Made by a program: the position numbers and the translations under genes
In this document: positions 1 through 38,423 of the stretch, piece after piece
How positions within the stretch are numbered: the first letter of the stretch is position 1
How the letters are laid out: every line of letters begins with the position of its first letter
NCBI GenBank assembly: GCA_014874415.1
Contig: JACWAI010000033.1
Span: 1 to 38,423, forward strand
Source of the DNA: Nitrososphaerales archaeon
GTDB lineage: Archaea > Thermoproteota > Nitrososphaeria > Nitrososphaerales > Gagatemarchaeaceae
Length of the DNA stretch: 38,423 nucleotides
Reading direction: 5' to 3'
Notes under the pieces: model-generated
Database searches by the model: none
Told to the model about the DNA's origin: nothing
The model's input: the letters and a program-made list of their open reading frames with translations, nothing else

Positions 1-1113
1 GCCGAGCTGGCCTATTCGATCGTCAAGCCGAGCAGCACGCCTCTGGTCAAGAAGAAGGCGGCCCCGACTTCGCGCAACGAGATGAAGGTCGTCTTTTCAA
101 TCGCCGTCATCGCTCTGGTCGCGCTTCCGGCGGGATCGTACTGGATACCCAACCCTATACAGTGCACCTACTCCGGCCAGCTCTTCTGTAACAACAGCCC
201 TGCTGACTCCGGGGTAAGCATCGTCAACGGCGCCACCATCTACTCCCGATCGGGGTTCAGCGACTGGATACTGGCTCTTCAATGGGTGAGGACTGAAACA
301 CCGACCAACTCCGTGATCATTTCCTGGTGGGACTATGGGTACTGGTTCACCGTCATGGGGAACAGGACGTCCGTGGTCGACAACGCGACGCTGAACAGCA
401 CCAGGATCGCCCAGGTTGGGCAGTTGCTGATGTCGAATGTGACCCAGGCCGCCGCCATGGCGAAGCAGATGGCCTACATCCCAGGCTGCCTGCCGACCAA
501 CTCCACGTCTTGCTACAGGACCGCATACGTCGCCATATTCATCACCGGCAGCATCTTCACGGTAAGCGGTTCCTCCGGTTCCGCATCATACTATGCACTG
601 CAGGTGCCGAGCGGTAGCGGGTTCACCGCAGGCGGAGGGGACGAGAGCAAGAAGCAGTGGTTCATACGCATAGGCAACCTCACCGAGTCGAAGTACCTGG
701 AGTGCCCGGGGAACACGCCCAACGAGCTGACCTCGGCAGGCCAGCTCTGCGAGAGCGGCGACGACTTCACCCTGACCCCATACGCGATGACGAACAGCCT
801 CTTCGGTCGGCTCCTGCCTTTCAAGCTGGCTGGGTACATCGTCCCCTCGAACACGAACACTGGCACGGTCTGTGACGGCCTGTTCTACTGCACTTTGTCC
901 AGCAGCTACGCGTTTGCGAGCAACGGAGCTCCGCCGTACGAAGTTTTCTCCTATCCGAGCAGCTTCAACTACAACGCTACCAGCGGCGGACCTTTCAGGC
1001 TGGCGTACGTTTCGCCCAGCCTGTCGTTAGCGGAGTCGGGTGCGTCGAATTGTCCTGGAAACTCGAACCTGCAGTGCTTCAACACCATTCTTCTGTATCA
1101 GCTTGTGGCCTGA
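1..1113 (+). CDS. aglB: Oligosaccharyltransferase AglB/STT3, C-terminal part (5' end outside window)
   Basis: This is the 3' part of the membrane enzyme that transfers lipid-linked glycans to Asn in N-X-S/T sequons of secreted proteins. The frame is open from base 1, so the true start and most membrane helices lie upstream; the ATG at 82 is internal. One last hydrophobic helix (VVFSIAVIALVALPAG) is followed by the extracytoplasmic globular domain. That domain carries the family signature WWDYG within SWWDYGYWFTVMGNRT, near base 322. The rest is Ser/Thr/Asn-rich and Cys-containing, as is common for this domain. The gene converges on nop10, with 16 bases of 3' overlap. A surface protein at 31691-32668 is a plausible client. 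The family call is secure; glycan type and substrates cannot be read here. Confidence 0.93.
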   Translation, partial: AELAYSIVKPSSTPLVKKKAAPTSRNEMKVVFSIAVIALVALPAGSYWIPNPIQCTYSGQLFCNNSPADSGVSIVNGATIYSRSGFSDWILALQWVRTETPTNSVIISWWDYGYWFTVMGNRTSVVDNATLNSTRIAQVGQLLMSNVTQAAAMAKQMAYIPGCLPTNSTSCYRTAYVAIFITGSIFTVSGSSGSASYYALQVPSGSGFTAGGGDESKKQWFIRIGNLTESKYLECPGNTPNELTSAGQLCESGDDFTLTPYAMTNSLFGRLLPFKLAGYIVPSNTNTGTVCDGLFYCTLSSSYAFASNGAPPYEVFSYPSSFNYNATSGGPFRLAYVSPSLSLAESGASNCPGNSNLQCFNTILLYQLVA

Positions 1114-1262
1114 GCGTCCCCTTCATAGGCCATCGGACTCCGGTATCTCGCGTATTTGTCGTCTGGGGAGTACCTCGCCGGGTGAACTGTGACTGCCCTC
1201 CCCCCGCAGCTGGGGCACTGGTCAGACAGGGTGTACCTGCCGCACTGGGTGCACTTCAGCAT
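1098..1262 (-). CDS. nop10: H/ACA ribonucleoprotein subunit Nop10
   Basis: A 54-residue protein that is easily missed because of its size. Nop10 is the small core subunit of archaeal H/ACA RNPs; it binds Cbf5 and stabilises the pseudouridylation active site. The translation begins MLKCTQCGRYTL and has a four-Cys zinc ribbon (C4, C7, C16, C19) followed by the typical HPARYSPDDKYARYR segment. It starts with ATG eight bases after the aIF2-alpha stop, as in the classic archaeal L44e-S27e-aIF2alpha-Nop10 order. Its 3' end overlaps aglB in convergent orientation. Family and context agree. Confidence 0.93.
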   Translation of the reverse strand: MLKCTQCGRYTLSDQCPSCGGRAVTVHPARYSPDDKYARYRSPMAYEGDAQATS

Positions 1263-1270
1263 AAGGCCCT

Positions 1271-2071
1271 TCAAGAAGAGCCGCCGTACTTCCTCGATAT
1301 CTCGCGCTTGAAGCTGAACGCGTCGTGCTTGCCGACCCCGTCCTTGATCTTCTCTATGACCCCATCCAGGGCCTTCTCCGCCTGCTTGTAGTCGTCGGCG
1401 GTGATCCTGACCCTGTAGCGCGGGGCCCCTGCGTAGGTGATGTGGACATCCGCCTGTTGGGCGCCTGCCGCGGCCATCAGCGTCTTCTTGACCTGCTCGA
1501 TCCCTTCAGGTGACCTGGACGAGACCTCTACGAGCGCGCCGACCTCGTACCTCGGAGGGACGATCTTCTCCGCCGCGATTTCAGCTATGGCCTTCGTTTC
1601 TCTCTCAGGGAGCGCGAGGCTGGCCAAGCCCTTCTCTCCCTTGCGCGCCGCGGTCTCCAGGGCTACGTAAAGGGTCCCGAACTCCTCCTCCAGCCTCCGC
1701 CTCAGTTCCCTCTCATGGGCTTCATCTGCGCCCAGCTTCTTCTTCACCGCGTCGATGATCGCGACTGCCCTCTCTTCCCTCTTCCACTCGATGACCTTGG
1801 CCCTGCGCTCCTCGTTGGTAACCTGCCTCAGCGACAGGTCGATCTCCCTCCTCATCCTGTTGACCCTGATGACCTTCAGGATGAGCTTCTGCGAGACCTT
1901 GGCGACCCTGTCGATGTTCCTGACCCACCCGGTCGATATCTCGGAGACGTGGAGGAAGCCATTGGTGCCGGCATACTGGTCCAAGTTTACGTAGATGCCG
2001 TGAGACGTTATCTCCCTCACGGTGCAGACGACTATCTCCCCGGCCTCCGGGAGGGGGTTCTCTGAACTCAT
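1271..2071 (-). CDS. eif2a: Translation initiation factor aIF2 subunit alpha
   Basis: Alpha subunit of the heterotrimeric factor that brings initiator Met-tRNA to the small ribosomal subunit. The 266-residue length matches the family. Residues about 8-85 form an S1-type OB fold, with landmarks GEIVVCTVREITSHGIYVNL, FLHVSEIS and RREIDLSLRQV. A helical middle domain follows (about 90-170), and a C-terminal alpha/beta domain ends with ITADDYKQAEKALD. The ATG at 2071 gives the standard N terminus. It is third in the L44e-S27e-aIF2alpha-Nop10 operon, 37 bases after S27e and 8 before Nop10. Confidence 0.96.
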   Translation of the reverse strand: MSSENPLPEAGEIVVCTVREITSHGIYVNLDQYAGTNGFLHVSEISTGWVRNIDRVAKVSQKLILKVIRVNRMRREIDLSLRQVTNEERRAKVIEWKREERAVAIIDAVKKKLGADEAHERELRRRLEEEFGTLYVALETAARKGEKGLASLALPERETKAIAEIAAEKIVPPRYEVGALVEVSSRSPEGIEQVKKTLMAAAGAQQADVHITYAGAPRYRVRITADDYKQAEKALDGVIEKIKDGVGKHDAFSFKREISRKYGGSS

Positions 2072-2108
2072 CTTTGACGTGCCACCTTCGCGTAGTATTT
2101 GGCGTTTT

Positions 2109-2306
2109 TCAGCCCAGGCGCTTCACTACCGTGGCGAGTACCACGGACTTCCCACCCTTGCTCTCGGCGAGCTTCCTCCCGCACCCCCTGCAGCCTATGT
2201 CCATGGAAGAGTTTGAGAAGAGGATCCTCTCCTCCCCGCAGTCCGGGCACTTCACTAGGATGAAGGAACTTTTCGTCTTTGGGATGGGCTCCCGTTCGCG
2301 CTTCAT
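2109..2306 (-). CDS. rps27e: Ribosomal protein S27e (eS27)
   Basis: Small-subunit zinc protein of 65 residues. A C4 zinc finger is visible (VKCPDCGEE, then IGCRGCGRK), spanning about residues 19-43 with the typical spacing and followed by the basic tail. The start codon overlaps the L44e stop as ATGA, indicating translational coupling. Length and position between L44e and aIF2-alpha are as in most archaea. Confidence 0.95.
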   Translation of the reverse strand: MKREREPIPKTKSSFILVKCPDCGEERILFSNSSMDIGCRGCGRKLAESKGGKSVVLATVVKRLG

Positions 2307-2581
2307 GCCGCGATCTCCGCCTTCCTCAGCCTGATACCATATGTCATCATCTCTCTATTACATTCTCTACACTTTAACTTCAAGGTCGCTTTTTTAGTAG
2401 TTTTTGCAGTGCGGATCAGTTCAGGGAACTTCTGGCCGCCATAACCGCGCTTCCTTCCAGCCTGCCTTCGTGCGCCCCAGGAGCCCGCACGCTCCTTTCC
2501 TCTCTTGTAAAGCGCTACGGAATGTATCGTGTGCTTGTTACACCATGGACAATTTCGACGGATTTCCTTAGGAAACTTCAT
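2303..2581 (-). CDS. rpl44e: Ribosomal protein L44e (eL42)
   Basis: Large-subunit protein of 92 residues near the E site. The true start is the ATG at 2581 (MKFPKEIRRNCPWCNKHT), which is the family N terminus, and it is preceded by a GGTGAG ribosome-binding site. An upstream in-frame extension to 2674 would run into the divergent gene and is rejected. Two CxxC pairs (CPWC and CREC) make the zinc site, and GGQKFPELIRTAKTTKK is the conserved centre. It leads the operon with rps27e, aIF2-alpha and nop10. Confidence 0.96.
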   Translation of the reverse strand: MKFPKEIRRNCPWCNKHTIHSVALYKRGKERAGSWGARRQAGRKRGYGGQKFPELIRTAKTTKKATLKLKCRECNREMMTYGIRLRKAEIAA

Positions 2582-2619
2582 ACTCTCACCTAACCGGAAT
2601 TGGCCCGCTTTCGCTCGTG

Positions 2620-2652
2620 CATTTAAGCTTGGCCTGGCTGGGTCGTTAAATA
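2620..2652. promoter_or_regulatory. Divergent TATA-like elements for rpl44e and the 2674 gene
   Basis: On the plus strand GTTAAATA (2645-2652) is centred about 25 bases before the ATG at 2674, which suggests a leaderless mRNA. On the minus strand GCTTAAATG (about 2620-2628) lies about 43 bases before the L44e ATG, leaving room for a short leader with the GGTGAG site. The assignment is by position and composition only. Confidence 0.5.
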
Positions 2653-2673
2653 CGCGGCTCGCATTATTGCTCA

Positions 2674-3024
2674 ATGACCAACGTCGAATCTGTTGAGAAA
2701 GAGACGAGGCTTTCCCTCTTTCTCTTCGGCAAGCCTGCCTGGGAAATCGAAGACTTGGAGGGAGATGTAGACTTCAAGACACTCGAGGAGATTGGCGCCA
2801 TGGGGAAGGAGCTGCATGAACGGCTTCAGTGGGTGGCTAAGGTTGCGAAGGAGCTACTCAACCATGGGTGGGACGCCTACGGCACACTCTACGACATAGA
2901 GTTCTACAAGACCATCTCAGTCGAGTCGGCAAAGAAAGAGCTCAGGGAACTGGGACTAGACCCGGAGGAAATGAACCTCGAAGAAGAAGAGTTAGAGGAC
3001 GATGGGGACGATTCAGGTGCATAG
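2674..3024 (+). CDS. Acidic protein of unknown function
   Basis: I do not recognise this 116-residue protein. It is soluble with no signal peptide or zinc motif. The middle (about 40-95) looks helical, and the C terminus is strongly acidic (NLEEEELEDDGDDSGA). The ATG at 2674 is supported by a TATA-like box 25 bases upstream. It is divergent from the ribosomal operon by 92 bases and overlaps the next gene by 23 bases. Codon use still resembles the core genes, so it may be a resident gene rather than part of the HNH insertion downstream. Confidence 0.7.
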   Translation: MTNVESVEKETRLSLFLFGKPAWEIEDLEGDVDFKTLEEIGAMGKELHERLQWVAKVAKELLNHGWDAYGTLYDIEFYKTISVESAKKELRELGLDPEEMNLEEEELEDDGDDSGA

Positions 3025-3358
3025 TGAAACTTCAAGCGCAACAGGCAAATCCAAGAAGCTCGAACCCAACGGTCCCGTCGCTCTGATCTCATCATTTGGG
3101 AGTGGAGGGTCGGTCAAGCGCGTCGAAGTGTCGATAACCTATCCGAAGCAGCGGATTATCGTAACACACAAGGCATGGGTCAACGACGGGACAAGGACGG
3201 CTGACGAACTGACAGATGAAATCATGCGGTTCTGTACCGAACACAACACGAGCAACATCCAATTTGTGGATAGGCTCTTGCCCATGTCTGAAGCCTCGAC
3301 AGGCAAGTGCGAGCACTGTGGCGGAGAGATGACTAGGGTACCATGGAGTTCGGAATGA
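3002..3358 (+). CDS. Small protein of unknown function with C-terminal CxxC
   Basis: A 118-residue frame of unknown family. After a Ser/Thr-rich N terminus come beta-type segments (VEVSITYPKQRIIVTHKAW), a helix-like stretch and one CxxC pair near the end (KCEHCGGEM). It overlaps the preceding acidic protein by 23 bases in another frame, so the ATG at 3002 may be too early and a later start is possible. Codon use is slightly more A/T-rich than in the ribosomal genes. No function is proposed. Confidence 0.5.
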   Translation: MGTIQVHSETSSATGKSKKLEPNGPVALISSFGSGGSVKRVEVSITYPKQRIIVTHKAWVNDGTRTADELTDEIMRFCTEHNTSNIQFVDRLLPMSEASTGKCEHCGGEMTRVPWSSE

Positions 3359-3378
3359 GAACTTCCATGAGCCCGTGA

Positions 3379-3465
3379 TGGAAGACGCTACACGCTGACG
3401 CCGTGGGCTACTCGATGGAGGGGCTGGCGAAGGTGGTGAGGGAGTGGTGCGAGGTTGGGAGTTAA
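3379..3465 (+). pseudogene. Possible 3' remnant of a lost gene
   Basis: A 28-codon open stretch ends in TAA at 3463-3465 and reads WKTLHADAVGYSMEGLAKVV followed by REWCEVGS. Its codon choice (G/C-ending) matches the native genes better than the neighbouring HNH genes do. It has no start and is cut by a stop at 3376-3378. It looks like the tail of a gene whose body was lost, perhaps when the HNH genes arrived. I cannot name the parent family. Confidence 0.3.
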
Positions 3466-3489
3466 GAGGTCTCAAGGAGTAAGAACTCG

Positions 3490-4032
3490 ATGACCAAGGG
3501 AGTTCCATCTCAACAAAGGACGTGCATGCGATGCGGCCAGATCTACCAACCCGCAAGTGGCCCGCAGAAGTTCTGCATGGTTTGCAGAGGGCCTGTTCGC
3601 CTCGAGGTGGCATGCCTCAGTCGAAGAAAGCAGTACTGGCTCCATAGGGACGAAGAGATTCGGAAAGTGCGCGAATGGCAGGAACACAATTCTCAGAGGT
3701 ATCACGAATCGCGGCGTCAGTATGAGTTCCGTAAACTCAGGGATTCGAGGCGGCTAGTGCTGGAGCATTATTCGAATGGGGCTCTCCACTGCGCTTGCTG
3801 CGGGGAATCGGAGATCGATTTCCTGACGGTAGATCATATCGAGGGCAACGGGAATACGTCGAGTCGAGAATTGGGAATCCCGCGGGGTGGCTCGTCGCTG
3901 TACAGATGGCTCGTTAGGAATGGGTTCCCTCCGGGATTTGCGGTCCTCTGTGCAAACTGTAACGCATCAAAGAGGAACAGGGAAGCATGCATCCACCAGA
4001 GGAAGCCCATCAGCTCTCCGAACTCGAGCTGA
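3490..4032 (+). CDS. HNH-nuclease-like zinc protein, copy A
   Basis: A 180-residue protein in three parts. An N-terminal zinc ribbon has C12, C15, C29 and C32. A basic helical linker follows (about 43-92, with QYWLHRDEEIRKVREWQ). The C-terminal treble-clef HNH-like domain has C101/C104, the D115-H116 pair (TVDHIEGNGN) and C154/C157 followed by NASK. The His of the DH pair is the expected general base, and the last H of HNH is replaced by N, as in some active families. It is followed seven bases later by a paralogue about 55% identical over the HNH half. Codons are more A/T-rich than in the flanking core genes, which suggests acquisition. Target and activity are unknown. Confidence 0.75.
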   Translation: MTKGVPSQQRTCMRCGQIYQPASGPQKFCMVCRGPVRLEVACLSRRKQYWLHRDEEIRKVREWQEHNSQRYHESRRQYEFRKLRDSRRLVLEHYSNGALHCACCGESEIDFLTVDHIEGNGNTSSRELGIPRGGSSLYRWLVRNGFPPGFAVLCANCNASKRNREACIHQRKPISSPNSS

Positions 4033-4039
4033 TTCAACG

Positions 4040-4606
4040 ATGGCAGGCATCAAACCACCAAAGGGAGGACCAGTCGAGTGCAGGAGATGTGGTAGCCTCT
4101 TTCAACGAAGGGTTGGGCACCAGTATCACTGCGATTCATGCATTAAGCCTGCACACCGCGAATATCAAAGGCGTTACAGGAGCCTGAATTACGCCTTTAA
4201 CAAAGAAAAAATCAAGGCGCGAACCCGAGCATATCAGCTGGGCCATCTCGAACGGACACGTCAATCTGCACGGGCATCCATGATGAAAAGGAACAGGCGC
4301 ATAAAGTATCAGGTCTTCGGTCACTACTCCAACTGGACGTTTGCGTGTTCATGCTGCGGCGTGACGGAGCGGGAGTTTCTTACCATCGACCACGTCGCTG
4401 GTGACGCCAACAAGACGAGCCGCGAGTTCGGGATACCACGTGGAGGGTCGCCACTGTATTCTTGGCTCCTCAAAAGCGGCTTACCGCCTGGGTTTGAGGT
4501 TGTCTGCATGAACTGCAATTCCTCGAAATGGAAGCACGGCGAATGCGTACACAAGAAAATGAACAGGTCTGCAAGCGATGTCGGTCAGAGCGATTCTAAT
4601 CACTAA
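4040..4606 (+). CDS. HNH-nuclease-like zinc protein, copy B
   Basis: A 188-residue paralogue of the preceding gene with the same layout: zinc ribbon (C14, C17, C31, C34), basic helical linker (about 38-92), and HNH-like domain with C103/C106, D117-H118 (TIDHVAGDAN) and C156/C159 followed by NSSK. A strictly shared block, GIPRGGS-x-LY-x-WL, lies between the DH pair and the last Cys pair. The ATG at 4040 is chosen because it begins just before the zinc ribbon and seven bases after copy A stops; an open frame to 3887 overlaps copy A. The 3' end overlaps the PCNA stop by 11 bases, convergent. A stand-alone mobile nuclease pair or a defence component are both possible. Confidence 0.75.
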   Translation: MAGIKPPKGGPVECRRCGSLFQRRVGHQYHCDSCIKPAHREYQRRYRSLNYAFNKEKIKARTRAYQLGHLERTRQSARASMMKRNRRIKYQVFGHYSNWTFACSCCGVTEREFLTIDHVAGDANKTSREFGIPRGGSPLYSWLLKSGLPPGFEVVCMNCNSSKWKHGECVHKKMNRSASDVGQSDSNH

Positions 4607-5372
4607 CACGCGGAGCCAGAAAAAATTGCAAGATTGCGCCTTGGGAGTTCAATAAAAATGTCATTTTTAGCGGCTTTTTGCTAGAGTATTGTACATCAAC
4701 GGTATCGGCTACTCCCCCCAACGCTTTGAGGATAGAATTTACGTACTCGATACTGAATGTTGCCCTGCTGTCAGCGGTCGACTCGAGCTTCAGTACATCC
4801 GCATCGTTCTTGGCCAGAGCCACGTCGGCCTTGCCAACATCACTCTTGCCGCTGAACTTGATCTTCTCCTTGGAAGCTTCAATGGTAACTTGGTCCGCCA
4901 CCACCGACACGTCCCCCAGGATTTTTTCTAGAATCGTTTTCGTCACCGTGGCCTTCGTCTCGAGCTCGAGCTTTGGTAGCGGAGCACTCGCAGCTGTACT
5001 CTCAATAAGATGAATGTTGAACTTGCGCCTGTAGCCGTTCTGGAAGATGACCCAGATTCCTTCGTCCGAGGATTCTTCTTTCGAATCTGGATCCCTGTCC
5101 GAAATGGTGACAGTGTCCTTCGAATCTGAACGATTCATTGTCTTAACAAGGTCCTCGACTCTTATGCTGAACTTGAACGGCTTCGAACACTCGTATGACT
5201 GGAAGGAACTGTTCGGCATGGTCAGATCAACTAGGGCCACGTGAGACGGGTCCATGGCTCTGAACGCGATGCCTTCGGAGGTCGCGTCGAACGTCGCTTC
5301 TTCAACTAGTGTTTTCACCGCGGCTGCGACGGCCTTCCACTCTAACGCCGAAGACGTCTTAGCCAAGAACAA
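4596..5372 (-). CDS. pcn: DNA polymerase sliding clamp PCNA
   Basis: The ring-shaped clamp that tethers polymerase, ligase and nucleases to DNA. At 258 residues it has two PCNA folds: the first starts MFLAKTSSALEWK, with FRAMDPSHVALVDL as the core signature; the second ends LKMTFLL and AILQFFLAP. An acidic linker (SDRDPDSKEESSDEG) lies between about residues 88 and 105. The start is TTG at 5372, the only codon that gives the family N terminus; the nearest upstream ATG is out of frame. A TATA-like GGCTTATTATCT (5407-5418, minus strand) lies about 40 bases upstream. The 3' part is A/T-rich next to the HNH pair but intact. Confidence 0.95.
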   Translation of the reverse strand: MFLAKTSSALEWKAVAAAVKTLVEEATFDATSEGIAFRAMDPSHVALVDLTMPNSSFQSYECSKPFKFSIRVEDLVKTMNRSDSKDTVTISDRDPDSKEESSDEGIWVIFQNGYRRKFNIHLIESTAASAPLPKLELETKATVTKTILEKILGDVSVVADQVTIEASKEKIKFSGKSDVGKADVALAKNDADVLKLESTADSRATFSIEYVNSILKALGGVADTVDVQYSSKKPLKMTFLLNSQGAILQFFLAPRVSD

Positions 5373-5533
5373 GGTAGCGCAGCCTTCATCGAGGCTTTTC
5401 GAAGTCAGATAATAAGCCTTGGCCGGGAAAACTCAGCGCCCCACGGATTCGGCTGAAATTGAACGACTAGGAGGGAAGGTGCGGTCATATGACCGTGGAA
5501 CGTCTTTAGCGTCGACCAGGGCACGAAGTGGCT

Positions 5534-6028
5534 ATGATGGTCTACATCTTCAGGCATGGGCACGCCGAGAACAAGGCCTCGGCGTCAGACAAGACCGACG
5601 AGGGCCGTCGGCTGGTCGACGAAGGGAAGGAGCAGGTCGAATGGACTTGCGCGAAGGCGAAACATTTGGGAGTGGTCCCCGACATCATAATTTCAAGTCC
5701 GCGCGCCAGAGGTAGGGAAACAGCAGAAATGGCGAAGAAAATGTTGAACCCCCAAGCCAAGTTGATGAGCGATACGTGTCTGGAGCCTGAAGCAAAGGTT
5801 TCCGAAGTCTACAAGGTGCTGTCCAAACTGAAGAAGAACGACAGCGTGATCCTCATCGCACATCTGCCTCATCTCGGGCACCTTCTCGCTGATGCGCTGA
5901 ACTGGGAAGCGGTGTGGCAGAACTTGGATTTCGAGAACGGCGCGATGGCCAGGATCGACTTCAAGGGCGCGCCGAAGCCGAAAGCTGGCAACCTAATGTG
6001 GCTCATTTCGCCTACGAGGGCAGGTTGA
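5534..6028 (+). CDS. SixA-like histidine phosphatase
   Basis: A histidine phosphatase superfamily member of about 164 residues, closest in layout to phosphohistidine phosphatase SixA. The catalytic RHG motif is at the very N terminus (VYIFRHGHAENKAS), a conserved Arg is in SSPRARGRETAEMA, and the second catalytic His is in LIAHLPHLGHLLADAL. It has no signal peptide, so it is cytoplasmic. GTG 5528, ATG 5534 and ATG 5537 are all possible starts; 5534 is chosen. It stands alone between divergent pcn and a convergent unknown gene. The substrate is unknown. Confidence 0.82.
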   Translation: MMVYIFRHGHAENKASASDKTDEGRRLVDEGKEQVEWTCAKAKHLGVVPDIIISSPRARGRETAEMAKKMLNPQAKLMSDTCLEPEAKVSEVYKVLSKLKKNDSVILIAHLPHLGHLLADALNWEAVWQNLDFENGAMARIDFKGAPKPKAGNLMWLISPTRAG

Positions 6029-6049
6029 GATTCCTCGACTGTCTCTAGG

Positions 6050-6589
6050 TTACCACCAGGTGCCTAGGTTCCGCGTCAGTTCTCCCATCAAACCTGGCGG
6101 GGGTTTGAACTTCAGCGTGTAGACCTTGCCGCTGGGGTCAGGGGCCTGCTGAGCCATGGTCGAATGGATGTTCGCTAGGAAACGCATGACGGCATCCGGG
6201 TCGTCTCTCCACCTGTGCTCGACGAGCCTGATCTCTCCTCTCTTGTGAAAAGAGGGCGGGATCTCGAGCATCGAGTTCAGCATCGACCTTGCCCTAATCT
6301 CGTCGTTGCTCATGATGCCGACGGTGAAGACTCTCGCGTCTTCAGCTCCGACCCCTTGATCAAGGTTCACCACTACGTGCCCGTACAAGAGGACCCCTTC
6401 CTGGGCGTCGAACTTGCGTATCATCAGATAGCAGGTGGGGTGGCCGTCACCCTCGCCCTGACCCAGGTACCAGACGCGGAACCTGTCCGTCAGGGCGTTC
6501 CATTCGCCTCTCGCCAGGTGGCTGAGATCGATATCGAGCGGGGAGAACGAGACCGCCGCCACGAGCGAGTAGACCTTCGCCCCGCTCAT
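6050..6589 (-). CDS. Protein of unknown function, divergent from priS
   Basis: I do not recognise this 179-residue protein (MSGAKVYSLVAAVSFSPLDI...). It is mixed alpha/beta, soluble, and ends in a basic/Pro segment (LKFKPPPGLMGELTRN). The ATG at 6589 is preferred because an ATACTATC TATA-like box (about 6617-6624) lies 28 bases upstream, pointing to a leaderless mRNA. The frame stays open to 7258, but that part is antisense to priS. Divergence from priS across about 115 bases suggests a resident gene, but no functional link can be claimed. Confidence 0.6.
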   Translation of the reverse strand: MSGAKVYSLVAAVSFSPLDIDLSHLARGEWNALTDRFRVWYLGQGEGDGHPTCYLMIRKFDAQEGVLLYGHVVVNLDQGVGAEDARVFTVGIMSNDEIRARSMLNSMLEIPPSFHKRGEIRLVEHRWRDDPDAVMRFLANIHSTMAQQAPDPSGKVYTLKFKPPPGLMGELTRNLGTWW

Positions 6590-6703
6590 CGTGAGGTAAG
6601 CCTCTAGCGGGACTCTCAAGCAAGATAGTATTGGCCTATCCCTCTTAACGACCAAGGTCGGACGGATGCCCTTATCTGGCCGACGCCCTGGAACCAATCC
6701 AGA

Positions 6704-7792
6704 TTGAACGAAGGAACTAAGGTCTGGCTGCGCAACGCCTATCGCGAATATTACTTTCGTAGCGCAGACCAGATTGGGTTCCCAGAAGCCATCGAATCGA
6801 GGGAGTTCGGCTACATCCCCTTCGGGGGAGGGATGGTAAGGCACCTCTCCTTCAAAAGCGAAGGAGAAGCCAGGGCCGAAATCCTCAGGCAGTCGCCCTC
6901 TTCCGTCTACTGTTCCAACGCCCGCTATGAATTTCCGACCAGGCCCATAGAGGAGAAGGGGTGGCTCGGCGCCGAACTCATCTTCGACATAGACGCGACG
7001 GACATACCGACATCCTGCAAGAGGGGTCACGACCTCTGGTACTGCGAGAAGTGCCACGCTTCGGGAAAGCTCCCCCGGCCGCAGAAATGCACGAAGTGCG
7101 GCGGACCTGCCGTAGAGTTCCACGGGACTTGCGAAACCTGCCTCGACGCTGCGAAGGAGCACGCGGTCAGGGTCGTCGGCTTCCTCACGAGTGATTTCGG
7201 GGTCGACGCGAAGTCGATCCAGCTCTACTTCTCGGGCAACAGGGGCTACCACCTGCACGTCTTCGACAAGAGGTTCGAACTTCTGGATCAGCAGGCAAGG
7301 GGGGAGATCGCCGAATACATGAGAGGCTCGTCGCTCCCTCTCAACCAGAGCATAGCGTCCACCCTCCGAAGGAGACCTCCTTCCGGCCCGCAGGGGGCGG
7401 GGTGGACGAGAAGAATCACGGGGTACGTGGACGAACGGAGGCAGGATTATGCTGGCACTCTCCAGAAGCTGGTGTCGGAGGCGATTTCATCACAGAGGGC
7501 GATGGTGGACTCTTCGGTGACCACCGACATCCACCGCGTTTTCAGGCTTGCAGGGACGCTGCACGGGGAGACCGGCATGTCGAAGATGAGGATCGAGAAC
7601 ATGGAAAAGTTCGACCCGCAGGAGGACCCCGTGGTGCTGAGCGCCAAGCCTGTCAAGCTCAAGATTGGCTTCTATCCCCGCTTCAGGATCAGGCACAGGG
7701 ACTTTGGGCCGTTTACGAAACCGGAAACGGCAGAGCTTCCGACCTACGCGGCGGTCTCGATTTTAACCCGCGGCCTAGGGGAGGTTGCTTAG
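6704..7792 (+). CDS. priS: DNA primase small (catalytic) subunit PriS
   Basis: Catalytic subunit of the archaeal/eukaryal primase, which makes primers at the fork. The protein has 362 residues. Visible motifs are the metal-binding DxD in LIFDIDATD (D95, D97), the nucleotide-binding SGNRGYHLHV (about 177-186) and DIHRVFRLAGTLHGETG, holding the third carboxylate. A Cys-rich insertion (C105, C114, C117, C129, C132, C143, C146) lies between DxD and SGNRG and is the zinc knob, here large enough for two sites. It starts with TTG at 6704. A GINS gene begins on the base after its TAG stop, a known archaeal pairing. The large subunit PriL is not in the window. Confidence 0.95.
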   Translation: MNEGTKVWLRNAYREYYFRSADQIGFPEAIESREFGYIPFGGGMVRHLSFKSEGEARAEILRQSPSSVYCSNARYEFPTRPIEEKGWLGAELIFDIDATDIPTSCKRGHDLWYCEKCHASGKLPRPQKCTKCGGPAVEFHGTCETCLDAAKEHAVRVVGFLTSDFGVDAKSIQLYFSGNRGYHLHVFDKRFELLDQQARGEIAEYMRGSSLPLNQSIASTLRRRPPSGPQGAGWTRRITGYVDERRQDYAGTLQKLVSEAISSQRAMVDSSVTTDIHRVFRLAGTLHGETGMSKMRIENMEKFDPQEDPVVLSAKPVKLKIGFYPRFRIRHRDFGPFTKPETAELPTYAAVSILTRGLGEVA

Positions 7793-8350
7793 ATGGCTGA
7801 AACCACCCTCGAATATCTGAAGAGGAGGCTCGATTTAGAAGGACAGTCCGAGCCTCTGCTTCCGCTTCCCAGCGACTTCTATTCCAGGCTCTCGGCCTAC
7901 AGCCAGAAGCTGAAGAGGTCCGCAGTCTCCGGGAGCTCCGAGGTCTCTGTCCGCCTTACCGCCACCCAGGCGAAGATGATTGAATCCATGGTGAGCCAGC
8001 TCCTGAAGATTAGGACGAGGAAGGCGATGCTGCAGAACGCGCTGCTGCAGCTCCTCCCAGAAGAGCGGTACGTGTGTTCGGCCGAGCAGAAGTTCCAGAG
8101 ACGATTCCAGACCCTCGTCGAGGCGGTCTCGGCGGGCCAGCCTTCCTTCGTGGAGTTCGCCCACCTCACCGAGTCCCAGAGGAGCGTCACCGTGAAGTTC
8201 ATCAAGCACGTAAACGAACTGGTGGGGCTGGACATGCGGCGGTACGGTCCGTTCGAGGCGGAGGACATAGCGTCGATCCCCGCTGCCAGCGCCGACATCC
8301 TGATAGCGGGAGGAGACGCGGTGGAAGTCTACACCAGAGACGACGTCTGA
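7793..8350 (+). CDS. GINS complex subunit, Gins51 type
   Basis: A 185-residue subunit of the archaeal GINS complex, which links MCM helicase and GAN/Cdc45 at the fork. The helical A domain comes first (LPSDFYSRLSAYSQKLKR, then MIESMVSQLLKIRTRKAM and LLPEERYV). A short C-terminal beta domain follows (YGPFEAEDIASIPAASADIL). The A-then-B order is that of Gins51 (Sld5/Psf1 type) rather than Gins23. ATG at 7793 directly abuts the priS stop, so the two are surely co-transcribed. Sequence identity in this family is low; the call rests on layout plus context. Confidence 0.85.
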   Translation: MAETTLEYLKRRLDLEGQSEPLLPLPSDFYSRLSAYSQKLKRSAVSGSSEVSVRLTATQAKMIESMVSQLLKIRTRKAMLQNALLQLLPEERYVCSAEQKFQRRFQTLVEAVSAGQPSFVEFAHLTESQRSVTVKFIKHVNELVGLDMRRYGPFEAEDIASIPAASADILIAGGDAVEVYTRDDV

Positions 8351-8354
8351 ACGG

Positions 8355-8708
8355 CTAACTGTAGCTTCTCCAGGTATGACTGCATTTCGCACACCTGTAG
8401 AATTGGGTAGGTGGCTCGTCCCCGCTCCTCGTCTGCAGGAACCACCAGAAGGCTTCGTCGTATCCGCACTTCGGGCATTCGATCTTGGTTGTCGGGAGGG
8501 AGTTGAGCTTGGCCTCCTTGTCCCCCACCACTTTGATCTGGGGCGTGTTAGAGAGCTCTTCCTCGGTATCCTGTTTTAACGTCTGGGTCGGCGGCTTGCT
8601 GGAGTAGCCGCAATTTTCGCAGGCGTAGGCGATGGTTACCTCCCTGGCGCCCTTGACCTGCTTTAGCTTGAGCCGCGTACCGCACTTTGGGCAGAACTTC
8701 AGGGTCAG
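8355..8708 (-). CDS. tfs: Transcription factor S (TFS/RPB9-like), apparent CTG start
   Basis: Archaeal TFIIS-like factor that rescues backtracked RNA polymerase by stimulating RNA cleavage. The N-terminal zinc ribbon is KFCPKCGTRL plus CENCGY. The C-terminal ribbon is ECPKCGYDEAFWWFLQTRSG plus FYRCAKCSHTW. The tip has an acidic residue (SGDE), although the canonical TRSADE reads TRSGDE. No ATG, GTG or TTG occurs in frame before the first zinc ribbon. The frame can begin at CTG 8708, whose CTGA overlaps the rpo11 stop exactly as ATGA overlaps do elsewhere in this window, or at CTG 8702 (giving MKFCPKCG). Length is 115-117 residues, normal for TFS. Expression is probably coupled to rpo11. Confidence 0.88.
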   Translation of the reverse strand: MTLKFCPKCGTRLKLKQVKGAREVTIAYACENCGYSSKPPTQTLKQDTEEELSNTPQIKVVGDKEAKLNSLPTTKIECPKCGYDEAFWWFLQTRSGDEPPTQFYRCAKCSHTWRSYS

Positions 8709-8992
8709 CTTGACCCACCGCCGAGGGCCTTCTTGACTCCGACGAAGAGCTCCTGGGTGGTATCCATGGCCCTTTCCACGCTGTTGGCGAACGCCTTCTC
8801 GGGCTTGATGCGCTGGGCCCTGACCTTCAGCACGAGCTTCTTGATCAGAGGGTGAGGGGGTATCACCCCTGCAAAGGTGACGCTCTTCTCTTCAAGCAGC
8901 TCGTGGTGGACGATTTCAGCCAGGGAGTAGTCCTCCCCTGTAATCTCGACCGTGAGGCCCTTTTCATCCTCGTTGGTGGTCTGAACCTGCAA
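8705..8992 (-). CDS. rpoL: RNA polymerase subunit Rpo11 (RpoL)
   Basis: A 95-residue polymerase assembly subunit that pairs with Rpo3. Conserved features are the beta strands around LTVEITGEDYSLAEIVHHEL and VTFAGVIPPHPLIKKLVLKV, followed by a long C-terminal helix. Translation starts with TTG at 8992. A TATA-like box CTTAATAAC (9018-9026) sits about 30 bases upstream, so it seems to have its own promoter despite lying downstream of csl4. Its stop is interlocked with the apparent CTG start of tfs. Confidence 0.94.
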   Translation of the reverse strand: MQVQTTNEDEKGLTVEITGEDYSLAEIVHHELLEEKSVTFAGVIPPHPLIKKLVLKVRAQRIKPEKAFANSVERAMDTTQELFVGVKKALGGGSS

Positions 8993-9017
8993 TTTGTCTG
9001 ACCGCCCCTCGATTTCT

Positions 9018-9026
9018 TGTTATTAA
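9018..9026 (-). promoter_or_regulatory. TATA-like box of rpoL-tfs
   Basis: CTTAATAAC on the minus strand is centred about 30 bases before the rpoL TTG start, in the 78-base gap after csl4. The spacing would give a transcript with almost no leader. Confidence 0.5.
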
Positions 9027-9070
9027 GGAGATGGTATGATTCGTTTCAAATCGGCGGCTTTCACGTGAGC

Positions 9071-9649
9071 CTATGGCTCGATGGGGGTCGTCCCGAAGTC
9101 CCTGGCGAGCTTCCTCTCTTCGACGTTCCCGCACTCGTCGCATTTCGCCCTGGTGGGGTTGCCTCTCAGGAGGGGTTTGCCGCAGTTGCCGCAGAGTGCC
9201 GCCACCACCCCCATGTCTGGCTCGTCTATTGTCAGGTGGATGATCCCGTTGACGAGGCTGAATACCCGGCATCTCACGATGTCCCCCGGCTTGACCGGGG
9301 TAGTCCTGCGCATTCCTCGCCCGCCCCCCGACAGGCCCCTCAGTGTCAGCATTCCCGAGAAGTCCTTGTAGGTCGGCTTCCCGTTGTGGAAGTAGATGTG
9401 CACGTTAGCCGAGTTCGCCTGGGCTCCCTCGACCTGCCCCGTCACCCAGTCGTCCACTTTGATCACTTCCGGCTCGACAGCCGGCTTCACAGAGATCTCC
9501 ATGTTCTTGGCGTCCTTCTGCACCGATCCCGCCACCAGCGCCCTGATTAGCCCCGAATCGTCGTAGGTGTGCTGGCCGGGGAGGAACTCCTCTGACACGG
9601 CAAGCCTGTCCCCGGGGATCACTCCCGCCTGTTTCGCTTTTTCTTTCAT
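9071..9649 (-). CDS. csl4: Exosome RNA-binding subunit Csl4
   Basis: Cap subunit of the archaeal RNA exosome. The protein has 192 residues. The N-terminal domain begins at PGDRLAVSEEFLPGQHTYDD, a central S1 domain spans about residues 62-140 (DDWVTGQVEG, then PGDIVRCRVFSLVNG), and a C-terminal zinc ribbon has C153/C156 and C170/C173 (CGNCGKP, CDECGN). An extra basic Gly/Arg loop (LSGGGRGMRRTTP) lies inside the S1 region. The start overlaps the dph2 stop as ATGA, so the two are translationally coupled, an association seen in other archaea. Confidence 0.93.
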   Translation of the reverse strand: MKEKAKQAGVIPGDRLAVSEEFLPGQHTYDDSGLIRALVAGSVQKDAKNMEISVKPAVEPEVIKVDDWVTGQVEGAQANSANVHIYFHNGKPTYKDFSGMLTLRGLSGGGRGMRRTTPVKPGDIVRCRVFSLVNGIIHLTIDEPDMGVVAALCGNCGKPLLRGNPTRAKCDECGNVEERKLARDFGTTPIEP

Positions 9650-10677
9650 CTCTTGATCAGCCCCACCGTGAGCTCAATCCATTTCGATCTCTCAAGGAAC
9701 TCCCCCGGTTCCCTCCCCTCAATAAGCGCCACTAATGCGTCAGCCTGGGGTATCGAGAGCACGGGCCTGTCGAAGGTGAACCCGTCGATGGATATCCTCG
9801 GGCACGCCGTCTGGATGAAGGCGTCGATCTCCCTGTGAGGCGCAAGTCGTTCCGCTGTGACGTCCCGCATCGCCAGCTGGACCACCTTCCTTCCGCTCAT
9901 CTCGAGCCTCGTCGTGATCCATCGGCTCCTTCCCAGCATCTTCTGCCCCTCCTTCAACCCCGTGATCACGCCGAAGACCCTCGCGTCCCGTGCCTTGTAG
10001 ACCGCAAGGATTGCGCGCTTTCTCCTTTCGTCTGCCGCCTGCTGCATGTCGGTGACTTCGTCCATGTAAGGGTCCAGCATGAAGGTCGGCCTGCCTGTGG
10101 CCAGGGCCAGGCCTACCGCATGGAACTCGCTCTCTCCAAGGACGGCGAACGCGTCGACCTGTTCGCGGATCTGGTAGGAGGTGGAGAAGTCGCACCCGAA
10201 GACCTGCCCCTCCAGCATCATGCTGTTCCCCTTACCTATGATCACCTCGAACCCCTTGGTCTCGAGCCTTTCCTTGACGGGCTTGAGCTGATGAAGATGC
10301 TGGCTGAAGGTCGCCAGCCCCACCCTCTTGTACGGGGCCAGGACCACCGCCGCCTTCTCGACGACCTCTCCGAACTCTACGTCGTCGACCGCGTCCACCA
10401 GGTAAGTGTAATCCCCAACCTCCGTAACGGCCGCGTTGTGCCCTATGTGGAACGCGAGGTCGGCCTGGAGCTCCTCGACGTCGTCATCCGCCGTGTCGCA
10501 AATCCCGAAGCAGCTGTCCCCGGACAGGACGCTGGTGACACCATATTTCTCCTTGACCCGCTCCATCAACTCCTTGGTCTGCCTCAACAGCCCGCCTGGG
10601 GCGTTCACAAGGACCACCTTGGGCTTCTCGGATTCGATTATCTCGAATACCCTCTTCTCGTCTATCCTGACTGTCAT
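9646..10677 (-). CDS. dph2: Diphthamide synthesis enzyme Dph2
   Basis: Radical-SAM-like enzyme that makes the first step of diphthamide on EF-2, transferring the 3-amino-3-carboxypropyl group from SAM to a His. The protein has 343 residues, the usual length. Three separated Cys that bind the 4Fe-4S cluster are seen in GDSCFGICDTADDD (C56/C60), GCDFSTSYQ (C162) and QTACPRISIDG (C292). ATG at 10677 follows a TATA-box region crowded with palindromes (10701-10748). It leads the dph2-csl4 operon. Dph6, for the last amidation step, is at 29327-30106. Confidence 0.94.
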   Translation of the reverse strand: MTVRIDEKRVFEIIESEKPKVVLVNAPGGLLRQTKELMERVKEKYGVTSVLSGDSCFGICDTADDDVEELQADLAFHIGHNAAVTEVGDYTYLVDAVDDVEFGEVVEKAAVVLAPYKRVGLATFSQHLHQLKPVKERLETKGFEVIIGKGNSMMLEGQVFGCDFSTSYQIREQVDAFAVLGESEFHAVGLALATGRPTFMLDPYMDEVTDMQQAADERRKRAILAVYKARDARVFGVITGLKEGQKMLGRSRWITTRLEMSGRKVVQLAMRDVTAERLAPHREIDAFIQTACPRISIDGFTFDRPVLSIPQADALVALIEGREPGEFLERSKWIELTVGLIKR

Positions 10678-10700
10678 AGAACTCGCTTCCAGGTGCTCCG

Positions 10701-10748
10701 GATTCTAGAATCGGCCCGCGCGGGCCCGTTATATACTTCCTGCAGGAA
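10701..10748 (-). promoter_or_regulatory. dph2 promoter with three perfect palindromes
   Basis: In the minus direction the order is: palindrome TTCCTGCAGGAA (10737-10748), TATA-like GTATATAAC (10728-10736), palindrome GGCCCGCGCGGGCC (10713-10726), then palindrome GATTCTAGAATC (10701-10712). The last two touch each other. The expected start of transcription, 25 or so bases past the TATA box, falls inside the last palindrome. The arms have no loop, so binding sites for dimeric repressors are more likely than hairpins. The block also lies 13-61 bases past the stop of the upstream MFS gene. Confidence 0.6.
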
Positions 10749-10761
10749 TCGAGAGGTCTTC

Positions 10762-12228
10762 CTAGGCCGGAGGCGCGTTCCCTTCAGGCGGGCCCCGCTG
10801 AGGCTTCCCATCCTTCAGCAGGAGGGCGATCATGAACGCAAGGACTCCCAAGAGCGCTCCTGCAAATATGGCCACTTGGAACCCGGCGACCACGGCGGCC
10901 GCCTTCGCCAGTGCCGATGCAGACGCAGCAGGGGGTGGGTCGAACGCCCCAGCTACGGTCAGGAGGATCGCCAACCCCACAGGGAAGCCGACCCGAAAAG
11001 AGGTGTTGATCACCCCTGACGCCAGGCCTTCCTCCCCATGCTTGGTCCCCGCCACGGCGGCGATGTTAACCGCCGGCATGCCGATGCTGGCGCCCATCGC
11101 CCAGATGAGGAGGCCTGGGAGAGTCACGATGTAGCTCCCCGTAGCGGAGATTGGAAAGAGCAGCAGGACGCCGACGGCCACCAGCGCCGACGACAGCGTC
11201 AGGGTCTTCCTGGCGCCGTACTTATTGACAATCCGCGCAGCCCCCCAACCTCCTACAAAGAAGAAGATCAGGGCAGGAGGGAGGACCAGGAGGCCTGCCT
11301 CCAGAGGGGAGTAACCGAGTATGTCCTGGAAGTATATCGTCATCATGAACGAAATCCCTCCCACGATGGATGTCAATACGAGCGCCAGGGCGTTAGCCGT
11401 AAGCACAGACCCTCGGCGGATGAAGCCGAGCGGCATCAGCGGGGCCTCAGATCGTGACTCGATAGCCAGGAAAGAAACCAAGAACGCTGCCGCAATCAGG
11501 AGGGGCGCTATCGTCCAGGCCGAGGCCAAGCCCAGGGTCGGGCTCGCTGCATTGGTGAGACCGTAGACCATCAAGATGGTCCCGGCTGTCACCGTCAGAG
11601 CGCCGGGTATGTCGAGGTGCTGGTTCTTCAGCCATCCACCGCCGCCGGGAAGATACTTCGTGCAAAGCAGGGCCGTCACAATCCCTATGGGGACGTTCAC
11701 GAACATCACAGACCTCCAGCCCAGAAAGGTGGTCAACACACCGCCGGCGGTGGCCCCTGCCGCGAAACCCCCAGACAGCACGGCCACGATGAACCCCATC
11801 GCCCTGTTTCTTTGGGGGCCCTCGGGATAGAGCCCGATGAATATCGCGAAGGCCGTGACCGTCGTCATGGCGGCTCCGATCCCTTGTACCAGCCTGGATA
11901 TCACCAGCGACAGCAGAGACGGAGCGAGCCCCCCTGAGAAGGAAGCGATGGTGAACACGACAAGGCCGGCGATGAAGATCTTCTTCTGGCCGTAGACGTC
12001 TCCCGCCCTCCCCATGAGCATCAGGAAACCGGCAAGCGTGATGGCATAGGCGCCGTAGATCCACTGGCTGTCGGCCAGCGAGGCCCGGAATTCAGTCTGA
12101 ATGGAGGGAAGAGCCACCTGCACGATCGAAGCGTCGATTATGTCCATGAAGAAGGCGGCAATGACCAGGGCGAAGATCAGCCTGACGTGGGGGACTGGGC
12201 TTGCAGCACCGGACGTGGGACTTTCCAA
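10762..12228 (-). CDS. MFS drug-efflux-type transporter (DHA2, 14 helices)
   Basis: A 488-residue inner-membrane protein of the EmrB/QacA type, expected to export hydrophobic compounds by proton antiport. Helix 1 carries FMDIIDASIVQVALPSIQ (the DHA2 D-x-T/S-I-V-x-V-A-L-P signature). The loop 2-3 motif is GRAGDVYGQKKIF, and motif C is in GGFAAGATAGGVLT. About 14 hydrophobic segments can be counted. Translation starts with TTG at 12228; an in-frame stop a few codons upstream excludes a longer form. A 170-base gap separates it from the DUF4287 operon on the same strand. The substrate cannot be predicted. Confidence 0.9.
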   Translation of the reverse strand: MESPTSGAASPVPHVRLIFALVIAAFFMDIIDASIVQVALPSIQTEFRASLADSQWIYGAYAITLAGFLMLMGRAGDVYGQKKIFIAGLVVFTIASFSGGLAPSLLSLVISRLVQGIGAAMTTVTAFAIFIGLYPEGPQRNRAMGFIVAVLSGGFAAGATAGGVLTTFLGWRSVMFVNVPIGIVTALLCTKYLPGGGGWLKNQHLDIPGALTVTAGTILMVYGLTNAASPTLGLASAWTIAPLLIAAAFLVSFLAIESRSEAPLMPLGFIRRGSVLTANALALVLTSIVGGISFMMTIYFQDILGYSPLEAGLLVLPPALIFFFVGGWGAARIVNKYGARKTLTLSSALVAVGVLLLFPISATGSYIVTLPGLLIWAMGASIGMPAVNIAAVAGTKHGEEGLASGVINTSFRVGFPVGLAILLTVAGAFDPPPAASASALAKAAAVVAGFQVAIFAGALLGVLAFMIALLLKDGKPQRGPPEGNAPPA

Positions 12229-12397
12229 TTTCTCAACACCCTACCTTACGCTGTCGCTGTACTTGTTGACGGAGAATCGGCCGAATCAGTCACAGCGGGA
12301 TTCAATGCTAGGGTTCTCTTTTGCCTCTGATCAGCGCTGGTTCTTAAATCGCACTGATAGAACTTCGATAAAGTGTAGGGTTCAGCGAAAGTGATCC

Positions 12398-12634
12398 TTA
12401 TGCCCTCGCCTCCGCCTTGGCGTCCTCGCGCAGCTTCTTCTTGGCCGGCTCTGGATCCTGGATGTAGAGGATTATCGCGTTCGCGTGACCATGCCCAAGG
12501 CCGCACTCCGTCTTGAGCCATTTCAGCAGGTCACCATACTTCTCCAGGCCCCTCTGTTTGGCCATCTTGCGGTAGTCTTCGGGGGTTTTTCCCGACTTTG
12601 CCTGTATGTTGTCGATGTAGGCCTTGTATGTCAT
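12398..12634 (-). CDS. DUF4287 small protein
   Basis: A 78-residue protein matching DUF4287: MTYKAYIDNIQAKSGKTPED at the start, then GLEKYGDLLKWLKTECGLGHGHANAI. The biochemical role of this family is not established. It starts within the stop of the RibD-like gene (ATGA overlap), so the two are translationally coupled. The C-terminal tail is highly charged (KKKLREDAKAEARA). The domain is common as a stand-alone gene in soil bacteria, so horizontal gain is possible. Confidence 0.8.
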   Translation of the reverse strand: MTYKAYIDNIQAKSGKTPEDYRKMAKQRGLEKYGDLLKWLKTECGLGHGHANAIILYIQDPEPAKKKLREDAKAEARA

Positions 12635-13218
12635 GCTCTCTTCCCTTTCACAGACTGAGGCTCGTAATACAGGACATTGACGCCGTTGCCGAACGATTGG
12701 GTCCTCGTGTGTTTCAGACCGACCGGCACCTCCATCCCCCTGAAGAGAGGCTTCCCATCACCTAGGAAAATCGGGTGTACCAGAAGCTGGTACTCGTCGA
12801 TGAGGCCCATTCGCGTAAGGCTCTGGACGGCGTTGGCGCTTCCATAGATGACAATGCTCTTGCCTGACTTTTGCTTCAGTTCCATGATCCTCTGTTCCAC
12901 GTCGTCTCGGACCACATCGGCAGGTTTGTACTTCCCCCAGGGGGCTGCCCCCAGGGTCCTCGAAAGGACGACCTTGGGTGTGTGGTTCATCTTGTCCGCC
13001 CCCGGCGACTGCTCTTCAGTCCAGTTTGGCCATGCGTTGGCCATGATCTGGTATGTCACCCTCCCCAGCAGTATGGTGTCCATGGACGCCATCAGATCGC
13101 CTGCATACTTCGCCATCTCCTCGTTGAAATTGCCGGTGACCCAGCTCATGTCCTCCTTGGGCCCGACGATGTACCCATCGGCTGAGACGAACTCTGAAGC
13201 GATGAGCGTTCTCAACAC
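12631..13218 (-). CDS. RibD/dihydrofolate-reductase-fold protein, copy 1
   Basis: A 195-residue member of the RibD C-terminal domain family, which has the DHFR fold and usually binds NADPH. Typical motifs are LIASEFVSADGYIVGPKEDM, LLGRVTYQIMANAWP, VVLSRTL, IVIYGSANAVQSL and LIDEYQLLVHPIFLGDGKPLF. It starts with GTG at 13218 behind a strong AGGAGG ribosome-binding site. It lies between the SnoaL-like gene (9-base gap) and DUF4287 (overlap). It lacks a RibD deaminase domain, so a role in riboflavin synthesis is not implied. A paralogue is at 33851-34423. Confidence 0.85.
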   Translation of the reverse strand: MLRTLIASEFVSADGYIVGPKEDMSWVTGNFNEEMAKYAGDLMASMDTILLGRVTYQIMANAWPNWTEEQSPGADKMNHTPKVVLSRTLGAAPWGKYKPADVVRDDVEQRIMELKQKSGKSIVIYGSANAVQSLTRMGLIDEYQLLVHPIFLGDGKPLFRGMEVPVGLKHTRTQSFGNGVNVLYYEPQSVKGKRA

Positions 13219-13227
13219 CTGAGCCTC

Positions 13228-13623
13228 CTAGAACGCGTTGGCCGGGTTGGGCATATCCGGCCGTATCATCTGGGTGACGTCCCAGTACTCGGCTATCTTG
13301 TCGCCTTTGAAACGGAACAGGTGGACCTGCCTCAGGCCTCCCTTCGAGGGGTCAGACTTCGCTCCCAGGAGCTGTGTGTACGCTGCTACGAAATCCCCCT
13401 CTTCGATGACATACCGTACCTTGAGCTCGGGGTCTGGAAACTGACCCTCCATTTCCTTCGAAGCGGCGGCCATCGAGTCGAAGAGCGCGTCCATGCCCCC
13501 TTTCACGTACGGGTTGTGCTGAACGCAATCAGGTGCGAAATACTTCAGGCCGTCCTTCGGCCTTCCTGCACCTATCAGGCGAAAGATATCGCCCACGGTC
13601 TCCTTACGGTCCTGCTGTCCCAT
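13228..13623 (-). CDS. SnoaL-like (NTF2-fold) protein
   Basis: A 131-residue NTF2-fold protein of the SnoaL-like type: helix with VGDIFRLIGAGRPKDGLKYF, then APDCVQHNPYVKGGMDALFD, VRYVIEEGDFVAAYT and the final KIAEYWDVTQMI. Relatives include small hydrolases, cyclases and many proteins of unknown role. The ATG at 13623 lies behind a TATA-like ATTATATGC about 25 bases upstream, so this gene probably leads the SnoaL-RibD-DUF4287 operon. The three together look like a small detoxification or secondary-metabolism cassette; that is inference. Confidence 0.82.
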   Translation of the reverse strand: MGQQDRKETVGDIFRLIGAGRPKDGLKYFAPDCVQHNPYVKGGMDALFDSMAAASKEMEGQFPDPELKVRYVIEEGDFVAAYTQLLGAKSDPSKGGLRQVHLFRFKGDKIAEYWDVTQMIRPDMPNPANAF

Positions 13624-13749
13624 GGCCTATGCCAAGGCTTCAGGCATATAATCGGTTCCGCCCCTTGCGGAGTTTCTTTAATGTCGAAACCAAGAACGTT
13701 GCGCGTTTTGCCGAGGCCGCAGAGTGAGATCCGAAGCGCCGGGTCCCGC

Positions 13750-14274
13750 CTAAGACTGCGGCGTCGGAGCAACGGGGTGCTCCAGCTTGACGATTTCGGT
13801 GTGCGTCTTCATGGGTAGCTTCGTCGCGGCGGCCCACATGGCTTGCTTCCCCTTCTCGAAGTTCTCGGCCTTGACGCTGAGCTCGAGTACCACGCTCCCT
13901 ATGCCGACCCTCGCAGCAAGGCCGATGGGTTTCCCGAACGCCTTGCGCATCCCCTCCTGCAGACGGTCCGCCCCGGCTGTGGCGATCATCTTGTTCTCCC
14001 TGAGGACCAGGTGAGGATAGGTGACCACCTTCAGGAGAAAGTTCTCTTCGCCAACCAGCACCACCTTCTTGCTGGCCGCCACCCTGGCGGCTTCGAGGGC
14101 GTTGTGCCTAATCTGGACCTTGCCGTCAGAAACTAGCCTGAACAGGTAGTCGTAGTCCTGCCTGCTCTTGCCTGTGGTGAAGCGAGCCACCTTGGGGTTT
14201 GGAGCCCCGGGTGCGAACTTCTTTGAGTAGAACTGGCCTTTTTGCTGTCTATAATTGGACCCGTGGATTTTCAA
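13750..14274 (-). CDS. rpl10e: Ribosomal protein L10e (uL16)
   Basis: Archaeal uL16, which sits at the A-site side of the large subunit. The 174 residues contain NYRQQKG, KFAPGAPNPKVARFTTGK, VQIRHNALEAARVAASKKVV and the C-terminal GSVVLELSVKAENFEKGKQA. It starts with TTG at 14274 after AAAGGTGATT, with a TATA-like CTTAATTAGG at about 14307-14316. A Pro-rich tail (HPVAPTPQS) is specific. It is monocistronic as far as can be seen, and polX ends 60 bases upstream on the same strand. Confidence 0.94.
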   Translation of the reverse strand: MKIHGSNYRQQKGQFYSKKFAPGAPNPKVARFTTGKSRQDYDYLFRLVSDGKVQIRHNALEAARVAASKKVVLVGEENFLLKVVTYPHLVLRENKMIATAGADRLQEGMRKAFGKPIGLAARVGIGSVVLELSVKAENFEKGKQAMWAAATKLPMKTHTEIVKLEHPVAPTPQS

Positions 14275-14334
14275 TCACCTTTGAAAAACCATCCCTTCGA
14301 AACCCCTAATTAAGCTTCAAGCGCCGAGACCCGA

Positions 14335-14877
14335 TTACCAGTCGAACTTCGAGCGTTTCTTTTCCGCCTTCCCTCTCTCCTCAGGGGGCTTGTACTTCCA
14401 ATCCAGAATCCTCCCCACGTCTTGTTCCGTCTCCGTCTTGATCAGCCGGGGCGGTTCCTCCCTGGTCCACAGTCCCTTCGAGTTGATCACCAGGCCCTTG
14501 TCTCTGGCTTTGATCGTCATCCCGATGGTGTGCCCCTTCGGCCCCGTGGCCCACATCTGCGTCACCCCCCACGCGTCCTCGTTCAGGCAGAGTAACAGGT
14601 TGACCTGTGCTCCTTTGTATACGAAGTTCGAGATCGTCTCCCCGAATGTCGTCACCCTCCCTCCCATCCCGACGACCCTCCGAATCACCCCATCCTTCCA
14701 TTTCCCGAAGTTCCTTCCCTTGGGGATGACGGCGAAGTCGACGTCGTGCACCAAGGGCTCCTTCCTCCTGATGCTCCCGGCGATGAGGCACTTCTTGTAA
14801 AGATCCCGAGTCTTAGACTGGAAATCCAGGGCGATCTTCTCTGCGTCTTCAAGTCGCATGTCCCTCTTGTAAGACAA
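14335..14877 (-). CDS. Minimal family X DNA polymerase (palm plus thumb)
   Basis: A 180-residue protein of the Pol beta superfamily lacking the N-terminal 8-kDa lyase and the PHP domain, close in size to viral minimal PolX. Visible motifs are AGSIRRKE (G34-S35, R37, R38), HDVDF (D45 and D47, metal ligands), the nucleotide/sugar motif WATGPKGHTIGMTIKARDKG (T111-G112), and a C-terminal TEQDVGRILDWKYKPPEER, which matches the PolX thumb end. The third carboxylate is expected in a V-D-L strand but reads QVNLLL, so Asn93 replaces Asp. It starts with TTG at 14877. With the ligase and Ku-like genes upstream on the same strand it could fill gaps in end joining. Confidence 0.8.
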   Translation of the reverse strand: MSYKRDMRLEDAEKIALDFQSKTRDLYKKCLIAGSIRRKEPLVHDVDFAVIPKGRNFGKWKDGVIRRVVGMGGRVTTFGETISNFVYKGAQVNLLLCLNEDAWGVTQMWATGPKGHTIGMTIKARDKGLVINSKGLWTREEPPRLIKTETEQDVGRILDWKYKPPEERGKAEKKRSKFDW

Positions 14878-15002
14878 AATTCTGAACCCTAGCTACCTGC
14901 TCCAGCTTGCATTCAACCAAGACTTGGACCCCGCCTTCTCGAGCCCGACATCACTCTTGAACGACAATTGGACAGGTGGCGTTCCTTCGAGTCTGGAAAC
15001 CC

Positions 15003-15575
15003 TCATATCAGATGACGTTCACCTTGGTTGAAGTAGACCATCTTCTCCTTATTCTGGGGGTTAGGGTCTGTTAGGATGTAATACTCTCTCAGTGTAGGTC
15101 TTACAAAGATGACGATTAGTCCGGCCCCAAGATATCGCACCAAGTTCATTCGATCCCAGTCAAGCCGCCACCCTTCTCCTTTCCTGTTCCATTCCCTACC
15201 AATAATCCTCCGCGAGACTGGTCCCTTGCGGAGGCGTTTCACCCGGGCAGTCGTAATCTCAACCATGTACACACGACCATCGCGCTTGGCCAGGTAATCG
15301 AAAGGGAATTCCCATGACATTCTTTGTATATCGAGAAACCCATTCTCGGAGAGAATCTTCTGTCCGAGTGTCTCGGCTCGTCCTCGAATTTCCTGCGTGA
15401 CTCGCTCGATGCCATTCCACACTTCTCTGAGTTTTTGCTTGTATTCTTTCTGATGTTTTAGCATTGCATCCCTATGTCTCCAGTAATAGTCTCTTCGACG
15501 GGCTTTCTCGTTTTTCCATTTGTTTGGATCTGCTTTGATACGTTCCCATTGGGCGTGATAATCTCGCGTTGACAA
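15003..15575 (-). CDS. Putative PD-(D/E)XK-like nuclease
   Basis: A 190-residue protein. The N-terminal 60 residues are very basic and helical (YYWRHRDAMLKHQKEYKQKL). They resemble the linker of the HNH proteins at 3490-4606 (QYWLHRDEEIRKVREWQ). The C-terminal half has a restriction-fold pattern: a helix (AETLGQKILSENGF), then strand FPFDYLA (D), turn KRDGR, strand VYMVEITTARVK. This reads as D...E-x-T in place of the usual D...E-x-K, with Lys/Arg slightly later. It starts with TTG at 15575. Codons are markedly more A/T-rich than in polX and the ligase, so it appears inserted between them. The nuclease role is inference from fold pattern only. Confidence 0.5.
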   Translation of the reverse strand: MSTRDYHAQWERIKADPNKWKNEKARRRDYYWRHRDAMLKHQKEYKQKLREVWNGIERVTQEIRGRAETLGQKILSENGFLDIQRMSWEFPFDYLAKRDGRVYMVEITTARVKRLRKGPVSRRIIGREWNRKGEGWRLDWDRMNLVRYLGAGLIVIFVRPTLREYYILTDPNPQNKEKMVYFNQGERHLI

Positions 15576-15620
15576 GCTACCTGAACAACGCCTTACGATG
15601 TTGGCTTGTCAGTATTTATG
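15570..15620 (-). promoter_or_regulatory. Inverted repeat and TATA-like box at the nuclease-like gene
   Basis: TGACAAGC (15570-15577) and GCTTGTCA (15604-15611) form a perfect 8-base inverted repeat spaced by 26 bases. It brackets the start region, next to a TATA-like CATAAATAC (about 15611-15619, minus strand) just past the ligase stop. It could be an operator for self-control of the gene or a scar of insertion. Confidence 0.4.
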
Positions 15621-16449
15621 TTAGTTGCGACAAAGTACATTCGTCGGGGGTCTTGTCGTGCCTTATCCTGAGGACGAAGGGGGCCCTGAGCTTCCTGTCT
15701 CTCGTGACCTCCTGAAATCTGACTTCGATCACCGAGCCCTTCTTGATCTTGCGCGGGTCGACACTCTCTACGGTCGATCCCACGTTCCCCAGCTCAACCA
15801 CCTGGCCGTTGTCATCGTAGACAGCCACAGACCACGACCTCGCGAGCCCTGTCTTTCTCATCTCTGTCGTCTCGACGAACCCCGTGACGAAGACGTCGAT
15901 GGTGTCGAACTTCTTCAGCTTGAGCCATGAGTTCGGCTGCCCATAGCTCGAAAGGGGGTTCTTGACGACGACCCCTTCCCGTCCCGCCCTGACCTCATCG
16001 TCCCTGAGCTCGTTGATCTTGTCCACCGATCGGGCAAGAGTGCAAGGAACCTCTAGCCCCGTCCCCTTGAGAATCTCCCGAAGTATCTTCTTCCGCTCTG
16101 TGAGCGGTTTGGGCCTGACGTCGCGGTCGTCCACCTGCAGCACGTCGAACAGGAAGAGCCCCTTCGCCTCCTTTGCAACGTACTCCCCATCCAAGATCAT
16201 CCTGTTGGGAGCGTGAAGGAACTCGGGCACCCTGGAGAAGACCTGTGGGGTGCTTTTCGGGGTGTAGATTCCGCCGTGCTTGCTTGAGAGGACCAGCTTG
16301 TCTCCGCTCTTGAAGAGGAAGACCCTGATGCCGTCGTACTTCGCTTCGACCAAGCTCGGGAGCGGGTTCTTGCTCAGCCAGGTGCCGAGCTCGAGCTTGA
16401 CCGCCTTGGAGTAGTTCTCCTGGACATACGTCGGGAGCTCTTCGCTCAT
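15616..16449 (-). CDS. Minimal ATP-dependent DNA ligase (LigD/LigC type)
   Basis: A 277-residue ligase made of only nucleotidyltransferase and OB domains, the form used in prokaryotic end joining. Motif I is EAKYDGIRV with K37 as the AMP-accepting Lys. Motif III is ILDGEYV (D87, E89), followed by FDVLQVDDRD. Motif IV is EGVVVKNP (E158, K163), motif V SWLKLKK, and the OB fold ends in IEVRFQEVTRDRKLRAPFVL. It lacks the N-terminal domain of the replicative archaeal Lig1 (about 550-600 residues), so it is not the replicative enzyme. ATG at 16449 is five bases past the stop of the Ku-like gene; an in-frame extension to 16656 is antisense-like and rejected. Confidence 0.92.
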   Translation of the reverse strand: MSEELPTYVQENYSKAVKLELGTWLSKNPLPSLVEAKYDGIRVFLFKSGDKLVLSSKHGGIYTPKSTPQVFSRVPEFLHAPNRMILDGEYVAKEAKGLFLFDVLQVDDRDVRPKPLTERKKILREILKGTGLEVPCTLARSVDKINELRDDEVRAGREGVVVKNPLSSYGQPNSWLKLKKFDTIDVFVTGFVETTEMRKTGLARSWSVAVYDDNGQVVELGNVGSTVESVDPRKIKKGSVIEVRFQEVTRDRKLRAPFVLRIRHDKTPDECTLSQLT

Positions 16450-16454
16450 CCTAC

Positions 16455-17300
16455 TTACTTCGAGAGCACTACCTTCGGCTTCTTCCTGGCCACAGGGACG
16501 GCGGGGAGCCTCGACGACCCCTTCTCCTCGACCAGGGCCCAGGCGTCGTCGAGCTTGAGGATCCCTTCGCTCAGCCCCATCAGCAGCCAAAGGCGGCCGT
16601 CCTTCCTCTCGTAGGGGTAAATCACACTCGTGTAGAAGTTGTAACCTCTTCCCCACGAGAAGAAGGCCACGAGCGCCATATTCTTCTCGATGAGGTATCT
16701 CGCCAGCTGCGTCACCCGTGAGTTGGTCTCCGCGACCTTCTTGTCGGTGTCAGGTGCGAGCTGGTAGACCTCTTTGAACTTGTATTCCGAGACCCTTTCG
16801 ATGGGCACGAACCCGTCCGGGTCCACCTCGACCTTGGTCGTCCGCTCGAAGGGCTCCACCTCCTCTCCTTCCTGCCTGTCGACCGTCTGGTCCAGCGGCA
16901 CCTCTATCCACTTCCCGGTGAACTCCAGCTCGTACTTCAGGAAGTACCTCTTCTCCGTCCTGACCGTCACGGGGAAATCGCCCTTGTACCTCACGAACTT
17001 CTTCGCCTCCTCCGGGGTGACCTCCTGGACGTCCAGCCTCTCCCCGTTGGGTCCCTCCTTGTAGCGGTAGATCCTCGGCACCTCCCTGCTCACTACCTCC
17101 TTCCCGCTCTTCTTGTCGAGCTTCACCACTTTGACCGGCTGGAGGTCACCATGCGCCTTCGCGGCACGCAGGTGGTACTCCACCGCCCCTAGCCCGAGCG
17201 TGGGTATGTTCAGGCTCAGCACGCCACGCCATGAGGCGCGCGATACGGCTGCGCTTTCCGCCTGCTTCTCAACTTCAGCGAAGATGTCCTTCTTCGGCAT
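16455..17300 (-). CDS. Ku-like DNA end-binding protein (divergent)
   Basis: A 281-residue protein whose length and block order match prokaryotic Ku. The N-terminal RASWRGVLSLNIPTLGLG corresponds to the Ku opening (A-x-W-x-G-x-x-S-F-G). A YRYKEGPNGERLDVQEVTPE block corresponds to the Ku YEY...VVLTDEDL region. FVPIERVSEYKFKEVYQLAP and MALVAFFSWGRGYNFYTSVI then correspond to the I-D-P-I-Y-F and repeated beta-barrel strands. There is an extra acidic/charged loop (DRQEGEEVEPFERT) in the middle. The ATG at 17300 sits behind a perfect AAGGAGG site. The ligase follows five bases later, the classic Ku-ligase pairing. Similarity is low, so the call is partly contextual. Confidence 0.65.
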   Translation of the reverse strand: MPKKDIFAEVEKQAESAAVSRASWRGVLSLNIPTLGLGAVEYHLRAAKAHGDLQPVKVVKLDKKSGKEVVSREVPRIYRYKEGPNGERLDVQEVTPEEAKKFVRYKGDFPVTVRTEKRYFLKYELEFTGKWIEVPLDQTVDRQEGEEVEPFERTTKVEVDPDGFVPIERVSEYKFKEVYQLAPDTDKKVAETNSRVTQLARYLIEKNMALVAFFSWGRGYNFYTSVIYPYERKDGRLWLLMGLSEGILKLDDAWALVEEKGSSRLPAVPVARKKPKVVLSK

Positions 17301-17391
17301 CCTGCCTCCTTAGAGCTCTCCCGAGATAATTAACATTGCTGAAGCTGAACTCGGCGAGAACGCTTTTCCGCGGGTCCGGGACGGTTTCCCC

Positions 17392-18101
17392 GTGAAGCAT
17401 TTCGTCGGGGTATCAGGTTTCAGTTACGCCGCCTGGAAGGGGAAGTTCTACCCAGCGAGGCCAAGAGCGAGCAGTTCCTCCGGCTCTATGCGGAGCGCCT
17501 TGGAAGCGTCGAGATCAACAGCTCGTTCTACTCGGCACCGAGCGCCGCGATGGTGAAGAGCTGGGCGGCCAAGACTCCGGAGGGGTTCAGGTTCGCCTTC
17601 AAATCCCCCCGCCTTATCACCCACATATCCAAGCTCGGCGAAGGGTCGTACGAACCAGCCAAGAAACTCTCGAGGACAATCGACTCACTGGGGCCCCGGC
17701 GCGGCCCCGTCCTGTTCCAGCTCCCGCCTTTCTTGCGGTTCGATCGCGAGGCGCTCGATGGATTCCTGTCCCACACCTCAGACGTTGAGCCGAAGGTGTT
17801 CGAGTTCAGGCACGAGTCCTGGCTGAACGACGCCACCTATGACCTTCTCGAAGAGCACGGCGCAGGGTTCTGCATCGCCGACACCGAAGACATGGAGCCG
17901 GTGTTCAAGGTCACTGGAGGGTTGGCCTACTTTAGGCTGAGAAAGGACTCCTACGACAGGAGCGCCATCGACACCTGGTCGGACAAGATAGTGAAGTCGA
18001 CTGCGGGCGCGAAAGAATGTTACGTCTACCTTCGGCACGACGAGGCCGGGGAGAACGCCCTGCTCGCTGAAAAGCTGGCGGAAGCGCTGAGGGCGCGCTG
18101 A
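17392..18101 (+). pseudogene. DUF72 family gene with frameshift
   Basis: DUF72 proteins are TIM-barrel proteins of unsettled function. The natural N terminus is readable from GTG 17392 (VGVSGFSYAAWKGKFYP). After about base 17452 the frame must shift to read SEAKSEQFLRLYAERLGSVE and INSSFYSAP. It then continues without break through TPEGFRFAFKSPRLITH, GPVLFQLPPFLRFD, FEFRHESWL and AYFRLRKDSYDR to the stop at 18099-18101. One base missing near 17451-17454 explains it. An open frame from ATG 17550 alone would lack the first strands of the barrel. Either a recent null mutation or a sequencing error is possible. Confidence 0.8.
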
Positions 18102-18105
18102 CAGC

Positions 18106-19359
18106 TCAGACGGTGTTCGCATCTCTGGGAAGCGATTTCCCCAATCTGGAAAATAGGACGACCGCCGGCACCGCCGGAATGATCATGCAACCCCAGGCAA
18201 GAAGCGTGTTGCTCGTTACCGACAGTGCGAATCCGCCGAGCGCCGGGGCGAAGACCCACCCCGCTCCGGCGAACAACCCGAAGGCGCCGTTGTAGGAGCC
18301 TATCTCGGTGGGCGGTGCAAGATTGGACGGCATGGTCATCATCGGTATCGCACCGAAGTTCTCTCCCAGAGTCAGAACCACAATCGCCCCCATGACGAAA
18401 CCGATCTCGACCATGCCGCCGCCGGTACCTCCAAGGCCAATCGCGCCCAGCATGATGAATGACGTCGCGTAAAGAAGAATCGCAAGGTTGGCGGCAGACG
18501 TGTGCAGGTGTCCAGTCGCCCACTTTGTAACCTGGTTCTGTCCCAGGACGACCACGAGGCCGTTGAGCGACAGGGCCACTCCAACGACGAACGTGGGAAG
18601 GACCAGCACTGCGCCGAGGTACAGAGGCAGTGTGTTGGCCCACTGGCCGGTCGACAGGCTTGCCAGAAAGAACGCCAGACTGAACACGAGGAAGCGTCTG
18701 TCATTGATCAGTATCCTGAAGCTTTCGCGGACTGAGGACGGGCCCTGGGGCGCCGTAGGGCTTGATGCCGTACCATGCTGGGCCATGGCAATGTCGTAGG
18801 GAGAGGGGGAGAGCACCAACGACAGCAGGATCGCAGAACTGCCCATCAGAAGGGCGGCGAGGAAACCCGCTGCAGAGAACCCGATCACGTAGATCAGCGC
18901 GCCCCCCATCGCGACTCCAATGGTGTAGCCTGCGTTGAATCCTATCCTCTGCCAGCTGTAGGCAGCGCTCCTCTCGGACAGGGTCGTCAGGTCCGCCGTG
19001 TAGGCAGAGAGCGCAGGCTGGGCAAGGGCACCCCCGGCAACGTTTGCCATCGCAGCGGCGGCTATTATGCCCGGGACGAACACAAACATCATCGACGTGG
19101 CGACGAGGGCCACGCTGATCGCCTCGATTCCCAGCGTAACCAGGAAGAGGCTCCGCCTCCCCACCCTGTCGCTTACCATGCCCCCGAAGGGGGAAATCAG
19201 TAGCGGGACGACTCCGACCAAGATCAGGAGCAGGCCGATGCTAAGGTAGCCGATGCCCAGGACCTCGCTCAGAAAGAGCGTAATGAAAGGATAGAGCATA
19301 GACACCCCCAGTGCCCTGACGACCGCCCCGAAACCGAGGAACCTGATGTTCCTATTCAA
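18106..19359 (-). CDS. MFS transporter (12 helices)
   Basis: A 417-residue major facilitator of the DHA1 type. The A motif between helices 2 and 3 is GGMVSDRVGRRSLFLVT, helix 1 is preceded by a short basic start (MNRNIRFLGFGAVVRALG), and 12 hydrophobic segments are visible. A central loop (about 195-215, SPSPYDIAMAQHGTASS) divides the halves. It starts with TTG at 19359, with a clear TATA-like box 29 bases upstream, so it is probably leaderless. It converges on the DUF72 gene with a four-base gap. The substrate is unknown. Confidence 0.88.
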   Translation of the reverse strand: MNRNIRFLGFGAVVRALGVSMLYPFITLFLSEVLGIGYLSIGLLLILVGVVPLLISPFGGMVSDRVGRRSLFLVTLGIEAISVALVATSMMFVFVPGIIAAAAMANVAGGALAQPALSAYTADLTTLSERSAAYSWQRIGFNAGYTIGVAMGGALIYVIGFSAAGFLAALLMGSSAILLSLVLSPSPYDIAMAQHGTASSPTAPQGPSSVRESFRILINDRRFLVFSLAFFLASLSTGQWANTLPLYLGAVLVLPTFVVGVALSLNGLVVVLGQNQVTKWATGHLHTSAANLAILLYATSFIMLGAIGLGGTGGGMVEIGFVMGAIVVLTLGENFGAIPMMTMPSNLAPPTEIGSYNGAFGLFAGAGWVFAPALGGFALSVTSNTLLAWGCMIIPAVPAVVLFSRLGKSLPRDANTV

Positions 19360-19382
19360 CCTAGGCGACGGCGGAACTTTTT

Positions 19383-19395
19383 CATATTATAAATC
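19383..19395 (-). promoter_or_regulatory. TATA-like box of the 19359 MFS gene
   Basis: GATTTATAATATG on the minus strand is centred about 29 bases before the TTG start at 19359. It is one of the best-formed TATA elements in the window and implies a leaderless mRNA. Confidence 0.6.
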
Positions 19396-19433
19396 AGGCT
19401 CACGAGAAGCGATGCCTTTCTCACAGAGCTGCG

Positions 19434-20159
19434 TCAGGCCTTGACCCCGACGTACAACCCTCTTCCCGGGGCCAAGGACTTCTTGAGGTACCTGGCCCGC
19501 AGGCCCGCTTGCCTCATCAGTCTCAGGAACTCGTCCCTTTCGAAGAGAGCCAGGACCATGCGGTCTCTGTACGTGCTTATCCCCTTTCCCTTCTCCGCGA
19601 CAACAATCCTCTCGTCTATCACGGAGAGTCCGTTCTTCACTCGGCTGTAGTCCACCCTCGTGACCTTCAGGTCGTCGGAACCCCGCGTCAACACGCTGAT
19701 GTATCCGTCCGAAGCCGTCTCTCTTGTCAGCCAAGGCTCGACTATGACTACTCCCCCTTCCTTGAGGTGCTTCGCGAAGTTGCGGAGCGTCCTGGCCAGG
19801 TTCGGGTAAGTCTTCACGAACCCGATGGCGCTGAAAAGGCAGATGACGACGTCGTACTTCCTCCCGAGGTCGAAATCCATCATGTTTCCCTTGACGAATC
19901 GGACGCCTTGGACCTTGCGCCTTGCCTGTTCCAGCATCGCTTCGTTGACATCCAACCCGGTGCATTCGAACCTGCCCCTGAGTTGCATGATGTGCTCCCC
20001 CGTCCCGCAGCCGACGTCAAGGAGTGAACTTCCCGTCGATTCCTTGTACCTTTGGATGAGCTCAGCGATTATCACCCCTTCCTTCCTGTAATCCTTCCAT
20101 GCGTAGAGCAGGTCGTAATATTTCGCCAACTCGTCATACTGGCGGACGCCCTTCGCCAC
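19434..20159 (-). CDS. Class I SAM-dependent methyltransferase
   Basis: A 241-residue methyltransferase. The SAM-binding motif I is SSLLDVGCGTGEHIMQL, an acidic residue ends strand 2 (CTGLDVNEAMLEQAR), FVKGNMMDFDL follows, and motif IV/V is YDVVICLFSAIGFV. The C-terminal part (TRGSDDLKVTRVDY onward) is close in pattern to sugar N-methyltransferases of the TylM1/DesVI type, but small-molecule or protein targets cannot be separated by eye. It starts with GTG at 20159 and is divergent from the membrane-anchored methyltransferase at 20219. It has no operon partner. Confidence 0.88.
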   Translation of the reverse strand: MAKGVRQYDELAKYYDLLYAWKDYRKEGVIIAELIQRYKESTGSSLLDVGCGTGEHIMQLRGRFECTGLDVNEAMLEQARRKVQGVRFVKGNMMDFDLGRKYDVVICLFSAIGFVKTYPNLARTLRNFAKHLKEGGVVIVEPWLTRETASDGYISVLTRGSDDLKVTRVDYSRVKNGLSVIDERIVVAEKGKGISTYRDRMVLALFERDEFLRLMRQAGLRARYLKKSLAPGRGLYVGVKA

Positions 20160-20218
20160 GGCGAAGGTCCCTTCCGGGAGCTAATCGACCTTTCTACAGC
20201 AAGGATAGAGCTTCTGGA

Positions 20219-20779
20219 ATGGAAATCGTTTTCATGCTCTTTCCCGACTCCGATGACCGCTTGGCATCTGCCTGGATCTGGGCGATCATCATATCGGTCC
20301 TGGCCTTCGGAATCTTCATGATTTGGTCGGCGCCCCTGGGGGCCGGCTGGGAGCCCACTTCGCGAAAGAGGGTCAGGAGGATGCTCGAGATGACCGGGGC
20401 TTGCTCTGCCGACATCGTATACGACCTCGGGTCCGGGGACGGGCGGATAGTGGTTGAAGCGGCGAGGACCTTTCACGCCAAGGCGGTGGGGGTGGAAGCA
20501 GACCCCATCCGGGTCCTCATCTCCAGGCTGGCCGTGTCTGTCCTGCATCTGAGGGACCTGGTGCGCATCATATGGGGGAATTTCTTCAACGTCGACCTCA
20601 GGGAGGCAACCATAGTGACGGTCTTCCTGTCGCAGGGGACGAACAGGAGACTGGAGTCGAAACTGCTCGCCGAACTCAGGCCTGGGACTCGCGTGGTCTC
20701 GCACGTCTGGACCTTCGACGGGTGGACGCCCGTTGCGAGGGATGTGGACCAGAACCTTTCCATGTATGTGATCAGATAG
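20219..20779 (+). CDS. Membrane-anchored methyltransferase, FAM173/ATPSCKMT-like
   Basis: A 186-residue protein with one N-terminal membrane helix (about 17-37, WIWAIIISVLAFGIFMIWSA) and then a methyltransferase domain. The SAM motif is ADIVYDLGSGDGRIVVEAAR, followed by AVGVEADPIRVLISRL and FFNVDLREATIVTVFLSQGT. A helix plus DLGSGDGRIV is the layout of the eukaryotic FAM173 lysine methyltransferases and their prokaryotic relatives. The ATG at 20219 keeps the helix near the N terminus; an open frame to 20099 overlaps the divergent gene. The target, perhaps a membrane protein, is not known. Confidence 0.78.
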   Translation: MEIVFMLFPDSDDRLASAWIWAIIISVLAFGIFMIWSAPLGAGWEPTSRKRVRRMLEMTGACSADIVYDLGSGDGRIVVEAARTFHAKAVGVEADPIRVLISRLAVSVLHLRDLVRIIWGNFFNVDLREATIVTVFLSQGTNRRLESKLLAELRPGTRVVSHVWTFDGWTPVARDVDQNLSMYVIR

Positions 20780-20835
20780 CCGTCCCGGCGGGTCCGCACA
20801 AAGGATAAAGGAACTCGACTCATCAAGCGCCCGTT

Positions 20836-22143
20836 TTGGGGACTGAGACCGACGTCGTAGTCATCGGGACCGGGATCATGGGGATGGCGTCGGCGTATCA
20901 TCTGAAGAGGAACAACCCGCAGAAGAGGGTCCTGGTGGTCGACAGGCATGGGGCGCCCGGTCAGGGGAACACCGGAAGGAGCAACGCCATGTTCAGGAAC
21001 ACCTTCTCGTCCAGGGACAACCAGATACTCTCGGACTCTTCGATTGACTTCTACATCCACGTCCAAGACGAGCTTAAGGCTGACGTAGGGCTTCAGAAGA
21101 TCGGCTACCTCTGGCTGATGGACGAGGCCCAACTCAGCAGGAGCGGTCCCTACCTGGAGCGGATGGAGCGCAGCGGGATAGAGACCGTCAGGCACGACAG
21201 GAGGGAGCTGAAGAGGCTTCTTCCGAACCTGGTGACCGAATTCAGTTCGGACGCGGAGGCCGCGCTGATGAACCTCCCTTCAGTCGACGGCGGGATCTTC
21301 GGGCCAAAATGCGGGAGGCTGGACCCGGACAAACTCGTCAGGTTCTATGCCCGCGAGTTCCTGGCGATGGGAGGCCAGCTGATGCTGAACACCGAGGTGA
21401 CCGCGCTGATTGTCGGGCCATCGAAGCGCCTCGGCATCGAAGGGGAGCCCTTCGTATGGCAGGACTCGAAGGTGGAGGGAGTGGCAACGGCCGGCTCCGG
21501 TGAGGTCAGAGCCGAGACCGTCGTCCTGGCAGGCGGAGCCTGGGAGAACGAGCTCCTGGAGCCGATAGGAATGGAGAGCCACGTCAAGGCGAAGAAGAGG
21601 CAGATCTTCAGCATCCAGTCGAAGGGGGAGGGGCTTGACGCGCTCTTCCACGCCAAAGGGTTCAATCCGCTGGGCCTCCTCCCGCTCGTCATCCTGCCGA
21701 AGTCGGGGGTGCACTTCAAGCCCGTCAGCGAAGGCAACTTCTGGGTGGCCTGCGAGGACCAGGTCAACAGGCCCTACATCGACCTCCCGGAGCACGACCT
21801 CGAAAGGTATCAGGCGGAGAGGAAGTACTACGACAGGAGCGTCTACCCGATCCTGACATCCTATTTTCCAGACTTCAAGGGTTCGCCTGTGAGGTCCATG
21901 TGGGCCGGCCTTTATTCGTACAACACGATTGACAGCACCCCTTTCGCCTTCAAGAAAGACGGCCTGGTGGTGGTCGGAGGGGACAGCGGAAGCGGGATAA
22001 TGAAGGGGGACGCCCTGGGGAGGATCGTGGACGCTTTGTACCGTGATGAAGAGGAGGCGACCCTCTTTGGGGATGTGCCCTACCGAACGGCGAAGATAGG
22101 GTTCGAGAAGAGGGACGTCGAAAGGGAAGAGTGGGTCATCTGA
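20836..22143 (+). CDS. FAD-dependent amine/amino-acid oxidoreductase (DAO family)
   Basis: A 435-residue flavoprotein of the D-amino acid oxidase/sarcosine oxidase type. The N-terminal dinucleotide-binding motif is VVVIGTGIMGMASAYHL with the acidic end VLVVDRHGAPGQGNTGRSNA. GLQKIGYLWLM is the conserved strand, VRAETVVLAGGAWENELL is the second FAD contact, and the C terminus has DGLVVVGGDSGSGIMKGDALG. It starts with TTG at 20836. The preceding methyltransferase ends 56 bases upstream on the same strand, so co-transcription is possible. The exact amine or hydroxy-acid substrate cannot be told. Confidence 0.9.
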   Translation: MGTETDVVVIGTGIMGMASAYHLKRNNPQKRVLVVDRHGAPGQGNTGRSNAMFRNTFSSRDNQILSDSSIDFYIHVQDELKADVGLQKIGYLWLMDEAQLSRSGPYLERMERSGIETVRHDRRELKRLLPNLVTEFSSDAEAALMNLPSVDGGIFGPKCGRLDPDKLVRFYAREFLAMGGQLMLNTEVTALIVGPSKRLGIEGEPFVWQDSKVEGVATAGSGEVRAETVVLAGGAWENELLEPIGMESHVKAKKRQIFSIQSKGEGLDALFHAKGFNPLGLLPLVILPKSGVHFKPVSEGNFWVACEDQVNRPYIDLPEHDLERYQAERKYYDRSVYPILTSYFPDFKGSPVRSMWAGLYSYNTIDSTPFAFKKDGLVVVGGDSGSGIMKGDALGRIVDALYRDEEEATLFGDVPYRTAKIGFEKRDVEREEWVI

Positions 22144-22184
22144 CCGTTAGGTTATAGCACGGGCAGCCGACCTCTCGCGTCCGC

Positions 22185-23366
22185 TTGCCATTCGTCCTCC
22201 CCACGTCAGTCCTCGACGCCGACGAGATCGCACTGGTCCTTGCCTTCGGTCGGCTGTCTGTCCTCGAGGCGTGCTCCGTTCTAGGCAGGTCCGTCAAGCG
22301 GGCTGAAGCTCCAAGCGAAAGGGTGTCGGTCCTCCACGTAGAGCGGCTCCATCCTGAGAGCATCCGCGAACTATCGGGGTCGCACAAGTGCGCGCCTCTC
22401 ACCACCAAGCTGGGCTCCACGTCAGGAGACCTCGGCGGCCTCGTCAGCCTGGTGACCTCCTATCTTGACGAGAAGTCGAACTTCTCCCTGAGCGCCTACG
22501 ACATCGAGGAGGACGACTACGAAGAGATGGTCAGGTCCATCCTTGATGGTATAAGGGCGGCTGGGCTGAAGAAAGTGAGGCTCCTGAGGCCTCCGGGGAA
22601 CGAACTCATCTCCGAGAGGGTCCTCGCCAGAGAAGCGCTTGATGTCATCTCCTTTCCCTACCACGACGGCTTCGGCCTCGGGCCCACCGTCTGGGTGCCA
22701 GACTCGGGCTCGATGAGGCAGAGGGGGACTCGCAAGCCCGCCCCGCGCTCGGACATAGCCATGTCCCCTCGCCTTGCCGGGACGCTCTTGAACCTCGGGG
22801 GCCTGAAGCCAGGTCAGACAGTCCTTGACCCCTTTTGCGGCTCAGGCACCATTCTCATCGAGGCGTATGGGAGATCATTGCGCTGCCTGGGGCTCGACTC
22901 CAGAGCGTCCCGCGTCCAGGAGGCCAGGGAGAACATACGGTGGTCCATAGGCGGGGTTACGGACAAGGGCTACGACGTCAGGAAAGGGGACGCACGGGAG
23001 CTGCCGCGCATGCTCCGCGGGTCCAAGGTGGATGCCATAGTCACGGAACCACTGCTCCTACCCAGGCTCGACGCAAGGCCAAAGACTTCGACCGCGCAGG
23101 CTATGATCGAAGAATCAGCCCGTGTCTACAACGACGCCCTGGCTGCCATGGCCGACTCCGTCCATTCAGAGGGGAGGATAGTCATCGTCGTCCCCGTAGT
23201 CCAGACCATGGACGGGGATGAGGTGACGCTCACCCTCGAGGGGAGGAAACTGGGACTCAGGCTGTACCAGCCCGGCCCGGTCGGCTTTGACTATCCGGTG
23301 AGGCTCTCTTTCGAGAGCACGCGATGGGTCAAGCGCGCCGTCTACGTCTTCGAGCCACGCGCCTGA
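22185..23366 (+). CDS. Trm11/Trm-G10-like tRNA guanine N2-methyltransferase
   Basis: A 393-residue COG1041-type enzyme expected to methylate G10 of tRNA. The N-terminal half (about 1-165) would be the RNA-binding part, and KNFSLSAYDIE is a recognisable strand there in the form SNFSLSAYDIE. The catalytic half has DIAMSPRLAGTLLNLGGL, then motif I LDPFCGSGTILIEA, DSRASRVQEARENIRW and GDARELP. The catalytic loop reads DAIVTEPLLLPRL instead of DPPYG, a variant noted below. It starts with TTG at 22185, and its last 25 bases overlap the convergent TrmJ-like gene. Confidence 0.85.
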   Translation: MPFVLPTSVLDADEIALVLAFGRLSVLEACSVLGRSVKRAEAPSERVSVLHVERLHPESIRELSGSHKCAPLTTKLGSTSGDLGGLVSLVTSYLDEKSNFSLSAYDIEEDDYEEMVRSILDGIRAAGLKKVRLLRPPGNELISERVLAREALDVISFPYHDGFGLGPTVWVPDSGSMRQRGTRKPAPRSDIAMSPRLAGTLLNLGGLKPGQTVLDPFCGSGTILIEAYGRSLRCLGLDSRASRVQEARENIRWSIGGVTDKGYDVRKGDARELPRMLRGSKVDAIVTEPLLLPRLDARPKTSTAQAMIEESARVYNDALAAMADSVHSEGRIVIVVPVVQTMDGDEVTLTLEGRKLGLRLYQPGPVGFDYPVRLSFESTRWVKRAVYVFEPRA

Positions 23367-24058
23367 GGCTCGGCCATGGACGCGACGGCCTTCCTGAAGA
23401 CTCCCGAAAGGAGGTTGAGCTGGACGTCCGACATCCCCGACGTGGCAGCCGCCCTCTTCCCGACCTCGTAGAGGTTCTTCGTCTTGTGCCTCGGGAGGTC
23501 AGAGGCGACAGCGAGCTCATAGAAGCTGCACGCGAAGACTTCCCTTGCCACGCGGCCCTGCCTCGACCGGTTCCTCCCCCTCCTCTTGGATGCGAGGTAG
23601 AGGATGATGGCAGCCGCATGTCCGATGTTCAGAGCCCTGTACCCTGGGGCCGTGTCGATGGTCACTGTCACATCGCACGCTTCGATCTCCCTGTTCGTGA
23701 GCCCCGTGGTGTCCCTTCCAAAGACCAGGGAAGAGCTCCCCGACGAGGACAGGAGCCCGTTGAGACGGTCCGGCCCGGCCGTCCTGCGTATGACGTTCGA
23801 CTTCTTCGAGGCTCTGACCGCCGTGGTGGCGACGAGGAGCTCGTTCTCCTCCCTCACTTTTCTGAACGATGTCACGACCGCCCTGTCCAGCACGTCAGCC
23901 GCATGCGAAGCGTAGACCGCGGCCACGGAAAGGTCGACCTTCGGCTCCACGAGGTAGAGCTTCTCCACGCCGAAGTTCTGAACCAGCCTCGCCACGTGGC
24001 CCACGTTCACCGGTCCCCTCGGCTCGACCAGAGTCACCGAGACCCCGCGCGGTAGCAC
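23342..24058 (-). CDS. TrmJ-like tRNA 2'-O-methyltransferase (SPOUT)
   Basis: A 238-residue SpoU/TrmH-superfamily enzyme of the TrmJ group, which methylates ribose at position 32 of tRNA. Motif 1 is VEPRGPVNVGHVARLVQNFG. Motif 2 is SSLVFGRDTTGLTNREIEAC, and motif 3 is TAPGYRALNIGHAAAIILY, which forms the knot that binds SAM. A C-terminal extension of about 70 residues follows. It starts with GTG at 24058, 31 bases after the end of ksgA on the same strand, so it is probably the last gene of the DUF655-ksgA-trmJ cluster. Confidence 0.88.
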   Translation of the reverse strand: MLPRGVSVTLVEPRGPVNVGHVARLVQNFGVEKLYLVEPKVDLSVAAVYASHAADVLDRAVVTSFRKVREENELLVATTAVRASKKSNVIRRTAGPDRLNGLLSSSGSSSLVFGRDTTGLTNREIEACDVTVTIDTAPGYRALNIGHAAAIILYLASKRRGRNRSRQGRVAREVFACSFYELAVASDLPRHKTKNLYEVGKRAAATSGMSDVQLNLLSGVFRKAVASMAEPQARGSKT

Positions 24059-24089
24059 GGGCGCACTTCAGCCCGGGATGATAAAGCTC

Positions 24090-24800
24090 TCACTGTGGAC
24101 TGGCCGGAAGGCAGAGCTTGTGGACCTCGTCAGGTCTGAGCGAGTAGACCCTCCTCTGTCCGAAGGTGACATCCGATCTGATCCCCAGCTCTGCTAGAGC
24201 TGAATCTGCCTTCCTTCTCCTGAGGGAGAACAGGCGGATGATGCTCGAAACTTCAGCTTCGTTCACCCTCAGCCTCGGCACAAAGGAGACGATCACAGAA
24301 TTCACCCTGGGCCGTGGTGAGAACGACGTCCTGTTCACCCTGTCGAGCACCCTGATCTCGAAGCATAGCTGCGCCAGGGCCGACACCCCCCTGTATTCCC
24401 TGGTTCCCGGAGGCGCCAGGATCTTCCTTACGAAATCCTCCTGAAGGAGTACCACGGCCCTCCCGAACTTCATCGTGCTGAGCCACCGCAGGAATCTAGC
24501 AGACTCCGAGTATGGCAGGCTGGAGACAAGGACGTCGAAGTCAGGGCTCTGGTCAAAGGCGTCAGCGAATATGATTTCAGACCGGGTTCCCAAAGCCAAC
24601 ATTGTCTCGTCGTAGTTCTTCCTGTCGACCTCGTATCCCTGAAACGAAGCCCCCAGCCGGACGAGCTCCTTCGTGAGCGCCCCTCTGCCCGTCCCGATCT
24701 CCAGCACCCGCTCTTTCGGCTTGATGTCGGCCGCTGACACGATCTTGCGGACCACTTCAGAGTCGACGAGATAATGCTGGCCGAGCCTTTGCCTTTTCAT
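24090..24800 (-). CDS. ksgA: rRNA adenine dimethyltransferase KsgA/Dim1
   Basis: A 236-residue enzyme that dimethylates the two adjacent adenines near the 3' end of 16S rRNA and checks small-subunit maturation. The opening is RLGQHYLVDSEVVRKIV, motif I is VLEIGTGRGALTKEL, and the substrate loop and C-terminal region SFSPRPRVNSVIVSF are typical. Motif IV, usually NLPY, reads SSLPYSES, so Ser replaces the Asn. The ATG at 24800 follows the DUF655 stop directly with no gap. The adjacency of DUF655 and ksgA is conserved in many archaea. Confidence 0.93.
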   Translation of the reverse strand: MKRQRLGQHYLVDSEVVRKIVSAADIKPKERVLEIGTGRGALTKELVRLGASFQGYEVDRKNYDETMLALGTRSEIIFADAFDQSPDFDVLVSSLPYSESARFLRWLSTMKFGRAVVLLQEDFVRKILAPPGTREYRGVSALAQLCFEIRVLDRVNRTSFSPRPRVNSVIVSFVPRLRVNEAEVSSIIRLFSLRRRKADSALAELGIRSDVTFGQRRVYSLRPDEVHKLCLPASPQ

Positions 24801-25358
24801 CTATTTCCTTACGAAGATGCTGACCCTCGAATCCCCTTCGAGCTCTTCGACGATCCTCTTCGCTATCATCTTGGCGGGTTCCCTCAGGCCGACCCTCTTC
24901 TGGACGTCTTCGAAGCTGGTGAAAGGCTGCTTCTCCCTCATCTCTATCATCTCTTTCATGAACGTCTTCCCGATGCCCGGGATGAGCTCAAGCCCATGGA
25001 GCCTGGGGGTCAGCGGCTGCAGCTCGTTGAAGTAGGCGACATACTTGGCCTCGTTCTCCTTCACGAGCTGCTCAACCACCATAGGCAGAGAAGCCTTCGC
25101 TTCGGAGGACAGCTCTTCATGGGTCAGCTTCCCCAGAACGCTGACTATCTTCTCTCTCCCCTCCTTCCCGATCTTCACCTTCTCTCCGATCTCGAAATCG
25201 CGGTTCTCCATGGCCAGGAGTTCCAGGAGGGTCAGCCTGTCCTCGCCGATCGCCTGGACCATGGGCCCCTCCCTCCCCTTGATGACCACTGACTTCCCCC
25301 TGGGCATGAAATCCACTACGTAAGCGAACTCCTCATACTTCTTGTCTGCCGGAATCAT
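24801..25358 (-). CDS. DUF655 protein with helix-hairpin-helix domain
   Basis: A 185-residue archaeal protein. An OB-like N-terminal domain (YVVDFMPRGKSVVIKGREGP, then VQAIGEDRLTLLEL) is followed by a charged middle and a C-terminal helix-hairpin-helix pair (LELIPGIGKTFMKEMIEMRE, then VGLREPAKMIAKRIVEEL). Function is unproven; its persistent place next to ksgA and rpoF suggests rRNA or tRNA work. ATG at 25358. A TATA-like box 118 bases upstream implies a long leader containing a 15-codon open frame (25389-25436). Confidence 0.88.
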   Translation of the reverse strand: MIPADKKYEEFAYVVDFMPRGKSVVIKGREGPMVQAIGEDRLTLLELLAMENRDFEIGEKVKIGKEGREKIVSVLGKLTHEELSSEAKASLPMVVEQLVKENEAKYVAYFNELQPLTPRLHGLELIPGIGKTFMKEMIEMREKQPFTSFEDVQKRVGLREPAKMIAKRIVEELEGDSRVSIFVRK

Positions 25359-25388
25359 TTCCCTGAATTGTCTCCTGGTGGGGTCTGC

Positions 25389-25436
25389 CTAGTTAGACGG
25401 GAACCTCTCGGCACAGTAGAGAATCGTGATTGTCAT
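25389..25436 (-). other. Possible 15-codon leader peptide before DUF655-ksgA
   Basis: The leader of the DUF655-ksgA transcript contains ATG at 25436 and TAG at 25389-25391, reading MTITILYCAERFPSN. It lies between the TATA-like box GTTAAATAGC (25475-25484) and the DUF655 start. There is no strong ribosome-binding site. It may be a leader peptide or chance. Confidence 0.25.
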
Positions 25437-25474
25437 CCGCTACCCCTGGCTCCCTTCGGAAATTCGGGGCGCCT

Positions 25475-25484
25475 TGCTATTTAA
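25475..25484 (-). promoter_or_regulatory. TATA-like box for DUF655-ksgA
   Basis: GTTAAATAGC on the minus strand lies in the 137-base gap after rpoF. Transcription would start near 25450, leaving about 90 bases of leader, which is long for this window where most mRNAs look leaderless or nearly so. Confidence 0.45.
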
Positions 25485-25495
25485 CGATTGGGCGC

Positions 25496-25822
25496 TTACT
25501 GTTTTGAGTGCAGTATCTTCAGTATCTTTTCGAGCGTTTCGGTCGACAGGAGCTTCCGCCACCCGGAGGTGAACGTCCTCAGTTCCTCAAGGGACTTGGG
25601 CATTATGTTGATGACCTCAACCGCCTCTTCTTCGCTCAGGCCGCAGTCGGTCCCCAGATCCTTCCTGAGCTTCTTGGCGCCGTCGGCCTGCGCCTTCGAG
25701 AACTTGGTCGTGTAATCGAGGGTCCTCTTCTGTATCTGGTCCGCCTTTTCCACGTCTATCTTCTGCAGGATCTGGTTCGCTTCGGGGATGGTCAGCAGCT
25801 TCTTCTCCGTCTTCTCCGACAT
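25496..25822 (-). CDS. rpoF: RNA polymerase subunit Rpo4 (RpoF)
   Basis: A 108-residue stalk subunit that pairs with Rpo7. The pattern is that of the family: LTIPEANQILQKI, a helix with QKRTLDYTTKFSKA, then the HRDC-like C-terminal helices LSEEEAVEVINIMPKSLEEL and LSTETLEKILKIL. It starts with ATG whose first base overlaps the last base of the L21e stop (TGATG), so it is coupled to L21e. The order pus10-L21e-rpoF-DUF655-ksgA is typical for archaea. Confidence 0.92.
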   Translation of the reverse strand: MSEKTEKKLLTIPEANQILQKIDVEKADQIQKRTLDYTTKFSKAQADGAKKLRKDLGTDCGLSEEEAVEVINIMPKSLEELRTFTSGWRKLLSTETLEKILKILHSKQ

Positions 25823-26106
25823 CAGTGCCCCTCCATGCGGACGATGTGCTCCTTCCGGGCGGTCACCGTCTTCACCTTGTCCCCGACATTGACGTCCACC
25901 GTCACCGCTCTCCTGCCGACCTTGGTGACGGTCCCGACGAGCCCGTTGAACCTCCTATGCGGCATCCCCTTGACCTGGGCTGGGTCGATTTTGATCACGA
26001 CCTTGTCGTTCGGCGAGTACTCTACGAGCATGCTGCTCAGGCCTTTCTTGGCGGACGATCGCAGGAGCGACCTAGTTCTCCTCCTTAACCCGTGTGACTT
26101 CGGCAA
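25822..26106 (-). CDS. rpl21e: Ribosomal protein L21e (eL21)
   Basis: A 94-residue large-subunit protein. Diagnostic segments are MPKSHGLRRRTRSLL at the N terminus, VVIKIDPAQVKGMPHRRFNG, GTVTKVGRRAVTVDV and the C-terminal TARKEHIVRM. The N terminus fixes the ATG at 26106, so the gene overlaps the 3' end of pus10 by 35 bases in another frame. It is followed directly by rpoF. Confidence 0.95.
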   Translation of the reverse strand: MPKSHGLRRRTRSLLRSSAKKGLSSMLVEYSPNDKVVIKIDPAQVKGMPHRRFNGLVGTVTKVGRRAVTVDVNVGDKVKTVTARKEHIVRMEGH

Positions 26107-27202
26107 ATACGAACTCCCCTATCTCCCTGACTCTTAAGACGTCGAAGCTGCGGCAACCGACTTCAGTTTTTAAGACTTCCGACACCGAAGGTGAAACAAG
26201 CTCGCCGCTTACGAACCTCTTGACCGGGAGCCCTCCGTCCAGCTCCGCTTCTATGAGGAGGGTCTTCCCCCTGGCCTTTGCGGTCACCTTGTAGACAATC
26301 TTGACCGTAGGTCTGTTGTGCGGTCTTTCGAACGTCACGGGCGTCCTGATGAACCTGGAGTGGAGCTCCGACAGTGCCTCAGGGGTCACCCTGGTCGATG
26401 CCGTCGCCTTGATCCTCGTCACGAACCTGAAGGATGGGATACGGACGGGCTTCGAGGGCAAGACCCTCCCCGCCGAGACAGAGACCAGTCCGCCCTTGAG
26501 CCTGGCGCCGAAGTTCCTGGGGAAGCGCCTCTTCCGCGGATTCTTCAACTCGGCCACGAATGGCCTGCCAGGAGGGTAGACCCTGCTCTCTTCGTCTTCG
26601 CTTCCCAGCCAAGTGAACGTCATCTTCTTGCTCCCGCTCAGGCGCCCGAGCTTCTCACGCAGCGCGCCTTCGACGCTAGGCTTCCGCCTGTAGCCCGTGT
26701 TGCGGCATTTCCTGCATCCTGCGCCGCGGCACTCCTCGCAGAACGACCTCCGCTGGGCGACCCCCGCGGGTTTCGTGTACCTGCCATAGTAGAAGACCGG
26801 CTTCGAGGCCACCGTGACGTCCTTGGCGCCGAAGTCCACCAGCAGGTTGACGTCAGGCCTCTGTCTGTCCACCTTCTTCCCAAGTTCGCGGGACACCTGC
26901 ATTGCGACCAGCCTCGCGGCCTGCGTCTTGATCGTCTCGCTCCCTTTCAGCTTCATCCTCGACCGCAGTTCGTCCTCCCTTTCTTGGACGCCGTCGGGGA
27001 CCGATACACCCACGGAGAAGGTCCTGAGCTGATACGGTCGGGCACGGCTGGCCGCGACCTTGGACATCCTTTCCACCTGATCCATGACCCCGTAGCAGAT
27101 GAAGCAGTCTCGACCCGGCACGATTTCAAAGGCGGGGGAACCGCCTCCCTCCCGCTCGGCGCACCTGCGGCAGAGCCTGTAAGCTTCGAGCTCCACCGGC
27201 AC
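26072..27202 (-). CDS. pus10: tRNA pseudouridine synthase Pus10
   Basis: Archaeal enzyme that makes pseudouridine 54 and 55 in the T loop of tRNA. The protein has 376 residues. N-terminal Cys pairs (CRRC, CFIC) form a zinc site, and a THUMP-like region covers about residues 60-160. A second Cys-rich stretch is CEECRGAGCRKCRNTGY. The catalytic Asp lies in WLGSEDEESRVYPPGRPFVA. The 3' end carries the KRFVSGELVSPSVSEVL element and overlaps L21e by 35 bases. Its start is four bases past the srp54 stop, placing srp54-pus10-L21e-rpoF in one transcript. Confidence 0.93.
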   Translation of the reverse strand: MPVELEAYRLCRRCAEREGGGSPAFEIVPGRDCFICYGVMDQVERMSKVAASRARPYQLRTFSVGVSVPDGVQEREDELRSRMKLKGSETIKTQAARLVAMQVSRELGKKVDRQRPDVNLLVDFGAKDVTVASKPVFYYGRYTKPAGVAQRRSFCEECRGAGCRKCRNTGYRRKPSVEGALREKLGRLSGSKKMTFTWLGSEDEESRVYPPGRPFVAELKNPRKRRFPRNFGARLKGGLVSVSAGRVLPSKPVRIPSFRFVTRIKATASTRVTPEALSELHSRFIRTPVTFERPHNRPTVKIVYKVTAKARGKTLLIEAELDGGLPVKRFVSGELVSPSVSEVLKTEVGCRSFDVLRVREIGEFVFAEVTRVKEEN

Positions 27203-27206
27203 CCTA

Positions 27207-28526
27207 CTATTCTCCCATCCGGCGCATCATCTGCCTTAGCTCGCGCCCCTTGCTCGTCTTAACAAGGGTCTTCATCTGCTTGTATCTGGAGAGAAGTTCC
27301 CTGACGTCCTTCTCGCTCCGGCCAGAGCCCTTCGCGATGCGCCTGAGCCGGGAGGAGTTGATCTTCTCGGGGTCCGTCTTCTCTTCTGCGGTCATCGACT
27401 GGATGATCGATTTGTAGACCTTTACCCTGTCCTCCGCCTTGTCCAGCTCCTTGGAGTCGACCTGCGCCGAGAAACCGGGGATGTGCTCGAGGACCTTCTT
27501 CAGCGACCCGAACTTCTTCATCTGTTCGAACTGGACCAGGAGGTCGTTCATGGTCATCTTTCCTGACATGACCCGCTGAGTCATCTTCTCGTCCACGACC
27601 ACTTCTGCGTCCTTCACCATGTCCATGAGAGCCCTGAGGTCCCCCATGCCGAGGAGCCTCCCCACGAACCTCGTGGGCGCGAACTCTTCCAGATCGTCTA
27701 TCCTTTCGCCTGTCCCGATGAAGAAGATCTTGGCACCGGTGGCGGCCGATGCAGCCAGCGCCCCCCCTCCCTTGGCTGCGCCGTCGAGCTTCGTGACGAT
27801 TATCCCTCCGACTGGGGCCGCCTGGTGGAACGCCAGGGCCTGGCTGTAGCATTGCTGTCCGATGGTCCCGTCGATGACGAGGATGGTTGCGTCTGGCTTG
27901 ACGCCGCTCACCACCTCTTTCATCTCCTGCAGAAGCCCCTTCTCTTCCTTGTGCCTCCCCGCCGTGTCTATGATCACCAGGTTCTTCGCTCCTTCGAACC
28001 TCTTCCTCCCCTCCTTTGCGATCTTCACCGCATCCTTCTCCTTCTCTTCGCTGTAGACCTCTACCCCTGACGACGCGGCGAGCGTCTTCAGCTGGGCTAC
28101 CGCCCCGGGCCTGAACGTGTCAGCGGCCACCACCCCCACCTTGAACCCGCGCTTTGTGTAGAGGCGCGCGAGCTTCGCGGTCGTCGTGGTCTTCCCGGAG
28201 CCCTGGACGCCGAGCATGACGAGCACGTTCGTCTTCTCCTTGCTAAGCTGGAGGCCTCCCTCCCCCCCGAGCAGGCGGGCCAGCTCTTCGTAGAGTATCG
28301 AAACGATTTGGTCCTTCTTCGTCACCCCCCCGGGCGTCTTCTCCTCCAGGGCCCTCTTCTGGACCCTCTCGGTGACCTCGAGCGCCATCCTAACGTTCAC
28401 GTCAGCCTGGATGAGCGCACGCTGAAGGTCGCGGACGAACTCCTTGACGGCCTTCTCGTCGACCACATTGGACTTCACGATCTTCGAAATAGCGGCCTGC
28501 AGTCCTTCACGGAGGGAGTCTAACAT
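27207..28526 (-). CDS. srp54: Signal recognition particle GTPase SRP54
   Basis: The 439-residue core protein of SRP, which binds signal sequences of nascent membrane proteins and the 7S RNA. The N domain is residues 1-90. The G domain has GVQGSGKTTTTAKLARLY, DTAGRHKEEKG, TKLDGAAKGGG and GTGERIDDLEEF. The Met-rich M domain runs from about 300 to the end, with the RNA-binding SRLRRIAKGSGRSEKDVREL. ATG at 28526 has a TATA-like box CCTATTAAAG 35-44 bases upstream, shared with the divergent methyltransferase. Confidence 0.97.
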   Translation of the reverse strand: MLDSLREGLQAAISKIVKSNVVDEKAVKEFVRDLQRALIQADVNVRMALEVTERVQKRALEEKTPGGVTKKDQIVSILYEELARLLGGEGGLQLSKEKTNVLVMLGVQGSGKTTTTAKLARLYTKRGFKVGVVAADTFRPGAVAQLKTLAASSGVEVYSEEKEKDAVKIAKEGRKRFEGAKNLVIIDTAGRHKEEKGLLQEMKEVVSGVKPDATILVIDGTIGQQCYSQALAFHQAAPVGGIIVTKLDGAAKGGGALAASAATGAKIFFIGTGERIDDLEEFAPTRFVGRLLGMGDLRALMDMVKDAEVVVDEKMTQRVMSGKMTMNDLLVQFEQMKKFGSLKKVLEHIPGFSAQVDSKELDKAEDRVKVYKSIIQSMTAEEKTDPEKINSSRLRRIAKGSGRSEKDVRELLSRYKQMKTLVKTSKGRELRQMMRRMGE

Positions 28527-28560
28527 GAAACGGACCCTTCGAAGGTCGACATTCTCGGTT

Positions 28561-28570
28561 CTTTAATAGG
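28561..28570. promoter_or_regulatory. Shared TATA-like element between srp54 and the 28594 methyltransferase
   Basis: CTTTAATAGG (plus strand) reads CCTATTAAAG on the other strand. It lies 24-33 bases before the TTG at 28594 and 35-44 bases before the srp54 ATG, so one short A/T element may serve both directions. Confidence 0.45.
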
Positions 28571-28593
28571 ATTCAGAGCGACCCGCTCACTCG

Positions 28594-29394
28594 TTGGCAA
28601 GAATGACGCGGCTAGGCAAGGGAAACAGGGACGGGTGGGACGCTCTCTCCGACTGGTACGACCTGAAGCAGGGTGAGGTGGGGGACCTCTGGCACAGGGC
28701 GCTCATTGACCCGGTCCTCCTGAAGGCGGTGGGGGACTGCCGGGGCAAGCACGTCCTCGATCTCGGGTGTGGCAACGGCTACCTGTCCCGCCGCCTAGCG
28801 CGTCAGGGCGCCGAAGTGACCGCGGTGGACGCATCCCCCAAGATGATCAAGAACGCGAAGGCGCGCGGCCGTGGCTCAGCCGTGCGCTACGTCTGCTCAT
28901 CCGCAAACCAGCTGAGGGACGTCCCAAATTCGAAGTTCGACATCGTCTTCGCCAACATGAGCCTGATGGACATCTCTGATGCGGAGGGCGCCGTCGGCGA
29001 AGCCGCCAGGGTCCTGAAGAAGGGCGGAAGGTTCGTGGTCAGCATCTCCCATCCATGCTTCGACGTCCTGTCGAACTCCGGCTGGGTGGCCGAAAAGGCG
29101 CTGGCGAACCCACTAGCCGTCTACAGAAAGGTCAGGGGGTACAGGGAGCCGTTCTCCGAGATGGTCCCCTGGAACATCGGGGACGGCTCGAAGGGGTATA
29201 CCGTCGGCTACCACAGGCCCCTGAACTGGTACGCCAGGGTCCTCCATTCGAAGGGGCTGGCCATAACGGCCCTCGAAGAGCCGGAGCCGACCAGGGAGTT
29301 CATCGAGAGGGAGCAGGAGCAGCAGGGTGATCTGGACGGAGTCGGATTCCAAGAGGTCCCACTTCACCTGGTCATCGAAGCTGTCAAACTGTGA
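28594..29394 (+). CDS. Class I SAM-dependent methyltransferase
   Basis: A 266-residue methyltransferase (Methyltransf_11/25 type). After an N-terminal GWDALSDWYDLKQGEVGDLW comes motif I KHVLDLGCGNGYLSRRL, then VTAVDASPKMIKNAK, SKFDIVFANMSLMDI and RVLKKGGRFVVSISHPCFD. The C-terminal part (GYTVGYHRPLNWYARVLHSK) is like small-molecule methyltransferases. TTG at 28594 fits the TATA spacing; ATG at 28603 is the alternative. It overlaps dph6 by 68 bases if dph6 begins at its only standard start. The substrate is unknown. Confidence 0.87.
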   Translation: MARMTRLGKGNRDGWDALSDWYDLKQGEVGDLWHRALIDPVLLKAVGDCRGKHVLDLGCGNGYLSRRLARQGAEVTAVDASPKMIKNAKARGRGSAVRYVCSSANQLRDVPNSKFDIVFANMSLMDISDAEGAVGEAARVLKKGGRFVVSISHPCFDVLSNSGWVAEKALANPLAVYRKVRGYREPFSEMVPWNIGDGSKGYTVGYHRPLNWYARVLHSKGLAITALEEPEPTREFIEREQEQQGDLDGVGFQEVPLHLVIEAVKL

Positions 29395-30106
29395 GGGGGA
29401 TGGCACGAGGGTCGGGGCTCTCTGGAGCGGCGGAAAGGATTCGACCTACGCAGCCTGGCTAGCCTCCAAGAAGGACGAGCTTTCCTGCCTCGTCACCCTG
29501 TTCCCGAAGTCTGACATGTCGTACATGTTCCACTATCCGAACCTGAAGTGGACCGCCCTCCAGGCCGAGTCTGTGGGGGTCCCACTGCTCACTGAGCAGA
29601 CCGAGGGGGTAAAGGAAGAAGAGCTTGACGACCTGGCGCGCGCACTCGCGAAGGCGAAGGCCAAGTTCGGCCTGGAGGGGATCTACACCGGCGCTCTGGC
29701 AAGCGTCTACCAGAAGACGAGGATCGAAAGGATCTGCGAAGGCCTCGGACTGAGGTGCATCTCCCCGCTGTGGGGGGTGGACCCTGAAGCACACCTTCGT
29801 CGGTTACTCAGGGATGGCTTCTCCGTAATCGTGGTGAGCGTGTCGGCCCTCGGGCTGGACCAGACCTGGCTAGGGAGGAGCCTCGACGCGACTAGCATCG
29901 ACGAACTTGTGGCCCTGGGAAGGAGGTTCAAGTTCCACGTCGGCCTTGAGGGGGGCGAAGGGGAGACGTTCGTCCTGGACGCTCCGTTCTTCTCAAAAAG
30001 GATAGAGGTTCGCTCCGCGGAGAAACGCTGGCGAGGGGACTCGGGCTCATTGGAAATCACAGAAGCGGCCCTCGTCTCGAAGGCTACGAAGGCGGGGGCG
30101 GCCTAG
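29327..30106 (+). CDS. dph6: Diphthine-ammonia ligase Dph6 (PP-loop ATPase)
   Basis: ATP-dependent amidase for the last step of diphthamide on EF-2. The PP-loop is VGALWSGGKDSTYAAW. The family blocks SYMFHYPNLKWTALQAESVG, GALASVYQKTRIERICEGLG, LWGVDPEAHLRRLLRDGFSV and EGGEGETFVLDAPFF are present. The family N terminus is expected around base 29405, but no ATG, GTG or TTG is in frame there. The only standard start is GTG 29327, which adds about 20 residues inside the methyltransferase gene. A CTG at 29381 and an ACG at 29405 behind a GAGGGGG stretch are non-standard options. The 3' end overlaps htrA by 23 bases, convergent. Confidence 0.9.
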   Translation: MIWTESDSKRSHFTWSSKLSNCEGDGTRVGALWSGGKDSTYAAWLASKKDELSCLVTLFPKSDMSYMFHYPNLKWTALQAESVGVPLLTEQTEGVKEEELDDLARALAKAKAKFGLEGIYTGALASVYQKTRIERICEGLGLRCISPLWGVDPEAHLRRLLRDGFSVIVVSVSALGLDQTWLGRSLDATSIDELVALGRRFKFHVGLEGGEGETFVLDAPFFSKRIEVRSAEKRWRGDSGSLEITEAALVSKATKAGAA

Positions 30107-31286
30107 TCCCAAGAGTCAGGTCCATTGTCATGATCTGTCCTGCTCTGACGATGTGAAGGACGAGAGTCTCCCCAGGCAGGGCATACTCCGCAAGATAAGT
30201 GGAGAGAGCGTCCGTGTTGACTAACTTGGTCCCGTTGATTGAAATTATGATGTCGCCCCCAATGAGATAGCTCGACCCGTCTACTATGACGGCCTGAGCG
30301 CCCGCCTTCAGACCTGCCTGTTCTGCCGGCCCTCCGCTCGTCAGGTTCTCTATCAGCACCCCGTAGGTGAAGTTGGTATTCTGGAGCTGCGCCAACTGGT
30401 AGTTCATGTCGGCTCCTGATATCCCGATGTAGGCGTGCATGTTGTAACTCCCAGTCGTCACCAACGAAGACAGCTCCCTGAGGATGGTGTCAGACGGTAT
30501 GGCGAATCCCAGGCCCTGCGAGTTTTCGACGGTCGCGAAAGTTATCCCCACGGCATCTCCATCGGCGTTGAGCAGGGGCCCGCCCGAGTTACCCGGATTG
30601 ATCTGGGCGCTGAACTGTATGACGTTCGCTATCGCGAAGTTGCCAGCAAGCGAATCGGAGACCGTCCTTCCAAGCTGGCTGACTATCCCCGATGTCATCG
30701 TGCCGGAGAGGCCGAATGGGTTCCCGATGGCGGCCACCGGCTGCCCCACTACGAGGGAAGACGAGCTTACCACCTGAAGCGGGTGGAACTCCGATGACGG
30801 GGCCGTCAGCCTGAGCACCGCGAGGTCGCTGTATCCGTCGCTCCCCACCACCGTTGCAGGGTAGGCATCACCGTCCTGGAAGGTGACAGTGACTCCGCTC
30901 ACCCCTTTCACGACATGGTAGTTCGTCACTATGTAATCGGAGCCGGAGAAGTTGATCACGAACCCCGAGCCCAGGACGGACGAATTCACGCCTCCCGAGG
31001 CCTCGGTCCCCTGAACGGTCACGACCCCCGCCGAGTCTGCTAGATAGATCTGCACGGTATTGAGCCCCGAGCCTGTTACATTGGGTGACTGCTTCGCCGC
31101 CAGCTCGCTCGCCAGCTGCGAGTTCTGATTTTCAAGCGAGTTGATGAGAGCTTGGTCAGAGTTCGGGGTCGTATGAGCTGGGGATCCCAAGTACGTGGTG
31201 GCCATGTAGGTCGCCAGGACGGCTACCAGAACCGCGACGACGAGTATGGCCAGATAGGCTGGGCCTACTCCCTTGCGCACTTCCAT
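30084..31286 (-). CDS. HtrA/DegP-type serine protease with PDZ domain
   Basis: A 400-residue membrane-anchored protease. An N-terminal signal anchor (about 10-33, AYLAILVVAVLVAVLATYMA) puts the rest outside the cell. A short coiled region (ALINSLENQNSQLASELAAK) follows. The trypsin-like domain has H124 (NYHVVKG), D154 (GYSDLAVL) and S234 (PGNSGGPLLN), all intact. One PDZ domain spans about 285-395 (GVLIENLTSGGPAEQAGLKA, GGDIIISINGTKLVN). N-X-S/T sequons in the ectodomain could be AglB sites. It would degrade or refold damaged surface proteins. ATG at 31286 with a TATA-like AGATATAGG about 40 bases upstream. Confidence 0.92.
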   Translation of the reverse strand: MEVRKGVGPAYLAILVVAVLVAVLATYMATTYLGSPAHTTPNSDQALINSLENQNSQLASELAAKQSPNVTGSGLNTVQIYLADSAGVVTVQGTEASGGVNSSVLGSGFVINFSGSDYIVTNYHVVKGVSGVTVTFQDGDAYPATVVGSDGYSDLAVLRLTAPSSEFHPLQVVSSSSLVVGQPVAAIGNPFGLSGTMTSGIVSQLGRTVSDSLAGNFAIANVIQFSAQINPGNSGGPLLNADGDAVGITFATVENSQGLGFAIPSDTILRELSSLVTTGSYNMHAYIGISGADMNYQLAQLQNTNFTYGVLIENLTSGGPAEQAGLKAGAQAVIVDGSSYLIGGDIIISINGTKLVNTDALSTYLAEYALPGETLVLHIVRAGQIMTMDLTLGTRPPPPS

Positions 31287-31655
31287 TTGCTAACCATCCA
31301 ACGATTCGTCAGGCACAAAAACCTATATCTTGTGACGGCGTCCAGTGGATTGCTCTAGATGAAGGGGTTTCGGGAAGAGCCGTCTGAGGTATCCGATGAA
31401 GAGCCAAACCATCGATAGAGCGCTCGAGCGCCACTGATCAGCGCAAGAGGGCTGGGATGTGAATTGGGACAAAGCCCGTCCTGGCCTGTCGCCTGCAACA
31501 GCACGTCTTTCCAGGACCTGCGCTCCTGCAGAATTCATGCGCTCCCGCCTCGCAGACACTACACGAAGTCATAGTAAGACGCCAACCCATCGGGCTAAAG
31601 AACCGCTCCGAATGATTCTCTATACCAGACGGAAAATCAGATAGCAGGTTCCTTC
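31287..31655. other. Long intergenic region with no recognisable gene
   Basis: Apart from the htrA TATA-like box (about 31322-31330) I see no supported feature. The minus strand between about 31430 and 31565 can be read in pieces resembling a zinc-ribbon protein (CSVCEAGAHEFCRS) and a Ser-rich tail, but in different frames and with stops. A decayed gene is possible and cannot be shown by eye. No tRNA or structured RNA was recognised. Confidence 0.4.
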
Positions 31656-31691
31656 AAAACAAAACGGTGGGGAGAGCCGTCGAGGCTCTCC
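31656..31691 (-). terminator. Hairpin plus T-tract after the surface-protein gene
   Basis: GGAGAGCC (31671-31678) and GGCTCTCC (31684-31691) pair perfectly around a five-base loop. On the minus strand the hairpin is followed by TTTTGTTTT (31656-31664). The stem begins at the last base of the stop codon of the 31691-32668 gene, so it would end that transcript. Confidence 0.65.
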
Positions 31692-32668
31692 TAAGGGTGA
31701 AAGGATGCCGTGACCTGTGCTGCAGTTCTTGCCCGTGTCCTTGACCTGATTGCGAGATACCCTGCTGTGACAGCTGCCAGGCCCGCGACCAGGACCACCG
31801 CGAGGAGGGTGGTCGACGTCGAAGCAGGCTCTGATGCCATCACCAGCGAGTTCCCAGACGCGTCGGCGTAGCCCTGCACAGAGACGACCCCTGAGGGGTC
31901 TGAAACTGCGGAGAGTGAGTATTTCTGACCGTTCAGGTCTGCCGACACCGAGAAGGTGTCCTGGCCCGAAATCGTCTTGGAGAAGGTGGTGGTGTTGGTC
32001 GCCGAATCATAGTTCTTTGTCCAGGTGCTGAGAGGGGTGTTCAGGGCTGAAAAGTTCAGCGTCGGCCTGTCCCAGAAGGCCCCGCCCCCGAATGCGCCCA
32101 TCAACCATGTTGATGCGTACTCATGCGAAGCCAGGGAATCCTCCATCGCAGAACCGGCTAGGTTGACATCTGTAGTCTGGCCGCCGAGGGGCAGGTTGAG
32201 TGCGCCTCTGATTAGGAAAGCGCGCCAGCCCAAGTCAGCCACAACAGTTCCGTTTTCAACGTGGAAAACGCCTGAAACCGTGGCATTGATGCGGGCAGTC
32301 TTGTCGATGACAAGCGCGGTCGAGTTGCCCTTGGCCGAGTAGTCGATTGAAACCGACATATTCGACACTGAGACGTGGTCGTTCCATTCGTCGAAGCTGC
32401 CCTGAAGTTCTTGGACACCCTGGGTGTTCCCCGCGAACTCTCCTGAAAGGGACAGGGACGAGCTCACGTTCCTGAGATACCTCGACAAGGTCGAGTTGGA
32501 GGGGTAGGTGAGCACTATTTTGGTGGTGCTTACTGCGTCAACTTTAGCAGCCCCAGTCTTCGGGTTGAGGTTCATGGTAAGGGTAGAGGCCATGGCCAGA
32601 GGGCTCATGGAGATTAGGACGATTGCCAGAGCCGTGATTGGAATGATTCTTGCGATTCTAGTCTTCAT
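31691..32668 (-). CDS. Secreted, C-terminally anchored surface protein of unknown function
   Basis: A 325-residue protein that I cannot assign to a family. A signal peptide is clear (MKTRIARIIPITALAIVLIS, with MSPLAMAS following). The body is a beta-rich Ser/Thr/Asn ectodomain. Near the C terminus a hydrophobic helix (TLLAVVLVAGLAAVTAGYLA) is followed by basic residues (RSRTRARTA), making a membrane anchor. Eight N-X-S/T sequons are seen (NST, NVS, NMS, NST, NAT, NGT, NFS, NTT), which fits glycosylation by AglB. The ATG at 32668 has a TATA-like GTTTAACG about 28 bases upstream, and a hairpin terminator follows the stop. Confidence 0.85.
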   Translation of the reverse strand: MKTRIARIIPITALAIVLISMSPLAMASTLTMNLNPKTGAAKVDAVSTTKIVLTYPSNSTLSRYLRNVSSSLSLSGEFAGNTQGVQELQGSFDEWNDHVSVSNMSVSIDYSAKGNSTALVIDKTARINATVSGVFHVENGTVVADLGWRAFLIRGALNLPLGGQTTDVNLAGSAMEDSLASHEYASTWLMGAFGGGAFWDRPTLNFSALNTPLSTWTKNYDSATNTTTFSKTISGQDTFSVSADLNGQKYSLSAVSDPSGVVSVQGYADASGNSLVMASEPASTSTTLLAVVLVAGLAAVTAGYLAIRSRTRARTAAQVTASFHP

Positions 32669-32737
32669 CGGACGTTGAGAACCTACGTTCCAGCGTTAAA
32701 CCAACGTTTTTGAACAACAGGGGGGCCCGATTGAGAG

Positions 32738-33148
32738 CTAGCTTCCGCCCTTCACGCGCATTATCCTGTTACGCCCCATCATGGACCAGTACTCCACCTC
32801 GGCCCCCGGGGCAATGTTCCCGCTCAGCTCGGCCATCTCTTCAGGGGTAGGCTTGGGCGTCTCAAGCACCTCGAACGTGGCCAGGTCCATTATCTGGATC
32901 GTGTTGCCCATGATCGACGTCACCTGCCCGGACCTCTTGTCTATCATGGGTATGTCTACCCTGGACTCCGCCGGGGAGACGTAGCTCTTCTTCGACCCGG
33001 TGAAAAGAGAAATGGCGACAAGCCTCACCTTCGCGCTCCCGTGCTTCCCTGGCTTGAAGTGCTCCCGGCTGACGACCTTGCACGGCTCGCCGTCGATTAT
33101 TATGTAGCTCCCCTCCTTGACGCTACCGAGTTCAGCAGGTCGACTCAA
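32738..33148 (-). CDS. eif5a: Translation factor aIF5A
   Basis: A 136-residue elongation/initiation factor that helps stalled ribosomes form peptide bonds. The SH3-like N-terminal domain carries the modification loop HFKPGKHGSAKVR, where K35 is the expected (deoxy)hypusine site. The C-terminal OB domain includes DKRSGQVTSIMGNTIQIMDL. It starts with TTG at 33148 behind A/T-rich TATA-like sequence at 33171-33187. It is divergent from nob1. The deoxyhypusine synthase gene is not in the window. Confidence 0.96.
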   Translation of the reverse strand: MSRPAELGSVKEGSYIIIDGEPCKVVSREHFKPGKHGSAKVRLVAISLFTGSKKSYVSPAESRVDIPMIDKRSGQVTSIMGNTIQIMDLATFEVLETPKPTPEEMAELSGNIAPGAEVEYWSMMGRNRIMRVKGGS

Positions 33149-33287
33149 AGATAAGCAGGGGTGCCTTCCCGAATAAAGTAAATAAACGTCTCATCGATAG
33201 ACCGATTCGCACGCACCAAATGATATCGCGACAGTCAACCGACCCTATCGCTCTCAGGCAAGTTTGAATCTTTGAAGGAACCCCTTT

Positions 33288-33782
33288 TTGTCTGAACCGG
33301 CTTACGTCCTCGATTCCACGGCATTCTACGCCGGGATACCATATCAGGGAAGCGGCCGCTATTACACGACATATCTCGTCCTTGAGGAGGTGAAGACCCA
33401 CAACGTGGGTTCTTCGCTGATTCACTCCCGGGTGCAGGTGACAGAGCCTTCCCCCGAATCCATAAGCAGGGTGAAGTCCACGGCGACGAAGACCGGGGAC
33501 CTCAGCGCCCTCTCTCAGACTGACATCTCGCTCCTCGCCCTCGGCCTCGACATGATGAAAACCGAAGGGGGGGTGAACCTGGTTTCCGACGACTTCGCCG
33601 TCCGGAACGTTGCCGAGGTCCTCTCCATACCGCTCGCGCCCACTTCTTTGAAAGGGGGAGAGTGGAAGAACATCACTTGGAAGATCTACTGCAGGGGGTG
33701 CGGCAAGACATACACGAACCCCAAGCTGACAATCTGCCCTGTGTGCGGGACGCAGCTGGTACGCAAGGCTTCGAGCGGCTGA
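33288..33782 (+). CDS. nob1: rRNA maturation endonuclease Nob1
   Basis: PIN-domain nuclease that makes the 3' end of 16S rRNA. In 164 residues the PIN metal ligands are seen as D9 (YVLDSTAFYAG), E33/E34 (VLEEVKTH), D79 (LSQTDISLLALG) and D101/D102 (LVSDDFAVRNVAE). A C-terminal zinc ribbon has C135/C138 and C150/C153 (YCRGCGK, ICPVCGTQ). It starts with TTG at 33288, downstream of GAAGGA. The zinc ribbon separates it from VapC toxins. Function joins it to KsgA in small-subunit maturation. Confidence 0.93.
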   Translation: MSEPAYVLDSTAFYAGIPYQGSGRYYTTYLVLEEVKTHNVGSSLIHSRVQVTEPSPESISRVKSTATKTGDLSALSQTDISLLALGLDMMKTEGGVNLVSDDFAVRNVAEVLSIPLAPTSLKGGEWKNITWKIYCRGCGKTYTNPKLTICPVCGTQLVRKASSG

Positions 33783-33850
33783 ATGGGAGCTACCTCGCTA
33801 CGCATTGCTCCCACCATGGGTTAATAGAAGCTCGAAACGTTGCCTGGGGC

Positions 33851-34423
33851 ATGAGACGTCTTCTGGCGTCGAACTTGGTGTCCCTCGACGGCTTCGTGGC
33901 CGGGCCAAACGGGGAGCTGGACTGGTTCGTAAAAGAGGGTTTTCTGATGAACACAGAGTACGGCGACTTCGCCAGAAAGCTGATAGGCTCCGTCGGAGGG
34001 ATACTACTGGGTCGTAAGACTTACGAGACGTTTGCCAGCTATTGGCCCGACGCCACCGACAACGACCCGGTCATCACTGAGGGAATGAACGGCCTCCCCA
34101 AGTACGTCTTCTCGAGGTCCCTTGACAAGGTGGAATGGGGCAAGTGGAACACGGTGAAGCTCGTCAAGGGAGACGCGACGGAGGAAGTCAGCAGGATGAA
34201 AGAGGAACCTGGGAAAGACTTGGTGATCTATGGCAGCGCGAGTCTAGTTTCAGCCCTCATGAAAGAAAACCTCATCGACGAGTATCAGTTCTTCGTGCAA
34301 CCGATAGTCCTTGGAAGCGGCATACCCGAGTTCCAGGGTCTGACCGACAGGCATGAATTGGAGCTCGTGAGGGCGACCCCTTTCAAATCAGGCGCGGTCG
34401 GGCTCTACTACAGGCCGAAGTGA
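33851..34423 (+). CDS. RibD/dihydrofolate-reductase-fold protein, copy 2
   Basis: A 190-residue paralogue of the gene at 12631-13218: LLASNLVSLDGFVAGPNGEL, LLGRKTYETFASYWP, VFSRSLD, LVIYGSASLVSAL and LIDEYQFFVQPIVLGSGIPEF. The DHFR fold suggests an NAD(P)H-dependent reductase. It lacks a deaminase domain. The ATG at 33851 gives the family N terminus; an open frame to 33662 overlaps nob1 and is rejected. It is 68 bases downstream of nob1 on the same strand and converges on an unknown gene. The true substrate is unknown. Confidence 0.86.
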   Translation: MRRLLASNLVSLDGFVAGPNGELDWFVKEGFLMNTEYGDFARKLIGSVGGILLGRKTYETFASYWPDATDNDPVITEGMNGLPKYVFSRSLDKVEWGKWNTVKLVKGDATEEVSRMKEEPGKDLVIYGSASLVSALMKENLIDEYQFFVQPIVLGSGIPEFQGLTDRHELELVRATPFKSGAVGLYYRPK

Positions 34424-34446
34424 ATTCACGGCAGTCGACCCCGCGG

Positions 34447-34863
34447 CTATTCGCCCTTGAAATCCTTCAGGAACTTGGCCACGGCGGCCAGGTGGCGGTT
34501 GCTGTCTGCCTTTCGCAGCCTGGCGCTGTAGTTCTGGTTCCCTATCCTGACCGGCACCTGGCTCTGAAAGGGGATTCTGGCAAACATGACCGACGCGTAG
34601 TGGAGCCTCCCCTCCAAACCTTCTTTGACGATGTCCTCCGTCGGAGGCATGGCAGCCACCACGAAAGCCACTCCGTCCACCCAGTTCACAGTGGGCTCGG
34701 CGTGGACCGGGCTGGCTAGCGCCTGCCTCACCATGTCCTCGAAAAGGACCTGGCTCTCCTGCTCTATTATCTCATGAAGCACGATTTCCTTGTATGGCGC
34801 GTAGGTGACCTTTACCATCTCGACCATGCCCATCGGCATAGGTGCCAAGTAATCTTTTCCCAC
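34447..34863 (-). CDS. Protein of unknown function, divergent from tfb
   Basis: I do not recognise this 138-residue protein. It has no signal or zinc site; it is mixed alpha/beta, with VTYAPYKEIVLHEIIEQESQ, VNWVDGVAFVVAAMPPTEDI and a basic C terminus. GTG at 34863 is the longest start; ATG at 34839 or 34827 are alternatives. The strong A/T-rich element at 34915-34924 could act in both directions and so link its expression to tfb. That arrangement hints at a conserved information-processing role but proves nothing. Confidence 0.65.
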   Translation of the reverse strand: MGKDYLAPMPMGMVEMVKVTYAPYKEIVLHEIIEQESQVLFEDMVRQALASPVHAEPTVNWVDGVAFVVAAMPPTEDIVKEGLEGRLHYASVMFARIPFQSQVPVRIGNQNYSARLRKADSNRHLAAVAKFLKDFKGE

Positions 34864-34887
34864 GAAGCCGCTGGTAGCGCGCGCTTT

Positions 34888-34924
34888 ACCTAGATACTAC
34901 GAAAATACTACTAGGTTTATATAT
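34888..34924. promoter_or_regulatory. tfb promoter with inverted and direct repeats
   Basis: A TATA box TTTATATAT (34917-34925) is preceded by an inverted repeat ACCTAG (34888-34893) / CTAGGT (34911-34916) spaced by 17 bases. Inside it lie two copies of ATACTA (34894-34899 and 34905-34910). The right arm touches the TATA box where the TFB recognition element should be. Site for self-control by TFB or another regulator is a fair guess. Confidence 0.6.
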
Positions 34925-34960
34925 CTAATCTACATCATGTGGTTGTATAGTGAGAAAAAC

Positions 34961-35926
34961 ATGAGATACCCTAGAACATCTGCTCTACAGGTTTCCGACA
35001 GGTGCCCCCAGTGTGGCAAAAGGACGCTGGTAGAAGACGCGAACACGGGCGAGCTTTCATGCAGCAACTGCGGTTTCGTGGTCACGGAGAAGTCTGTCGA
35101 CCAGGGCCCTGAATGGCGCTCCTTCGGGGACGAGAAGGGGGAGGACAGGTCGAGGGCCGGTGCCCCTACGTCGATCACCTACAGGGACATGGGCCTTTCG
35201 ACGATGATAGGCCGCTCCAACAGGGACGCCTCGGGCCGCTCCTTCGACTCTCCGATGCGCAGCGCGATAGACAGGCTGAGGAAGTGGGACAACAGGTCCC
35301 CCGCTTTCGGCAATCAGGAGAAGAACCTGAGCATTGCCCTCCGCGAGCTGGACAAGATGGCTGACAAGCTTGGCGTGTCCCAGGCGGTGAGGGAGCGGGC
35401 AGCCTACATCTACAGGAAGGCGCTCGACAGGGGGCTCCTAAGAGGGCGTTCCATCATCGGGATCTCCGCAGCTTCACTTTATGCGGCCATGCGCGACACA
35501 GAGACTCCGCGCACACTGAAGGACATCGCCGGAGCGAACAACCTCGACAAGAAGGCCGTCGCCCGGGACTACCGGATACTCCTCAGGGAGATGGACATGA
35601 CGATGCCCGTCGCCGACGCCGCCAAGAACGTCAACAGAATCGCATCCAGGGTAGGTCTTTCAGAGAAGGTGGCGCGCAAGGCCATCGAGATAGTCAGGAT
35701 AACCGAGGAGAAGGAGATCTCGGCGGGCAAGTCTCCCATGGGACTTGCAGCAGCGTCCCTCTATCTGGCTGGCGTCATCGAAGGGGAGGTCAAGACCCAG
35801 AAGGAGATAGCCGAAGCCGCTGGCGTCACCGAAGTCACAGTCCGCAACAGGTACAAGGGGCTGAGGGCCGACCTTGGCAGGCAGCTTGGTCTCGTGGAGA
35901 CCGAGCCCCAGATCGTGGCAAACTAA
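34961..35926 (+). CDS. tfb: Transcription initiation factor TFB
   Basis: Archaeal TFIIB homologue of 321 residues that joins TBP-DNA to RNA polymerase. The zinc ribbon has C15, C18, C34 and C37 (RCPQCGKR, CSNCGF). The B-reader region is GPEWRSFGDEKGEDRSRAGA. Two cyclin-like repeats follow (about 125-220 and 225-315), each with the GISAASLYAAMR / GLAAASLYLAG signature, and the second carries the helix-turn-helix TQKEIAEAAGVTEVTVRNRY. ATG 34961 is chosen because ATG 34937 is only about 12 bases from the TATA box and would lie upstream of the transcript start. Many archaea have several TFBs; whether this is the general one is not known. Confidence 0.95.
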   Translation: MRYPRTSALQVSDRCPQCGKRTLVEDANTGELSCSNCGFVVTEKSVDQGPEWRSFGDEKGEDRSRAGAPTSITYRDMGLSTMIGRSNRDASGRSFDSPMRSAIDRLRKWDNRSPAFGNQEKNLSIALRELDKMADKLGVSQAVRERAAYIYRKALDRGLLRGRSIIGISAASLYAAMRDTETPRTLKDIAGANNLDKKAVARDYRILLREMDMTMPVADAAKNVNRIASRVGLSEKVARKAIEIVRITEEKEISAGKSPMGLAAASLYLAGVIEGEVKTQKEIAEAAGVTEVTVRNRYKGLRADLGRQLGLVETEPQIVAN

Positions 35927-35995
35927 GGCGCCTACCTGCAAATACCTAAATCAGATTCTTGGGCCCGCCGGGTTCGGAACCTGGGTTGCTCTTCC

Positions 35996-37654
35996 TTGGC
36001 TGACAGGCGCGACGATAAGACGCCTGTGGATTCAATCCCCGCCTCGGCCAGGATCGGCAGCCAAGGCAGGTTCCGCAAGGTTCTCTCTCTTTGGGAGCTG
36101 CTCTTCCTCAGCCTCGGGGCTTCCATAGGTTCCGCCTGGCTTTTCGGCTCGGCCTACGGGGCCTCGGCCGCGGGGCCGGCCTCGGTCATCTCATGGCTGA
36201 TCGGCGGCATCTTCGCCCTGGTCATAGCGGTGACCTGGGCCGAGATAGGAAGCCTGTTCCCTTCCACCGGGGCGGTGGTGAGGATTCCGCAGTACGTCCA
36301 TGGTTACTTCGCCGGCTTCTACATCGGGTGGGCCTACTACCTGGCTGCCGTGATCGTCCCCCCCGTCGAGGCCGTGGCCATAGTCACCTACGCGTCCGCC
36401 TACGCCCCCTCTCTGACGAGCGGCGGTGTCCTCACGTGGGAGGGCTACGCGGTGAGCATCCTCATCCTGCTGCTCACGTTCGCTCTCAATTCTTTCGGGG
36501 TCAAGCTGTTCGCGAAGTTCAACACCGGTGTGACCTGGTGGAAGCTCCTGATCCCGAGCACCACTGCCATCGCCGCCCTTCTCTACTTCTACCCGCCCAA
36601 CTTCTCTTCCTTCGGTGGCTTCGCTCCCCGAGGAATCGCGCCGATATTCTCGGCCGTCGGGACCGCCGGGATAATCTTCGCGTACACAGGTTTCCGGGCG
36701 GCCATGGACTATTCGGGGGAGGCGAAGAACCCGAGGAGGGACGTGCCCCGGGCTATGATCTTCTCAGTGCTCATCACCATCGCCCTCTACACGGCTCTGG
36801 AGGTGGCCTTCGTAGGCGGGATACGGTGGGGTTCGTCCGGCCTGGCGCCGGGGGACTGGGCTGACCTGGCGACCGTCGGGGTGTACGCCAGCGCGCCCTT
36901 CTACCACCTGATCAGCGTGCTGGGCATAGCGCTGTTGGCTTCCGTCCTCCTCGCCGACGCCATAATCTCGCCTCTCGGGACCGTGGGCGTCTACGTGGGT
37001 TCCTCTGCCCGCGACCTCTATGCCCTCACCGAAGGAGGCCACATCAGCAAAAGGATAGGCGAGGTCGACAGGAAATACGGCATCCCGAGGACTGCCCTCC
37101 TCGTCTCCCTGCTGGGAGGGGTGATCTTCATCTTCGCCTTTCCAAACTGGGGGGAGCTGGCGACCTTCGGCACCACAGCCACGGTCTTCACATACGTCGC
37201 GGGCGCCACCGCCCTTACCGTGCTCCGAAAGCGGGCGCCAGAATTAGAGAGGTCCTTCCATGTCCCCTTCGCGACCGTCATCGCTCCGTTGGCCTTCGTG
37301 ATGGCGAGCCTGATCGTCTACTGGACGACCTGGCCGTACACGGGATACTCGCTGGTGGCGTTCATGCTCGGTCTCCTGGTCTTCCTGCTGTCGAAGTCGC
37401 GGGGGGCTTACCAGGTTGGGGATATACGGAAGGGCATCTGGATCGTGGTGTATTCCATCCTGCTCGCAGCCACATCATACCTGGGGAGCTATGGCGTCGG
37501 CTTGATCTGGTTCCCCCTGGATTTCGTCGTCGTGATCGTCATCGCCGTAGCCTGCTACTATTGGGGAGTGCGAAGCGGGTTCGAGACAGACGAGCTGCGA
37601 GGCATCATCGAGCAGGAGAAGATAGAGCAGTCGCTGGAACACAGCGCAACCTGA
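35996..37654 (+). CDS. APC-superfamily amino acid permease
   Basis: A 552-residue membrane transporter with about 12-14 hydrophobic segments. Helix 1 has the unwound substrate-binding signature SLGASIGSAWLFGSAYGA. The segment ITWAEIGSLFPSTGAVVRIP appears here as VTWAEIGSLFPSTGAVVRIP, typical of the family, and helix 6 has IIFAYTGFRAAMDYSGEAKN, matching the F-x-x-Y-x-G-F-E...E-x-K-N-P motif. It starts with TTG at 35996. It is 69 bases after tfb and converges with a broken MFS gene (50-base overlap). It probably imports amino acids by cation symport; the substrate is unknown. Confidence 0.9.
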   Translation: MADRRDDKTPVDSIPASARIGSQGRFRKVLSLWELLFLSLGASIGSAWLFGSAYGASAAGPASVISWLIGGIFALVIAVTWAEIGSLFPSTGAVVRIPQYVHGYFAGFYIGWAYYLAAVIVPPVEAVAIVTYASAYAPSLTSGGVLTWEGYAVSILILLLTFALNSFGVKLFAKFNTGVTWWKLLIPSTTAIAALLYFYPPNFSSFGGFAPRGIAPIFSAVGTAGIIFAYTGFRAAMDYSGEAKNPRRDVPRAMIFSVLITIALYTALEVAFVGGIRWGSSGLAPGDWADLATVGVYASAPFYHLISVLGIALLASVLLADAIISPLGTVGVYVGSSARDLYALTEGGHISKRIGEVDRKYGIPRTALLVSLLGGVIFIFAFPNWGELATFGTTATVFTYVAGATALTVLRKRAPELERSFHVPFATVIAPLAFVMASLIVYWTTWPYTGYSLVAFMLGLLVFLLSKSRGAYQVGDIRKGIWIVVYSILLAATSYLGSYGVGLIWFPLDFVVVIVIAVACYYWGVRSGFETDELRGIIEQEKIEQSLEHSAT

Positions 37655-38423
37655 CACCGCGCTCCCTCAAGAAAAGAGCGGACCGGGGGGAATCGACCAC
37701 TTTAGTGTGCGAATCCATCTCGGCTGAGACTTGGCCGTGACTCCCAGCAAGCGAAACTGGCATACTCGGAGGCGGCTTCGGAATCAACAGCGCGCCGATG
37801 GCGGAGACGACTGCAAGGACAGCCATCACCTCGAAGGCGCCTCCGAGCCTGCTGTAATCATCGAACACCAACGCGTAGACAAGCAGAGGGCCAACAGAAT
37901 TCCCACCTGTCGCGCCGAGCCCCCAGACGAGTGAGTTGCCCAGAGCCGAGGCGTCCTTGGCCGCATAATCTGCGGCCAGGGAAATCAGAAGAGGAAACCC
38001 GGAGTATGTGAAGAAGCCGAAGAGGGAAAGCAGGGCGACCCCCTCGGCCCCACCAGAGTTGACGTACCCGACTATCGAGATCGCCGAACCAAGCGCCGCA
38101 ATGGCCAGCACGAATCTGTGGTCCAGTCTTTCGGTGAGCAAGCCGAAGACAGGCTGACCAATAACTGCCGAAGCGTAGAACGCCGTCAAGGTCAGACCGA
38201 GAAAAGAGGTGATTCCGAGATTTCTCTATGTGGTGAGGAATATGGGGACGTAAGCCGTTATCCCGAAAAGAGCCGTCGATCTGATGAAGGAGACGCTCAG
38301 GAGCATCAGCATGGGCTTGGTCAGCGAGCGCCTGACAGAAGGTCCCTCTGTGCCGTCCTTTGGTCCGCCAATCCCAGACCTTCCGATTCCAGTCCAGATT
38401 AGAAGCGCGGCACCCAGGCCGAC
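37605..38423 (-). pseudogene. Broken MFS transporter (internal TAG; 5' end outside window)
   Basis: The minus strand from the window edge reads as a major facilitator: LGAALLIWTGIG, then LLSVSFIRSTALFGITAYVP and IFLTT. A TAG at 38226-38228 follows, and the same frame continues RNLGITSFLGLTLTAFYASA, FGLLTERLDHRF and four more hydrophobic segments up to VVSAIGALLIP. After the last helix the frame runs on for about 50 non-membrane residues and ends inside the APC gene, as if the normal stop was lost. One nonsense change plus a run-on tail suggests a decaying gene. A shorter frame from TTG or ATG codons after the TAG would lack half the helices. Confidence 0.75.

Follow-up and report, generated by a model that had tools for sequence, protein, structure and literature searches.

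A divergent Ku, a minimal ligase and a minimal PolX-like protein as a probable lineage-specific end-joining module of Gagatemarchaeaceae

In the acid-soil archaeal family Gagatemarchaeaceae, a divergent Ku, a minimal ATP-dependent DNA ligase and a minimal PolX-like protein are encoded side by side. The set is genuine and lineage-specific, probably serves NHEJ, and is unlike all the archaeal end-joining sets with which we compared it. The set lies in a 38,423-nucleotide stretch of contig JACWAI010000033.1 (the window) from a soil thaumarchaeon of this family, whose draft genome, with the window as its contig 14, measures 1.69 Mb and is 91.6% complete. We put at about 0.75 the probability that the locus is a lineage-specific NHEJ module in which Ku and ligase would perform the joining and the PolX-like protein would act as an end-holding subunit; the module probably performs Ku-dependent end joining.

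The ORFs of Ku, ligase and PolX have the positions and the strand given by an earlier, sequence-only reading of this DNA, and the AAGGAGG site before Ku and the 5-nt spacing between the Ku stop and the ligase ATG, both part of that reading, can be read directly from the sequence (Table 1).

Table 1. Coordinates of the Ku-Lig-PolX locus and adjoining features in the window.
Feature	Position	Strand	Basis
Ku, divergent, 281 aa	16455..17300	(-)	PF02735, E 1.6e-7
Shine-Dalgarno AAGGAGG	17305..17311	(-)	4 nt upstream of the Ku ATG, read from the sequence
ATP-dependent DNA ligase, minimal, 277 aa	15616..16449	(-)	PF01068, E 3.9e-22
190-aa ORF between ligase and PolX	15003..15575	(-)	candidate inserted gene, no Pfam match
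PolX-like protein, minimal, 180 aa, palm and thumb only	14335..14877	(-)	PF14791 (thumb), E 5.7e-11
DUF72 (PF01904) paralogue, class C	17392..18101	(+)	E 2.4e-54; divergent from Ku

Across 18 of 19 other public loci, the genes for Ku, ligase and PolX adjoin one another in this order on a single strand, an arrangement far beyond chance; in the 19th, a contig edge falls inside Ku and a second contig of that genome carries the rest. The 19 public loci that encode a related Ku are all from archaeal MAGs, almost always titled Thaumarchaeota or Nitrososphaerales; relatives such as SubAcS15-57, SubAcS15-15, AcS1-13, AcS1-27 and AcS4-109 are genomes treated in the Gagatemarchaeaceae paper (PMC10640624), whose text contains no mention of end joining or DNA repair, and it is by these relatives that the window is assigned to the family. 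Within the family, Ku is present in 18 of 46 genomes, while the minimal ligase and the minimal PolX, separated from the far lower-scoring full-size forms by score and frame length, occur in the same 18 (one of which, G307, has Ku and ligase as contig-edge pieces only) and as contig-edge fragments in G253, G308 and G328, and were found in none of the remaining genomes of the 46 surveyed. The trio is thus all-or-none across the family; the co-occurrence proposed by the sequence-only reading was borne out by this survey of relatives, in which no case of non-co-occurrence appeared. The window and locus L008, its closest relative, show equal dS in all three genes (Ku 1.00, ligase 0.97, PolX 1.07) and low omega (0.03, 0.12 and 0.13, respectively); the trio is inherited together and under purifying selection. 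Chance ORFs or degenerate genes are ruled out by omega values of 0.03-0.16.

The 281-residue protein matches the Pfam model of the Ku beta-barrel (PF02735) with 31.9 bits, above the curated cut-off of 25, and the same model matches 20 of 20 aligned Ku relatives, which upholds its identity as a Ku. In contrast, it reaches 15.5 bits on the bacterial Ku equivalog TIGR02772, under the 150-bit cut-off, and a PDB sequence search with either the protein or its family profile as query returned no Ku match; this Ku is therefore easily overlooked, and the earlier expectation that its divergence would hide it from simple searches proved right. The AF2 model is poor (pLDDT 57, from a shallow alignment of 20 close sequences), and with this low-confidence model as query Ku proteins of eukaryotes or bacteria make up most of the first 50 Foldseek hits in the PDB, among them Ku70, B. 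subtilis Ku and M. tuberculosis Ku, the best being human Ku80 (E 1.6e-3, probability 0.99), with none under 0.001. Profile comparison of divergent and canonical archaeal Ku gives a weak match (probability 8%, E 0.004), and their global alignment, whose C-terminus is forced, was left out of claims about residues. The PF02735 match spans model positions 18-162 of 190 and stops at residue 238 of 281, so that the canonical C-terminal arm and tail (some 65 residues) seem to be absent or swapped for the short conserved basic tail that closes the protein (residues 268-281, ...KKPKVxISK). The canonical arm helps to recruit LigD in bacteria, and if it is missing here, ligase recruitment by the divergent Ku would have to differ from that by bacterial Ku.

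The ligase consists of nucleotidyltransferase and OB parts only, as the sequence-only reading had described, with the catalytic lysine and motifs I, III, IV and V intact (K37-x-D39-G40, D87-G-E89, E158 and K177-x-K179) and their residues invariant among relatives save for D39E and E158Q, both in L025. Among solved structures its nearest relatives are all DNA ligases, headed by an archaeal-type one. Since full ligases (about 600 aa) usually occur in family genomes as well, in one or two copies, the minimal ligase is probably a dedicated one.

According to a review, a complete NHEJ complex is known among archaea from Methanocella alone (PMC8708640), and one genomic report describes NHEJ acquisition in Nitrososphaerales (PMC7554672). 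Among 398 genomes sampled in the phylum, we found canonical Ku in 23 others (131-165 bits to Pfam Ku), and in 22 of these 23 loci a LigD-type PrimPol lies within a few kb or is fused in a LigD-like protein, together with a ligase; the sole locus without PrimPol stops at a contig edge (domains were confirmed for examples). A minimal PolX lies beside none of the 23 canonical Ku genes, and the LigD primase-polymerase (PF21686) is absent from all 46 family genomes. These distributions place PolX in the position that PrimPol holds in the Ku operon. They also qualify two earlier claims: the rarity of such sets in archaea has to be refined, with canonical PrimPol-Ku-ligase loci in 23 of 398 genomes and the Ku-Lig-PolX form found in one family only; and the replacement of the LigD polymerase by PolX stands as regards operon place and the lack of PrimPol, but not as regards a working polymerase, a simple substitution being unsupported because the third catalytic aspartate is invariantly asparagine. 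The window genome does encode a stand-alone LigD-type 3'-phosphoesterase (PF13298; contig C61 of genome G000), unlinked to the trio. Stand-alone 3'-phosphoesterases occur in 26 of 46 family genomes, more often in those with the trio (17/21) than in those without (9/25; p 0.003, kinship ignored).

The operon PolX lacks both the 8-kDa domain and the PHP nuclease. Its structural model is confident (pLDDT 90) and matches the fold of Pol lambda and Pol beta (E 4e-11), and in a profile search of the PDB the best matches are Thermus PolX and the 174-aa viral PolX. The catalytic triad reads D45, D47 and N93, the first two aspartates being invariant and the third position being asparagine in 23 of 23 operon PolX sequences, so that the three carboxylates required of DNA polymerase X are not all present. 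The N93 column aligns with an aspartate of Thermus PolX and viral PolX, and aspartate also fills this column in the family's full-length PolX and in the stand-alone minimal PolX proteins displayed from other Thermoproteota families. The asparagine is encoded by AAC (14) or AAT (7), and has therefore been kept despite DNA drift. In Pol mu, the matching aspartate serves both as a ligand of the catalytic metal and as acceptor of the primer proton (PMC5557891). In B. subtilis PolX, one triad substitution (D203A) was enough to abolish polymerase activity, and an enrichment together with NHEJ genes is described for noncanonical PolX proteins (both PMC9226535). Together with the invariant asparagine, these reports lead us to regard the operon PolX as probably impaired or altered in catalysis, and a structural or altered-chemistry role as the likelier one compared with normal gap filling. 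Asparagine can still bind metal, and activity may persist, e.g., with manganese.

A DUF72 protein is probably an overlooked end-joining component, and the likely fourth part of the set. A first tally, which placed DUF72 near the trio in 8 of 20 loci, did not separate paralogues (the DUF72 genes at L022, L024 and L025 belong to other classes), and the co-occurrence test was for this reason restricted to the short class C, with classes assigned by match length and score and checked on 20 fetched copies. Class C is found in 18 of 21 trio genomes versus 3 of 25 others (Fisher p 6e-7, kinship ignored), and in 5/5 versus 1/10 of the good genomes; of the three exceptions, one has a copy with an internal stop, and the other two are genomes of 53% and 67% completeness. 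It adjoins the trio in several loci and lies apart in others, whereas two further DUF72 classes in family genomes are independent of the trio. A DUF72 gene also lies downstream of the ligase, ending the locus, in 14 of the 23 canonical archaeal Ku loci, and it is these two associations that suggest a part in end joining. The nearest solved relative is TM1631, for which a comparison of binding sites predicted DNA binding in the manner of endonuclease IV (PMC3828134). None of the papers in the collection searched links DUF72 with end joining, and the association is new to the present analysis. The window copy shows a frame change near 17450 in this assembly, either an assembly error or a real lesion.

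The window locus itself departs from its relatives in the spacing of ligase and PolX (738 bp versus about 10-60 bp), because a 190-aa ORF, present in the window genome only among the loci compared, sits between them. A Pfam search gave no match for this ORF, its relatives in 400 genomes of the class reach E 3e-4 or weaker only, and a scan of viral contigs found none. Its GC content is 0.46-0.50, versus about 0.60 in the flanks, marking it as a candidate inserted gene; judged by eye, it is possibly a PD-(D/E)xK-type nuclease. Neither this ORF nor the altered PolX triad (D-D-N) figured in the sequence-only reading.

In the mechanism that we infer for Ku dimerisation, end binding, recruitment and the roles of PolX and DUF72, the divergent Ku, probably as a homodimer, would thread onto broken DNA ends and recruit the minimal ligase, which would seal them, accompanied by the minimal PolX-like protein as a gap- or end-binding subunit. 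The D-D-N PolX would most likely align gapped ends and nucleotide, its catalysis being strongly reduced or altered, and gap filling could fall to a full-length PolX with an intact triad, which is present in most family genomes (it was not found in the window genome itself). End cleaning may fall to the TM1631-related DUF72 and to the unlinked 3'-phosphoesterase. The most specific version of this scheme, with a polymerase-defective PolX as structural subunit of a Ku-ligase complex and DUF72 as an end-trimming nuclease shared with canonical archaeal NHEJ, is offered as a tentative proposal.

Other functions can be assigned to the same genes. The minimal PolX might be a working gap-filling or ribonucleotide-adding polymerase despite its asparagine, directly replacing the LigD primase-polymerase, as its position in the Ku operon and the absence of PrimPol from the 46 family genomes would suggest; its GSxRR and DxD motifs are invariant, its omega is 0.05-0.16, and a 174-aa viral PolX made of palm and thumb is known to be active (PMC5330486). 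Nevertheless, the asparagine in all 23 sequences, the loss of polymerase activity through D203A alone in the B. subtilis enzyme and the existence of an intact-triad PolX in most family genomes make this rather unlikely.

Less probable again is that the Ku-like protein is a Ku-fold DNA binder without end joining, in an operon where ligase and PolX serve nick or gap (base-excision) repair: in Methanomicrobia, PolX and ligase genes are known to be associated in the absence of Ku (PMC9226535), and the Ku here has diverged far and apparently lacks its C-terminal arm, yet its gene is the slowest-evolving of the three (omega 0.03-0.09) and is never absent where ligase and PolX are complete. A mobile-element or defence-related DNA-processing set, without a role at chromosomal breaks, is the least probable of these alternatives, and we consider it very unlikely. 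Although presence is patchy within one genus, the outer neighbours vary between loci (DUF72 excepted) and an ORF has apparently been inserted in the window locus, dS is equal across the trio, the divergence is slow and vertical-looking, and no mobile-element gene recurs beside the trio across the loci compared. A mobile origin of the set is not supported, as relatives of Ku, PolX and the 190-aa ORF are lacking in the viral contigs scanned and those of Ku in a plasmid search, the PolX matches in phages and plasmids being distant only.

Taken as an NHEJ module, the set can be compared with several known systems. It shares with that of Methanocella paludicola an archaeal host, separate genes, and a Ku with an ATP-dependent ligase, but Methanocella has a LigD-type primase-polymerase and a phosphoesterase in its set, whereas in Gagatemarchaeaceae no PrimPol was found, PolX lies in the operon, the Ku has diverged much further and the phosphoesterase gene lies away from the trio. 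Like bacterial Ku-LigD, it has one Ku gene (a homodimer being expected) and a dedicated ATP-dependent ligase; in contrast, the window ligase is unfused to polymerase or phosphoesterase and the Ku stays far below the bacterial cut-off. The canonical Thermoproteota PrimPol-Ku-Lig(PE)-DUF72 operons (L102-L104, L127-L141) also combine Ku, ligase, a nucleotidyl-transferring protein and an associated DUF72, but their Ku scores 355-454 bits on the canonical model, they have PrimPol, not PolX, and the PE is usually fused to the ligase. The noncanonical prokaryotic PolX proteins of Prostova et al. 2022 (PMC9226535) similarly have an altered triad and a genomic link to NHEJ; they are about 570 aa long, keep PHP and vary in their triads, as opposed to the 180-aa operon PolX with no PHP and an invariant D-D-N. 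The 174-aa ASFV PolX likewise comprises a palm plus one further domain only, but has all three Asp (49, 51 and 100) in place and shows polymerase activity of an error-prone kind (PMC5330486). Finally, eukaryotic NHEJ (Ku70/80, Pol lambda/mu and ligase IV) follows the same logic of Ku, X-family polymerase and ligase, while the window set has a PolX without BRCT or 8-kDa domain, a ligase without the accessory domains of ligase IV and a single Ku gene.

Gagatemarchaeaceae have a compact, separately organised and probable end-joining system that the standard bacterial Ku model overlooks. It provides a natural test of the minimum parts for end joining and of whether an X-family protein can serve without a full catalytic triad, and through the link of DUF72 to archaeal NHEJ types of two different builds a widespread uncharacterised protein family gains a testable role.

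Between the ligase and PolX genes, the window operon holds a 190-aa open reading frame that the operons of its relatives do not have, and inspection of its sequence by eye suggests a candidate PD-(D/E)xK nuclease. A particular DUF72 paralogue is found together with Ku-Lig-PolX in the window's family. Elsewhere in the Thermoproteota, 14 of the 23 canonical Ku loci likewise have a DUF72 gene after the ligase (L102-L104, L127, L129, L131-L136, L138-L140). In the present assembly the window copy changes frame near about 17450, either an assembly error or a real lesion; the relatives' copies are intact.

Among the relatives' loci, the L025 ligase carries the catalytic-motif substitutions D39E and E158Q and is possibly decaying or altered; the Ku reading frame of L026 is split in two pieces by tblastn, through either a sequencing error or a lesion.

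Features in and around the Ku-Lig-PolX loci
Feature	Coordinates	Strand	Remark
190-aa ORF	window 15003-15575	(-)	low GC
DUF72 gene (PF01904)	window 17392-18101		
L025 ligase	L025:2385-3191		most divergent of the ligase set, about 50% identity
L026 split Ku	L026:6001-6835		
Stand-alone LigD-type 3'-phosphoesterase	G000:C61:8844-9212		window's own genome

The stand-alone 3'-phosphoesterase recurs in 25 other family genomes and is enriched in those with the trio, yet the trio lies elsewhere in the genome, unlinked. Stand-alone minimal PolX proteins (L097-L101, 156-205 aa) keep the third catalytic Asp in the sequences displayed; no Ku was found on the stretches of sequence covered around them, and their host families mostly also have canonical Ku.

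In L102-L104 and L127-L141, PrimPol, Ku and ligase genes are contiguous, with the phosphoesterase mostly fused to the ligase. Contiguous archaeal NHEJ operons are fairly common in some Thermoproteota families, which runs counter to the statement that Methanocella alone has a complete archaeal set (PMC8708640).
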